This document shows positions 1 through 40,021 of a DNA stretch of 40,021 nt, in pieces; position 1 is the stretch's first letter; each line of letters begins with the position of its first letter. The notes beneath the pieces were generated by a model. That model was not told the DNA's origin. It did not search any database and saw only the letters and a list, made by a program, of their open reading frames with translations. Location of the stretch: positions 11,040 to 51,060 of the forward strand of contig JAHELV010000002.1 of NCBI GenBank assembly GCA_024644015.1, given 5' to 3'. Source of the stretch: Nitriliruptorales bacterium (GTDB lineage Bacteria; Actinomycetota; Nitriliruptoria; Euzebyales; JAHELV01). Position numbers and translations under genes: made by a program.

Positions 1-1878
1 CCCATTGGTGAGTACGCACTGTTGTCGGACTGCCGCTCGGCGGCGCTCGTCAGCCTTGACGGTGCGGTTGACTGGCTGTGCTTCCCACGCTTCGACAGCC
101 CGTCGGTCTTCGCCGGTCTTCTCGACGACGACGCCGGGCACTGGTCGCTGCGACCGGTCGGCGACGCGTCCGCCCAGCGGCGTTATCTGAACCAGACGAT
201 GGTGCTCGAGACGACATACCAGACGCCGACCGGTGCCGCCGTGGTGGTCGAGGCCTTGGCGGTCGGACGCAACGAGCGTGGCCACGACCTCGGCGCCAGA
301 TCGCCCGGCGTCCTTCTGCGACACGTGACCTGCACGCGGGGCCACGTGACCTTCGCGATCGAGTACGCCCCTCGTCCCGAGTACGGGCGGATCCATCCGT
401 TGCTGCGCCCGGTAGACGGTGGTGTGCTGGCACGTGGCGGGGCCGACGTGCTGCTGTTGTCGTCGCCTGTGAACCTGTCGTTGGAGAACTCCACCGCGTC
501 CGCGGAGCTGTCGCTGTCGGCGGGCCAGTCCCTCGGCTTCGCGCTGCACCATCGCAACAGCTGGGAGGAGCGACCGGTGGTCTGGGACGCCGAGCGCATC
601 GCCGATCAGCTGGACGACACGGTCTCGGGATGGCGCAGCTGGTCGGCGTTGCACCAGGCGTACGACGGTCCGTGGCGCGAGCTGGTCACGCACTCCGGTC
701 GTGTGCTCCAGGCATTGAAGTTCCAGCCGACCGGCGCGATCGTTGCTGCGCCCACGACGTCGCTGCCCGAGACGGTCGGCGGCTCCCGCAACTGGGACTA
801 CCGGTTCACGTGGATCCGCGACGCCAGCTTCACGCTCGAAGCGCTGTGGGTCGCGGCATGCCCCGACGAGGCACACGAGTTCTTCGCGTTCATGGCGGAT
901 GCGAGCGCCACGTCGCTGCAACGCGGCAGCGATCTGCAGATCATGTTCGGCGTTGGCGGTGAGCGGGACCTCACGGAGCGCACACTGCCGCACCTGAGCG
1001 GCTGGCGCGGCAGCGCGCCGGTGCGCGTGGGCAACGGCGCCTGGGATCAGCGGCAGCTCGACGTCTACGGTGAACTGCTGGGCGCAGCCCACCGCCTCGC
1101 GGACCAGCTCGACGACTTCGATGAGCCAACACGTGACTTCCTTGTCGCGGCGGTCGACACGGCGATGACCCGCTGGACCGAGACGGACCAGGGCATCTGG
1201 GAGATCCGCGGCGCGCCTCGGGACTTCCTGTACTCCAAGCTGATGTGCTGGGTCGCGCTGGACCGCGGCATCGCGCTCGCCGAGGCGCTCGGAGCGCAGG
1301 CACGCGTGCAGGCGTGGTCCGCGGCGCGTGACGAGATCAGGGTCGCGATCCTGGAACGCGGCTGGAGCGACGTCGCGCAGGCGTTCACCCAGTCATTCGG
1401 TTCCGACGAACTGGACGCGTCGAGCCTGATGGTGCCGATCGTGGGATTCCTGCCCGGGGACGATCGCCGGGTCCGCGCGACGGTCCACGCGATTGCCGAC
1501 CGACTGACCGACGACCAAGGGTTGGTCTATCGCTACCTGGCTCACGACGGTCTCGAGGGCGAGGAGGGGACGTTTCTGCTGTGCACGTTCTGGCTGGCGC
1601 AGGCGCAGGCGCTGATCGGCGAGACGGAGCGCGCGCGTGAGACGTTCGAGCGTGCGATCTCGTACGCCAACGACGTCGGTCTGTTGGCCGAGGAGGTCGA
1701 CCCGGCCAGCGGCGAGCTGATCGGCAACTATCCGCAGGCGTTCAGCCACATCGGGCTGGTCAATGCGGCCTGGGCGATCTCGCAGGTCGAACAGGCGGCC
1801 GCTGACGACGGCGAAGCACATCATGGTGACCACGAGGTCGATCTGCGCCTTCGACGCCCCGGTGACCAAGTCGACTGA
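1..1878 (+). CDS. Glycoside hydrolase family 15 protein (trehalase/glucoamylase type), 5'-truncated by window edge
   Basis: This inverting glucosidase of the (alpha/alpha)6-barrel GH15 family hydrolyses an alpha-glucoside, probably trehalose or a malto-oligosaccharide. Frame 1 is open from the first base and reads PIGEYALLSDC before the first possible start (TTG at 22). That matches the usual N-terminal GH15 motif, so the real start lies left of the window and 625 codons are visible. An N-terminal beta-sandwich comes first, then the barrel with NWDYRFTWIRDAS (Trp at visible codon 271), TDQGIWEIRG (Glu401, candidate general acid) and LAEEVDP (Glu564/565, candidate base) followed by GNYPQAFSHIGL. 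The assignment of catalytic residues follows family knowledge. The last 20 or so residues are charged and variable. It is probably cytosolic; no signal peptide can be judged because the start is missing. The family is certain, the substrate is not. Confidence 0.9.
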   Translation, partial: PIGEYALLSDCRSAALVSLDGAVDWLCFPRFDSPSVFAGLLDDDAGHWSLRPVGDASAQRRYLNQTMVLETTYQTPTGAAVVVEALAVGRNERGHDLGARSPGVLLRHVTCTRGHVTFAIEYAPRPEYGRIHPLLRPVDGGVLARGGADVLLLSSPVNLSLENSTASAELSLSAGQSLGFALHHRNSWEERPVVWDAERIADQLDDTVSGWRSWSALHQAYDGPWRELVTHSGRVLQALKFQPTGAIVAAPTTSLPETVGGSRNWDYRFTWIRDASFTLEALWVAACPDEAHEFFAFMADASATSLQRGSDLQIMFGVGGERDLTERTLPHLSGWRGSAPVRVGNGAWDQRQLDVYGELLGAAHRLADQLDDFDEPTRDFLVAAVDTAMTRWTETDQGIWEIRGAPRDFLYSKLMCWVALDRGIALAEALGAQARVQAWSAARDEIRVAILERGWSDVAQAFTQSFGSDELDASSLMVPIVGFLPGDDRRVRATVHAIADRLTDDQGLVYRYLAHDGLEGEEGTFLLCTFWLAQAQALIGETERARETFERAISYANDVGLLAEEVDPASGELIGNYPQAFSHIGLVNAAWAISQVEQAAADDGEAHHGDHEVDLRLRRPGDQVD

Positions 1879-1910
1879 CGGAGCCCAGCCACAGCGAGAG
1901 GTTGCACGAC

Positions 1911-2810
1911 GTGACCGCGCATTCGATACCGATCGGCGGCATCGACCTCGCGTCCACATTCGGAACGCTCGCGTCGCTCACCGGCGATCCCACCGTTCGT
2001 CTTCAACAGGGCCTCTTCGAGCGCGCCACCGTGACACCTGACGGGTCCGCAACGATTCCGGTGTCGTGGCACACCGACCAGCCCGACGCGCGGGTCGAGG
2101 CGCACGGCGACGGTGCCGACTGGTTGCTCGAGCGGGCGCCGCAACTGCTTGGATGCCGCGACGATGTCACGGGATTCGAGCCCACCACGCCGCCGCTGCG
2201 CGATCTGTGGCGACGACACTGTGGTGATCGCATCCCCAGAACCGGGACGCTCTGGCACGACCTCGCCTGGTTGATCGTGCAACAGCGTGTCAGTCGCGTG
2301 GACGCAGCCGAGCAGTGGCGGCGTCTCGTCAACGATCTCGGAGCGCCCGCTCCCGCTATCCCGTCGCTGATGGCCCCGCCCGAACCGACGACCGTCGCCC
2401 GGCTGGGCTACCACCACTTCCACCGCTACGGAATCGAGCGGCGACGAGCCGACAACCTGCTGCATGCCGCACGTGCTGCGGTCCGGTTCCAGACGCTCGT
2501 CGACGGCGACGTGGATGCGGTCATGCCTGCCCTGCGCTCCGTTCGAGGCATCGGCGCATGGACGGCAAGTTGCGTCGCCACGCAGACGTGGGGCGACCGT
2601 GACGCCGTGATCGTTGGCGATTCCGGCATCCCGTCGATCGTCGCATGGCTGCTCGCTCGGGAGCGACGGGCCGATGATCACCGTCTGCTCGAGCTGCTCG
2701 AGCAGTACCGACCGCATCGCTACCGCGTCATTCGCCTCGCATTCGCGAGCGGCATCAAACCACCCAGGCGCCACCATCGCGCACGGAGGATCGACATCCG
2801 GCAGCGTTGA
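1911..2810 (+). CDS. HhH-GPD DNA glycosylase (AlkA/3-methyladenine DNA glycosylase-like)
   Basis: A predicted base-excision-repair glycosylase that removes alkylated bases. The C-terminal half has the helix-hairpin-helix and Gly/Pro/Asp signature: SVRGIGAWTASCVA, then about 15 residues later VGDSGIPSIV, whose Asp (codon 237 from this start) sits where AlkA has its catalytic Asp. The middle helical part (DLAWLIVQQRVS) also matches the family. The N-terminal third is a poorly conserved AlkA_N-like segment. I chose GTG 1911 because GAGAGG lies about 8 nt upstream; the TTG at 1902 would touch that ribosome site. It starts 32 nt after the GH15 stop and may be co-transcribed with it, but no functional link is apparent. 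The basic C-terminus (RRHHRARR) may help DNA binding. Confidence 0.8.
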   Translation: MTAHSIPIGGIDLASTFGTLASLTGDPTVRLQQGLFERATVTPDGSATIPVSWHTDQPDARVEAHGDGADWLLERAPQLLGCRDDVTGFEPTTPPLRDLWRRHCGDRIPRTGTLWHDLAWLIVQQRVSRVDAAEQWRRLVNDLGAPAPAIPSLMAPPEPTTVARLGYHHFHRYGIERRRADNLLHAARAAVRFQTLVDGDVDAVMPALRSVRGIGAWTASCVATQTWGDRDAVIVGDSGIPSIVAWLLARERRADDHRLLELLEQYRPHRYRVIRLAFASGIKPPRRHHRARRIDIRQR

Positions 2811-2860
2811 CGTTTCACAGCGCCGGAACGACGCCGTGGGTCATGTCGGATTCCCGGCGG

Positions 2861-3289
2861 TCAAACGCTGTCTTCGGTTGCAGCTCGGAGGCGGACGGCG
2901 AGTGCGCGGAGCAGTTCGTGCGGCATGCCGGGGATGCGGTCGAGCACGGTGTCGAAGGCGCGCTTGCTGATGCTGAACACCGTCGTCGGCTCGCGGGCGG
3001 TCACCGTGGCCGTCCGAGGCCCTCCGTCGAGCAACGCGATCTCGCCGATGACCTCGCCGGGCCCGAGGTCCTTCAGATGACGGCCGTCCCTGGTCACCTC
3101 GACCTTGCCGTCAATGATGATCAGCAGCTCCTGGCCGAATCCCTCCTGGTCGATGAGGACTTGTCCGGCTGCTGTCTCGACCTCATCGACAAGCGGCGCA
3201 AGGCCCTCCAGCTGCGCCGTGGACAGATCTGCGAACAATGGGACGCGTCGCAACCAGGCGACCTTCTCCTCGCGTCTGCTACGTCGCAC
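2861..3289 (-). CDS. Cyclic nucleotide-binding domain protein (Crp-like, no HTH)
   Basis: A stand-alone cNMP-binding (Crp/Fnr-type) domain of about 142 residues. Visible motifs are PLFADLSTAQLEGLAPLVDE at the start, GKVEVTRDGRHLKDLGPGE, and the phosphate-binding cassette GEIALLDGGPRTATVTA, in which Glu and Arg are kept, so cAMP or a related ligand could bind. The protein stops soon after the C-helix (ELLRALAVRLRAA). There is no helix-turn-helix, so it is a sensor or partner module and not a Crp-type regulator. GTG 3289 is preferred over the upstream TTG 3304 because AGAGGA lies 6 nt before it. The gene converges on the DNA glycosylase and is divergent from csoR. The link to copper genes is only positional. 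Confidence 0.82.
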   Translation of the reverse strand: MRRSRREEKVAWLRRVPLFADLSTAQLEGLAPLVDEVETAAGQVLIDQEGFGQELLIIIDGKVEVTRDGRHLKDLGPGEVIGEIALLDGGPRTATVTAREPTTVFSISKRAFDTVLDRIPGMPHELLRALAVRLRAATEDSV

Positions 3290-3451
3290 GGTGCTTCCTC
3301 TCAACTCGGCGGCCGTGCTGTGGGATGTCTGCCAGCGAGACGATGAACACGACCGCCACGGCGGACCTCCTGGGCCTGGAGACGAAAGCCTATCCCACGG
3401 ATGGGATGTGCCCGCAGACCTCGCTGCTGCATGCGTAGGCCGACGTCACTG

Positions 3452-3475
3452 TGTACCCTACCCCCCATGGGTACA
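3452..3475 (+). promoter_or_regulatory. Putative CsoR operator covering the csoR -10 box and start codon
   Basis: TGTACCC-N10-GGGTACA is a perfect 7-bp inverted repeat. It resembles known CsoR sites, which pair ACCC and GGGT blocks around a GC-rich centre. TACCCT at 3454-3459 fits an actinobacterial -10 box (TANNNT) and ends 7 nt before the ATG at 3467. There is no Shine-Dalgarno sequence in the C-run between them. This suggests leaderless transcription with the operator lying on the -10 box and start point, so copper-free CsoR would shut off the whole csoR-copZ-copA operon. The repeat is seen directly; the protein that binds it is inferred. Confidence 0.65.
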
Positions 3476-3790
3476 GACACCGACAACGTGACGAACCAGG
3501 CGCCGGCGTATCGGTACGGTGAGCGCAAGGAGGACTACCGCGCACGGCTGCGCCGCATCGAAGGACAGGTGCGCGGGATCTCACGGATGGTCGAATCCGA
3601 CACCTACTGCATCGACGTCCTCACGCAGATCGCTGCGGCCAAACGCGCGCTCGAGAAGGTCGCGGTCGGCCTGCTCGACGATCATCTCCGCGGTTGTGTC
3701 ACCGACGCCGCACGCGACGACGACCCCCGGCGGGCCGATGAGATCATCGCCGAGGCCACCGCCGCGATCGAGCGCCTCGTCAGATCCTGA
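3467..3790 (+). CDS. csoR: CsoR-family copper-sensing transcriptional repressor
   Basis: A 107-residue all-helical CsoR/RcnR-family repressor that leaves its operator when Cu(I) binds. The three copper ligands of the family are present: Cys48 (SDTYCIDVL), His73 and Cys77 (LLDDHLRGC). The N-terminal DNA-contacting helix carries DYRARLRRIEGQVRGI. ATG 3467 is chosen because it lies 7 nt after a TACCCT -10-like box and gives the normal family length; ATG 3431 would add 12 unlikely residues. It is the first gene of a copper operon, 26 nt before copZ. The residue pattern fits a copper sensor better than a nickel (RcnR) or formaldehyde (FrmR) sensor, and the neighbours agree. Confidence 0.93.
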   Translation: MGTDTDNVTNQAPAYRYGERKEDYRARLRRIEGQVRGISRMVESDTYCIDVLTQIAAAKRALEKVAVGLLDDHLRGCVTDAARDDDPRRADEIIAEATAAIERLVRS

Positions 3791-3816
3791 CCGGCAGCCA
3801 CCGACAAGGAACGACA

Positions 3817-4029
3817 ATGACCACCGAAACCATCGCCGTGCCCGAGATCCACTGCGATCACTGCCGGACGTCGATCGAGGGCGCGCTCGCGCCACTCGAC
3901 GGCGTTGCCCGCGCCAGCGTCGACATCGACACCCGGCAGGTCACCGTCGACTACGACGAGGCGACCATCGACCGTGACGCGCTGATCGGAGCCATCGAGG
4001 ACCAGGGCTACGAGGTCCCCACCACCTGA
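3817..4029 (+). CDS. copZ: Copper chaperone CopZ-like HMA domain protein
   Basis: A 70-residue single heavy-metal-associated domain that carries Cu(I) in the cytosol to the CopA ATPase. The metal-binding loop is IHCDHC (Cys13, Cys16), where most relatives have Met in place of Ile. The rest follows the beta-alpha-beta-beta-alpha-beta fold: [24 protein letters not shown], then [10 protein letters not shown] ribosome site (AAGGAA) precedes the ATG. It sits between csoR and copA with gaps of 26 and 44 nt, in the usual order for Gram-positive copper operons. Confidence 0.92.
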
Positions 4030-4073
4030 GCCGCCACGCGCCGACCATCGACCCGTCGCAGGGAGCAGCCTCC

Positions 4074-6308
4074 ATGACGACAGCCCCACCCACAGATCGG
4101 TCCGACACACCTGGGTCCGACGCCGCCGAGCGTTCCTTCGAGGTGCACGGCATGACGTGTGGCTCATGCGCCGCGCGGGTGCAGCGCATCCTCGGACGTC
4201 AGGAGGGCGTGGCCGACGCCGAGGTGAACTTCGCGACGGGCATGGCGTTGGTGCGCCTGGACGACGCCACCACCAGCGACGAGAACCTGGCCGCAGCGGT
4301 GGACCGGATCGGCTACCGGCTGGCGCCCGTCCGGGTCGACGAGCCTCGCACGTCACGTGCGGATGAGGAGCGTGCGGCCCAGCGGGCGTGGCTGCGCCGC
4401 ATCGCCGTCGCGTGGCCGATCGCAGCGGTGTTCCTGATCGGCATGGTGGCCGCGCCGCTGTCGGAGCGCGCGATGGCGGTCATGGAGTCCACCGCCGGGC
4501 GGGTGGCCGCGCTGGTGCTGGCGATCCCGGTGCAGTTCTGGGCCGGCTGGCCGTTCATCGCCGAGGCCGCTCGCAGGGCACGCTGGCGCACCGCGAACAT
4601 GGACACGTTGATCGCGCTGGGCACGCTGTCGGCGTTCGGGTTCTCAGTCGTTCAGCTGTTCGCGGGCGGACCGCTGTACTTCGAGAGCGCCGTGCTCATC
4701 ATCGCCTTCCTGGTCCTCGGCCGCTGGCTGGAGGCGCGGGCCAAGGGGCGGGCGGGGGCCGCGATCGAGGCGCTGCTGGAGCTCGGTGCCACGCAGGCGC
4801 GCCTGGTCGCCTCGGACGGGAACGAGCACCTGGTCCCGATCGAACGCGTTCGCGTGGGCGACGTCGTGCGGGTCCGTCCGGGCGAGAAGGTGCCGGTCGA
4901 CGGTGAGGTGATCGACGGCGCCAGCGCGGTCGACGAGTCGATGCTGACCGGCGAGAGCATGCCGGTCGACAAGACGCCCGGCACGGCTGTCAGCGGAGCG
5001 ACGATGAACGCGAGCGGCGTGCTGACGGTCCGCGCGACCGCCGTTGGCGCCGACAGCGCACTGGCTCGAATCGTGGCGATGGTCGAGCGGGCGCAGTCGG
5101 GCAAGGGTGCGGCGCAGCGGCTCGCAGATCGTGTCTCGGCGGTCTTCGTGCCCGCAGTGCTGGTGATCGCGCTCGTCACGTTCGGCGTGTGGTGGCTGGT
5201 GCTCGGCATGCCGGTCGGCGGCCTGACCGCCGCCGTCAGTGTGCTGATCATCGCCTGCCCATGCGCGCTGGGGCTGGCGACGCCGACCGCGGTGATGGTC
5301 GGCACCGGACGCGGTGCGGACCTGGGCATCCTCATCAAGGGCGTCGAGATCCTGGAGCGCACCCGCGACGTCGATGTCGTGGTGTTCGACAAGACCGGCA
5401 CGCTGACACGCGGCGAGATGGCGGTGACCGACATCGTGGCCGCTGGCGGCACCGACGAGCACGCGTTGCTGGCACGCGCGGCGACGGCGGAGGCCGACAG
5501 CGAGCACCCGATCGGCGCGGCGATCACCGCAGCCGCCCGCAGCCGCGGGATCGACGTCGGCCGGCCCACGGCGTTCACGGCGGTCGCCGGACACGGCGTA
5601 CGCGCCGACGTCGACGACGTCACCGTCTGGGTCGGCACGCGCAAGCTGGCTGCAGAGGCCGGGCTGGTGCTGCCCGAGGCGCTCGACGACGCCGCTGAGC
5701 GCTGCGAGCGGGACGGCAGAACGGCGGTCGTCACCGGCTGGGACGGCGAGGTCCGCGGTGTGGTGGCGGTCGCCGACACCGTCAAGGACGACGCGACGGC
5801 TGCGGTCGCGCGTCTGCACGCCATGGGCATCGAGACCGCGATGCTCACCGGAGACAACTACCGCACGGCCGCCGCCATCGCGGCACAGGTCGGCATCGAC
5901 CGGGTGCTCGCCGAGGTGCTGCCTGATGGCAAACAGGATGAGGTGGCCCGGCTCCAGGCCGACGGACGGACCGTGGCGATGGTCGGCGACGGCGTCAACG
6001 ATGCGCCCGCACTCGTGCAGGCCGACCTGGGCATCGCCATCGGCAGCGGTACCGACGTCGCGATCGAGTCCAGCGACCTGACGCTGTTGCGCGGCGATCT
6101 GGACGGTGTCGCCACGGCGATCGAGCTGTCGCGCGCGACCGAGCGCACGATCCGCCAGAACCTCGTGTGGGCGTTCGGCTACAACACCCTGGCAATTCCG
6201 GTCGCAGCATTCGGGTTGCTGTCACCGATCGTGGCGGGCGCCGCGATGGCGTTCTCGAGCGTGAGCGTGGTCACGAACTCGCTGCGGTTACGGCGGTTCG
6301 GCCGATGA
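4074..6308 (+). CDS. copA: Copper-translocating P1B-type ATPase CopA
   Basis: A 744-residue inner-membrane pump that exports Cu(I) using ATP. An N-terminal HMA domain has GMTCGSC (Cys29, Cys32). Eight membrane helices are expected. The ion-binding CPC motif is at 395-397 ([13 protein letters not shown]), the phosphorylated Asp is D439 in DKTGTLT, the P1B-specific His-Pro is SEHP at H478, and the hinge motif GDGVND is at 638-643. TGES and MLTGDN are also present. The last helices keep the Cu(I) signature ([10 protein letters not shown] and [16 protein letters not shown]). Length and motif order are normal for CopA with one HMA domain. GGGAG lies about 10 nt before the ATG. It is the last gene of the csoR-copZ-copA operon and presumably CsoR-controlled. 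Confidence 0.95.
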
Positions 6309-6315
6309 TGACCGG

Positions 6316-6585
6316 TTGCGGTGCCGTGCGCCCTCCGCCGGTCTAGCTACACGCCGTCATGTCGCCCGCCCACCAGTCTTGCTCTCAACGCTCGACCTGG
6401 GTACGTGCGACGCCGCGCTGGTTGCCGTCGCCACCGACCTTCCCGAGCTGCTCGTGGTTCACTGCGGCCATGGGCAGTGGGCAATGACCGCCGCGAGCCT
6501 GCTGCGCAACGCCGGCTACGGGGACGCAGCGACAACGACGGCAGATGCCGACCAGCTCGCGGCCGTGGCGGGAGGCGGGCGGTGA
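6316..6585 (+). pseudogene. Rhodanese-like C-terminal remnant (possible relic of an MBL-rhodanese gene)
   Basis: An 89-codon frame whose second half looks like the end of a rhodanese domain: LLVVHCGHGQWAMTAASLLRNAGYGD. From memory, actinobacterial metallo-beta-lactamase/rhodanese proteins often carry CGHGERAMTAASLL at this place. Here the Cys (Cys50) is kept but the loop Arg is Trp55. The first 40 residues look like non-coding sequence and no MBL domain is found upstream. I read it as a truncated, decaying gene, though a small rhodanese-like protein cannot be excluded. Its stop overlaps the MFS start in a GTGA, and a strong GGAGG lies inside its end, so translation through it may still feed the transporter gene. 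Confidence 0.5.
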
Positions 6586-7883
6586 TCCGTCCCGCCTTCG
6601 CCAAGGGGACCCCGCCACCCCGGTTGGGACTGCGTGCGAACCTCGCGCAGTTCTCCCTGCTGGTCGGCGTGAACGCACTGGTCGGCGGGATGCTGGGGCA
6701 GGAGCGCACGGTGCTGCCGCTGCTGGCCGACGAGACGTTCGGGCTGACCGGGGTCACCGTCACCCTGACCTTCATTCTGGCGTTCGGGCTGGTCAAGGCG
6801 GCCACCAACTTCGTCGCGGGCACCTTGTCGGACCGCTACGGCCGCAAACCCGTGCTCGTCGCCGGGTGGCTGGTCGGGCTGCCGGTCCCGTTGCTGATCA
6901 TGTGGGCCCCGACCTGGGGCTGGATCGTGGCCGCCAACGTCCTGCTGGGCGTCAACCAGGGGCTGACGTGGTCCACGACGGTGATCATGAAGATCGACCT
7001 GGCAGGGCCCGAACGCCGTGGGCTGGCGATGGGTCTCAACGAGGCCGCTGGATACGGCGCGGTCGCGCTCACGGCGCTCGCGACCGGGTGGATCGCCGCC
7101 TCGGCTGGGCTGCGCCCCGCACCGTTCTTCCTGGGGCTGGCCTACGCCGGCCTCGGGCTCGGCCTGTCGGTCCTGGCTGTGCGCGAGACCCGCGACCACG
7201 CCCGTTACGAGGCGGCCACCCACGACCCCCACGACGAGGACCTGCACGGCGGGCTCAGTGCGCGTGCGGTGTTCGCGCAGACCTCCTGGCGGCAGCCGTC
7301 GCTGTCGGCGGCGTCGCAGGCCGGGCTGGTCAACAACCTCAACGACGGCATGGCCTGGGGGCTGCTGCCGCTCTACTTCGCTGACGCCGGCTTGTCCGTG
7401 GGCCGCATCGGGATCCTGGCCGCGACCTACCCGGCCGTGTGGGGGCTCGGCCAGCTGGCCACGGGCGCATGGTCTGACCGGGTCGGCCGCAAACCGTTGA
7501 TCGTCGCCGGGATGTTCCTGCAGGCGGTCGCGATCGCTTGGATCGCGGTCGCCGGTGGGTTCGCCTGGTGGGCGGCCGCGGCGGTCGTGCTCGGCGCCGG
7601 GACGGCGCTGGTGTACCCGACGCTGCTCGCTGCGGTCGGTGACGTCGCGCACCCCACGTGGCGGGCGGCGGCAGTGGGGGTGTACCGGCTGTGGCGCGAC
7701 GCCGGGTTCGCCGTTGGCGCGCTGCTGACCGGAGTCATCGCTGACCTCGCCGGCGCAAGGGCGGCGATCTGGACCGTCGCCGTGATCACCGCCGCGTCCG
7801 GCGCCATCGTGGTCGTCCGGATGCGCGAAACGCATACGACCCCGTCGTCCCGCCGGCACTGGAAGTCACCCGACGAACCCTGA
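6582..7883 (+). CDS. Major facilitator superfamily transporter
   Basis: A 433-residue 12-helix MFS transporter. Both halves carry the motif-A loop between helices 2 and 3: GTLSDRYGRKPVLVAG in the first half and GAWSDRVGRKPLIVAG in the second. A hydrophilic central loop rich in His and Asp (EAATHDPHDEDLHGG) could touch metal ions. GTG 6582 is chosen because GGAGG (6571-6575) lies 6 nt before it and the codon overlaps the stop of the preceding rhodanese-like frame; the same frame is open upstream to 6321 but reads as low-complexity Arg-rich sequence. The substrate is unknown. Relatives encoded beside MBL-rhodanese proteins suggest sulfur compounds, and its place after copA suggests a metal or antiporter role; neither is shown. 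Confidence 0.85.
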   Translation: MIRPAFAKGTPPPRLGLRANLAQFSLLVGVNALVGGMLGQERTVLPLLADETFGLTGVTVTLTFILAFGLVKAATNFVAGTLSDRYGRKPVLVAGWLVGLPVPLLIMWAPTWGWIVAANVLLGVNQGLTWSTTVIMKIDLAGPERRGLAMGLNEAAGYGAVALTALATGWIAASAGLRPAPFFLGLAYAGLGLGLSVLAVRETRDHARYEAATHDPHDEDLHGGLSARAVFAQTSWRQPSLSAASQAGLVNNLNDGMAWGLLPLYFADAGLSVGRIGILAATYPAVWGLGQLATGAWSDRVGRKPLIVAGMFLQAVAIAWIAVAGGFAWWAAAAVVLGAGTALVYPTLLAAVGDVAHPTWRAAAVGVYRLWRDAGFAVGALLTGVIADLAGARAAIWTVAVITAASGAIVVVRMRETHTTPSSRRHWKSPDEP

Positions 7884-8036
7884 CGTCGTGCAGGCGCATT
7901 ATCCGGTGGTTGGACCCGGCTCCTCAGGGTTGCGATGCCGAATGGGGGGCTGTCCCGATGCCAGTCGATCGTGATCGTGGCTACGGTCAGTTCAGCTCCG
8001 CGTGACGTCGTTCGGTGGCGGTTGGAGGTTCGGGCC

Positions 8037-8768
8037 ATGCAACAGATCGTCGACGCGATCTTGGGTCTCGACGGCACCGCCGTGTACATGGTCATCGGTC
8101 TGCTCGCGTTCGGTGAGGCGGCGGCGTTCGTGGGACTGTTGCTGCCGGGTGAGATCGCGGTGCTGCTCGGCGGCGTGCTCGCGTCGCAGGGCAGGGTCTC
8201 GCTGCCGGTGATGCTCGTGGTGGCGGCGGTCGCCGCCGTCGCAGGCGACTCGGCCGGCTACGAGCTGGGCCGTCGCTGGGGACCGCGCCTGCTTGCGTCG
8301 ACAGCGGCCCGATCTCACAGTGGCGTGATTTGCGATGTGGTGGGTCACGTGCAGCGTCACGGCGGCGCCGTGGTGTTCCTCGGCCGGTGGACCAGCGTGC
8401 TGCGCGCGGTCGTCCCCGCCGCGGCCGGGATGAGTCGCATGCGCTACGGGCGCTTCCTGGCGTTCAATGTGCTCGGTGGTGTCGCCTGGGCGGCGGTCTT
8501 CACCGTCGCCGGGTACGCCGCAGGGGAGTCATACGCGACGATCGAGGCCGCGACCGGCCGGGGCGCGTGGATCGTGACGGTCGTCTTGGTGGCGTGGATG
8601 GCCGTCCGGCTCGTGCTCGTTCGACGAGATGGTCGAAATCGGCGCGACGCCGGAGCGGGTATTGTCAGACCGCAGGCCCCCACATACGAGGATGACGGTC
8701 GGCGCCGCTCGTGTTCGGGCATCCGCCGCCTGCCATGTCCGAGTGCTTGTGCTGGTCGGCGTCGGTAG
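8037..8768 (+). CDS. DedA-family (VTT domain) membrane protein
   Basis: A 243-residue integral membrane protein of the DedA/SNARE-associated family, whose members act as lipid-carrier flippases or in membrane homeostasis. Typical elements are GLLLPGEIAVLLGG (re-entrant loop), GDSAGYELGRRWG, and the conserved FLGRWTSVLRAVVPAAAG, in which Arg and Pro are diagnostic. A membrane helix closes the domain and a basic, Cys-containing tail of about 45 residues follows. ATG 8037 has GGAGG 8 nt upstream (8024-8028); the open frame further upstream lacks family sequence. The SDR gene starts 27 nt downstream, so the two may be co-transcribed. Confidence 0.88.
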   Translation: MQQIVDAILGLDGTAVYMVIGLLAFGEAAAFVGLLLPGEIAVLLGGVLASQGRVSLPVMLVVAAVAAVAGDSAGYELGRRWGPRLLASTAARSHSGVICDVVGHVQRHGGAVVFLGRWTSVLRAVVPAAAGMSRMRYGRFLAFNVLGGVAWAAVFTVAGYAAGESYATIEAATGRGAWIVTVVLVAWMAVRLVLVRRDGRNRRDAGAGIVRPQAPTYEDDGRRRSCSGIRRLPCPSACAGRRR

Positions 8769-8795
8769 GACGATCGTGTCAGGAAGGAACGCGTC

Positions 8796-9401
8796 GTGCG
8801 GATTGTCGTCGTCGGTGCCAGTGGGACGCTGGGTACCGCGGTCGCCGCGGCGCTCGGGCAGGACGGTCAGGGCCACGAAGTGCTCGAGGCATCTCGCAGC
8901 GGCCGTTTCACGGTGGATCTGACCGAGGCCGGCTCGATCGAGGCGCTCTATCGCACAATCGGTCCGGTGGACGCGGTCGCATGCGCGGCCGGCGTCACAC
9001 CGTTTGCCCCGATGTCGGAACTGACCCTGGATGACTTTCGAGCCGGACTGCACGACAAGCTGCTCGGGCAGGTGGAGCTGGTTCGTCGCGGTCTCGAACA
9101 CGTCAACGACGGCGGCAGCTTCACGCTGGTCAGCGGCGTCCTCGCGTACGACCCCATCGTCACCGGCGTGGTCGCTAGCACCGTGAACGGCGCTGTTGAC
9201 GCGTTCGTCCGCGCGGCTGCGATCGAGTTGCCGCGTGGACTTCGCATCAACGCGGTCAGTGCGACGGTGTTCGAGGAGGCGTGGGACGCCTACGGCTCGT
9301 ACTTTCCTGGCTACCGTCCCGTGAGTATCGCTGACGCAGCTCGGGCCTACGTCAAGTCCGTCGAAGGCGCGCAGACCGGTCAGGTCTACCGCGTCTCCTG
9401 A
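8796..9401 (+). CDS. Short-chain dehydrogenase-like protein (PRK07578-type, no YxxxK)
   Basis: A 201-residue NAD(P)-binding Rossmann protein. The dinucleotide motif is VVVGASGTLGTAVAAAL near the N-terminus, followed by VDAVACAAG, FTLVSGVLAY and RINAVSATVFEE. Where classical SDRs have Tyr-x-x-x-Lys, this protein reads STVNGAVDAFV, so both catalytic residues are missing. As I recall, the small PRK07578 subgroup shows the same ATVNGA sequence, so this is probably a family trait. The C-terminus (AYVKSVEGAQTGQVYRV) fits that subgroup. The GTG start has AGGAAGGA 7 nt upstream. It may be a reductase with another proton donor or a non-enzymatic NADP sensor; its substrate is unknown. Confidence 0.85.
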   Translation: MRIVVVGASGTLGTAVAAALGQDGQGHEVLEASRSGRFTVDLTEAGSIEALYRTIGPVDAVACAAGVTPFAPMSELTLDDFRAGLHDKLLGQVELVRRGLEHVNDGGSFTLVSGVLAYDPIVTGVVASTVNGAVDAFVRAAAIELPRGLRINAVSATVFEEAWDAYGSYFPGYRPVSIADAARAYVKSVEGAQTGQVYRVS

Positions 9402-9547
9402 ATGGCCACCGCGCCCGAGGAGCGACTGCCGAGCGCACGTGCGGAGGCGTGAACTCGCTCGCCTTGCGACGCCAGACGCTGGCCAATGGCGGCGTCGACG
9501 TCTGCCACGTCGTGCGCGGCCAGCTTCGACGGCCACGCGCCGTGTTT

Positions 9548-9814
9548 CTAGGACTGCGCCGGTGTTCCGAAACGGATGGTTGCCAACCCGCGCACGGTCA
9601 GCATGAGGCGATGCTCGATCTCGACGAGCACGATCTCGGCTGCAGAGCATTCCGGACAGCACATGACCATGCCGGGACAGCGCAGGTAGACGTGCGCTTC
9701 GGCGAGGGGATGGTCGAGACCGCACGCGGCGCACACGCCGCCCGCGTCGGCGACGTCGGTGCCCATGGCCAGCGACAGCGCCCCGATCATCGCGTTGCCA
9801 TCGACATGTGACAC
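9548..9814 (-). CDS. Small zinc-ribbon protein (DUF6510-like)
   Basis: An 88-residue protein that begins DGNAMIGALSLAMGTDVA and has two metal-binding knuckles, CAAC and CCPEC, about 25 residues apart, with YLRCPGMVMCC between them. This pattern fits a zinc ribbon of the DUF6510 type. GTG 9814 is preferred because GGAGA lies just upstream. It starts 14 nt after the stop of the FAD reductase gene and closes a three-gene minus-strand operon with the Moco oxidoreductase. In other actinobacteria the same trio occurs, so it is probably an accessory or electron-transfer partner, but its role is not known. Confidence 0.75.
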   Translation of the reverse strand: MSHVDGNAMIGALSLAMGTDVADAGGVCAACGLDHPLAEAHVYLRCPGMVMCCPECSAAEIVLVEIEHRLMLTVRGLATIRFGTPAQS

Positions 9815-9828
9815 GCCGTCTCCAGTCC

Positions 9829-10530
9829 TCAGCCGAACCGCTCGGTCCGGATCGTGCGGCGATCGACGTCGAGCGTCAACAGGTGTCGACTGACGGACTC
9901 GACGAACGAGGTCGGTCCGCACACGTAGATGGCGGGCGCTACGCGGGCGTCGATGACCTCGTTCAGATCGTCGATGCCGACGCGTCCCGAGCGGAAGCCC
10001 GGCCGCTGCTCGCGGGTCAGGTGCACGCGAACCGCGAGCGTCGCATCGCTGTCGAGCTCGTCGCGGAAGATCAGCCGGTCGACGTCGCGGGCTGAGTACA
10101 CGACCGTGATCGGCGCGCGCAGCGTGCCCGCTCGCCACATCGCACGCAGAGGCGCGATGCCCGAACCCCCCGCGATCAGCACCAACGGCTGCGCGGCGGG
10201 CTCCCACACGAAGTACCCGCCAATGGGTCCGCGCACCTCGAACGTGTCGCCCTTCTCTGCGACGTCCACGAGGTACGGCGAGACCTCGCCGTCATCGACG
10301 CGTTCGACGGTGATCTGTGGAGCTTCGCCCGGTCCCGACGACACCGAGTAGCTGCGGGTCGCCTGGTAGCCGTCCTCGGCGGTCAGCCGGATGTCGACGT
10401 GTTGCCCGGCGGCGTGGCCCGACCAGGCAGCCACATCCAACCCGAGCGATCGCGCCGTCGCCGTCTCCGCGATGCTGTCGACGACCGTGGCGGTGCGCCA
10501 GCCCAGCGCGCGGCGAACCGAGCCGGCCAT
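9829..10530 (-). CDS. Ferredoxin reductase-type FAD/NAD(P)-binding oxidoreductase
   Basis: A 233-residue FNR-family flavoprotein without an iron-sulfur domain. The FAD-binding motif is ATRSYSVSS (Arg-x-Tyr-Ser), the pyrophosphate loop GPIGGYF, the NAD(P) motif AGGSGIAPLRAMW, and the C-terminal YVCGPTSFVESV. It should pass electrons from NAD(P)H through FAD to a partner. Its ATG overlaps the stop of the upstream Moco oxidoreductase by one base (TGATG), which points to coupled translation and to that protein as the redox partner. It is cytosolic. Physiological direction (reduction or oxidation by the Moco enzyme) is open. Confidence 0.87.
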   Translation of the reverse strand: MAGSVRRALGWRTATVVDSIAETATARSLGLDVAAWSGHAAGQHVDIRLTAEDGYQATRSYSVSSGPGEAPQITVERVDDGEVSPYLVDVAEKGDTFEVRGPIGGYFVWEPAAQPLVLIAGGSGIAPLRAMWRAGTLRAPITVVYSARDVDRLIFRDELDSDATLAVRVHLTREQRPGFRSGRVGIDDLNEVIDARVAPAIYVCGPTSFVESVSRHLLTLDVDRRTIRTERFG

Positions 10531-11123
10531 CAGTCGCTGTAGTAGCGCTGCTCGCGCCAGGGGTCACCGTAGTTGTGGTAGCCCGCCGTCTCCCAGAAAC
10601 CCTGCTGCTCGTCGTCGGACAGCCGGATGTCGCGTACCCACTTGGCGCTCTTCCACAGATACAGGTGCGGCACCAGCAGTCGGGCGGGTCCGCCGTGCTC
10701 CGCTGCGATCTCGCCGCCGTCGAAGCGGACCGCAATCATCGCATCCCGGTCGACCAGATCGGCCACCGGCAGGTTGGTCGTGTAACCGCCGTAGCTCGAC
10801 ACCAACGCGAACGGCAGATCGTCGACCCCCGCGTCATCGAACAGCGTCGAGATCGACACCCCCTCCCACGTCGTGTCGCGCTTCGACCAGTGCGTCACAC
10901 AGTGGATGTCGGTCGTGATCGTCACCATCGGCAGGCCGTGGAGGTCGTCCCAGTCATAGGTCTTCGACGTCGCGCCGTCGCCGATCGTGAGCTCCCACTC
11001 TTCAGGCTCGATAGCGATGGTCGGACCGGCGGTGAGCACGGGAAAGTCAGCCGTCACGTACTGTCCCGGCGGCACCGCGTCGCTCGCGGATCTGGCCCTG
11101 CCGGTGAATCCCCGCGTCACCAT
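10530..11123 (-). CDS. Sulfite oxidase-like molybdopterin-dependent oxidoreductase
   Basis: A protein of about 197 residues with the Moco-binding fold of the sulfite oxidase/YedY superfamily. The Mo-ligating Cys is Cys75 in TTDIHCVTHWSKRDTTWEGV, followed by VSSYGGYTTNLP, EHGGPARLLVPHLYLWKSAKWV and GFWETAGYHNYGDPW, all typical of the family. ATG 11123 has GGGAGGTGG 9 nt upstream; the frame runs on to 11222 but that part is Ala/Arg-rich and lacks a Tat twin-Arg plus hydrophobic stretch, so the enzyme looks cytosolic. It is the first gene of an operon with a flavin reductase and a zinc-ribbon protein. The substrate could be a sulfoxide, N-oxide or oxyanion; true sulfite oxidation is not shown. 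Confidence 0.88.
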   Translation of the reverse strand: MVTRGFTGRARSASDAVPPGQYVTADFPVLTAGPTIAIEPEEWELTIGDGATSKTYDWDDLHGLPMVTITTDIHCVTHWSKRDTTWEGVSISTLFDDAGVDDLPFALVSSYGGYTTNLPVADLVDRDAMIAVRFDGGEIAAEHGGPARLLVPHLYLWKSAKWVRDIRLSDDEQQGFWETAGYHNYGDPWREQRYYSD

Positions 11124-11528
11124 CCTGCTGCCCACCTCCCTACGAGCGGCACCAGTCCGCCGGATCGTTGCCGCCCGCGGACCGGGTGCCGCGATCCTCG
11201 CTTCGCCCGCCGACAGCGTCAAGGCCCGGCGCTTGCCTCATCAATGTCGTCGGGCGTGTCGAAGAAGACGGGCAACAGATGCTCCGCGTTCGGCGCGTTG
11301 CCGGCGGGATAGCCATGGGGAGGCGCCGGCGGTCGGATGCATAGCGCGGTCCGATTGCCGCAACGCGCTCCCACAGCCGGACGCCGACGCTCACCCGATC
11401 CGGGGCCGTTCAGCTTGCGGATCTGAGGACTTCGGACCCTGAGGCAAGCACGTCGGGCACCACATGGTGGTGACCGGATCCACTTCGGCCGGTCATGAGA
11501 AGCGAAGCCCGGGGATCGAGAGTTGACT
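11124..11528. other. Intergenic region between divergent operons
   Basis: About 400 bases between the minus-strand Moco operon and the plus-strand MDR gene. It must hold promoters for both, but I see no convincing -35/-10 pair. A minus-strand frame ending at 11219 has a plausible-looking tail (AEHLLPVFFDTPDDIDEA) with no start or family match, which may be a gene remnant or chance. Confidence 0.4.
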
Positions 11529-12566
11529 GTGGTCACCATGAAGCAGGCAAAGCACCATCGCATCGTCGTCGCGCGGCGCGGCGGGCCGGACGAGCTACTG
11601 GTGGTTGTAGAAGATCTCCCAGAACCTCGGTTCGGGGAAGTTCGGGTGAAGGTCCTGGCTGCTGGGGTCTCGGCCTACGATGTCATGATCCGCTCGATCT
11701 CGCTTCCCGGGGATCCGCGCGTACCGTTCACGCCGGGCGAGGACATCGTCGGTGTGGTGGACAAGCTGGGTGACGGAGTGTCGACCGTCGAGCTGGGGCA
11801 GATGGTTGCCGGCTGGAGCTTCGGCGATGGCGGAGGCTACGCGGAGTTCATCTGCCGGCCCGCCAGCCAGTTGGTGCCCGTGCCCTCCGGCCTCGATGCT
11901 GCCGAAGCCGTGTGCATGGTGATGAACTACCTCACCGCACACCTGTACCTGCACCGAACCGCCGGCGTGCGCAGCGGCGAGCGGATCCTGGTCCATGGTG
12001 CGGCGGGAGGCCTGGGCACCGCTCTGCTCCAGCTCGGCAGGCTGGCCGAGCTGGAGATGTACGGCACGGCGTCCACAAACAACCACGAACTCGTGTCCGC
12101 ACTCGGAGCCACGCCGATCGACTACCGTACGGAGGACTTCGTCGAGCGCATCCGCAGCCTGACCGGCGACGGGGTGGACGTCGTGTTCGACCCCATCGGC
12201 GGCATGCGGCAACTCTGGCGTTCCTACCAAGCCCTGCGTCCAGGCGGACGGTTGGTGCCACTCGGCAGCGTCGCAACATCCAAAGCTGGGATGAAGGCCA
12301 TGCCACTCGGCCTGCTGACGGTGTTCCTGCTCAAGCTCATTCCAGGCGGCAGGCGGGTGCCGTTGTCCCCGAACATGATCAAGTTCCCTCTAGCGCACTA
12401 CGACTGGTATCGCGAAACGCTGACGGAGCTTCTCGATTTGGCGGCGGCGGGCAGGATCAAGCCGGTGGTGGCGGCGCGCATCCCGTTGGTTGAGGCCCCT
12501 CGCGCGCACGAGCTCCTCGAACGCAGCGGGCATGCCGGCAAGGCGGTCCTCGTCGCCGGCCAATGA
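11529..12566 (+). CDS. Medium-chain dehydrogenase/reductase, zinc-independent quinone oxidoreductase type
   Basis: An NADPH-dependent oxidoreductase of about 345 residues from the MDR superfamily. The GroES-like N-terminal domain has the AAGVSAYDVMIR and PFTPGEDIVGVV motifs but lacks the Cys/His ligands of the catalytic zinc seen in alcohol dehydrogenases, so it belongs with quinone oxidoreductases. The nucleotide motif is ILVHGAAGGLGTALLQL, and FDPIGGMRQLWRS and GKAVLVAG follow. Start choice is uncertain: TTG 11523, GTG 11529 and ATG 11538 are in frame, and GAGAG at 11518-11522 fits GTG 11529 best. The substrate is unknown. A 25-codon piece of a similar C-terminus survives near position 34400. 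Confidence 0.86.
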   Translation: MVTMKQAKHHRIVVARRGGPDELLVVVEDLPEPRFGEVRVKVLAAGVSAYDVMIRSISLPGDPRVPFTPGEDIVGVVDKLGDGVSTVELGQMVAGWSFGDGGGYAEFICRPASQLVPVPSGLDAAEAVCMVMNYLTAHLYLHRTAGVRSGERILVHGAAGGLGTALLQLGRLAELEMYGTASTNNHELVSALGATPIDYRTEDFVERIRSLTGDGVDVVFDPIGGMRQLWRSYQALRPGGRLVPLGSVATSKAGMKAMPLGLLTVFLLKLIPGGRRVPLSPNMIKFPLAHYDWYRETLTELLDLAAAGRIKPVVAARIPLVEAPRAHELLERSGHAGKAVLVAGQ

Positions 12567-12683
12567 TCGGGTCTCTGTCACGGTTGTGATCCCGGCTCGG
12601 TTCGGCTCTCTCACACGCGTTCGGGACGGAATATCCGCTTGCTACACGACGTTGCTGGTCGGACGGACAGCAACGGATAGCGA

Positions 12684-13124
12684 ATGGAACTCCTGATGAG
12701 CGAGCCCGCTGACTTTCCCGCCCCGACCGAGGGCTTCGTGGTCACCCACTTCCTTGTCGTGAGCGACCAGGACCGCAGCCGCCGCTGGTACGAGAAGGTG
12801 CTCGGCGCCCAAACGGTCCTCGAACGCGACCCGGTGTACATGAAGGTCGCGAACTCCTGGATCATCCTCAACGTGGGCGGTGGACCGACCGACGACAAGC
12901 CCGACGTTGTCCTGGCGGTGCCCGACGGCGCGAGCCCGGTCAGCGCGTTCCTCAACATCCGGGTCGCGGACATCGCCAAGGTGTACAAGGAGTGGACCGC
13001 GGCCGGCGCGACCTTTCTGACTGAGCCCAAGGATCACGGCGGCGAGATCCGCGCGTACGTGCGCGACCCTGACGGGCACCTGATCGAGGTCGGCCAGTCC
13101 ACGGGCGTCATCGACCGGCTCTGA
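12684..13124 (+). CDS. VOC-family (glyoxalase/bleomycin-resistance-like) protein
   Basis: A 146-residue protein with the paired beta-alpha-beta-beta-beta modules of the vicinal-oxygen-chelate fold: VVTHFLVVSDQDRSRRWYEKVLGAQ in the first module (His22 as a candidate metal ligand) and FLNIRVADIAKVYKEWTAAGATF with YVRDPDGHLIEVGQ in the second. The final Glu of HLIEVGQ is the usual last metal ligand. This subgroup covers dioxygenases, isomerases and resistance proteins, so the reaction cannot be named. ATG 12684 gives the longest product; ATG 12696 has GGA 7 nt upstream and is equally possible. Neighbours give no clue. Confidence 0.8.
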   Translation: MELLMSEPADFPAPTEGFVVTHFLVVSDQDRSRRWYEKVLGAQTVLERDPVYMKVANSWIILNVGGGPTDDKPDVVLAVPDGASPVSAFLNIRVADIAKVYKEWTAAGATFLTEPKDHGGEIRAYVRDPDGHLIEVGQSTGVIDRL

Positions 13125-13171
13125 CCAGCGGCCGCCCTGGCGAGGCCGCCTCCGGACAGCGCTCGTTCGGA

Positions 13172-14332
13172 TTATCCGGGCGGGGCGCTTGCTGCTCCGG
13201 TCGGTCGGCGGGACCACGACCCCCAGATCGCGAATGCGACGAGCACAGCGGTCACGGCCAGCAGCGGGATCAGTCCCGACGCGGACTGAGCGGTGGCCAG
13301 AACGGTCAACGTCACCACCACCATCGCGATGGCCCATGGCACGGGGGACCGGTTCCCGGTGCGGTGGAGGCCGTATGCGATACCGCTGAGGTAGAGGATC
13401 ACGCCGAGCCCCAGCGCCACCAGCGCCTCGGGTCCGAGCGCCTCGTCCGGGTGGCTCAACGCCTCCTCGATGGCCACCGCGAACGCGATGATGCCGGCGA
13501 TGATGGGTAGATGCCCCCAGGAGTAGATGTTCCTCGCCACTCCGCCGACCTCGTCGTCGGTTCGCGATGCGAGATGGTCCTCGAGTTCGTCCTTCGCCAG
13601 CCCGAAGTAGAGCCACCACAGCGCGCACACCGCCACCACAGCGGAGATCGCGCCGACGGCGAACGTCGCGTCACGGGGGGGCCCGAGGGAAACCCCGGCA
13701 GCGATCAGTGATTCTCCGAGGGCGATGATCACGATGAGCCCGTGGCGTTCGGCGAAGTGCGCGGCGTGCAGGTGCCAGCGTCCGCGGCCCGCCCGCGCGG
13801 CGCTGAGCAGGTCGAAGGCGACGGCGGCCGTCCACAGGATCTCCCGCCACGGCGACGCCACGAGCCCACCGACGAGGACCGCGACGAGACCGATGCCCGA
13901 ACCTGTCAGCCAGGCCATGAGGGTGCTGGCGTTCTCCCGGAACGACGAGAGGAGACCCAGCTGGAGTCCCAGGCCCAGGACGCGGACGGTGACGTACGCG
14001 CACGCGAACCAGGCGCCCGCGCTGGTGAAGGCGTCGGGGATCGCCTGCGCCATGAAGAAGGCGGCCGCGGTCGCCGCGAGGGTGATGAGCCGGACCGCCG
14101 GATGGTTCGTGTCGGCCGGGTTCAGTGTCCACGTGAACTGCGTCCATGCCCACCAGACGAGCCAGAGGATCAGGACGCTGTGGCCGACGCCCGCCCAATC
14201 GAGGTTCTCGAGCAGCAGTCCGGTGATGGACGTGACCGCGAACACGAACACCAGGTCGAAGAACAGCTCGACGAAGGTCGCTCCCTGCGCCTCTGTCGTG
14301 GTCCACTCCCGCCCAGCAGGTTGGGTGGCCAT
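13172..14332 (-). CDS. Low-temperature requirement protein A (LtrA) family membrane protein
   Basis: A 386-residue multi-pass membrane protein of the LtrA family. The family marks are visible: VELFFDLVFVFAVTS at residues 22-36, WVWWAWTQFTW-like aromatic helices, and HAAHFAERHGLIVIIALGESLIAAG in the middle, followed by WWLYFGLAKDE and NIYSWGHLPIIAGI. About ten hydrophobic helices fill the protein. LtrA was first named from cold growth in Listeria and its biochemical role remains unclear. AAGGAGAAACCAC precedes the ATG. It follows the DUF6493-like gene by 40 nt on the same strand, so it may be the last gene of that operon, or may have its own promoter. Confidence 0.9.
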   Translation of the reverse strand: MATQPAGREWTTTEAQGATFVELFFDLVFVFAVTSITGLLLENLDWAGVGHSVLILWLVWWAWTQFTWTLNPADTNHPAVRLITLAATAAAFFMAQAIPDAFTSAGAWFACAYVTVRVLGLGLQLGLLSSFRENASTLMAWLTGSGIGLVAVLVGGLVASPWREILWTAAVAFDLLSAARAGRGRWHLHAAHFAERHGLIVIIALGESLIAAGVSLGPPRDATFAVGAISAVVAVCALWWLYFGLAKDELEDHLASRTDDEVGGVARNIYSWGHLPIIAGIIAFAVAIEEALSHPDEALGPEALVALGLGVILYLSGIAYGLHRTGNRSPVPWAIAMVVVTLTVLATAQSASGLIPLLAVTAVLVAFAIWGSWSRRPTGAASAPPG

Positions 14333-14372
14333 GTGGTTTCTCCTTCGTTCGCGGGCCGGGTGATCGCCGGGG

Positions 14373-17351
14373 TCAGGTGACGCCGGCCAGCTGTGCCGCC
14401 CAGCGTTCGGCCCTGGTCAGACGGCCGGCGATGGCGAGCAGCTCGGGAGCCACGTCGTCCCAGACCGTTGGAAGCTCGAGAAGCGTCCGGGCCAGACTGG
14501 CCCGCTTCGAGTTGCCGGTCGCGAGCTGCTCGAGAAACGACCTGGCGCCGTCGTCGTCGACGCCACGTTGGCAGCGGGTACCGGCTGCCAGCAGCCCCTC
14601 CAGCGGCGCGTGGAGGTCGCGTGGCAGTGTCTCGAGGGCCGCCAGCGTGGTCATCCACACCCGCCGGACCGCGTCGGCGTGGAGCAGCGAGTGCTCGGCC
14701 ACGTTCGACAGCCGTGACGCCGGCCGCGACAGCAGGCCGACGCCTTCGTTGACGAGCGTGGCCAGCAGCTCGCCCAGCACGACATGATCCAGCCGGCCGT
14801 CGTCGATGGCGGCGATCGTCAGATCGGCGGCCACCGTCGCGAGCGTCTCGTTGCGCGCTGTCAGCGCGATCGCGAGGCCGGCGTGGGCTCCGGGGCCCAG
14901 TGGCACGTCGGGGTCGATCAGCGTGGCGAGCGCGACGTGGTCGGCGTCGCTCGAGCGGTTCGCGCCGAGGTCGAACGCCACGGTGGTCGCCACCGCGGCA
15001 CCGTACAGATCGGGGAAGCGGGGCAGGGCGGTCGTGGCGCGGCTCATCGCGGTGTGGTCGGCTCCCGCCAGCAGGACGTTGGCGTCGTGCCACCAGCGGA
15101 TCTCGTCGGGCGGGGTCGCCAGTGCGGTGAGCAGTATCCCGACAGGGTCGTCACGGCGCCGCTCGCCGGCGTCTGCGATGTCCGGCCAGCGCAGCGCATG
15201 CTGCGGTGCGTGGTGTGGCTGGCTCCCGGGGCGCCGACTGGCCGCCGGCAGGCCGAGGTCGACGCGGATTCGCGCGGCCCGTTGCAGCCCTTCGTCGCGC
15301 ACCCGCGCGTGGTGACCCAGGATGCTGGCCGCGGCACGCGCCGGATCGGTTCCCACCGCCACGAGCCGGTCACCGAGGCCGTCAGCGACCCCCGGAGCGA
15401 TGCGCAACAGGGCCTGGACGGCGTCGAACCGGTCAGGCGTCAGGCGTCGGCGTTGCATCTCCTCGAGGCGGTGACACAGGTCCGCGGGAGCGATCCAGCC
15501 CCCGCGGTGCGTCGGCGTCGCGAGAAGCTGCCGCGACTGCCCTTCGGCGAGGTGGTGCGCGACCTCCCACATCCGCACCGCGCCGAAGGCCGCCGGGTGC
15601 GCCGGGAAGCGGGTGCCGTCGTAGGCGGTCAGGCCCAGCCAGTAGCGGCGCGCGTTCGACGGCACTCGGGGTTTGACCAGGTCGCCGACGACGTCGGCTC
15701 TGCCACCGAACCAGCGGGCGCGCCGGCGGACGAACGGAAGCGGCTGCGGTGGCCGGCGGTCGAGCCACGCGTCGGCGAGCCACACGATCGGTGTCGCGTC
15801 GGCAAACGTCCCCGATGTTTCGCGCAACCGTTCGCGCTGCGTGCGTACCGCTGACGCAGCCGCGGTGCCCGCGCTGGCGGCACCGAGCCGGGCGAGTCCG
15901 TCGAGGATGCGCTCGACGTCGATGCCGTCGACGGACCCCGCCATCCATGCGACCACGGCCTCGGCCAGCTCCGCGGGATCATCGATTCTGGTGGTCGCCC
16001 TCTGTGGCGACAGCACTGGCGGCGACCACGGGTCGAAGGTCACCGGCGGCGGAAGCGTCGGTACGGTCGGGTCGATGTCGTGCAGGCCGGCATCGGCGAG
16101 CTGCGGGGCCGACAACGCGGCGACGCGCCGTGCGATCTCGCGGCGGTCCCCGTCGGGTCCGACGGGTTCGTTCCCGGTCGCCGCGATGCCCGTGACATCG
16201 TCGAGGAGAGCTCGCAGCTGCGGCTCGACCGCGTCCGCCCACGCCAGCACGTCCTGACGAACGGTCAGTGGGTCCGACACTCGTGACAGGTTGCGCTCGA
16301 CGAAGGCCAGCGACGCCTCCTGGACGTCGGCCCGGGGATGACCGACGCCGGACAGCGCCGCCGTCACCGCCGGATCGGGCCCGATGGTCGCCAACCGGTC
16401 AAGAAACCTCAACGCGCTGGTGGCCAGCTTCTTGGTGGTCCCGGACAGCGCCGCCGCGGCCACTGCGGACGCCTGCGCCGGGTCGACCGTCTCGCCGCCG
16501 TCCAGCAGTGCGCCGAGGGCTGTGAGCGCGAGGAGCTGTGCCCCGGGATCCTGGGCAGATCCGACCCGCGTGATGCGGTGCTGGCGCGCGACCAGCTCGT
16601 CGTGGGTGGGCGCGAGCTCGTCCCACAGACGGGCGAACATCCGGGTGGCCGACGGTCGGAAGTCGCGCAGGTGACCATCAAGGCACTCGTCGAGCAGTCG
16701 GGACCGTTGGATCGCCCCGTCCCCGGCCGCGCGGACGAGGGCCGCCTCGACGGGCCGGCGGCGGGCGGTGGACAACCCCACGAGGGGCTCCTCGTGGCGG
16801 AATGCGGCGAACAGCTCGTCGGCGAGGTCGGGGTCAGACAGGCGCTCTCGCACGCCGTCGATCCACTGCTCGTCGGTCGGATTGCTGCGGTCCATGGGCC
16901 AGCGCCAGTCGACGCCGAAGACGTGGCCGAGCGCACCTTCCGCATACTCGGCCGTGTCGGGCCGCGTGAACTGGTCGCGACGAATGAAGTCGAACGCGAC
17001 CGGCCAGAGCCAGCGCAGGAGCACGTCGGAGGTCGCGGCTTTCAGCATCGCGCTGCGGATCGCCGCAGGACGCGCCTCGAGCACGGCCACGGCCGGCGGC
17101 ACCGGAATGCCGAAACGGGCGAGGTGGAAGGCGCGCAGCGTCTTGGACGTCGACGTCCCGAGGATGGCGAGCAGCGCGGTACGACGACGCTCGGGCAGCG
17201 GATCGCGGGGCGGGATGACGTGCTGCAGCTCGTCGCGCAGTGGGTCGTCCGCGGCGCGGCGCTGCTTCTCGGTCGCAGCCGTGAGCAGGTCTCGGACCTG
17301 TTCGGGGTCCTCCGCGACGATCGCGTCCACCAGCCGACGGTCGAGGCTCAC
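14373..17351 (-). CDS. Large helical-repeat protein, DUF6493-like, partner of SWIM protein
   Basis: A 992-residue Ala- and Leu-rich protein without signal peptide or membrane helix. Much of it resembles HEAT-like helical repeats (for instance QLLALTALGALLDGG and VQEASLAFVERNLSRVSDPLTV). A central Trp-rich segment (APADLCHRLEEMQRRRLTPDRFDA, with a WWHDANVLLAG stretch later) matches what I recall of DUF6493 proteins that are encoded next to SWIM zinc-finger genes. The GTG start overlaps the SWIM stop by 4 nt (GTGA), so the two are co-translated and probably form one complex. It is a likely scaffold or substrate-binding subunit; no enzyme motif is visible. The DUF assignment is from memory and moderately sure; the pairing is clear from the sequence. 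Confidence 0.7.
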   Translation of the reverse strand: MSLDRRLVDAIVAEDPEQVRDLLTAATEKQRRAADDPLRDELQHVIPPRDPLPERRRTALLAILGTSTSKTLRAFHLARFGIPVPPAVAVLEARPAAIRSAMLKAATSDVLLRWLWPVAFDFIRRDQFTRPDTAEYAEGALGHVFGVDWRWPMDRSNPTDEQWIDGVRERLSDPDLADELFAAFRHEEPLVGLSTARRRPVEAALVRAAGDGAIQRSRLLDECLDGHLRDFRPSATRMFARLWDELAPTHDELVARQHRITRVGSAQDPGAQLLALTALGALLDGGETVDPAQASAVAAAALSGTTKKLATSALRFLDRLATIGPDPAVTAALSGVGHPRADVQEASLAFVERNLSRVSDPLTVRQDVLAWADAVEPQLRALLDDVTGIAATGNEPVGPDGDRREIARRVAALSAPQLADAGLHDIDPTVPTLPPPVTFDPWSPPVLSPQRATTRIDDPAELAEAVVAWMAGSVDGIDVERILDGLARLGAASAGTAAASAVRTQRERLRETSGTFADATPIVWLADAWLDRRPPQPLPFVRRRARWFGGRADVVGDLVKPRVPSNARRYWLGLTAYDGTRFPAHPAAFGAVRMWEVAHHLAEGQSRQLLATPTHRGGWIAPADLCHRLEEMQRRRLTPDRFDAVQALLRIAPGVADGLGDRLVAVGTDPARAAASILGHHARVRDEGLQRAARIRVDLGLPAASRRPGSQPHHAPQHALRWPDIADAGERRRDDPVGILLTALATPPDEIRWWHDANVLLAGADHTAMSRATTALPRFPDLYGAAVATTVAFDLGANRSSDADHVALATLIDPDVPLGPGAHAGLAIALTARNETLATVAADLTIAAIDDGRLDHVVLGELLATLVNEGVGLLSRPASRLSNVAEHSLLHADAVRRVWMTTLAALETLPRDLHAPLEGLLAAGTRCQRGVDDDGARSFLEQLATGNSKRASLARTLLELPTVWDDVAPELLAIAGRLTRAERWAAQLAGVT

Positions 17352-18715
17352 GAGTGGACTTCGGCGCGGGCCAGGTCGGCCGCGATCACGTGCTTGCAGG
17401 GGCCGCGCTCACCCCGGTGCTTGGCGAACCACGGGCAGGTGCACCGGCTGACGTCGGCGTCGCGGCGGACGAGGTAGCGCGTGTCGCCGCTGCGCACGGA
17501 CGCCGACGCGCCGTCGAACGTCACCGCGCCCGCGGCGACGAGCTCGCGGGCGTCGCCGAGGCGCGGCTGCAGCTCGTCGAGCGCCCGGCGCTCGAACGGC
17601 AGGTCGCGGTGGAAGAAACCGCCCGAGGCGAGATCGAAGCCGACGCGTCCGGCGCCACCCAGCGCGTGGAACACGGACCACGCGGTGCTCGGATCGACAG
17701 ACAGCTCGTCGGCGAGAGGCGCCGGGTCGATCATCGACTGCCCGTGCAGCAGCCGCGCGGCCGCCGCAAGGTCGTCCGGGTCCGTGTGGGCGAGCGCCGT
17801 CAGGATGCCGCCCTCGCCCGAGAACCCGCGATACACCTCTGGGCTGAGCACGAGCACCAGGCGGGCGCCGTCGAACACCAGCTCCCAGGCCGACGGCTGC
17901 GCGGCCCGCTGCGAGCTCGCCCGCCCACCGACGCCAGCTCGGTGGGCCGGCGGTGGTGCGTACAGACGGAGCCCCTGCACCAGGGGGATGAGCCGACCGA
18001 CCGAGCCGAGGCGCTGTGGGCCGGCCAGGAATACCGCCGTGTCGTGTGGGGTCGACGTCAGTCGCGCGCCCTGCGGCGTCCACGTCACCCACCCGGGCCG
18101 CTTCGCCCGCAGGCGGGGCAGCTCGCGCAGGATCCGCCGCGCCGGACCGGCCGCGACAGCCCGGATCGGCATCATGGCGCCCGCTGCGACGGTCACCTCG
18201 GCGAACCCGCGCACCCACCGGTCGGGCAATGGGACGCGGCGCTCCACGACCGTGCCGTCGAGCGTGTCGACCGTCAGTTCGTCCCGGCCGACCGTCAGGC
18301 GCAAAGGTTCCGCGTCGGTGATGCCGGCCAGGGCGGTTCGCATCGGGTTGTTGAGATCGACGTTGGTCGTGCCCCAGTTCAGAAACGTCCCGTCGACCGC
18401 GTCGGCTTCGAGGTCGAACCGGGCGTACACGCCGTTGCACGCAGACAGCGACTCGAAGCGCAGCACGTCCATGTTGGAGGTCACCACCGGATCGCGGGAA
18501 CGGCTTGCCGCGCCGGGGTCGAAGTACCGCGTGCGCGCCACCTCGGCGATCGTCAGGAGCGCTCGCGCCGTCAGCGTCGGCTGCTCGGCGAAACCTGAGA
18601 AGAATGCGGGGTTCGCCGACCGGCCGCCGGCGGTGGCCAGCATCACGGCTCGCTCGTCGGCGGTGCCACTGACGGTCGACGGCGCCACGTAGCGGTAGGT
18701 GACTTCGCGCATCAC
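17348..18715 (-). CDS. SWIM zinc-finger domain protein
   Basis: A 455-residue cytosolic protein ending in a SWIM zinc finger: CTCPWFAKHRGERGPCKH, ligands Cys425, Cys427, Cys440 and His442. The preceding 400 residues form a conserved YehQ-like region (RYFDPGAASRSRDP, LRFESLSACNG, GTTNVDLNNPMRTAL) and a winged-helix-like stretch before the finger (LADELSVDPSTAWSVFHALG). SWIM domains bind DNA or proteins. The start is GTG 18715 or ATG 18712; no strong ribosome site is visible. It sits 18 nt after an NTF2-like gene and overlaps the large DUF6493-like gene. E. coli YehQ belongs to a MoxR-ATPase/VWA cluster; here those partners are absent. Confidence 0.85.
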   Translation of the reverse strand: MMREVTYRYVAPSTVSGTADERAVMLATAGGRSANPAFFSGFAEQPTLTARALLTIAEVARTRYFDPGAASRSRDPVVTSNMDVLRFESLSACNGVYARFDLEADAVDGTFLNWGTTNVDLNNPMRTALAGITDAEPLRLTVGRDELTVDTLDGTVVERRVPLPDRWVRGFAEVTVAAGAMMPIRAVAAGPARRILRELPRLRAKRPGWVTWTPQGARLTSTPHDTAVFLAGPQRLGSVGRLIPLVQGLRLYAPPPAHRAGVGGRASSQRAAQPSAWELVFDGARLVLVLSPEVYRGFSGEGGILTALAHTDPDDLAAAARLLHGQSMIDPAPLADELSVDPSTAWSVFHALGGAGRVGFDLASGGFFHRDLPFERRALDELQPRLGDARELVAAGAVTFDGASASVRSGDTRYLVRRDADVSRCTCPWFAKHRGERGPCKHVIAADLARAEVHS

Positions 18716-18733
18716 GCCGGTCGCCGCCGTCTC

Positions 18734-19246
18734 TCAGCTGGGCCAGGACTCCGGCAGCTGCCGCTCGTGCCAATCCCCGTCGCCGTCACCGGTCGGCTCA
18801 CCACGGTCCCATTCGGACCAGTCGAGCTCCTCGTCGAGCACATCGCCGGCCGGGTCCTGCGCCAGCGCGAGCTGCAACGCCGAGGCGTCGTCGGGCGTCT
18901 CGATAACCGTCAGCCGGCCCTGGTCACTGTCGAATGTCATCAGTCCCACGCGGGTCCAGCGTCCGTCCTCGTCGGGCAGCCACGCCACGGCCGCCGGGGT
19001 GTTCTCGACGCGCGCGTGTGTGAGGACCACGGCCGGCGAACGTTCCCAGACGGCCTGCAATTCCTCCGCCAGCGCGTCGAGGCCCTCACCGTTGATGTCG
19101 GGCACTTCGGCGTCGCTGGAGACGAACTCGAAGATGGCGTCGAGATCTCGAGCGTTGTATGCCTCGACAAAGGCATTGCGGAGTGTCTCGATGTCCGCGT
19201 CGTCCAGGTCCGGCCCCGCGTCGTCGTACGTCGGAATGTCGCTCAT
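18734..19246 (-). CDS. SnoaL/NTF2-like protein with acidic C-terminus
   Basis: A 170-residue protein with an NTF2/SnoaL-like cone fold: LRNAFVEAYNARDLDAIFEFVSSDAEVPD is the classical first helix and strand, followed by VVLTHARVENTPAAVAWLPDEDGRW and GLMTFDSDQGRLTVIE. It is unusually acidic and its C-terminal 40 residues (Asp/Glu/Trp-rich, DWSEWDRGEPTGDGDGDW) look disordered, which suggests binding to a basic partner. The gene is first in the operon with the SWIM and DUF6493-like genes (gap of 18 nt). Such domains serve as enzymes or as small binding modules; which one applies cannot be told. Confidence 0.72.
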   Translation of the reverse strand: MSDIPTYDDAGPDLDDADIETLRNAFVEAYNARDLDAIFEFVSSDAEVPDINGEGLDALAEELQAVWERSPAVVLTHARVENTPAAVAWLPDEDGRWTRVGLMTFDSDQGRLTVIETPDDASALQLALAQDPAGDVLDEELDWSEWDRGEPTGDGDGDWHERQLPESWPS

Positions 19247-19451
19247 GAGCCTCGGCTCCCAGGTGCGTGCATGGTCGCATCACCGTACCGCCATCTGATC
19301 CAGATGACCGACGCGTCGTGAGGCATGTCGGTGTCGCGGTCCACGACGTTGCCACTCGGCGTCGTCGTCGAGCGTCGCGCCGGTGTGCCGCCGTCACCGT
19401 CTGACACATGCCCCGAGCGGGCCCACGGTCAAGGCACGGAGTGCGACGAGC

Positions 19452-20612
19452 TCACGCGGCGACACGACCGGTGGAGCGGCCGTCGAGCTGGGTCAGGACA
19501 TCGACCTCCCGTTGCATGGCGTCGCTCATGGCGAGGTGGAGCCGCCGCAGCTCGTCCAGCGTCCAATTGAATCCTGCGACGGCATCCGTCACGTCGAACA
19601 TCGGGATCGACAGGTCGCTGCGCACGCATTCGTAGTGCGCGAGGGCATGCGCGGGCTCGACCGCGCCGGTCAGGACGCGGTCGAGGGCGTTGGCCAGCAG
19701 TTCGGCGTCGCGGAGCGCGTCGGTGATGCCGTGAGCGGTGATCGGGTCCTTGAAGTAGCCGGCGTCGCCGACCAGCGCCCACCCTGTGCCCCAGGGGCGG
19801 CGCAGCCAGCCCCGCGTGCCGGGGAAGCCGCGTACGGGCTCGACGCGCCGGCCGGCCGCGACGCGCTCGGCAAGCGCCGGCGCGGCTTCCGCCAGCACGC
19901 GATGGAGTCCGCCTTCGAGGTCGTACCGCAGCTCGTCGGCGAACCGTCGGGTCGGCGCTGCGGCGTACACGCACACCTGTCCGCCGCCGGTGGGTATGAG
20001 CCCACCGGCGGTGCCAGGTTGGAAGCACCACTCGTAGCCTGCGGTGTCGACGCCCGTCCAGTAGCCGTAGATGGCTGAGGCCGAGCTGGTGCCGTGGCGG
20101 GTCACGGGAGCGTGGACCTCTCGGGCGACCAATGAGCGGCGGCCGTCGGCGCCCACGGTCACCCGACCGTGGATCTCCGCGCTGTCGCCGTGCTCGTCTC
20201 GGACGCGGACGCCGGCGACACGTTCGTCCTGATCCCAGAGCAGACCGCGGACGTCGACGCCGAAGCGGAACGCCGCGCCACTGTTCTCGGCAGCAGCCAC
20301 GAGAACCGGGTCGAGCAGCGTGCGCCGAGGCGCGTACAGCTGGCGCGACACGTCCAGATCTACACGGTCGTCGCCGTAGTGGAACACGACACGATCCTGA
20401 CCCGGCGTGCCGGCTGCGACGATGGCATCGAGCAATCCCCACCGTTCCAGCTGCAGCACGCCCGGTCGCATCAGCGCGTGGGTCGACAGCGTGTCGCTGC
20501 CACGCCGCGCGCGGTCCAGGACCACTACACGCCACCCGGCACGCGCCAGCAGCAGTGCGGTGCTCGCGCCTGCCGCTCGTGCGCCAACGATGACGACGTC
20601 GTAATCGTTCAT
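19452..20612 (-). CDS. FAD-dependent oxidoreductase (PHBH/geranylgeranyl-reductase fold)
   Basis: A 386-residue flavoprotein of the p-hydroxybenzoate-hydroxylase-like fold. The N-terminal FAD motif is VIVGARAAGASTALLLARAG (GxRxAG variant), the DG motif is VGADGRRSLVAREV, and the GD motif is WALVGDAGYFKDPITAHGI. The C-terminal helices lack membrane anchors. It could be a monooxygenase or a reductase of isoprenoid or aromatic double bonds. ATG 20612 has GAGGGAGA 7 nt upstream; longer frames run into the osmC gene in another frame. It follows osmC by 95 nt, with a strong stem-loop in the gap, and is probably the second gene of the osmC operon that carries the TetR-type palindrome. Confidence 0.85.
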   Translation of the reverse strand: MNDYDVVIVGARAAGASTALLLARAGWRVVVLDRARRGSDTLSTHALMRPGVLQLERWGLLDAIVAAGTPGQDRVVFHYGDDRVDLDVSRQLYAPRRTLLDPVLVAAAENSGAAFRFGVDVRGLLWDQDERVAGVRVRDEHGDSAEIHGRVTVGADGRRSLVAREVHAPVTRHGTSSASAIYGYWTGVDTAGYEWCFQPGTAGGLIPTGGGQVCVYAAAPTRRFADELRYDLEGGLHRVLAEAAPALAERVAAGRRVEPVRGFPGTRGWLRRPWGTGWALVGDAGYFKDPITAHGITDALRDAELLANALDRVLTGAVEPAHALAHYECVRSDLSIPMFDVTDAVAGFNWTLDELRRLHLAMSDAMQREVDVLTQLDGRSTGRVAA

Positions 20613-20635
20613 GGTTGTCTCCCTCGTGCCCCGGC

Positions 20636-20666
20636 GACGGCCGGCCGGCTCGGCAGGCCGGCCGTC
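20636..20666 (-). terminator. Strong GC stem-loop between osmC-like and FAD oxidoreductase genes
   Basis: GACGGCCGGCC and its exact complement GGCCGGCCGTC form an 11-bp stem with a 9-nt loop in the gap between the two minus-strand genes. No T-run follows in the direction of transcription, so this is not a classical intrinsic terminator. It may be a partial terminator, an RNA-processing or stability element that sets the ratio of the two products. The hairpin is seen directly; its function is a guess. Confidence 0.4.
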
Positions 20667-20707
20667 ACCAGCACGCCGAAAAACAGGCCCTCCTTCCTGC
20701 CTGGCGC

Positions 20708-21286
20708 TCAGCCCGTTTCGACCTGGATGTCGACCGGGACACCGTTCGTCACGATGTCGTACACCGCCGACCTGGCGCGGGACTGCTCGACGACCTGGCG
20801 CAGTTGCTCGTCCGGCGCGTCGCCGGCGATCCGGAAGCCGACCCGGATCTGCTCGTAGCCGTTGCGGACCTCGTCGGCCAGCCCGAGCAGCCCGCGCAGA
20901 TCGATGTCTCCCTCCAGGCGGGACTCGACCTGCGTCAGGGAGATCCCGCGGGCGGCAGCGATGTTGGCGATGCCCGCGGTCAAACACGCGGCCAGACCGT
21001 GCAGGACGTACTCGACCGGGCTCGGTGCGTTGTCCGACCCGGTCAGCACCTCGGGGTGGTCTGCGTCGGCAACGTAGGCAGCCTTGTGCTGCTGCTCGGC
21101 GCCGACACCGAAGAACCCGTCGATGGTCGTGCGGCTGTGGGTGCCGCTGACCCACCGGTTGACAGCCCGGAACCGGAACTGCGCCGCCTCGGGCTGGCCT
21201 TTGACGGCGTCGATCGTCGCGAACAGCGTCGGCACGTCGACCCCGTTGCGCGGTGGGCGGGCCTGTGTTGTTGATGCAGAGCTCAT
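20708..21286 (-). CDS. OsmC-family protein (single conserved Cys)
   Basis: A 192-residue OsmC/Ohr-type protein. Family members reduce organic or fatty-acid hydroperoxides with a reactive Cys pair. The first Cys is present: Cys101 in SPVEYVLHGLAACLTAGIA. At the second position the protein has Ser173 (ARSAVYDIVTN), so no intramolecular disulfide can form; this is common in the YhfA-like branch of the family. The N-terminal extension of about 40 residues (TLFATIDAVKGQPEAAQ) contains a helix found in that branch. ATG 21286 has AAGGGAA upstream. A TetR-type palindrome lies 27 nt before the start, so it is probably controlled by the TetR protein encoded at 23534-24148. Confidence 0.87.
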   Translation of the reverse strand: MSSASTTQARPPRNGVDVPTLFATIDAVKGQPEAAQFRFRAVNRWVSGTHSRTTIDGFFGVGAEQQHKAAYVADADHPEVLTGSDNAPSPVEYVLHGLAACLTAGIANIAAARGISLTQVESRLEGDIDLRGLLGLADEVRNGYEQIRVGFRIAGDAPDEQLRQVVEQSRARSAVYDIVTNGVPVDIQVETG

Positions 21287-21312
21287 GACCTTGTTCCCTT
21301 CACTCCATGCGG

Positions 21313-21328
21313 TCGGTCGATCGACCGA
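21313..21328. promoter_or_regulatory. TetR-type operator in front of osmC-like gene
   Basis: TCGGTCGATCGACCGA is a perfect 16-bp palindrome, 27 nt upstream of the osmC-like start. The identical 16 bp form the core of the 20-bp palindrome at the tetR promoter (24163-24182). Two copies of the same palindrome inside one gene cluster strongly suggest binding by the TetR protein encoded there. I cannot see a clear -10/-35 pair here. Confidence 0.72.
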
Positions 21329-21371
21329 TATCCAGGACAGACGGGTACTCCTCTCCCTCGTGGTGACATCG

Positions 21372-23522
21372 CTACAACAGCTCGGCGATCATGGCAGCGG
21401 CGCGCTCCGCGCCGCCGGTTTCGACCGGTCGGACGTCGACGTCGCGACCGATCTCGATGGCGATGGCGTCGGCCAGTGCGTCGGGATCGGTCGCGGCGTA
21501 GTCCATGCACCTACCCGCGCCGTACTGATCGAGGCGGTGGCGTACGTGGTAGGTCTGCTCGAAGTGGTGGGCCAGCGGGAAGTACAGGAACGGCCGTTGC
21601 GCGGCCGTCAGTTCCATCGTGGTGGTCAGACCACCCTGGACGATTGCCAGGTCGCAGACCGACAGGTGCCGGTGGAGGTCCGAGACGTAGCCACGGATGT
21701 CGAGTCCGGCGCGCGTGGGGAGCCGCGCCGGGTCGATGCGAGGGCCAGCGACCACGACCATTCGCAGCCCGGGGACGACCGAGCTGGCGATTGGAAACGC
21801 GGCGATCGCCAATTCCAGCAGCGCCGTGCCGACCCCGGATCCGCCGACGGTGACGAGGCAGATCTGTTCGTCAGGACCGTAGCCCAGGTCTTCTCGCCAC
21901 TGCGTCCTCTGGTCCGGCGTGGGTGGGGTGAAGCCGGTGATGTAGCCGGAGAAGTCGAAGTGGTCCTGCGTCCAGTCCCTGATCTTGGGCAGGCCCGGGC
22001 CGAACACATCGGGTACGACGTCCGATGCGTTGCCCACGAAGATCGCCCGGTCGCGGATCCGCGGAAAGCGATCGATGTGCTCGATCATCTCGGCGTTGTA
22101 GTCGGCGGTCAGGTACGCCTCGTGCTCGCCGCCGTCGGGCATCGGCAGGTAGCCCACGAAGTCGGTCAGCCAGACATGCGAGCTCCGCTTCAGCTCCGGG
22201 TTCTCATGCCAGAAATGGTCGACGTCCCACGCCTCGTCGCCGAGGACGAGGTCGTAGAGCCCGTCCTCGACGACTTCTTGGAACAGCATGAAGTTGGCAA
22301 CGAGGATCTCGTCCATGCGCCGCAGCGCCTGGAAGCAGTGCAGGTCGTGACCGGCGGCTTCCGAGGCGATGTGGGCGGATTCGGAGGCGAGCCAGGCACT
22401 CGCGGGATGGATGGTCTCGCCGGCCGCCTCGACAACGTCGATGACGGGCTGCTGGGTCAGCCAGTCGATCTGGATGTCGGGGCGGTGTGCGCGCAGCTGC
22501 TCGGCGATGGCCAGATCCCGGCGTGCGTGACCCAGTCCGATCGGCGACGACAGATACAGGACCTTCGTGCTGCGTCTCGCGCCGCGCGTCCAGACGTGGC
22601 GAGGCAGCGCTGCGGCGTCGGGCGATTGAGCGCGACGAGTCGGCGTCTGTGGCGATCGCCGGACCCGCTCGACGAACTGCGTGATCGCACGATTGACGAT
22701 GACGGGATCCCGTGCGAGGGGAATATGACCGGCGCCTTCCAAGACGATGAGTTCGCCGTCGGTCGCCGCCGCGAGTGCCTCGCCGCGAGCCGGTGGGCTG
22801 ATGCGGTCGTCGCCGCCGTGGATCACCAGCACCGGGCTGTTCACGCGGGCGCACCACGCCAGGACCGTTTCGGGGTCGGCGATGGCAGCTCGCGCGTCGG
22901 TCAGCAGGACCTCCGGCGTGGTCTCCAGCGCCCAGCCGACCGTGTCCTCGCGCTGCTTGGTCGAGTGGGCCTCCGGGAAGCACTGCGCGAAGAAGAACTC
23001 CGCGAAGTCGCGGTAGTGGTGTCGCCAGTAGTGGGCGTTGTACTTCTCCCAGCCTCGCGGGTCCTCGATCTCGTCGTAGAACGTGTCGACGCTCTTGGCG
23101 CGGGCGCCGGTTGGGGCCGCCAGTGAGATGGTCGGGTCGATGAAGACTTGACCGAGCACCCGCTCGGGGTGATCGGCCGCGAGCTGCAAGGACCAGCTCG
23201 CGGCCTTGGACAACGACACGACCACGGCCTGGTCGGTACCGCTGGCGTCAAGGACCGCGAGCGCAGCCCCGGCTTCGGCGTTTAACTGGTACGCGGCAGG
23301 ATCGAGCGGTCGGTCGGACCGGCCGTTGCCGGGTCCGTCGAACACGACCACGCGGTAGTGCCGGGCCAGGTACGGCACCTGCGCCTTCCACAACCGGCTG
23401 TGCACGATCGTCCACGTGGGCAGCAGCAGCAGCGTCGGCGAACCGGTCCCGTAGACCTCGTAGCCGATCCTGACGCCGGCCTGGTCGACGTGGCCCTGCA
23501 CGTCAGGCGCTCTCGCTCGCAC
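21372..23522 (-). CDS. Alpha/beta-hydrolase fused to UDP-glycosyltransferase-like domain
   Basis: A 716-residue two-domain protein. Residues 1-290 are an alpha/beta hydrolase: GVRIGYEVYGTGSPTLLLLP, VVFDGPGNGRSDRP, a nucleophile elbow VVSLSKAAS with Ser105 (the usual flanking glycines are Ser and Ala), IHGGDDRISPP for the acid and GAGHIPLA with His266. After a linker of about 28 residues, a GT-B-type glycosyltransferase starts at 319: KVLYLSSPIGLGHARRDLAIAEQL, then VTVGGSGVGTALLELA and the UGT-like donor site VQGGLTTTMELTAAQRPFLYFPL. No stop or frameshift lies between the domains. GTG 23522 has AGGAGGAG 5 nt upstream, 11 nt after the tetR stop, so it is co-transcribed with its likely regulator. 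The protein may hydrolyse an ester or lactone and glycosylate the product; substrates are unknown. Confidence 0.85.
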   Translation of the reverse strand: MRARAPDVQGHVDQAGVRIGYEVYGTGSPTLLLLPTWTIVHSRLWKAQVPYLARHYRVVVFDGPGNGRSDRPLDPAAYQLNAEAGAALAVLDASGTDQAVVVSLSKAASWSLQLAADHPERVLGQVFIDPTISLAAPTGARAKSVDTFYDEIEDPRGWEKYNAHYWRHHYRDFAEFFFAQCFPEAHSTKQREDTVGWALETTPEVLLTDARAAIADPETVLAWCARVNSPVLVIHGGDDRISPPARGEALAAATDGELIVLEGAGHIPLARDPVIVNRAITQFVERVRRSPQTPTRRAQSPDAAALPRHVWTRGARRSTKVLYLSSPIGLGHARRDLAIAEQLRAHRPDIQIDWLTQQPVIDVVEAAGETIHPASAWLASESAHIASEAAGHDLHCFQALRRMDEILVANFMLFQEVVEDGLYDLVLGDEAWDVDHFWHENPELKRSSHVWLTDFVGYLPMPDGGEHEAYLTADYNAEMIEHIDRFPRIRDRAIFVGNASDVVPDVFGPGLPKIRDWTQDHFDFSGYITGFTPPTPDQRTQWREDLGYGPDEQICLVTVGGSGVGTALLELAIAAFPIASSVVPGLRMVVVAGPRIDPARLPTRAGLDIRGYVSDLHRHLSVCDLAIVQGGLTTTMELTAAQRPFLYFPLAHHFEQTYHVRHRLDQYGAGRCMDYAATDPDALADAIAIEIGRDVDVRPVETGGAERAAAMIAELL

Positions 23523-23533
23523 GATCGCTCCTC

Positions 23534-24148
23534 CTACTCGTCCGCCTCTTCCGCGGCGCGGATCAGGGTCCCGATCTTGCGCAGCGCCGCTCGGTTGGGC
23601 ATCTCGTCCTCGGACATTCCAAGGAGGATCATGGTCTCGGCCCCGAGGAATGCGATCCCGACGAGGGTGGCCACCTCTTGGGGCTCGAACGGACCGAGGC
23701 CGCCGGCCTCGACGGCAAACCGGTGCGTGATCCCCTCCAGCAGTCGGAACCACCCGTGCAGGTACGTCCGGACCGCGCGCGCGACCTCGGCGTCGGACCA
23801 TCCAGCGGCCGTCATCTCCTGGAGCACCCGGACGTAGCCGGAGGCAAGGTCGTCCTCGAGGAAGTCGCAGGCCTGCTCCCACTGCTTCCACAGTGGCTGG
23901 TCCGCGCCGTACATCGACGTCTGCCGTTCGAGACGCTGCGCGTTCTCGGTCTCGAGCAGCGCCAGCACCAACTGCCGCTTGGAACCGTAGTGGTAGTGGA
24001 TCTGGCTCAGCGGCACCGCGGCCCGCTGGGCGATGCCTCGCGTCGACAGCGCCGCGTAGCCGCCCTCGAGCAGCGAGTGCTTGGCCGCGGCGAGGATCCG
24101 CTCGGCCGTCTCGCCGGATGGCGGTCGGCGGGGGGCGTCGGATTGCAT
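23534..24148 (-). CDS. TetR-family transcriptional regulator
   Basis: A 204-residue repressor. Residues 14-60 form the TetR helix-turn-helix: AERILAAAKHSLLEGGYAAL, TRGIAQRAAVPLSQIHYHYGSKRQLVLALL. The rest is a ligand-binding and dimerisation domain with aromatic and hydrophobic residues, ending EEADE. ATG 24148 follows the operator and promoter; an in-frame ATG at 24184 lies inside the -10 region and cannot be on the transcript. A consensus-like promoter with a 20-bp palindrome precedes it, so it likely represses itself, the fused hydrolase-glycosyltransferase gene 11 nt downstream, and the osmC operon through the second palindrome. The inducer is unknown. Confidence 0.9.
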   Translation of the reverse strand: MQSDAPRRPPSGETAERILAAAKHSLLEGGYAALSTRGIAQRAAVPLSQIHYHYGSKRQLVLALLETENAQRLERQTSMYGADQPLWKQWEQACDFLEDDLASGYVRVLQEMTAAGWSDAEVARAVRTYLHGWFRLLEGITHRFAVEAGGLGPFEPQEVATLVGIAFLGAETMILLGMSEDEMPNRAALRKIGTLIRAAEEADE

Positions 24149-24162
24149 GTTCAGGGCATTCC

Positions 24163-24182
24163 GTTCGGTCGATCGACCGAAC
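24163..24182. promoter_or_regulatory. 20-bp palindromic operator at tetR promoter
   Basis: GTTCGGTCGATCGACCGAAC is a perfect 20-bp palindrome lying 14 nt upstream of the tetR ATG. It overlaps the end of the -10 box and the predicted transcription start (about 24173), the right position for steric repression. Its central 16 bp recur exactly at 21313-21328. Confidence 0.8.
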
Positions 24183-24208
24183 ATAGCCGACCTCTCGGCC
24201 GCAGTCAA
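24180..24208 (-). promoter_or_regulatory. Sigma70-type promoter of the tetR operon
   Basis: On the minus strand, TTGACT (24208-24203), a 17-bp spacer and TATGTT (24185-24180) match the housekeeping -35/-10 pattern closely. The palindromic operator begins inside the -10 box. This is the clearest promoter in the window. Confidence 0.75.
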
Positions 24209-24318
24209 TCCTCCCCGCGTGCCTACGGCGGCAAGGGTCCACTGGACGACAGCCAGCGGGCCACCGGGCAACGTGGTTGTGGCGACGCCGGTGACCCGGA
24301 TTCTCTCCGCAGACCTGG

Positions 24319-25302
24319 TCAGCCGGCTGCGGGTCGTGAGAACCGGTTGCGGTAGTCGGTCGGGGTGACGCCGACGAGGCGTCGGAATGCCCGATGGAAC
24401 GTCTCGACGGTGAGGAAGCCGCAGCGGCGGGCGATGCCCGCGACACCGTCGTCGGTTTGTTCCAGCAGGCGCCGGGCCGCGTCGATGCGAACGCGTTCGA
24501 CGTACCTGCCGGGACTGACGCCGACCTCTCGGGTGAACAGGCGTTGAAAGCTGCGCTCGCTCATTGCCACATGGTCCGCCAGCGCGTGGACCGACAGGTC
24601 CGTGTCGGGGTGATCGGCGATGTGGGCCAGCAGGTCGGTCATCGTCGGGTGTGACGACCGCTGCGCGGCGAGGTGGGTGCTGTACTGCTGTTGGCCACCG
24701 GCACGCTGCAGGTACACGACGAGATGGCGCGCGGCGCGCGCGGCGATCTCGCTGCCGTGGTGCGTACGCAGGAGCTGCAGCGCGAGATCGATGCCCGCGG
24801 TGACGCCCGCGGAGCTCCACACGCCGTCGTGGAGGTAGATGCGGTCGGCGTCGACGTCGATCGTGGGGTGCGCCGTGGCCAGCAGCCCGGCGAGCGCCCA
24901 GTGGGTCGTCGCGCGGCGGCCGTCGAGCAGGCCCGCCTCGGCCAGCAGCAGCGCGCCCGTGCACACCGAACCGACCTCGCCGCTGCGCGCTGCCAGGTCG
25001 GCGAGCTCGGCGACGAGCACCGGGTCGCTGGCCGCCGCCTCGATGGCGAGCCCGCCGGCGACGAGCAGCACGTCCGGCTCGAGGTCGGGATCTGACAGCG
25101 CGCGGTCGGCGTGGATGGTCGGCCCGCTCGCGGTGCGCACCGGTCCGGCGGCTCGGGCCGCGATCTCGACGGTGTACGGCGGCCGCTCCTCACCGGCCTC
25201 GGCGGCGAGGTAGTTGGCGAAGTAGAAGACGTCGGCTGGCCCGAAGACGTCCAGGCCCTGCACGTCATCGAACACGACGATGACGACCGATCGCTGCCGC
25301 AT
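24319..25302 (-). CDS. DJ-1/PfpI-AraC transcriptional regulator (GlxA type)
   Basis: A 327-residue regulator with two domains. Residues 1-190 resemble a class I glutamine-amidotransferase-like (DJ-1/PfpI) domain: VVIVVFDDVQGLDVFGPADVF, VLLVAGG, and GSVCTGALLLAEAGLLDGRRATTHW with Cys114 at the nucleophile elbow. Residues 220-320 form the AraC double helix-turn-helix (HALADHVAMSERSFQRLFTREVG and GIARRCGFLTVETFHRAFRR). Such proteins sense small metabolites and usually activate neighbouring genes. ATG 25302 starts the conserved core; the frame is open upstream to 25368. It is transcribed away from the DUF2182/DUF1326/DmdA-like operon across a 158-nt gap, so that operon is its most likely target. 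Confidence 0.88.
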   Translation of the reverse strand: MRQRSVVIVVFDDVQGLDVFGPADVFYFANYLAAEAGEERPPYTVEIAARAAGPVRTASGPTIHADRALSDPDLEPDVLLVAGGLAIEAAASDPVLVAELADLAARSGEVGSVCTGALLLAEAGLLDGRRATTHWALAGLLATAHPTIDVDADRIYLHDGVWSSAGVTAGIDLALQLLRTHHGSEIAARAARHLVVYLQRAGGQQQYSTHLAAQRSSHPTMTDLLAHIADHPDTDLSVHALADHVAMSERSFQRLFTREVGVSPGRYVERVRIDAARRLLEQTDDGVAGIARRCGFLTVETFHRAFRRLVGVTPTDYRNRFSRPAAG

Positions 25303-25398
25303 GACGTCATGATCCTGTGGCCGCGCCTTGACGTCAACGCAGTTACGGTGACGATTTGCGCCACGCACGTGGCCACCCGGGACGGGTCCGTATTTTCG

Positions 25399-25428
25399 TT
25401 GGTCGTCGTGGTCGTCATCCGTTAGCGT
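25399..25428 (+). promoter_or_regulatory. Possible promoter of the DUF2182-DUF1326-DmdA-like operon
   Basis: TTGGTC (25399-25404), an 18-bp spacer and TAGCGT (25423-25428) form a fair -35/-10 pair, with a start expected near 25435 and the ribosome site at 25450. A TAGCGT -10 also occurs upstream of the lactate dehydrogenase gene. Confidence 0.4.
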
Positions 25429-25460
25429 CTCGGACGTCGCCGATGCAACGAGGAGTGACG

Positions 25461-26240
25461 ATGGTCTCCGCCGTCCCGCTGAGCTCGGCTCAGCGAGCGG
25501 TGCGCACCGTCACCGATCCTTGGGTGGCGTTCTTCGGCATCGTCCTGGCCGCGTGGTTGGCGCTGGCGGCGTTCGCGTCGAACGGCGGACCGCTGCAACA
25601 CAGCTCCGCCGGCGGGCACGGCACGCTGGTCGGGCTCGTCGCCATGTGGGGTCTGATGTCGGTGGCCATGATGGCGCCCACCTCTGTTCCGTTGCTGGTC
25701 ACCTACCGCGGTCTGACGAACAAGCCTGGGGTCGGCGGGGGTCGGCGCGGCTTTGCGGCGCTCGTCGCGGGGTATCTGGTCGTATGGGTGGGGTTCTCGG
25801 TGGTCGCGGCGTTCGGGCAGCACAGCCTTGCGCTGCTCGGTGTCGTCGATCACGCCGGGCGGCTCGTGTCAGCGGTGGGGACGGCCGGGGTTCTGGCGGC
25901 GGCCGGTGCCTATCAGTTCAGTGGCCTCAAGCAGGCCTGCGTCAGTCAGTGTCGGACACCGTTGTCGTTCTTCCTCTCCTACTGGCGGTCCGGAGTGGAT
26001 GGTGCGTTGCGGATGGGTCTCAGACACGGCGTCGTCTGCGTCGGATGTTGCTGGGCGCTGATGCTGCTCGCCTTCGTCGGTGGCGCCATGAACCTGGCTT
26101 TCATGGGGATGGCGATGGTGCTGATGGTGGTCGAGAAGTTGCCGATCGGCCGGGTGCTGACCCGTCCGATCGGCTTCGCGCTGCTCGCCGGCGCCGGGGG
26201 AGCACTCCTCGGCGTCGTCAACCTGGGAGGTTCACTGTGA
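25461..26240 (+). CDS. DUF2182 membrane protein (predicted metal-binding)
   Basis: A 259-residue membrane protein with six or seven helices. The DUF2182 marks are present: WGLMSVAMMAPTSVPLL, GAYQFSGLKQACVSQCRTPLSFF, and HGVVCVGCCWALMLLAFVGGAMNLAFM followed by EKLP. The Cys and Met residues in these helices could bind copper or another soft metal; this is an inference. ATG 25461 has GAGGAG 5 nt upstream. Its stop overlaps the DUF1326 start in a GTGA. The DUF2182-DUF1326 pair is widespread and the two probably work together; the biochemical role is not established. Confidence 0.88.
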   Translation: MVSAVPLSSAQRAVRTVTDPWVAFFGIVLAAWLALAAFASNGGPLQHSSAGGHGTLVGLVAMWGLMSVAMMAPTSVPLLVTYRGLTNKPGVGGGRRGFAALVAGYLVVWVGFSVVAAFGQHSLALLGVVDHAGRLVSAVGTAGVLAAAGAYQFSGLKQACVSQCRTPLSFFLSYWRSGVDGALRMGLRHGVVCVGCCWALMLLAFVGGAMNLAFMGMAMVLMVVEKLPIGRVLTRPIGFALLAGAGGALLGVVNLGGSL

Positions 26241-26875
26241 CGACGATCGAGACGCGCAAGCGGCGCACCGAGACATGGGCGATCCAGGGTGAGCTCATCC
26301 TCAACTGCAGTTGCACGGTGTTCTGCCCCTGCGTCGTCTCGCTCGGGAACCACCCTCCGACCGAGGGCACCTGTCAGGCATGGGCCGGCGTCCGAATCGA
26401 CCGGGGCCACGCTGGAGCCACCGATCTGTCTGGACTGAATGTGGCGTTGCTGCTGGACATCCCCGGAGAGATGTCCCGCGGCAACTGGACCGTCGCGGCG
26501 TGGATCGACGAGCGGGCAGACGACGACGCGTTCGGCGCGCTGGAGGAGATCTTCAGCGGCCGGGCCCGGGGCACCACGGGGCTGTTCTCGATCCTCGTCA
26601 GCACGTTCCTGGGTGCCGAGCGGGCGCCGGTGACGTACGAGACAAACGGGCAGCGCAGGCGTCTCACCGTCGGTCGGAAGATCACCGGCGAGGTCGAGCC
26701 GATCGCCGGCGCCGACGACTCCGAGCCGGTGATGGTGACCAACACCGGTTACTGGATGGGCGCCGACGTGGTCGTCGCGCAGGCCACCCAGTCGCGCGTG
26801 CGCGCCTTCGGCCGGGTGTGGAACTTCGTCGGCCGCAGCGCGGAGATCTGCTCGATCGACTGGTCGGGCCCGTGA
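26237..26875 (+). CDS. DUF1326 Cys-rich protein
   Basis: A 212-residue soluble protein of the DUF1326 family. The N-terminal motif WAIQGELILNCSCTVFCPC has four closely spaced Cys (C-x-C and C-x-C separated by four residues), a likely metal site. PPTEGTCQAW, the RGHAGATDLSGLNVALLLDIPGE-like segment and LEEIFSGRARG follow and are typical. GTG 26237 overlaps the DUF2182 stop by 4 nt and has GGGAGG 6 nt upstream. The DmdA-like gene begins 37 nt downstream on the same strand. Its role is not established; copper or heme delivery to the DUF2182 membrane partner is a guess. Confidence 0.88.
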   Translation: MTTIETRKRRTETWAIQGELILNCSCTVFCPCVVSLGNHPPTEGTCQAWAGVRIDRGHAGATDLSGLNVALLLDIPGEMSRGNWTVAAWIDERADDDAFGALEEIFSGRARGTTGLFSILVSTFLGAERAPVTYETNGQRRRLTVGRKITGEVEPIAGADDSEPVMVTNTGYWMGADVVVAQATQSRVRAFGRVWNFVGRSAEICSIDWSGP

Positions 26876-26912
26876 CCGACCTGCGCCGACCAGGACCGTC
26901 GAGGAGGCGGGC

Positions 26913-28031
26913 GTGACGCCTGCGGTGTGGGCGAGCACCAGGGTCCGCCGCACGCCGTTCACGCCCAGGGTCGAGGCCGCGGGCGTCGTCGCGTACACCG
27001 TCTACAACCACACGCTGCTGCCGGTGATGTTCCGTTCCCTGGAGGAGGACTACTGGCATCTCAAGGAGCACGTGCAGCTCTGGGATGTCTCGTGTCAGCG
27101 GCAGGTGGAGATCCGGGGTGTCGACGCCGCGCGCCTGGTGCAGCTGCTGACGCCCAGGGATCTGTCGACCGCCGAGGCGGGCCGGTGCCTGTACGCGCCG
27201 CTGGTCGACAGCCGCGGTGGCATCGTCAACGACCCGGTGATCTCCAAGCTGGCCGACGATCGCTTCTGGTTGTCGATCGCGGACGCCGACGTCGGCCTGT
27301 GGGTGTCGGGGCTGGCCCACGGACTCGGCGTGAAGGTCGAGATCGCTGAGCCACCCGTGTCGCCGCTCGCCGTGCAGGGGCCGAAGGCCGAGGAGCTGAT
27401 GGCCCGCGTGTTCGGCGGCGCGGTGCGCGACATCCGCTTCTTCCGGTTCGCGTGGCTCGAGTTCGCGGCACACCCCGTCATGGTGGCCCGGACCGGCTGG
27501 AGCAAGCAGGGCGGGTTCGAGATCTACCTCGACCGCCCGGACCTGGGGGTGCCCCTGTGGGACGCATTGTGGGAGGCCGGTCAGGACCTCGAGGTGCGCG
27601 CCGGCTGTCCCAACCTGATCGAGCGGATCGAAGGAGGGTTTCTCTCGTACGGCGGGGACTTCACGCTGGAGCACAACCCGTTCGAGTGCCGCTTCGAGCG
27701 GTTCTGTCACCTCGACCGACCCTTCGACTTCATTGGACGCGCGGCGCTGGAGGAGATCGCCGAACGCGGGCCGGCGCGCAGGGTGATGGGTCTGGAGATC
27801 GCTGCGACCTCCCTACCCGGCTGCGTCGAGCCGTGGCCTGTCACGGTCAAGGGCGGCCAGGTGGGTGAGGCCACGTCAGTCGCCGTGTCGCCTGCCCGAC
27901 GATGCGGTGTCGCCATCGCCATGCTCGACCGTGTTCACGCCGAGCCCGGCCACGGCGTCGTCGTGTCGAGCCCCGACGGCGAGCTGGCAGCCGTGGTGTC
28001 CGACCTGCCGTTTCCGCCGACCAGCCCGTGA
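26913..28031 (+). CDS. DmdA-like tetrahydrofolate-dependent demethylase (GcvT family)
   Basis: A 372-residue GcvT/aminomethyltransferase-fold protein. It begins RRTPFTPRVEAAGVVAYTVY, which is very close to my memory of DMSP demethylase DmdA, then LWDVSCQRQVEIRG, GGIVNDPVISKLADDRFWLS, LAVQGPKAEELM, ARTGWSKQGGFEIYLD and CPNLIERIEGGFLSYGGD. These stretches distinguish DmdA and its close relatives from glycine-cleavage T-protein. DmdA moves a methyl group from dimethylsulfoniopropionate to tetrahydrofolate. GTG 26913 has GAGGAGG 5 nt upstream. It follows DUF1326 by 37 nt. The substrate could be DMSP, another sulfonium compound or a methylamine; no other DMSP gene is in the window. Confidence 0.75.
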   Translation: MTPAVWASTRVRRTPFTPRVEAAGVVAYTVYNHTLLPVMFRSLEEDYWHLKEHVQLWDVSCQRQVEIRGVDAARLVQLLTPRDLSTAEAGRCLYAPLVDSRGGIVNDPVISKLADDRFWLSIADADVGLWVSGLAHGLGVKVEIAEPPVSPLAVQGPKAEELMARVFGGAVRDIRFFRFAWLEFAAHPVMVARTGWSKQGGFEIYLDRPDLGVPLWDALWEAGQDLEVRAGCPNLIERIEGGFLSYGGDFTLEHNPFECRFERFCHLDRPFDFIGRAALEEIAERGPARRVMGLEIAATSLPGCVEPWPVTVKGGQVGEATSVAVSPARRCGVAIAMLDRVHAEPGHGVVVSSPDGELAAVVSDLPFPPTSP

Positions 28032-28131
28032 GCACGGGACCGGTTGCTCGCCGGACCAGGCGCGGCGGCCGCCTGGCTGATCGCCCGGCCGGGATCTGGC
28101 GCCGCCGGCCGCGCACCGCGTGATCATCGCG

Positions 28132-28440
28132 TCAGCAGCCGACCGCGGCGTCCAGGGCGTCGCAGACGTCGCGCATGCGTTCTGGCTGCAGTGTTGTGAC
28201 GTGCTCGACGAGCATGGCCTGCCACGCCTCGCCGAGGTTGTCCAGGCTCACCGCGCATCGGGTTGGCATCCCGTCGGCTTCGTCGAGGACCACTTCGGTG
28301 GGGATGTCGCGGATGCGGCGCGATATCGACGCGATCGTGACGCGTTTCATGACGGGTATCGCCGCGTCGCTGGTGAGCACCAGCACCGGTCGACGACCCC
28401 ACTCGGGGTGCTCGATGAAGTAGACGCCGCCGCGGTTCAC
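28132..28440 (-). CDS. Type II toxin, PemK/MazF family endoribonuclease
   Basis: A protein of about 102 residues with the MazF barrel: NRGGVYFIEHPEWGRRPVLVLTSD, VTIASISRRIRDIPTEVVLD and VSLDNLGEAW, with the substrate-binding Arg of GRRPVLVL and the conserved Thr/Ser of later strands. MazF toxins cut single-stranded mRNA at short motifs and stop growth until neutralised. GTG 28440 is chosen because it overlaps the antitoxin stop by 4 nt (GTGA); GTG 28443 is the codon before. The tail (PERMRDVCDALDAAVGC) ends in a Cys. It forms a typical pair with the upstream ribbon-helix-helix antitoxin. Confidence 0.9.
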   Translation of the reverse strand: MNRGGVYFIEHPEWGRRPVLVLTSDAAIPVMKRVTIASISRRIRDIPTEVVLDEADGMPTRCAVSLDNLGEAWQAMLVEHVTTLQPERMRDVCDALDAAVGC

Positions 28441-28745
28441 CACGGGTCGAAGCCCGCGTCGCGTTCTTCCTCGGTCAACCGTCGCTGCTGCGTGGCCATC
28501 AGAGCGCTGACGAACTGGCCGAGATCACCCCACTCGTCGGCGTCGTACTCGCCGCCTTGTGGCATGCGGGTGTAGCCGGCGATGATCTCGCGGTCGATCG
28601 CGGCCTGCCGATCCGAAGCGAGGTACGCCTCGATCGCCTCGCGGATCAGCTGGGAGCGGGACACGCCTGCTTTGGCGGCGCGGCGGTCGAGCAGATTGAG
28701 CAGCCGTTCGTTGAGCTGGACCATCGTCTGCGTTCGCGCACTCAT
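28437..28745 (-). CDS. Ribbon-helix-helix antitoxin (CopG/MazE-like)
   Basis: A 102-residue antitoxin. Residues 6-48 form a ribbon-helix-helix: TMVQLNERLLNLLDRRAAKAG, SRSQLIREAIEAYLA. The second half is acidic and loosely structured (GEYDADEWGDLGQFV, RLTEEERDAGFDPW), as expected for the part that wraps the toxin. The ATG lies 6 nt after a TATGAT -10 box, which points to a leaderless transcript. An inverted repeat TAGGAAC/GTTCCTA flanks that box and is the probable autoregulatory operator. Confidence 0.9.
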   Translation of the reverse strand: MSARTQTMVQLNERLLNLLDRRAAKAGVSRSQLIREAIEAYLASDRQAAIDREIIAGYTRMPQGGEYDADEWGDLGQFVSALMATQQRRLTEEERDAGFDPW

Positions 28746-28774
28746 AGGAACATCATAGCCCTACTACGTTCCTA
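28745..28774 (-). promoter_or_regulatory. Leaderless promoter and operator of the toxin-antitoxin pair
   Basis: The arms TAGGAAC (28745-28751) and GTTCCTA (28768-28774) form a perfect 7-bp inverted repeat with a 16-nt centre. Within the centre, TATGAT (28757-28752, minus strand) is a -10 box that ends 6 nt before the antitoxin ATG, with no room for a ribosome site. Binding of the RHH antitoxin here would block its own promoter. The -35 region is weak. Confidence 0.65.
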
Positions 28775-28903
28775 CGACCCGACGGTCGGTATGGGGACCT
28801 GGCAGGCCGGCGCGAGTTGTGGGAGCATCTGCGGCCACCGGCCGAGCCGCCCGAGACTACGGCAGTACGGCCGCGGCCCACTCACGATCGAAGCGAGCAC
28901 GTA

Positions 28904-30322
28904 GTGACTGACAGCACCGCGCAGACGCCGCCTACCGGAGCCGCGCTGCGGTTCCCGGACGGCTTCGCCTGGGGCACGGCCACCGCCAGCTACCAGATCG
29001 AGGGCGCGGTCGACGAAGACGGACGCGGTCCCTCCATCTGGGACACGTTCTCGCACACCCCCGGCAAGGTGCTCGCCGGTGACACGGGTGACGTCGCCGA
29101 CGACCACTACCACCGCTACCGCGAGGACGTCGAACTGCTGGCCGAGCTCGGCTGCACCCATTACCGCTTCTCGGTCGCCTGGCCGCGCGTGCAGCCCGAC
29201 GGGCGGGGTGCACTCAACGAGAGAGGGCTGGACTTCTATCAGCGTCTCGTCGAGACACTGCTGGAACGCGGCATCCAACCGTACGTCACGCTCTACCACT
29301 GGGATCTGCCGCAGCCGCTCGAGGACGCGGGCGGATGGCCCGAGCGCGACACCGCAGCCCGCTTCGCCGAGTACGCGCAACTCGTCCACCAGCGGCTGCG
29401 CGATCGGGTGCGGCGCTGGACGACGCTGAACGAGCCCTGGTGCTCCGCCTTCCTGGGGTACGCCGGGGGCGTGCATGCTCCCGGCCGCACGGAGCCGGCC
29501 GCGGCGATGCGCGCGGCTCACCATCTGCTGTTGGGTCACGGTCTCGCCGTCCAGGCGCTGCGTGCCTCTGACGCGACCAGCAGGTTGAGCATCACCCTCA
29601 ACCTGTATCCGGTCGACCCCGTGAGCGACAGCCATGCCGACGCCGAGGCGGCGCGCCGCATCGACGGACAGATGAACCGGCTGTTCCTCGATCCCCTGCT
29701 GGCGGGACGCTATCCAGGCGACGTACTCGACGACGTGGCGGAAGTGACCGACGGGGCCTACATCCGCGACGGCGACGCCACGATCATCGGCTCGCCGCTG
29801 GACGCGCTCGGCGTCAACTACTACACCCGCCACACGGTTCGAGCAGACCCCGACGCGGGGCGGATCGCGTCGGAGCCGTCAGAGTGGATCGCCGCTGGGG
29901 ACATCGAGTTCGTGGATCAGGGGTTGCCGAAGACCGCGATGGGCTGGGAGATCGACGCCCAGGGGCTGTACGACGTGCTCACCCGCGTGTCCCGCGACTA
30001 TGACGCGCCGCCGCTCTACGTGACCGAGAACGGCGCAGCCTTCGACGATGTCGTTGCCGGTGACGGGCAGGTGCACGATACCGACCGGGTCCGCTACCTC
30101 CACAGCCACTTCCGAAGCGCGTTGCGGGCCATCGCCGATGGCGTCGACCTCCGCGGTTACCTCGTATGGTCATTGCTGGACAACTTCGAGTGGGCGTTCG
30201 GATACTCGCGGCGGTTCGGTCTCATCTATATCGACTACGAGACGCAGGCCCGCATCCCCAAGGACAGCGCCCGCTGGTACGCGCGGGTCACCCGGCAGAA
30301 TGCGGTGCCGGACGTCGACTGA
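28904..30322 (+). CDS. GH1 beta-glucosidase
   Basis: A 472-residue retaining beta-glucosidase of family GH1, normal length. The N-terminal signature is FPDGFAWGTATASYQIEGA. The acid/base Glu177 is in TLNEPW and the nucleophile Glu375 in YVTENGAA. The substrate-binding segments YHWDLPQPL and SLLDNFEWAFGYSRRFGL are intact, and the Trp-Glu pair of the latter favours gluco-configured sugars. No signal peptide is present, so it acts in the cytosol on imported beta-glucosides such as cellobiose. GTG 28904 is chosen because the family sequence starts soon after it; the frame upstream to 28817 is Pro/Arg-rich. No sugar transporter is next to it. Confidence 0.93.
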   Translation: MTDSTAQTPPTGAALRFPDGFAWGTATASYQIEGAVDEDGRGPSIWDTFSHTPGKVLAGDTGDVADDHYHRYREDVELLAELGCTHYRFSVAWPRVQPDGRGALNERGLDFYQRLVETLLERGIQPYVTLYHWDLPQPLEDAGGWPERDTAARFAEYAQLVHQRLRDRVRRWTTLNEPWCSAFLGYAGGVHAPGRTEPAAAMRAAHHLLLGHGLAVQALRASDATSRLSITLNLYPVDPVSDSHADAEAARRIDGQMNRLFLDPLLAGRYPGDVLDDVAEVTDGAYIRDGDATIIGSPLDALGVNYYTRHTVRADPDAGRIASEPSEWIAAGDIEFVDQGLPKTAMGWEIDAQGLYDVLTRVSRDYDAPPLYVTENGAAFDDVVAGDGQVHDTDRVRYLHSHFRSALRAIADGVDLRGYLVWSLLDNFEWAFGYSRRFGLIYIDYETQARIPKDSARWYARVTRQNAVPDVD

Positions 30323-30334
30323 TCGTCGGTGCCC

Positions 30335-30538
30335 TCACGGACCGCGGACGCCCGCCGGCTTCAGCACCGCGGTGGATGCGACCGCCGTCGCCGCAAGGAC
30401 CACGACGTCTCCGACGTGCACACCGTGGCCTCGGGCACCGAACAGCTGCGGTCCCTGCAGAGGCCACTGCCCGGCCAGGAGACCCAGGGTCAACGCCAGC
30501 ATGTAGGCGACTACGGCGATGCGGGCGAGGATCGTCAT
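30335..30538 (-). CDS. Small two-helix membrane protein, unknown
   Basis: A short hydrophobic protein of 67 residues (or 86 if it starts at ATG 30595, overlapping the M20 gene). Two hydrophobic helices are visible, LARIAVVAYMLALTLGLLAG and VGDVVVLAATAVASTAVL, joined by a Gly/His-rich loop. I do not recognise a family. It lies 41 nt after the M20 amidohydrolase stop on the same strand, at the end of the hut-like operon, so a membrane role linked to it is possible. No good ribosome site is seen; it could be a chance frame. Confidence 0.4.
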   Translation of the reverse strand: MTILARIAVVAYMLALTLGLLAGQWPLQGPQLFGARGHGVHVGDVVVLAATAVASTAVLKPAGVRGP

Positions 30539-30579
30539 CGCTCTACGATGCCGCGACCGGAGGTCCGCCGCTGCGGTCG

Positions 30580-31857
30580 TCACCCGGGTGCGCATGCCAG
30601 GTGTTCGATTGCCCGTGCGAACGCGGCGACACCGGCGAGGCAGTCATCGCGTGCGGCGTGCTCGGCTGGTGCGTGGGACACGCCGGTGGGGTTGCGGACG
30701 AAGAGCATGGCGGTCGGGACACCGGCGGTGGCGAGGATGCCGGCGTCGTGGCCGGCCGCGGTGGCTATGACCGGGGTCCGCCCGTCTGTTGCGGCCCCCA
30801 GCGCGTCCGTCAGGCGTGCGCGTAGCCGCGGGTCGAACGAGACTACGGGACTGGTGGACTCCGTTGTCACGTCGACGGTCGTACCGGTGTCGCGCGCGTG
30901 GCCCGCGGCGGCGTCGCGGGCGGCGTCGACCACGGCGGTCAGCGTCGCATCGTTCCGGGCGCGTGCGTCCAGCCAGGCGGACACGCGCGACGGCACGGCG
31001 TTGGTCGAGTTCGGGTGGACCTCGACGCGCCCGAATGTGGCACGGGCCTGTCGTGATCGGGCGATCGCGTCGACGGCGGTGGCGGTCTGGGCGAATGCCT
31101 GCACGGGGTCATGCCGGTCGGTCATGGGTGTGGTGCCGGCGTGGTTCGCCTGGCCGGAGTACGTGAAGCGGTGGCGGCCGTGTGGCCAGATGCCGCTCGC
31201 GAGCCCGACGGGGGCGTCGAGATCGACCAGGCCGCGGCCCTGCTCGATGTGCAGCTCGACCATGGCGCCAATGCGTGCGAGCCGCTCGTCGTCCCGGCCC
31301 AGCCGGTCAGGGTCGTAGCCCGCGGCCGTCATCGCGTGGGCGAGCGTGGTGCCCGATGCGTCACGCAGGCTGCGGGCGCGGTCGGCGTCGAGCGTGCCCG
31401 TGAGCAGCCGCGAGCCGGCGCACGCGACACCGAAGCGGGCACCCTCCTCGTCGGCGAATGCTGCGACCGCGACGGGCCGCTGCGGCGTGCGGCCTCGGGC
31501 GCGGAGCACGTCGACGGCCGCGAGGGCGCTGACGACACCGAGCGGTCCGTCGAACGCGCCCCCGTCATGGACCGAGTCCAGATGCGACCCGACGATCAAC
31601 GCGTCGCGGTCCGTGCGGGTGCCCGACGGCTTCGTCCACCACGCCCACAGGTTGCCGTTGCGGTCGGTCTCGACGTCAAGCCCACGATCGGTGGCCGCGG
31701 ACGTGAACCAGTCGCGGCACTCCAGGTCGGCGTCGCTGTAGGCCAACCGGTGGTAGCCGCCCGTCGACGGGTCGCGGCCGACCGGCAGCAGCGCGTTCCA
31801 CAGCGCGTCGAACGACGATGCGGCCCCGGTGTCGTCGAGGCTCGATGAGGTGGTCAC
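30580..31857 (-). CDS. M20 amidohydrolase (AllC/N-carbamoylase-like), probable N-formylglutamate hydrolase
   Basis: A 425-residue M20-family metallohydrolase. The dimetal site is marked by IVGSHLDSVHDGGAFDG, FADEEGARFG and MVELHIEQG, with VIATAAGHDAGILA later, all as in allantoate amidohydrolase and N-carbamoyl-amino-acid hydrolase. The lid contains HPNSTNAVPSRV. By sequence alone AllC would be the name, but it lies 11 nt after hutF, and actinobacterial hut clusters often carry such an M20 gene in place of hutG. The likely substrate is therefore N-formyl-L-glutamate, made by HutF, giving glutamate and formate. GTG 31857 has AGGAGA 4 nt upstream; the frame is open far upstream (to 33315) as an artefact of GC-rich sequence. 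Confidence 0.8.
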   Translation of the reverse strand: MTTSSSLDDTGAASSFDALWNALLPVGRDPSTGGYHRLAYSDADLECRDWFTSAATDRGLDVETDRNGNLWAWWTKPSGTRTDRDALIVGSHLDSVHDGGAFDGPLGVVSALAAVDVLRARGRTPQRPVAVAAFADEEGARFGVACAGSRLLTGTLDADRARSLRDASGTTLAHAMTAAGYDPDRLGRDDERLARIGAMVELHIEQGRGLVDLDAPVGLASGIWPHGRHRFTYSGQANHAGTTPMTDRHDPVQAFAQTATAVDAIARSRQARATFGRVEVHPNSTNAVPSRVSAWLDARARNDATLTAVVDAARDAAAGHARDTGTTVDVTTESTSPVVSFDPRLRARLTDALGAATDGRTPVIATAAGHDAGILATAGVPTAMLFVRNPTGVSHAPAEHAARDDCLAGVAAFARAIEHLACAPG

Positions 31858-31868
31858 ATCGTCTCCTG

Positions 31869-33209
31869 TCACGTGTTGACGGCGGTGACGGCCGCGTCGA
31901 GCGCGGCGCCGACCTGTGGCACGCCGACGTGGTCGCTGTCGTCGACGACGATGCGGCCGCCGACGATCACGGACGACACGTCGGCGCCGGTCGCGGCGAA
32001 CACCGTCTGTGCGAGCGGGTCGCCGGCGCGGGCGCCGGCCATGCGTGGCGTGTCGAGCCGCACGGTAGTGAGGTCGGCAAGCAGGCCCGGCGCGATCCGG
32101 CCGACGCCCCATCCCAGCGACGCCGCGCCCGACGCCGTCGCCGCGGTCAGCAGTTCGGCTGCGCTCAGGTGGCCGCGGATACCGCTGACCAGCCGCTCGT
32201 CGAGCTCGATCGCGCGGGCCTCCTCGAACAGGTCGATCATCACATGGCCGTCGCTGCCGACGCACAGCGGCGAACCCTGACGCGTCAGGCGCACGGCGGG
32301 ACCGATCCCGTCGGCGAGGTCGCGTTCGGTCGTGGGGCACATGCAGATGGTCGTGTGTGACCGTGCGAGCGCAGTGATGTCGGGGTCGGTCAGATGGGTC
32401 GCGTGGACGGCGGTCGTGGCCGGCCCGAGCGCCCCCTCGGCGGCAAGCAGGGCGGTCGGCGTCATGCCGTGGACCTCGTGGCACGCGGTGTTCTCCGCCG
32501 GCTGCTCCGAGAGGTGGACGTGCAGCGGCATCCCGCGCCGCCGCGCGTGCTCGGCGATCGGCGCGATCGCGGCACGTGGGACGGCGCGCACACTGTGGAT
32601 CGCGCTGCCGATCCGGGACATGCAGGTGTTCGACAGGCGCTCGAACCGCCGGGCCCAGCCCTCCCAGGAACCGTCGTCGAACCGTCGCTGGACGCCGTCC
32701 AGCGGTGTCCCGAACACGTCGGCCTGCAGGTAGCACGTATCGAGCAGCGTGATCCGGATTCCCGCGTCGTTGGCGGCACGGACGACGGCGTCGCCCATGG
32801 CGTTCGGGTCGGCGTAGGGCGTGCCGTCGCGGTCGTGGTGCAGGTAGTGGAACTCCCCGACCGTGGTGATGCCCGACAGCGCCATCTCGGCATAGGTCGC
32901 GTGGGCCAGCGTGTAGAGCGTGTCGGGGTCGAGACGCCCGGCGACCCGGTACATCAGGTCGCGCCAGGCCCAGAAGTCGGCGACGCCGGACTGGCTGAGC
33001 CCGCGGAGCGCCCGGTGGAACACGTGCGAGTGCGCGTTGACCAGCCCCGGTACGGTCAGCCCCGGCAGCCGGTGGGCGTCGGCAGGTGCGGGCACGCGAG
33101 ATGTGACGCCGGTGATGACGCCGTCGGCGGTGTCGATGAGGACGTCGCCGGTCGCGGTGTCGCCACCGAGCCATGCGAGCTCGGCATGGAAGCGCTGCGG
33201 AGTGGTCAT
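31869..33209 (-). CDS. hutF: Formimidoylglutamate deiminase HutF
   Basis: A 446-residue amidohydrolase-superfamily enzyme that turns N-formimidoyl-L-glutamate into N-formyl-L-glutamate and ammonia in histidine breakdown. Metal-binding and catalytic motifs are GLVNAHSHVFHRALRG (HxH), HVHLSEQPAENTA, AVHATHLTD, MCPTTERDLADGI and CVGSDGHVMIDLFEEAR with the last metal Asp. VGEFHYLHHD is typical for HutF. ATG 33209 has AAGGAG 9 nt upstream. It is the first gene of the operon and is followed by the M20 hydrolase that would act on its product. HutH, HutU and HutI are not in the window. Confidence 0.9.
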   Translation of the reverse strand: MTTPQRFHAELAWLGGDTATGDVLIDTADGVITGVTSRVPAPADAHRLPGLTVPGLVNAHSHVFHRALRGLSQSGVADFWAWRDLMYRVAGRLDPDTLYTLAHATYAEMALSGITTVGEFHYLHHDRDGTPYADPNAMGDAVVRAANDAGIRITLLDTCYLQADVFGTPLDGVQRRFDDGSWEGWARRFERLSNTCMSRIGSAIHSVRAVPRAAIAPIAEHARRRGMPLHVHLSEQPAENTACHEVHGMTPTALLAAEGALGPATTAVHATHLTDPDITALARSHTTICMCPTTERDLADGIGPAVRLTRQGSPLCVGSDGHVMIDLFEEARAIELDERLVSGIRGHLSAAELLTAATASGAASLGWGVGRIAPGLLADLTTVRLDTPRMAGARAGDPLAQTVFAATGADVSSVIVGGRIVVDDSDHVGVPQVGAALDAAVTAVNT

Positions 33210-33338
33210 GACGGCGGCTCCTTGACGACCACGCCATTGTCGACCACGATCGTGGCGAGTCGCGTCCAAGCCGGTGGGCGATGGCGAGTATCGACCCTTG
33301 GTCGATTGCGATCACGGTCGGGGCCGACGCGGGTCGGC

Positions 33339-33344
33339 TACGGT
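33339..33344 (+). promoter_or_regulatory. -10-like box for leaderless Kelch gene
   Basis: TACGGT ends 7 nt before the ATG of the Kelch lipoprotein gene and no ribosome site lies between them, the same spacing as at csoR. I see no -35 match, so the call rests on position only. Confidence 0.35.
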
Positions 33345-33351
33345 CGCTGGT

Positions 33352-34353
33352 ATGCGCGTACTCGCGGTCGTGGTCGCCGTGATGTTGGCGGCGTGCTCGG
33401 CGTCGCAGCCCGGTTCGGCGTCGTCGGCGTCCGGTCGTTCCCCGTCTGCGGCGGCACCGGAACCCGTCGCGGTGTCGTGGCAGCGACTGCCGGCGGCGCC
33501 TCTGGCACGCACGGAGGTCGCGGCCGCCGCGACGGGGGAGCAGATCGTGGTGGCGGGCGGGTTCGTGGACGATCGTGGGCCCGTCGCCGCCGTCGAGGTG
33601 TACGACGCGGTCGCAGGCCGCTGGGCGCGGGGCCCCGAGCTACCGCTGGCGGTGCACCACGCGATGGCAGCGTCGGACCGACGCGGGGTCTATGTGATCG
33701 GGGGCTACACGTCGGCGGGGTTCTCGCAGCCGGGTGACCGCGTCTTCGTGCTGCGTGGTCGTATGTGGTCGGAGTTGCCGCGACTGCCCGAGCCGCGTGC
33801 GGCGGCCGGCGCTGCGGTCATCGACGGTCGGCTCTACGTCGCCGGCGGTGTGGGACCGTCCGGCCTGGCCGCCCGGATGCTGGTGTTCGATTTCGACAAG
33901 CAGCGCTGGCGCGTGCAGCCGGGCCCGCCCACGGCACGCGAGCATCTCGGCGTCGCCGCGGCGGACGGACGGCTGTATGTGGTGGGCGGTCGAACGGGCG
34001 GGCTCGACAGCAACGTTGCGACCGCCGAGGTCTTCGACCCCGCCACCGGCGCCTGGTCGGCGTTGGAGGCGATGCCCACCGCCCGCGGCGGTACTGCCGC
34101 CGCCGCGACGACCAACGGGTATGTCGTGGTCCCCGGCGGGGAACAGCCGGGGAGCACCTTCGACACGGTCGAGGCGTTCGACGTGCACCGACAACGGTGG
34201 CTCAAGCTGCCGCCCCTGCCGACACCACGCCACGGTTTGGGCGTTGCCGCAGCCGATGCGGTTGTGTACGTGGTCGAAGGGGGGCCCCGGCCGGGGCTGA
34301 CGTTCTCATCAGCCAACGAGGCACTCGATCTCAGCACCCTGCCGTACGACTGA
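33352..34353 (+). CDS. Kelch-repeat beta-propeller lipoprotein
   Basis: A 333-residue secreted lipoprotein. A short signal peptide ends in the lipobox LAAC (Cys15), followed by a Ser/Pro/Ala linker to about residue 38. Six Kelch-like blades follow, marked by Gly-Gly doublets in VVAGG, YVIGG, YVAGG, YVVGG and VVPGG, with a last weaker one in VVEGG; each blade ends with a Trp in the form xxRWxxxPxLP. The fold is a six-bladed propeller on the outside of the membrane that binds proteins or sugars. ATG 33352 fits the signal peptide and lies 7 nt after TACGGT. It is divergent from hutF; no link is evident. Confidence 0.88.
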   Translation: MRVLAVVVAVMLAACSASQPGSASSASGRSPSAAAPEPVAVSWQRLPAAPLARTEVAAAATGEQIVVAGGFVDDRGPVAAVEVYDAVAGRWARGPELPLAVHHAMAASDRRGVYVIGGYTSAGFSQPGDRVFVLRGRMWSELPRLPEPRAAAGAAVIDGRLYVAGGVGPSGLAARMLVFDFDKQRWRVQPGPPTAREHLGVAAADGRLYVVGGRTGGLDSNVATAEVFDPATGAWSALEAMPTARGGTAAAATTNGYVVVPGGEQPGSTFDTVEAFDVHRQRWLKLPPLPTPRHGLGVAAADAVVYVVEGGPRPGLTFSSANEALDLSTLPYD

Positions 34354-34369
34354 CGGGGTTCGCTGCGGC

Positions 34370-34447
34370 TCATCCGGGCTGCGGGTCGGTGACGAGGACC
34401 ACTCTGCCGGCGTGTCCGCCGCGCTCGAGCAGCACGTGTGCGGGCAT
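34370..34447 (-). pseudogene. C-terminal relic of an MDR (quinone oxidoreductase-like) gene
   Basis: A 25-codon minus-strand piece reads PAHVLLERGGHAGRVVLVTD and ends in TGA after PQPG. It matches the end of medium-chain reductases and closely resembles the tail of the intact MDR protein at 11529-12566 (AHELLERSGHAGKAVLVAGQ). The rest of the gene is missing: lactate dehydrogenase occupies the sequence immediately upstream. It looks like the scar of a deletion, probably the event that brought the lactate dehydrogenase gene here. The similarity is short, so chance cannot be fully excluded. Confidence 0.55.
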
Positions 34448-34450
34448 GGT

Positions 34451-35410
34451 CTACAGACCCACTTCATGGATCACGCCACGGACGGTGTCGGCCGACTGCC
34501 GCAGACCCGCGGCCTCGTCGCCCGACAACGGCACCGGCAGCACGGTGTGGACGCCGGCACGTCCGACGATCGACGGCAGCGACAGGCACACGTCGCTGAT
34601 CCCGATGTAGTCGTCCAGCAGGGACGTCACCGGCAGCACGGCCTTTTCGTCGTGGATGATTGCCTCGACCACGCGTGCGCCCGCGAGGCCGATCGCATAG
34701 TTGGTTGCCCCCTTGCCGCGGATGATCTCCTCGGCGGCGTTCACCACGCCGGCCATGATCTCCTGGCGTGCGCCGTCGTCCAGTCGCGCTCCGGCCGTGG
34801 CATCCCACGCCAGCAGCGGGACGGCGCCGATGGTGGCGCTGCTCCACAGCGGGATCTCTGAATCGCCGTGTTCCCCGGCGATGTACGCGTGTACGCTTCG
34901 CACCGCGACGTCGGCACGCTGCGCGATCAAGACCCGCAACCGTGAGCTGTCGAGCACCGTGCCGGTGCCGAACACCCGGCGGCTGGGCAGCCCGGAGAAC
35001 TTCAACGCGGCGTACGTCAGCACGTCGACGGGGTTGGTGACCAGCAGCAGGATCGCGTCGGGAGCAACCTCGAGCAGTCCCGGGACGAGCGTGCGGCACA
35101 TGTTGACGTTGGCCTCCGCCAGGTCCAGCCGGGTCTGCCCAGGTTTCTGCTTGGCGCCGGCCGTGATGACGACCACGTCGGCGTCGCGGCACACCTCGAT
35201 GTCGTCGGATCCCATGACGTTGGCCGTCGGTACGAACTGCAGTCCGTGGTTGAGATCCAGCACTTCAGCCCGGGTCTTGTCGGCGTTCAGGTCGTACAGC
35301 GCGACGGTCTTGCCAGCGCCCTTGATCAGACACGCGTAGGCCAGCGTCGCACCCACACTGCCCGCACCGACGATCGCGACCTTCGGCTGCGCCGCCACGG
35401 CGCCGTTCAT
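34451..35410 (-). CDS. ldh: L-lactate dehydrogenase
   Basis: A 319-residue NAD-dependent LDH/MDH-superfamily enzyme. The NAD motif is VAIVGAGSVGATLAYAC. The active-site loop is AGAKQKPGQTR, where Gln88 at the specificity position favours pyruvate/lactate over malate/oxaloacetate; Arg94 is the loop Arg. Asp154 and Arg157 (TVLDSSRLR) and the catalytic His181 (AGEHGDSE) are all present. ATG 35410 has GGAGG 5 nt upstream and gives the normal length; the frame extends to 35566 but without conserved sequence. It reduces pyruvate when respiration is limited, or oxidises lactate. Allosteric residues for fructose-1,6-bisphosphate were not checked. Confidence 0.93.
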   Translation of the reverse strand: MNGAVAAQPKVAIVGAGSVGATLAYACLIKGAGKTVALYDLNADKTRAEVLDLNHGLQFVPTANVMGSDDIEVCRDADVVVITAGAKQKPGQTRLDLAEANVNMCRTLVPGLLEVAPDAILLLVTNPVDVLTYAALKFSGLPSRRVFGTGTVLDSSRLRVLIAQRADVAVRSVHAYIAGEHGDSEIPLWSSATIGAVPLLAWDATAGARLDDGARQEIMAGVVNAAEEIIRGKGATNYAIGLAGARVVEAIIHDEKAVLPVTSLLDDYIGISDVCLSLPSIVGRAGVHTVLPVPLSGDEAAGLRQSADTVRGVIHEVGL

Positions 35411-35463
35411 CGCTGCCTCCAGTCGCACGGACGATCGCCATGCATGGACGATGGCCGCAGCGG

Positions 35464-35492
35464 ACGCTAGCCGGTGCGTAGTCCGGCAACAA
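35464..35492 (-). promoter_or_regulatory. Probable promoter of the lactate dehydrogenase gene
   Basis: On the minus strand, TTGTTG (35492-35487), a 17-bp spacer and TAGCGT (35469-35464) form a reasonable promoter 54 nt upstream of the ATG. The perfect palindrome CCATGCATGG (35438-35447) lies about 10-20 nt after the expected start and could be an operator. The rest of the gap up to 35681 shows no gene. Confidence 0.45.
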
Positions 35493-35681
35493 GCGGGGTT
35501 CGGCCGGCTGAGGGACCGGCGCCGCTGAGAACAATGGGACGCCGGCCGAGCGCCGCGCGGCTCCACGAGGTCGGTGAACGTCGACGTCGGGATCCCGACG
35601 TCGACGATGCACCAGACCTCGGAGCGCGAGCGGCACCGTTCACACGGGTCGCAGCGCTCGTGCGTTGCGACGTCCGGCAGC

Positions 35682-36134
35682 TCAGCGTTCGCGGGCGCGG
35701 ACGCTGCGGTCGAGTACCGAGTCCGCCTGTGGGACGATCACCGTGGGCTCACGGCCGCGGATGCTGCGGTCGAGCAGCGACCCAGCTTGACGGTCGGGCG
35801 AGACGACGGCGCCCTCGCGGGCGCGGACGCTCTCGTTGAGTAGGGAGTCGGGCTGTGGGACGATCACGCCCTGCTCGCGGGCGCGGATGCTCTGATCCTG
35901 CAGCTGCGGCGCCTCCTGCGACGATCGATTGACGTCGGCATTCGTGGCCACCAGCGCGACGACGACGGTGATGGCGGCGATCAGCGCCAACACCAACACG
36001 CCGATTGTGAACCGACGCGGTGTGCGGCCGGTCCGTCGTGGCCGCGATGGACTGTCCGCGCGCTGAGCCTCGCGGGGTTTGACATCCACCCCGCGGCCGG
36101 CCCGGCGTACCGGTGCGGCTTGTTCGGTCTTCAT
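35682..36134 (-). CDS. Single-pass membrane protein with tandem SxRxRE repeats, unknown family
   Basis: A 150-residue protein I do not recognise. Residues 1-42 are basic and probably cytoplasmic. Residues 43-63 (TIGVLVLALIAAITVVVALVA) form one membrane helix. From residue 78 to the end there are four tandem repeats of 20-22 residues with the core (L/V)(L/N/D)xxS(I/V)R(A/G)RE, each except the last followed by VIVPQxDS or a variant. By the positive-inside rule the repeats lie outside the cytosol. ATG 36134 has AAGGAG 9 nt upstream; an upstream in-frame start at 36176 lies in a set of inverted repeats. Strong ribosome site, clean membrane helix and ordered repeats argue that the gene is real. 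The repeats may bind a polymer or partner protein. Confidence 0.72.
   Translation of the reverse strand: MKTEQAAPVRRAGRGVDVKPREAQRADSPSRPRRTGRTPRRFTIGVLVLALIAAITVVVALVATNADVNRSSQEAPQLQDQSIRAREQGVIVPQPDSLLNESVRAREGAVVSPDRQAGSLLDRSIRGREPTVIVPQADSVLDRSVRARER
35685..35903 (-). repeat. Tandem coding repeats, about 60-66 bp units
   Basis: Four units encode residues 78-97, 98-119, 120-139 and 140-150 of the membrane protein. The unit core at DNA level is GCGGACGCTGCGGTCGAG and close variants as read on the plus strand (for example at 35698-35715 and 35758-35775). Units 1 and 3 are most alike (VIVPQ-P/A-DS), and unit 2 carries a 2-residue insertion. The last unit is cut short by the stop. Confidence 0.75.
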
Positions 36135-36149
36135 TGCAGTGCTCCTTCG

Positions 36150-36186
36150 TGTGACCCCCATCGGTTCGGCGGTCACATGTGTGACC
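36150..36186. promoter_or_regulatory. Three half-sites TGTGACC / GGTCACA upstream of the SxRxRE-repeat gene
   Basis: TGTGACC occurs at 36150-36156 and 36180-36186, and its complement GGTCACA at 36171-36177. The last two form a tight palindrome with a 2-nt centre (GGTCACA-tg-TGTGACC). The cluster lies 16-52 nt upstream of the ATG at 36134 and is probably an operator for that gene. The binding protein is unknown; the arrangement differs from the TGTGA-N6-TCACA site of Crp. Confidence 0.5.
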
Positions 36187-36335
36187 TCCGCGATGCACTG
36201 AAGAGAGCTCCTGCCAGCGCCGCTGATACACCCCCGACACGGGGCGTTTCCACCGAACAGCGCTCAGCACGCGCTCCAATCGTCGCTTCGATCCGGCAGC
36301 GGCCCGTCGGAACGCCGTCCTCTCTACGGTCCTCC

Positions 36336-37049
36336 TCAGGTTTCAGGCGTGCTGGCCGAGACGGCGGCTATGGGCAAACCCCACAGCGACAGTGCTCGAT
36401 CGTTCATGATCGTGAACCCGGCGTCCAACAAGGCCCGGTCGACGTGGATCGGCCTACAGTCCAGCAGCCTTGGGAAACGCGAGTGGCCTCGCTCGTAGTA
36501 CCGCTGCATCAGCGTGGCCGGCTCCTGCTTGCTGAGGGCTACCACTGCCAACCTGCCTCCGGGGCGGAGCACGCGGCGACATTCGGCCAGGACTGCCGGG
36601 ATCTTCGGGGTATCGAACAACTCCAGGGTGAAGCTCATGAACCCTGCGTCGAACGAGCCCCCTGCGAACGGCAGGCTGACGGCGTCGCCCTGCACGACGG
36701 CTCCAGCAGCGGCGCCAGCGTCGCGGCCGAGTCGTCGGTGAGCCAGCAGGCACATGTTGAATGACAGGTCAAGGCCCACCGCGCGGCCGCCTGACCCGAC
36801 GATGCGTGCCAGCTCGACCAGCGAGTACCCGGGCCCGCAACCGATCTCGAAGACGGATTCGCCCGGCCTGGCTGACAACATGGCGAGTCCGGCGTTTCGT
36901 GCCCGACGCTCCCAGAAGCCCTCGACGAGTTCGTAGTACCGGGCGATCCGCTCATAGGTGGCCTGCGTCTGTTCTCGGGAGGTGACCACACGGGCGATCT
37001 CAGATTCATCGCTCACGTGGGCACTCGCTTGCTCCAGGCCGCCAGGCAT
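36336..37049 (-). CDS. Class I SAM-dependent methyltransferase
   Basis: A 237-residue methyltransferase of the UbiE/COQ5-like Methyltransf_11 type. The SAM-binding motif I is VFEIGCGPGYSLVELARIVG, motif II GRAVGLDLSFNMCLLAHRR, then VVQGDAVSLPFAGGSFDAGFM and VLAECRRVLRPGGRLAVVALS. ATYERIARYYELVEGFWERR near the start is usual in this group. ATG 37049 gives the longest product; GTG 37016 is an alternative. Targets may be quinones, lipids or small molecules and cannot be told from sequence. It is followed by no close partner: the next gene upstream ends 150 nt away. Confidence 0.85.
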   Translation of the reverse strand: MPGGLEQASAHVSDESEIARVVTSREQTQATYERIARYYELVEGFWERRARNAGLAMLSARPGESVFEIGCGPGYSLVELARIVGSGGRAVGLDLSFNMCLLAHRRLGRDAGAAAGAVVQGDAVSLPFAGGSFDAGFMSFTLELFDTPKIPAVLAECRRVLRPGGRLAVVALSKQEPATLMQRYYERGHSRFPRLLDCRPIHVDRALLDAGFTIMNDRALSLWGLPIAAVSASTPET

Positions 37050-37202
37050 ATCCCGGTTCGCAGCCTACCCAGCGCGGACGTCGGTGCCCGACGGCCAACG
37101 CGGCCCAGATGGGGACATCGATCTGCCGGCGCGATAGGTCACCGGATGGCTACGGTGTCGGGCACGACCGTCGTCGATCGTCCTGTCGCCGATGTTGCGG
37201 CC

Positions 37203-38150
37203 TCAGCGAGTGGGTGTCGTGCGAGCGCGGTACCAGGCGACGGTTTCGTGCACCGAGTCGCGGAGCGGGGTGGCGGCGATGCCGAGTCGGTCGGTTGCCT
37301 TGCTCCCGTCGACGATGAACGGCTGAGTGAACTCGTAGAGCATCTCGGGCAGTTCGCGTACCGTCGAGTTGAACAGCCCCATCAGGCGCAGCACGACCGC
37401 GGGTGCGGTCCGCACGTTGATCGGTGATCCGAGCTCGTCGGCGGCCATCGCAATGATCTCGCGGGTGCTGCGCGCCGGCGCGTTGGGGACGTGCCAGACC
37501 TCGCCGAGTACGTCGTCGCGCGTGCCGAGCGCGGCGAGGGTGCGGGCGGCGTCGGGCGCGTACGTGTAGCTGTGCGGTTGGTCAGGATCGCCGATGACCT
37601 GGGCCGGCTTGCCCGCGAGCGCGGCGCCGATCACGCGGTCACCAAGCTGGCTCTGGATCGTGGCGCGGGGCCCGAAGTAGTCGGACGCCCTCGCGGTGGT
37701 CACGGCGAGGTCGCCGGCGTCGTGGAGACGGCGCAGCTCGTCGGCCATGGTCGCCCTGACCTTGCCCTTGCGGGTGTGTGGACGCTGCGGCGTCGTCTCG
37801 GTCATGGGTTCGCCGTGCGTGTCGCCGTACATGTACACGTTCTCGAACGACACGTAGCGGGCACCGGCCGATCGGGCGGCTCGGACGACGGCGTCCTGTA
37901 GGGGCGGGAACAGCTGCGCCCAACGGTCGTACGGTGGGTTGAGGCACTGATAGACGGCCGCGGCGCCGGCTGCCGCAGCCGTCGTGAAGGCGGGGTCCGA
38001 TGCGTCGCCGTTCATGACATCGACACCTTGGGGGACCGCTGCACCGCCGGAGCGGTTGACGGCACGGACCGGAACCTGCGCGCCTGCGAGTTCAGCGATC
38101 AGCGCGAGCCCGATCGCGCCCGTACCGAACACGACATGCACGCCGGTCAT
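37203..38150 (-). CDS. NAD-dependent epimerase/dehydratase-like protein
   Basis: A 315-residue Rossmann-fold protein of the extended SDR class. The nucleotide motif is VVFGTGAIGLALIAELAG (GxGxxG), followed by YQCLNPPYDRW, YVSFENVYMYGD, the RASDYFGP segment and PHSYTYAPDAARTLAALG. The usual YxxxK is not obvious (VYMYGDTHG in its place), which is common in atypical members that act as reductases or NADP sensors. ATG 38150 has AGGAGA 8 nt upstream; the frame runs on to 38291 without conserved sequence. It starts 70 nt after the GT2 gene stop on the same strand and could be co-transcribed with it. Confidence 0.84.
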   Translation of the reverse strand: MTGVHVVFGTGAIGLALIAELAGAQVPVRAVNRSGGAAVPQGVDVMNGDASDPAFTTAAAAGAAAVYQCLNPPYDRWAQLFPPLQDAVVRAARSAGARYVSFENVYMYGDTHGEPMTETTPQRPHTRKGKVRATMADELRRLHDAGDLAVTTARASDYFGPRATIQSQLGDRVIGAALAGKPAQVIGDPDQPHSYTYAPDAARTLAALGTRDDVLGEVWHVPNAPARSTREIIAMAADELGSPINVRTAPAVVLRLMGLFNSTVRELPEMLYEFTQPFIVDGSKATDRLGIAATPLRDSVHETVAWYRARTTPTR

Positions 38151-38220
38151 GTGGTCATCTCCTGTGTGGCAAAGGGGGGTGGTGCACGGCCTGTCAACCG
38201 AGTCACGACCTGTGGCTGTG

Positions 38221-39468
38221 CTACCGCTGTGCCGACGTGAGCGCTTCGAGCCAGTCGCGCAGATCCGCGGGCGACATGACGGCGGGGTCACCGAGGTCGG
38301 ACGGGTCGACCCCGCCGAGCTGTTCCGGGACGCGTTGCACGACCAGATCCAGGACGTCGGCGGACACGTAGTCGTCGATGACCGCCGCCATCCGCTCGTC
38401 GTGGTCGGCGCCGCGGGCCCGCGCCGACGCGGTCAGCCCGACCAGGAGCGACTCCCATGTGGTCATCGGTCCCTGCGTGATCGATGCGGACTCGGCGAAC
38501 GAGTCGACGAACGCAAACGGGGTCGTGGCGATGTCGCGACCGCCTCGCAACACGGCGAACAACCAGTCCGAGTCGAACGAGAAGCCGTATGTCGACGGCG
38601 CCGCGAGGACGTCGCCGAGCGCGGTGCGGTCGTACAGCTTGAACGCGGCCTGGGTGTCGCGGAGGCCGCGCGAGAACAGGGCGCGTCCCACCATGCGTTG
38701 CATGTGGCGCAGCACCACGATGCCCGGACCCCAGCGGGCCTCGGCCTTGCGCAGCACCGAGTCGGGGTGCTTGCGGTCACCGATCGCCACCTGCGCGCCG
38801 TCTGCGTACGGCGCGAGCAACAGCCCCAGCTGTCCGAGGTCGACGGACGTGTCGGCGTCGGTCAGCACCACGGCGTCGGCGCCGTTGTCGAGCGCCCACT
38901 GCGCTCCGAGGAGCATCGCGCCGCCCTTGCGAGAGTCGTCGACGCCGGCCAGACCCGCGAGCGGCCCGGATGCCGCCGGCAGAGCCTCGGCCAGTCGCAG
39001 CACGTGCACCCGCTCAGCGAGGCGATGCTCAGCCGCGATCCGCTCCGCGACGTCGGCGCTGTCGTCGGGGCAGCCGTCGTCGATCGCGACAAGGCGCCAG
39101 CGCACTCCGGTGTCCGCGAGCAGCCAGTCGAGCTGGTCGAGCTTGACCCGCAGCGAGTCCTCGCCCAAGGGGTTGCCGGCGTCGCGCGGGCGCAGGCGCC
39201 GGTGCTCACCCCACATCGCGTACTGCACGACCACGTCGCCGGCCGCTGCGCGGCCGTCGGCGATCAGGCGTTTCGACTCGGCCAGCTTGGTCGCGACCCG
39301 AACGTCGATGCCGGCGTCAGGATCACGGCCGAGGGCCCGAAGCGCGGGCACATCCGCACCGACGGCCAGTAGCTCGTCAGCCAACTCGCGAACATGCGGT
39401 TGGTTGGCCGGGTCGGTCAGGTCGATGTCGGACGCGCCACGCGACGCGATGTCCTGCAGGGTCGGCAT
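38221..39468 (-). CDS. GT-A (family 2-like) glycosyltransferase
   Basis: A 415-residue protein with a central GT2-type nucleotide-sugar domain: WRLVAIDDGCPDDSADVAE (first Asp motif), GAQWALDNGADAVVLTDADTSVDL-type segment with the metal-binding DAD, and RDTQAAFKLYDRTAL, which resembles dolichyl-phosphate-sugar transferases. About 110 residues precede the domain and about 100 follow, with no membrane helix, so it is cytosolic or peripheral. The acceptor is unknown. ATG 39468 has GAGAG nearby. It is followed by the epimerase-like gene and preceded by a small membrane protein gene 186 nt away, a set that could serve envelope sugar synthesis. Confidence 0.82.
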   Translation of the reverse strand: MPTLQDIASRGASDIDLTDPANQPHVRELADELLAVGADVPALRALGRDPDAGIDVRVATKLAESKRLIADGRAAAGDVVVQYAMWGEHRRLRPRDAGNPLGEDSLRVKLDQLDWLLADTGVRWRLVAIDDGCPDDSADVAERIAAEHRLAERVHVLRLAEALPAASGPLAGLAGVDDSRKGGAMLLGAQWALDNGADAVVLTDADTSVDLGQLGLLLAPYADGAQVAIGDRKHPDSVLRKAEARWGPGIVVLRHMQRMVGRALFSRGLRDTQAAFKLYDRTALGDVLAAPSTYGFSFDSDWLFAVLRGGRDIATTPFAFVDSFAESASITQGPMTTWESLLVGLTASARARGADHDERMAAVIDDYVSADVLDLVVQRVPEQLGGVDPSDLGDPAVMSPADLRDWLEALTSAQR

Positions 39469-39654
39469 ACCGCTCTCTCACGTCAAGCGTTCGGTCAGGG
39501 TCGCACGCCGTCGTCTGAACGCCCGTCTGTCATCTGGGCCCCGTCGACCGCGGCACCATGCAGTGTCAGCGCTCTCGCGAGATCAGACAACCCGGCATCG
39601 GTGCGCAGTTGGCCGCAGGCCCGCGACGCTCGACGCACCGCGGCGACCCGATGG

Positions 39655-39948
39655 TCATGGGGTCCAGGAGAACACCGCGGCGGCCGCCAGGATGAACACG
39701 TACCAGGCCGCCGCGGCGGTGAGCGGAACCAGGGGTGTGAGACGTGGACGACGACGGCTCGTCCGCCACGTGAGGACGGCTGTGCCAAACCACATCACCC
39801 ACGCCACCGCCACCGCCCACAGCGGGGCCAGCAGACCAGTCGCGGCGAAGGGGAAGATCCCGACCGCGAGCAGTGCCGCGTAACCGACCACTCGTAGCAG
39901 CCAGTCGCCGCGTCGTGCGGGCGGATCGATCGGGCTCGTGGTCGACAT
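39655..39948 (-). CDS. Small membrane protein, unknown
   Basis: A 97-residue protein with three hydrophobic helices: LLRVVGYAALLAVGIFPFAA, PLWAVAVAWVMWFGTAVL and LVPLTAAAAWYVFILAAAAVF, separated by basic loops (TWRTSRRRPRL). ATG 39948 has AGGAG 6 nt upstream; the open frame continues to 39999 without good sequence. No family is recognised. It reads towards the GT2 gene on the same strand; 186 nt without a gene separate them (39469-39654). Confidence 0.68.
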   Translation of the reverse strand: MSTTSPIDPPARRGDWLLRVVGYAALLAVGIFPFAATGLLAPLWAVAVAWVMWFGTAVLTWRTSRRRPRLTPLVPLTAAAAWYVFILAAAAVFSWTP

Positions 39949-40021
39949 GACCAGCTCCTGCTCCGGCGGGGGTCGCCTGGCGTCAAATGCAGGGTTCACC
40001 CTACGCCGGACGCGACCGCCG

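Follow-up and report, generated by a model that had tools for sequence, protein, structure and literature searches.

The window analyzed here, a 40,021-nucleotide stretch of a Nitriliruptorales bacterium assembly, carries four co-directional genes on the reverse strand. In reading order, these encode a TetR/AcrR-family regulator of 204 aa (23534–24148), a fused α/β-hydrolase and GT-B glycosyltransferase (21372–23522), an OsmC-like protein of 192 aa (20708–21286), and a FAD_binding_3 flavoprotein of 386 aa (19452–20612). The fusion gene starts with GTG 11 nt past the tetR stop; this gap holds GGAGGAG, and tetR and the fusion form one tight operon. The osmC-FAD intergenic region (20613–20707, reverse strand) is occupied by a strong stem-loop of about −55 kcal/mol over 95 nt, and a stem-loop of different sequence was seen at the equivalent place in locus L057. 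A DUF1326-PpoB2 gene pair (25356–26875), outside the interval covered by the earlier note (19452–24208), also recurs beside the fusion.

The fusion comprises a hydrolase (residues about 1–290) that matched PF00561 (4e-20) and the α/β-hydrolase fold, followed by a glycosyltransferase (residues about 318–717) that matched the GT-B fold and Glyco_tran_28_C; these similarities are at the superfamily level and lie under every NCBIfam cut-off. The nearest folds for the hydrolase were Est816 (an AHL lactonase), PcaD, and arylesterases, with which it shares the fold and the Ser-Asp-His positions at about 20–26% identity, scoring under the PcaD NCBIfam cut-off. The triad is retained as Ser106, Asp240, and His267. 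Across 18 fusions, the Asp and His are invariant and the nucleophile is Ser in 14 and Cys in 4. Unlike Est816, PcaD, and the arylesterases, the fusions carry a glycosyltransferase, their nucleophile elbow often lacks G-x-S-x-G, and some use the Cys nucleophile. For the glycosyltransferase, the nearest folds were OleI (2iya) and CalG1 (3otg), and the GT-B fold and a predicted C-terminal nucleotide-sugar region are common to these, YjiC, and MurG. The fusions differ from natural-product GT-Bs and MurG, however, in two highly conserved N-terminal motifs of their own, SSPIGLGHxRRD and ExWDVDHFWHE; the top phmmer E-value was only 5e-5, and the MGT and MJ1255 cut-offs were not reached. Though the fold resembles 2iya, the macrolide glycosyltransferase (MGT) subfamily of NCBIfam scored 25.1 bits against a cut-off of 260, and the macrolide esterases EstT and EstX scored about 28 bits against NCBIfam cut-offs of 450 and 600. 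As both domains fall far under curated cut-offs, we rejected macrolide inactivation by an esterase and a macrolide glycosyltransferase in one chain, and keep it as a distant analogy only. Anti-phage defense was rejected, as there was no meaningful PADLOC match, and phage origin likewise, as the PHROGs matches were generic esterases only.

The regulator has an N-terminal TetR_N helix-turn-helix (PF00440, 1.3e-10; 41.3 bits against a cut-off of 24) with recognition helix PLSQIHYHYGSK, and its predicted structure (pLDDT 91.6) matched the TetR fold with an all-helical C-terminal domain. Every NCBIfam TetR equivalog scored far under its cut-off for this protein. Identity as a ScbR-type gamma-butyrolactone receptor was rejected, NF041196 giving 39.1 bits against 150 with full-length but weak similarity. 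The OsmC-like protein passed the PF02566 threshold (6e-19; 68.8 bits against 27.5), and its closest solved chain was 2opl (E 2e-48). It shares PF02566 with the OsmC/Ohr peroxiredoxin-like family (2opl subgroup) but lacks the resolving cysteine: C101 is the sole cysteine, so the peroxidatic and resolving pair is absent. The OsmC of the sister species (L013) likewise has a single cysteine, and RSAV[YF]DIV occupies the expected resolving-Cys position in the OsmC proteins of the window, L013, and L058. With one cysteine, two-Cys peroxide reduction is unproven, which weakens the thiol-based peroxide reduction that the earlier note had proposed. The flavoprotein passed PF01494 (3.7e-29; 102.5 bits against 22) and failed the geranylgeranyl reductase family TIGR02032 (84.7 bits against 158.8).

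Two putative operators, assigned to neither strand, lie in front of these genes. Operator 1 (24163–24182) is the 20-bp perfect palindrome GTTCGGTCGATCGACCGAAC. It overlaps the −10 box of the predicted tetR promoter (24180–24208, reverse strand), which consists of TTGACT (24208), a 17-nt spacer, and TATGTT (ending at 24180) and ranked highest in the region in a sequence-based promoter scan. The palindrome covers the final 3 bases of the −10 hexamer and stands 14 nt from the tetR ATG (24148). Its 16-bp core TCGGTCGATCGACCGA (24165–24180) recurs exactly as operator 2 upstream of osmC (21313–21328), 43 nt past the fusion stop (21372) and 26 nt from the osmC ATG (21286). Lying 2.9 kb apart in a 4.0-Mb genome, these are the 2 exact copies of the core in the whole 4,002,003-base assembly, where a base-composition estimate of the chance expectation for an exact 16-mer is ~0.001 per genome. 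A further 6 places in the same assembly match with ≤2 mismatches, against 1 for a reversed control. Both sites described in the earlier note were thus confirmed, and the rest of the genome is not rich in this palindrome. The promoter scan found no convincing −35/−10 at the osmC site, so operator 2 could act inside one long transcript. As all four genes are co-directional, they could equally well be read as a single transcript with operator 2 inside it or as the two operons first proposed, of which the tetR-fusion operon stands.

This arrangement resembles that of autoregulated repressors of the KstR, EthR, EilR, QacR, and TtgR type, which have in common with our regulator the helix-turn-helix and all-helical ligand domain, a palindrome at their own promoter, and adjacent co-directional target genes. 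The operator TTCGGTCG-NN-CGACCGAA and the hydrolase-glycosyltransferase target, however, match no scanned family.

Of the 22 SQI-helix loci, 17 have the palindrome upstream of their orthologous TetR (shuffle p at most 1/300). The combination was found in Actinomycetota, SAR324, and beta- and alphaproteobacterial MAGs, with the fusion directly downstream of TetR. In most loci, TTGAC-17-TANNNT lies directly against the operator. When the window was compared with its sister species, no identical stretch was longer than the operator in either intergenic region, and the second operator again headed osmC (L013:8852). The cluster and both sites are conserved in relatives, so that neither of the two outcomes named by the earlier note as refuting its idea was observed. 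When 396 genomes of the phylum were searched blind, the exact AT-centered site occurred in 6, all of which also encode the fusion. The fusion itself is present in 27 of the 396 (hypergeometric probability of the overlap, 5.7e-8), spread sporadically over 26 of 246 genera. Eight of nine genomes with a TetR orthologue also have the fusion; in G077 the orthologue is truncated at a contig edge, with no fusion after it. A Deinococcus plasmid copy was set aside, its TetR being 32% identical, without the operator, and like the TETR2 type.

The half-sites change with the recognition helix: SQIHYHF pairs with TTCGGTCG.NN.CGACCGAA, SQIQYHF with TTCGTTCG half-sites, and SQIRYHF with TTCATTCG. Where the fusion is preceded by an unrelated TetR subfamily (NHGLVHYYF), the palindrome reads TTAGTCA.NN.TGACTAA. 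Since the palindrome stands before the same TetR in distant bacteria and changes together with the helix, the switch is very probably real. The regulon of the earlier note, in which this TetR would act on both palindromes, is strongly supported by footprinting across genomes, by co-occurrence, and by helix-operator covariation.

Taken as a whole, the locus is best explained as an autoregulated, ligand-inducible TetR module for hydrolyze-then-glycosylate chemistry, a reading we consider rather probable. Without ligand, a TetR dimer would sit on the palindrome at −10/+1 of its own promoter and keep tetR and the fusion off, and would also occupy the copy before osmC, keeping osmC and the FAD gene off. 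A small, probably hydrophobic ligand would free TetR. The bifunctional enzyme would then cleave an ester or lactone through its Ser(or Cys)-Asp-His domain, and the GT-B domain would next glycosylate the exposed group. The single-Cys OsmC and the flavoprotein may handle oxidized or peroxide forms of the compound, or by-products. That its purpose is to detoxify or tailor an ester, lactone, or aglycone, much as the earlier note had suggested, is in our judgment an even bet. On a broader and more tentative view, a two-step enzyme that is widespread but sporadic could be kept under interchangeable local sensors, either BTAD regulators or one of two TetR subfamilies whose operators differ, and work with single-Cys OsmC, flavin oxidase, methyltransferase, and copper-handling DUF1326-PpoB2 partners. 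Together these may constitute a new pathway, induced by its ligand, that inactivates or tailors a hydrophobic lactone or phenolic compound.

The module would offer a sensor and its operator as a ready-made pair, whose specificity nature switches at a single helix position. With the regulator and its operator both defined, ligands could be screened with a reporter to look for the substrate. An otherwise anonymous fusion protein would thereby become a pathway open to testing, possibly a new glycosylation-based route of resistance or tailoring. The fusion family spans several phyla, and we found no description of it, of the operator sequence, or of the gene set in the open-license literature searched, though absence there is weak evidence.

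The foremost alternative, which we regard as unlikely though deserving of weight, is a biosynthetic or physiological role in which the fusion frees and re-glycosylates an endogenous metabolite, storage compound, or signal molecule (a carbohydrate or signal lactone) that TetR senses. In Cellulomonas, Naasia, and an Acidimicrobiia MAG, the neighbors of the fusion include glgE and debranching-enzyme-like genes. As glgE/glgX and methyltransferases are among the co-occurring genes, the enzyme could act on a metabolite of the cell itself rather than on a xenobiotic. The weak likeness of TetR to ScbR-type receptors and of the hydrolase to AHL lactonase would suit signal-lactone chemistry. Against this, the sporadic distribution, TetR autoregulation, swapped regulators, and MFS, methyltransferase, and flavin monooxygenase partners look adaptive and accessory.

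A copper-linked role appears less likely again. Here, the module and the DUF1326-PpoB2 pair would handle a copper-dependent phenol or quinone product, or a copper-binding small molecule. The PpoB2/DUF2182 membrane protein, a putative copper chaperone (25356–26240, forward strand; PF09948, 3.8e-57, 193.7 bits against 28.7), is the sole copy in the genome and is separated from the tetR operator by 1.2 kb. A Cys-rich DUF1326-like gene (26237–26875, forward strand; CSCTVFCPC motif) overlaps the PpoB2 gene end; its product is similar by Pfam to the DUF1326 proteins of L026 and L017 and was used as a seed when searching fusion loci for the pair. Though PpoB2 is rare (15 of 61 related genomes), the pair stood near the fusion in 8 of ~50 loci across several phyla, where about 0.05 would be expected, making PpoB2 a probable functional partner of the module. 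PpoB2 of Marinomonas hands copper to the tyrosinase PpoB1 (PMC2855505). The window protein shares PF09948 with that chaperone type (COG5486, with DUF1326), well over cut-off, but has the hydrolase-glycosyltransferase module as its genomic partner. The copper-linked role is countered by the absence of an operator upstream of the pair, of PpoB2 anywhere in the sister species (G001, L013), and of the pair from most fusion loci.

We think it somewhat more doubtful still that TetR controls the tetR-fusion operon only, with the osmC operator a recent duplicate or remnant and OsmC and FAD fortuitous neighbors. Most fusion loci do show one operator and no OsmC or FAD, many having other regulators (TETR2, BTAD), and the osmC site has no clear promoter. 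Yet in the sister species the 16-bp core is unchanged and in the same place before osmC, between flanks that have diverged. In another family, the exact operator (L058:3508) heads a methyltransferase-OsmC-flavin monooxygenase-MFS run on a contig separate from tetR. OsmC also adjoins the fusion in the BTAD-type loci L068 and L070, and an orthologue of the FAD protein (41%) does so in L097. OsmC and FAD accompany the operator within the genus, and one other family shows this association in altered form. By these gene neighborhoods, the four-gene unit of the earlier note resolves into a core of tetR and fusion, with OsmC and FAD as lineage-specific accessories.

Finally, a chance or generic CGATCG-rich element with no tie to TetR is highly improbable: such palindromes may be frequent where GC content is high, and GG/CG/TG-centered versions occur as background, away from the module, in 8 genomes of the phylum sample, but exact AT-centered copies track the module in every case and covary with the recognition helix.

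The two palindrome copies claimed in the earlier note were confirmed in the window. The 16-bp core TCGGTCGATCGACCGA occurs exactly at 24165-24180 (site 1) and at 21313-21328 (site 2). Site 1, which extends to a perfect 20-bp palindrome (24163-24182) immediately ahead of the tetR ATG, overlaps the -10 hexamer in TTGACT-17-TATGTT, the region's best promoter-like sequence. Site 2 falls after the stop of the fused hydrolase-glycosyltransferase gene (the fusion) and before the osmC ATG. These are the only exact copies in the whole 4.0-Mb assembly, and two-mismatch matches occur at six further places versus one for a reversed control. The four genes were also as described: TetR (23534-24148, minus strand), the fusion (21372-23522, minus; a 717-codon frame with a GTG start 11 nt past tetR), OsmC (20708-21286, minus), and a FAD_binding_3 protein (19452-20612, minus).

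Full-length fusion relatives (47-73% identity) were found in MAGs or isolates of Actinomycetota, SAR324, alpha- and betaproteobacteria, Rokubacteria, and Chloroflexi. In many, a TetR 42-80% identical to that of the window (P0002) lies directly upstream and is preceded by the same palindrome, which reached p <= 1/300 against dinucleotide shuffles at 17 of 22 loci; the remainder mainly carry a shifted version. In pairwise comparison with the sister species (L013), no other conserved stretch in either intergenic region is as long as the operator. Also conserved is the promoter layout, with TTGAC-17-TANNNT directly adjoining the operator; in alphaproteobacteria with a QYH helix the operator lies in or near the promoter spacer.

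A blind search for TTCGGTCGNNCGACCGA across 396 genomes of the phylum gave matches in 15. Six (G000, G014, G034, G035, G218, and G393) have a palindromic AT centre, and all six hold the module; their matches precede a TetR or, in G014, a methyltransferase-OsmC run. The fusion occurs in 27 of the 396 genomes, giving a hypergeometric probability of 5.7e-8 for six of six. An AA-centred match in G039 also accompanies the module. GG-, CG-, and TG-centred matches were rejected as background, all eight genomes concerned being without a fusion. Eight of nine genomes with a TetR orthologue have the fusion; in the ninth, a contig edge cuts the orthologue short.

Recognition helices and operators varied together. 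SQIHYHF pairs with TTCGGTCG-NN-CGACCGAA, SQIQYHF (four alphaproteobacterial loci) with TTCGTTCG half-sites, and SQIRYHF (one TetR) with AATTCATTCGAACGAATT; in a single case, L106, a divergent TetR (NLSLVHYHF) accompanies a different imperfect palindrome in the divergent intergenic region. At eight other fusion loci a different, unrelated TetR subfamily (NHGLVHYYF) is found, with TTAGTCA-NN-TGACTAA-like sites in six and, more weakly, in a Deinococcus plasmid copy; here regulator and operator have been exchanged around one enzyme. This TetR type and its own palindrome precede the fusion at L093, L094, L096, L100, L101, L103, and the L083 plasmid. Such joint variation would be difficult to account for if the palindrome were not read by the local TetR.

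The regulon core is tetR and the fusion. A second operator precedes osmC-FAD in the window and in the sister species (L013:8852). G014 belongs to a different family of the order; there, tetR-fusion with a variant operator lies on one contig, and on another an exact operator is followed by methyltransferase, OsmC (45% identical), flavin monooxygenase, and MFS genes. Second operators also precede a methyltransferase or a small-protein-plus-methyltransferase pair (G039 and G048) and, with one mismatch, a secreted protein (L005). OsmC adjoins the fusion at L068 and L070, which have BTAD-type regulators, and an orthologue of the window FAD protein (41%) does so at L097. The proposal of one inducible unit is therefore supported, with accessory genes that differ by lineage.

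A rare, putatively copper-related DUF1326-PpoB2 pair (25356-26875, plus strand) lies beyond the interval first considered, behind an AraC-family regulator with a DJ-1/PfpI domain (24319-25308; FtrA-like, below cut-off) situated between tetR and the divergent PpoB2 gene. Of 61 related genomes, 15 have PpoB2, and this genome has a single copy. The pair stands no more than about 5 kb from the fusion in the window and at at least seven other loci spanning several phyla (L017, L020, L022, L026, L095, L097, and L102), against about 0.05 cases expected (a rough estimate that ignores shared ancestry of the alphaproteobacterial cases). Gene neighborhoods suggest that it is more than a passer-by. No operator precedes the pair, so the association would be functional, not regulatory. 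In Marinomonas, PpoB2 passes copper to the tyrosinase PpoB1 (PMC2855505).

The AlphaFold model of the fusion has pLDDT 89.9 and pTM 0.90, with one disordered linker (293-315). Across 18 fusions, Asp240 and His267 of the hydrolase domain are invariant, and the nucleophile is Ser106 in 14 and Cys in four. By sequence and fold, its nearest solved structures are Est816 (an AHL-degrading esterase, by entry title), PcaD, and arylesterases. The glycosyltransferase domain is GT-B, nearest in fold to OleI (2iya) and CalG1 (3otg), with weak sequence matches to bacterial UDP-glycosyltransferases and MurG. No domain match reaches NCBIfam equivalog cut-offs, and we therefore claim no named family. The only Cys of OsmC, C101, is conserved in L013 and 2opl; a resolving Cys is absent, which leaves the protein's suggested thiol-peroxidase role unproven.

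Most likely, TetR would repress its own promoter until released by a hydrophobic ligand, the fusion would hydrolyze an ester or lactone and then glycosylate, and OsmC and the flavoprotein would act as oxidative partners. We hold the regulatory half with high confidence; the chemical half, which we infer, has roughly even chances. An endogenous metabolic or signal role, with the same enzymes acting on a cellular compound, is the strongest rival, if an unlikely one. A copper-linked role, suggested by the neighboring pair, is less probable again, and TetR control limited to tetR-fusion, the shared core, is slightly more doubtful still given the second operators. A chance palindrome is hardly credible beside the helix covariation. 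These readings partly overlap, and their probabilities need not sum to one. Enzyme operons under TetR control are a known kind; this operator, fused enzyme, and partner set had no match among the families scanned or in the open-licence papers searched, whose coverage is incomplete, so that a description may exist elsewhere.

A strong stem-loop lies between osmC and the FAD gene (20613-20707, z -2.8), and one of different sequence occupies the same place in sister species L057 (about 9308-9380, z -2.9); it is possibly an attenuator or mRNA stabilizer. About 200 nt past the FAD gene, a SnoaL-like protein is encoded on the same strand (18734-19246), a placement not conserved in L013. Fusion loci also vary: tetR and the fusion are separated by an additional free-standing hydrolase-domain copy in L005, L007, and L013/L057, two whole fusions stand in tandem in L010 and L070, and hydrolase and glycosyltransferase are separate genes in L020. 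L067-L070 share a separate conserved order of BTAD regulator, CMD/AhpD-like, OsmC (L068 and L070), isoprenylcysteine-methyltransferase-like membrane protein, and fusion. In L006, L007, L016, L024, and L025 (Cellulomonas, Naasia, and an Acidimicrobiia MAG), glgE adjoins the fusion, in some together with a debranching-enzyme-like gene, hinting at a carbohydrate link at those loci.
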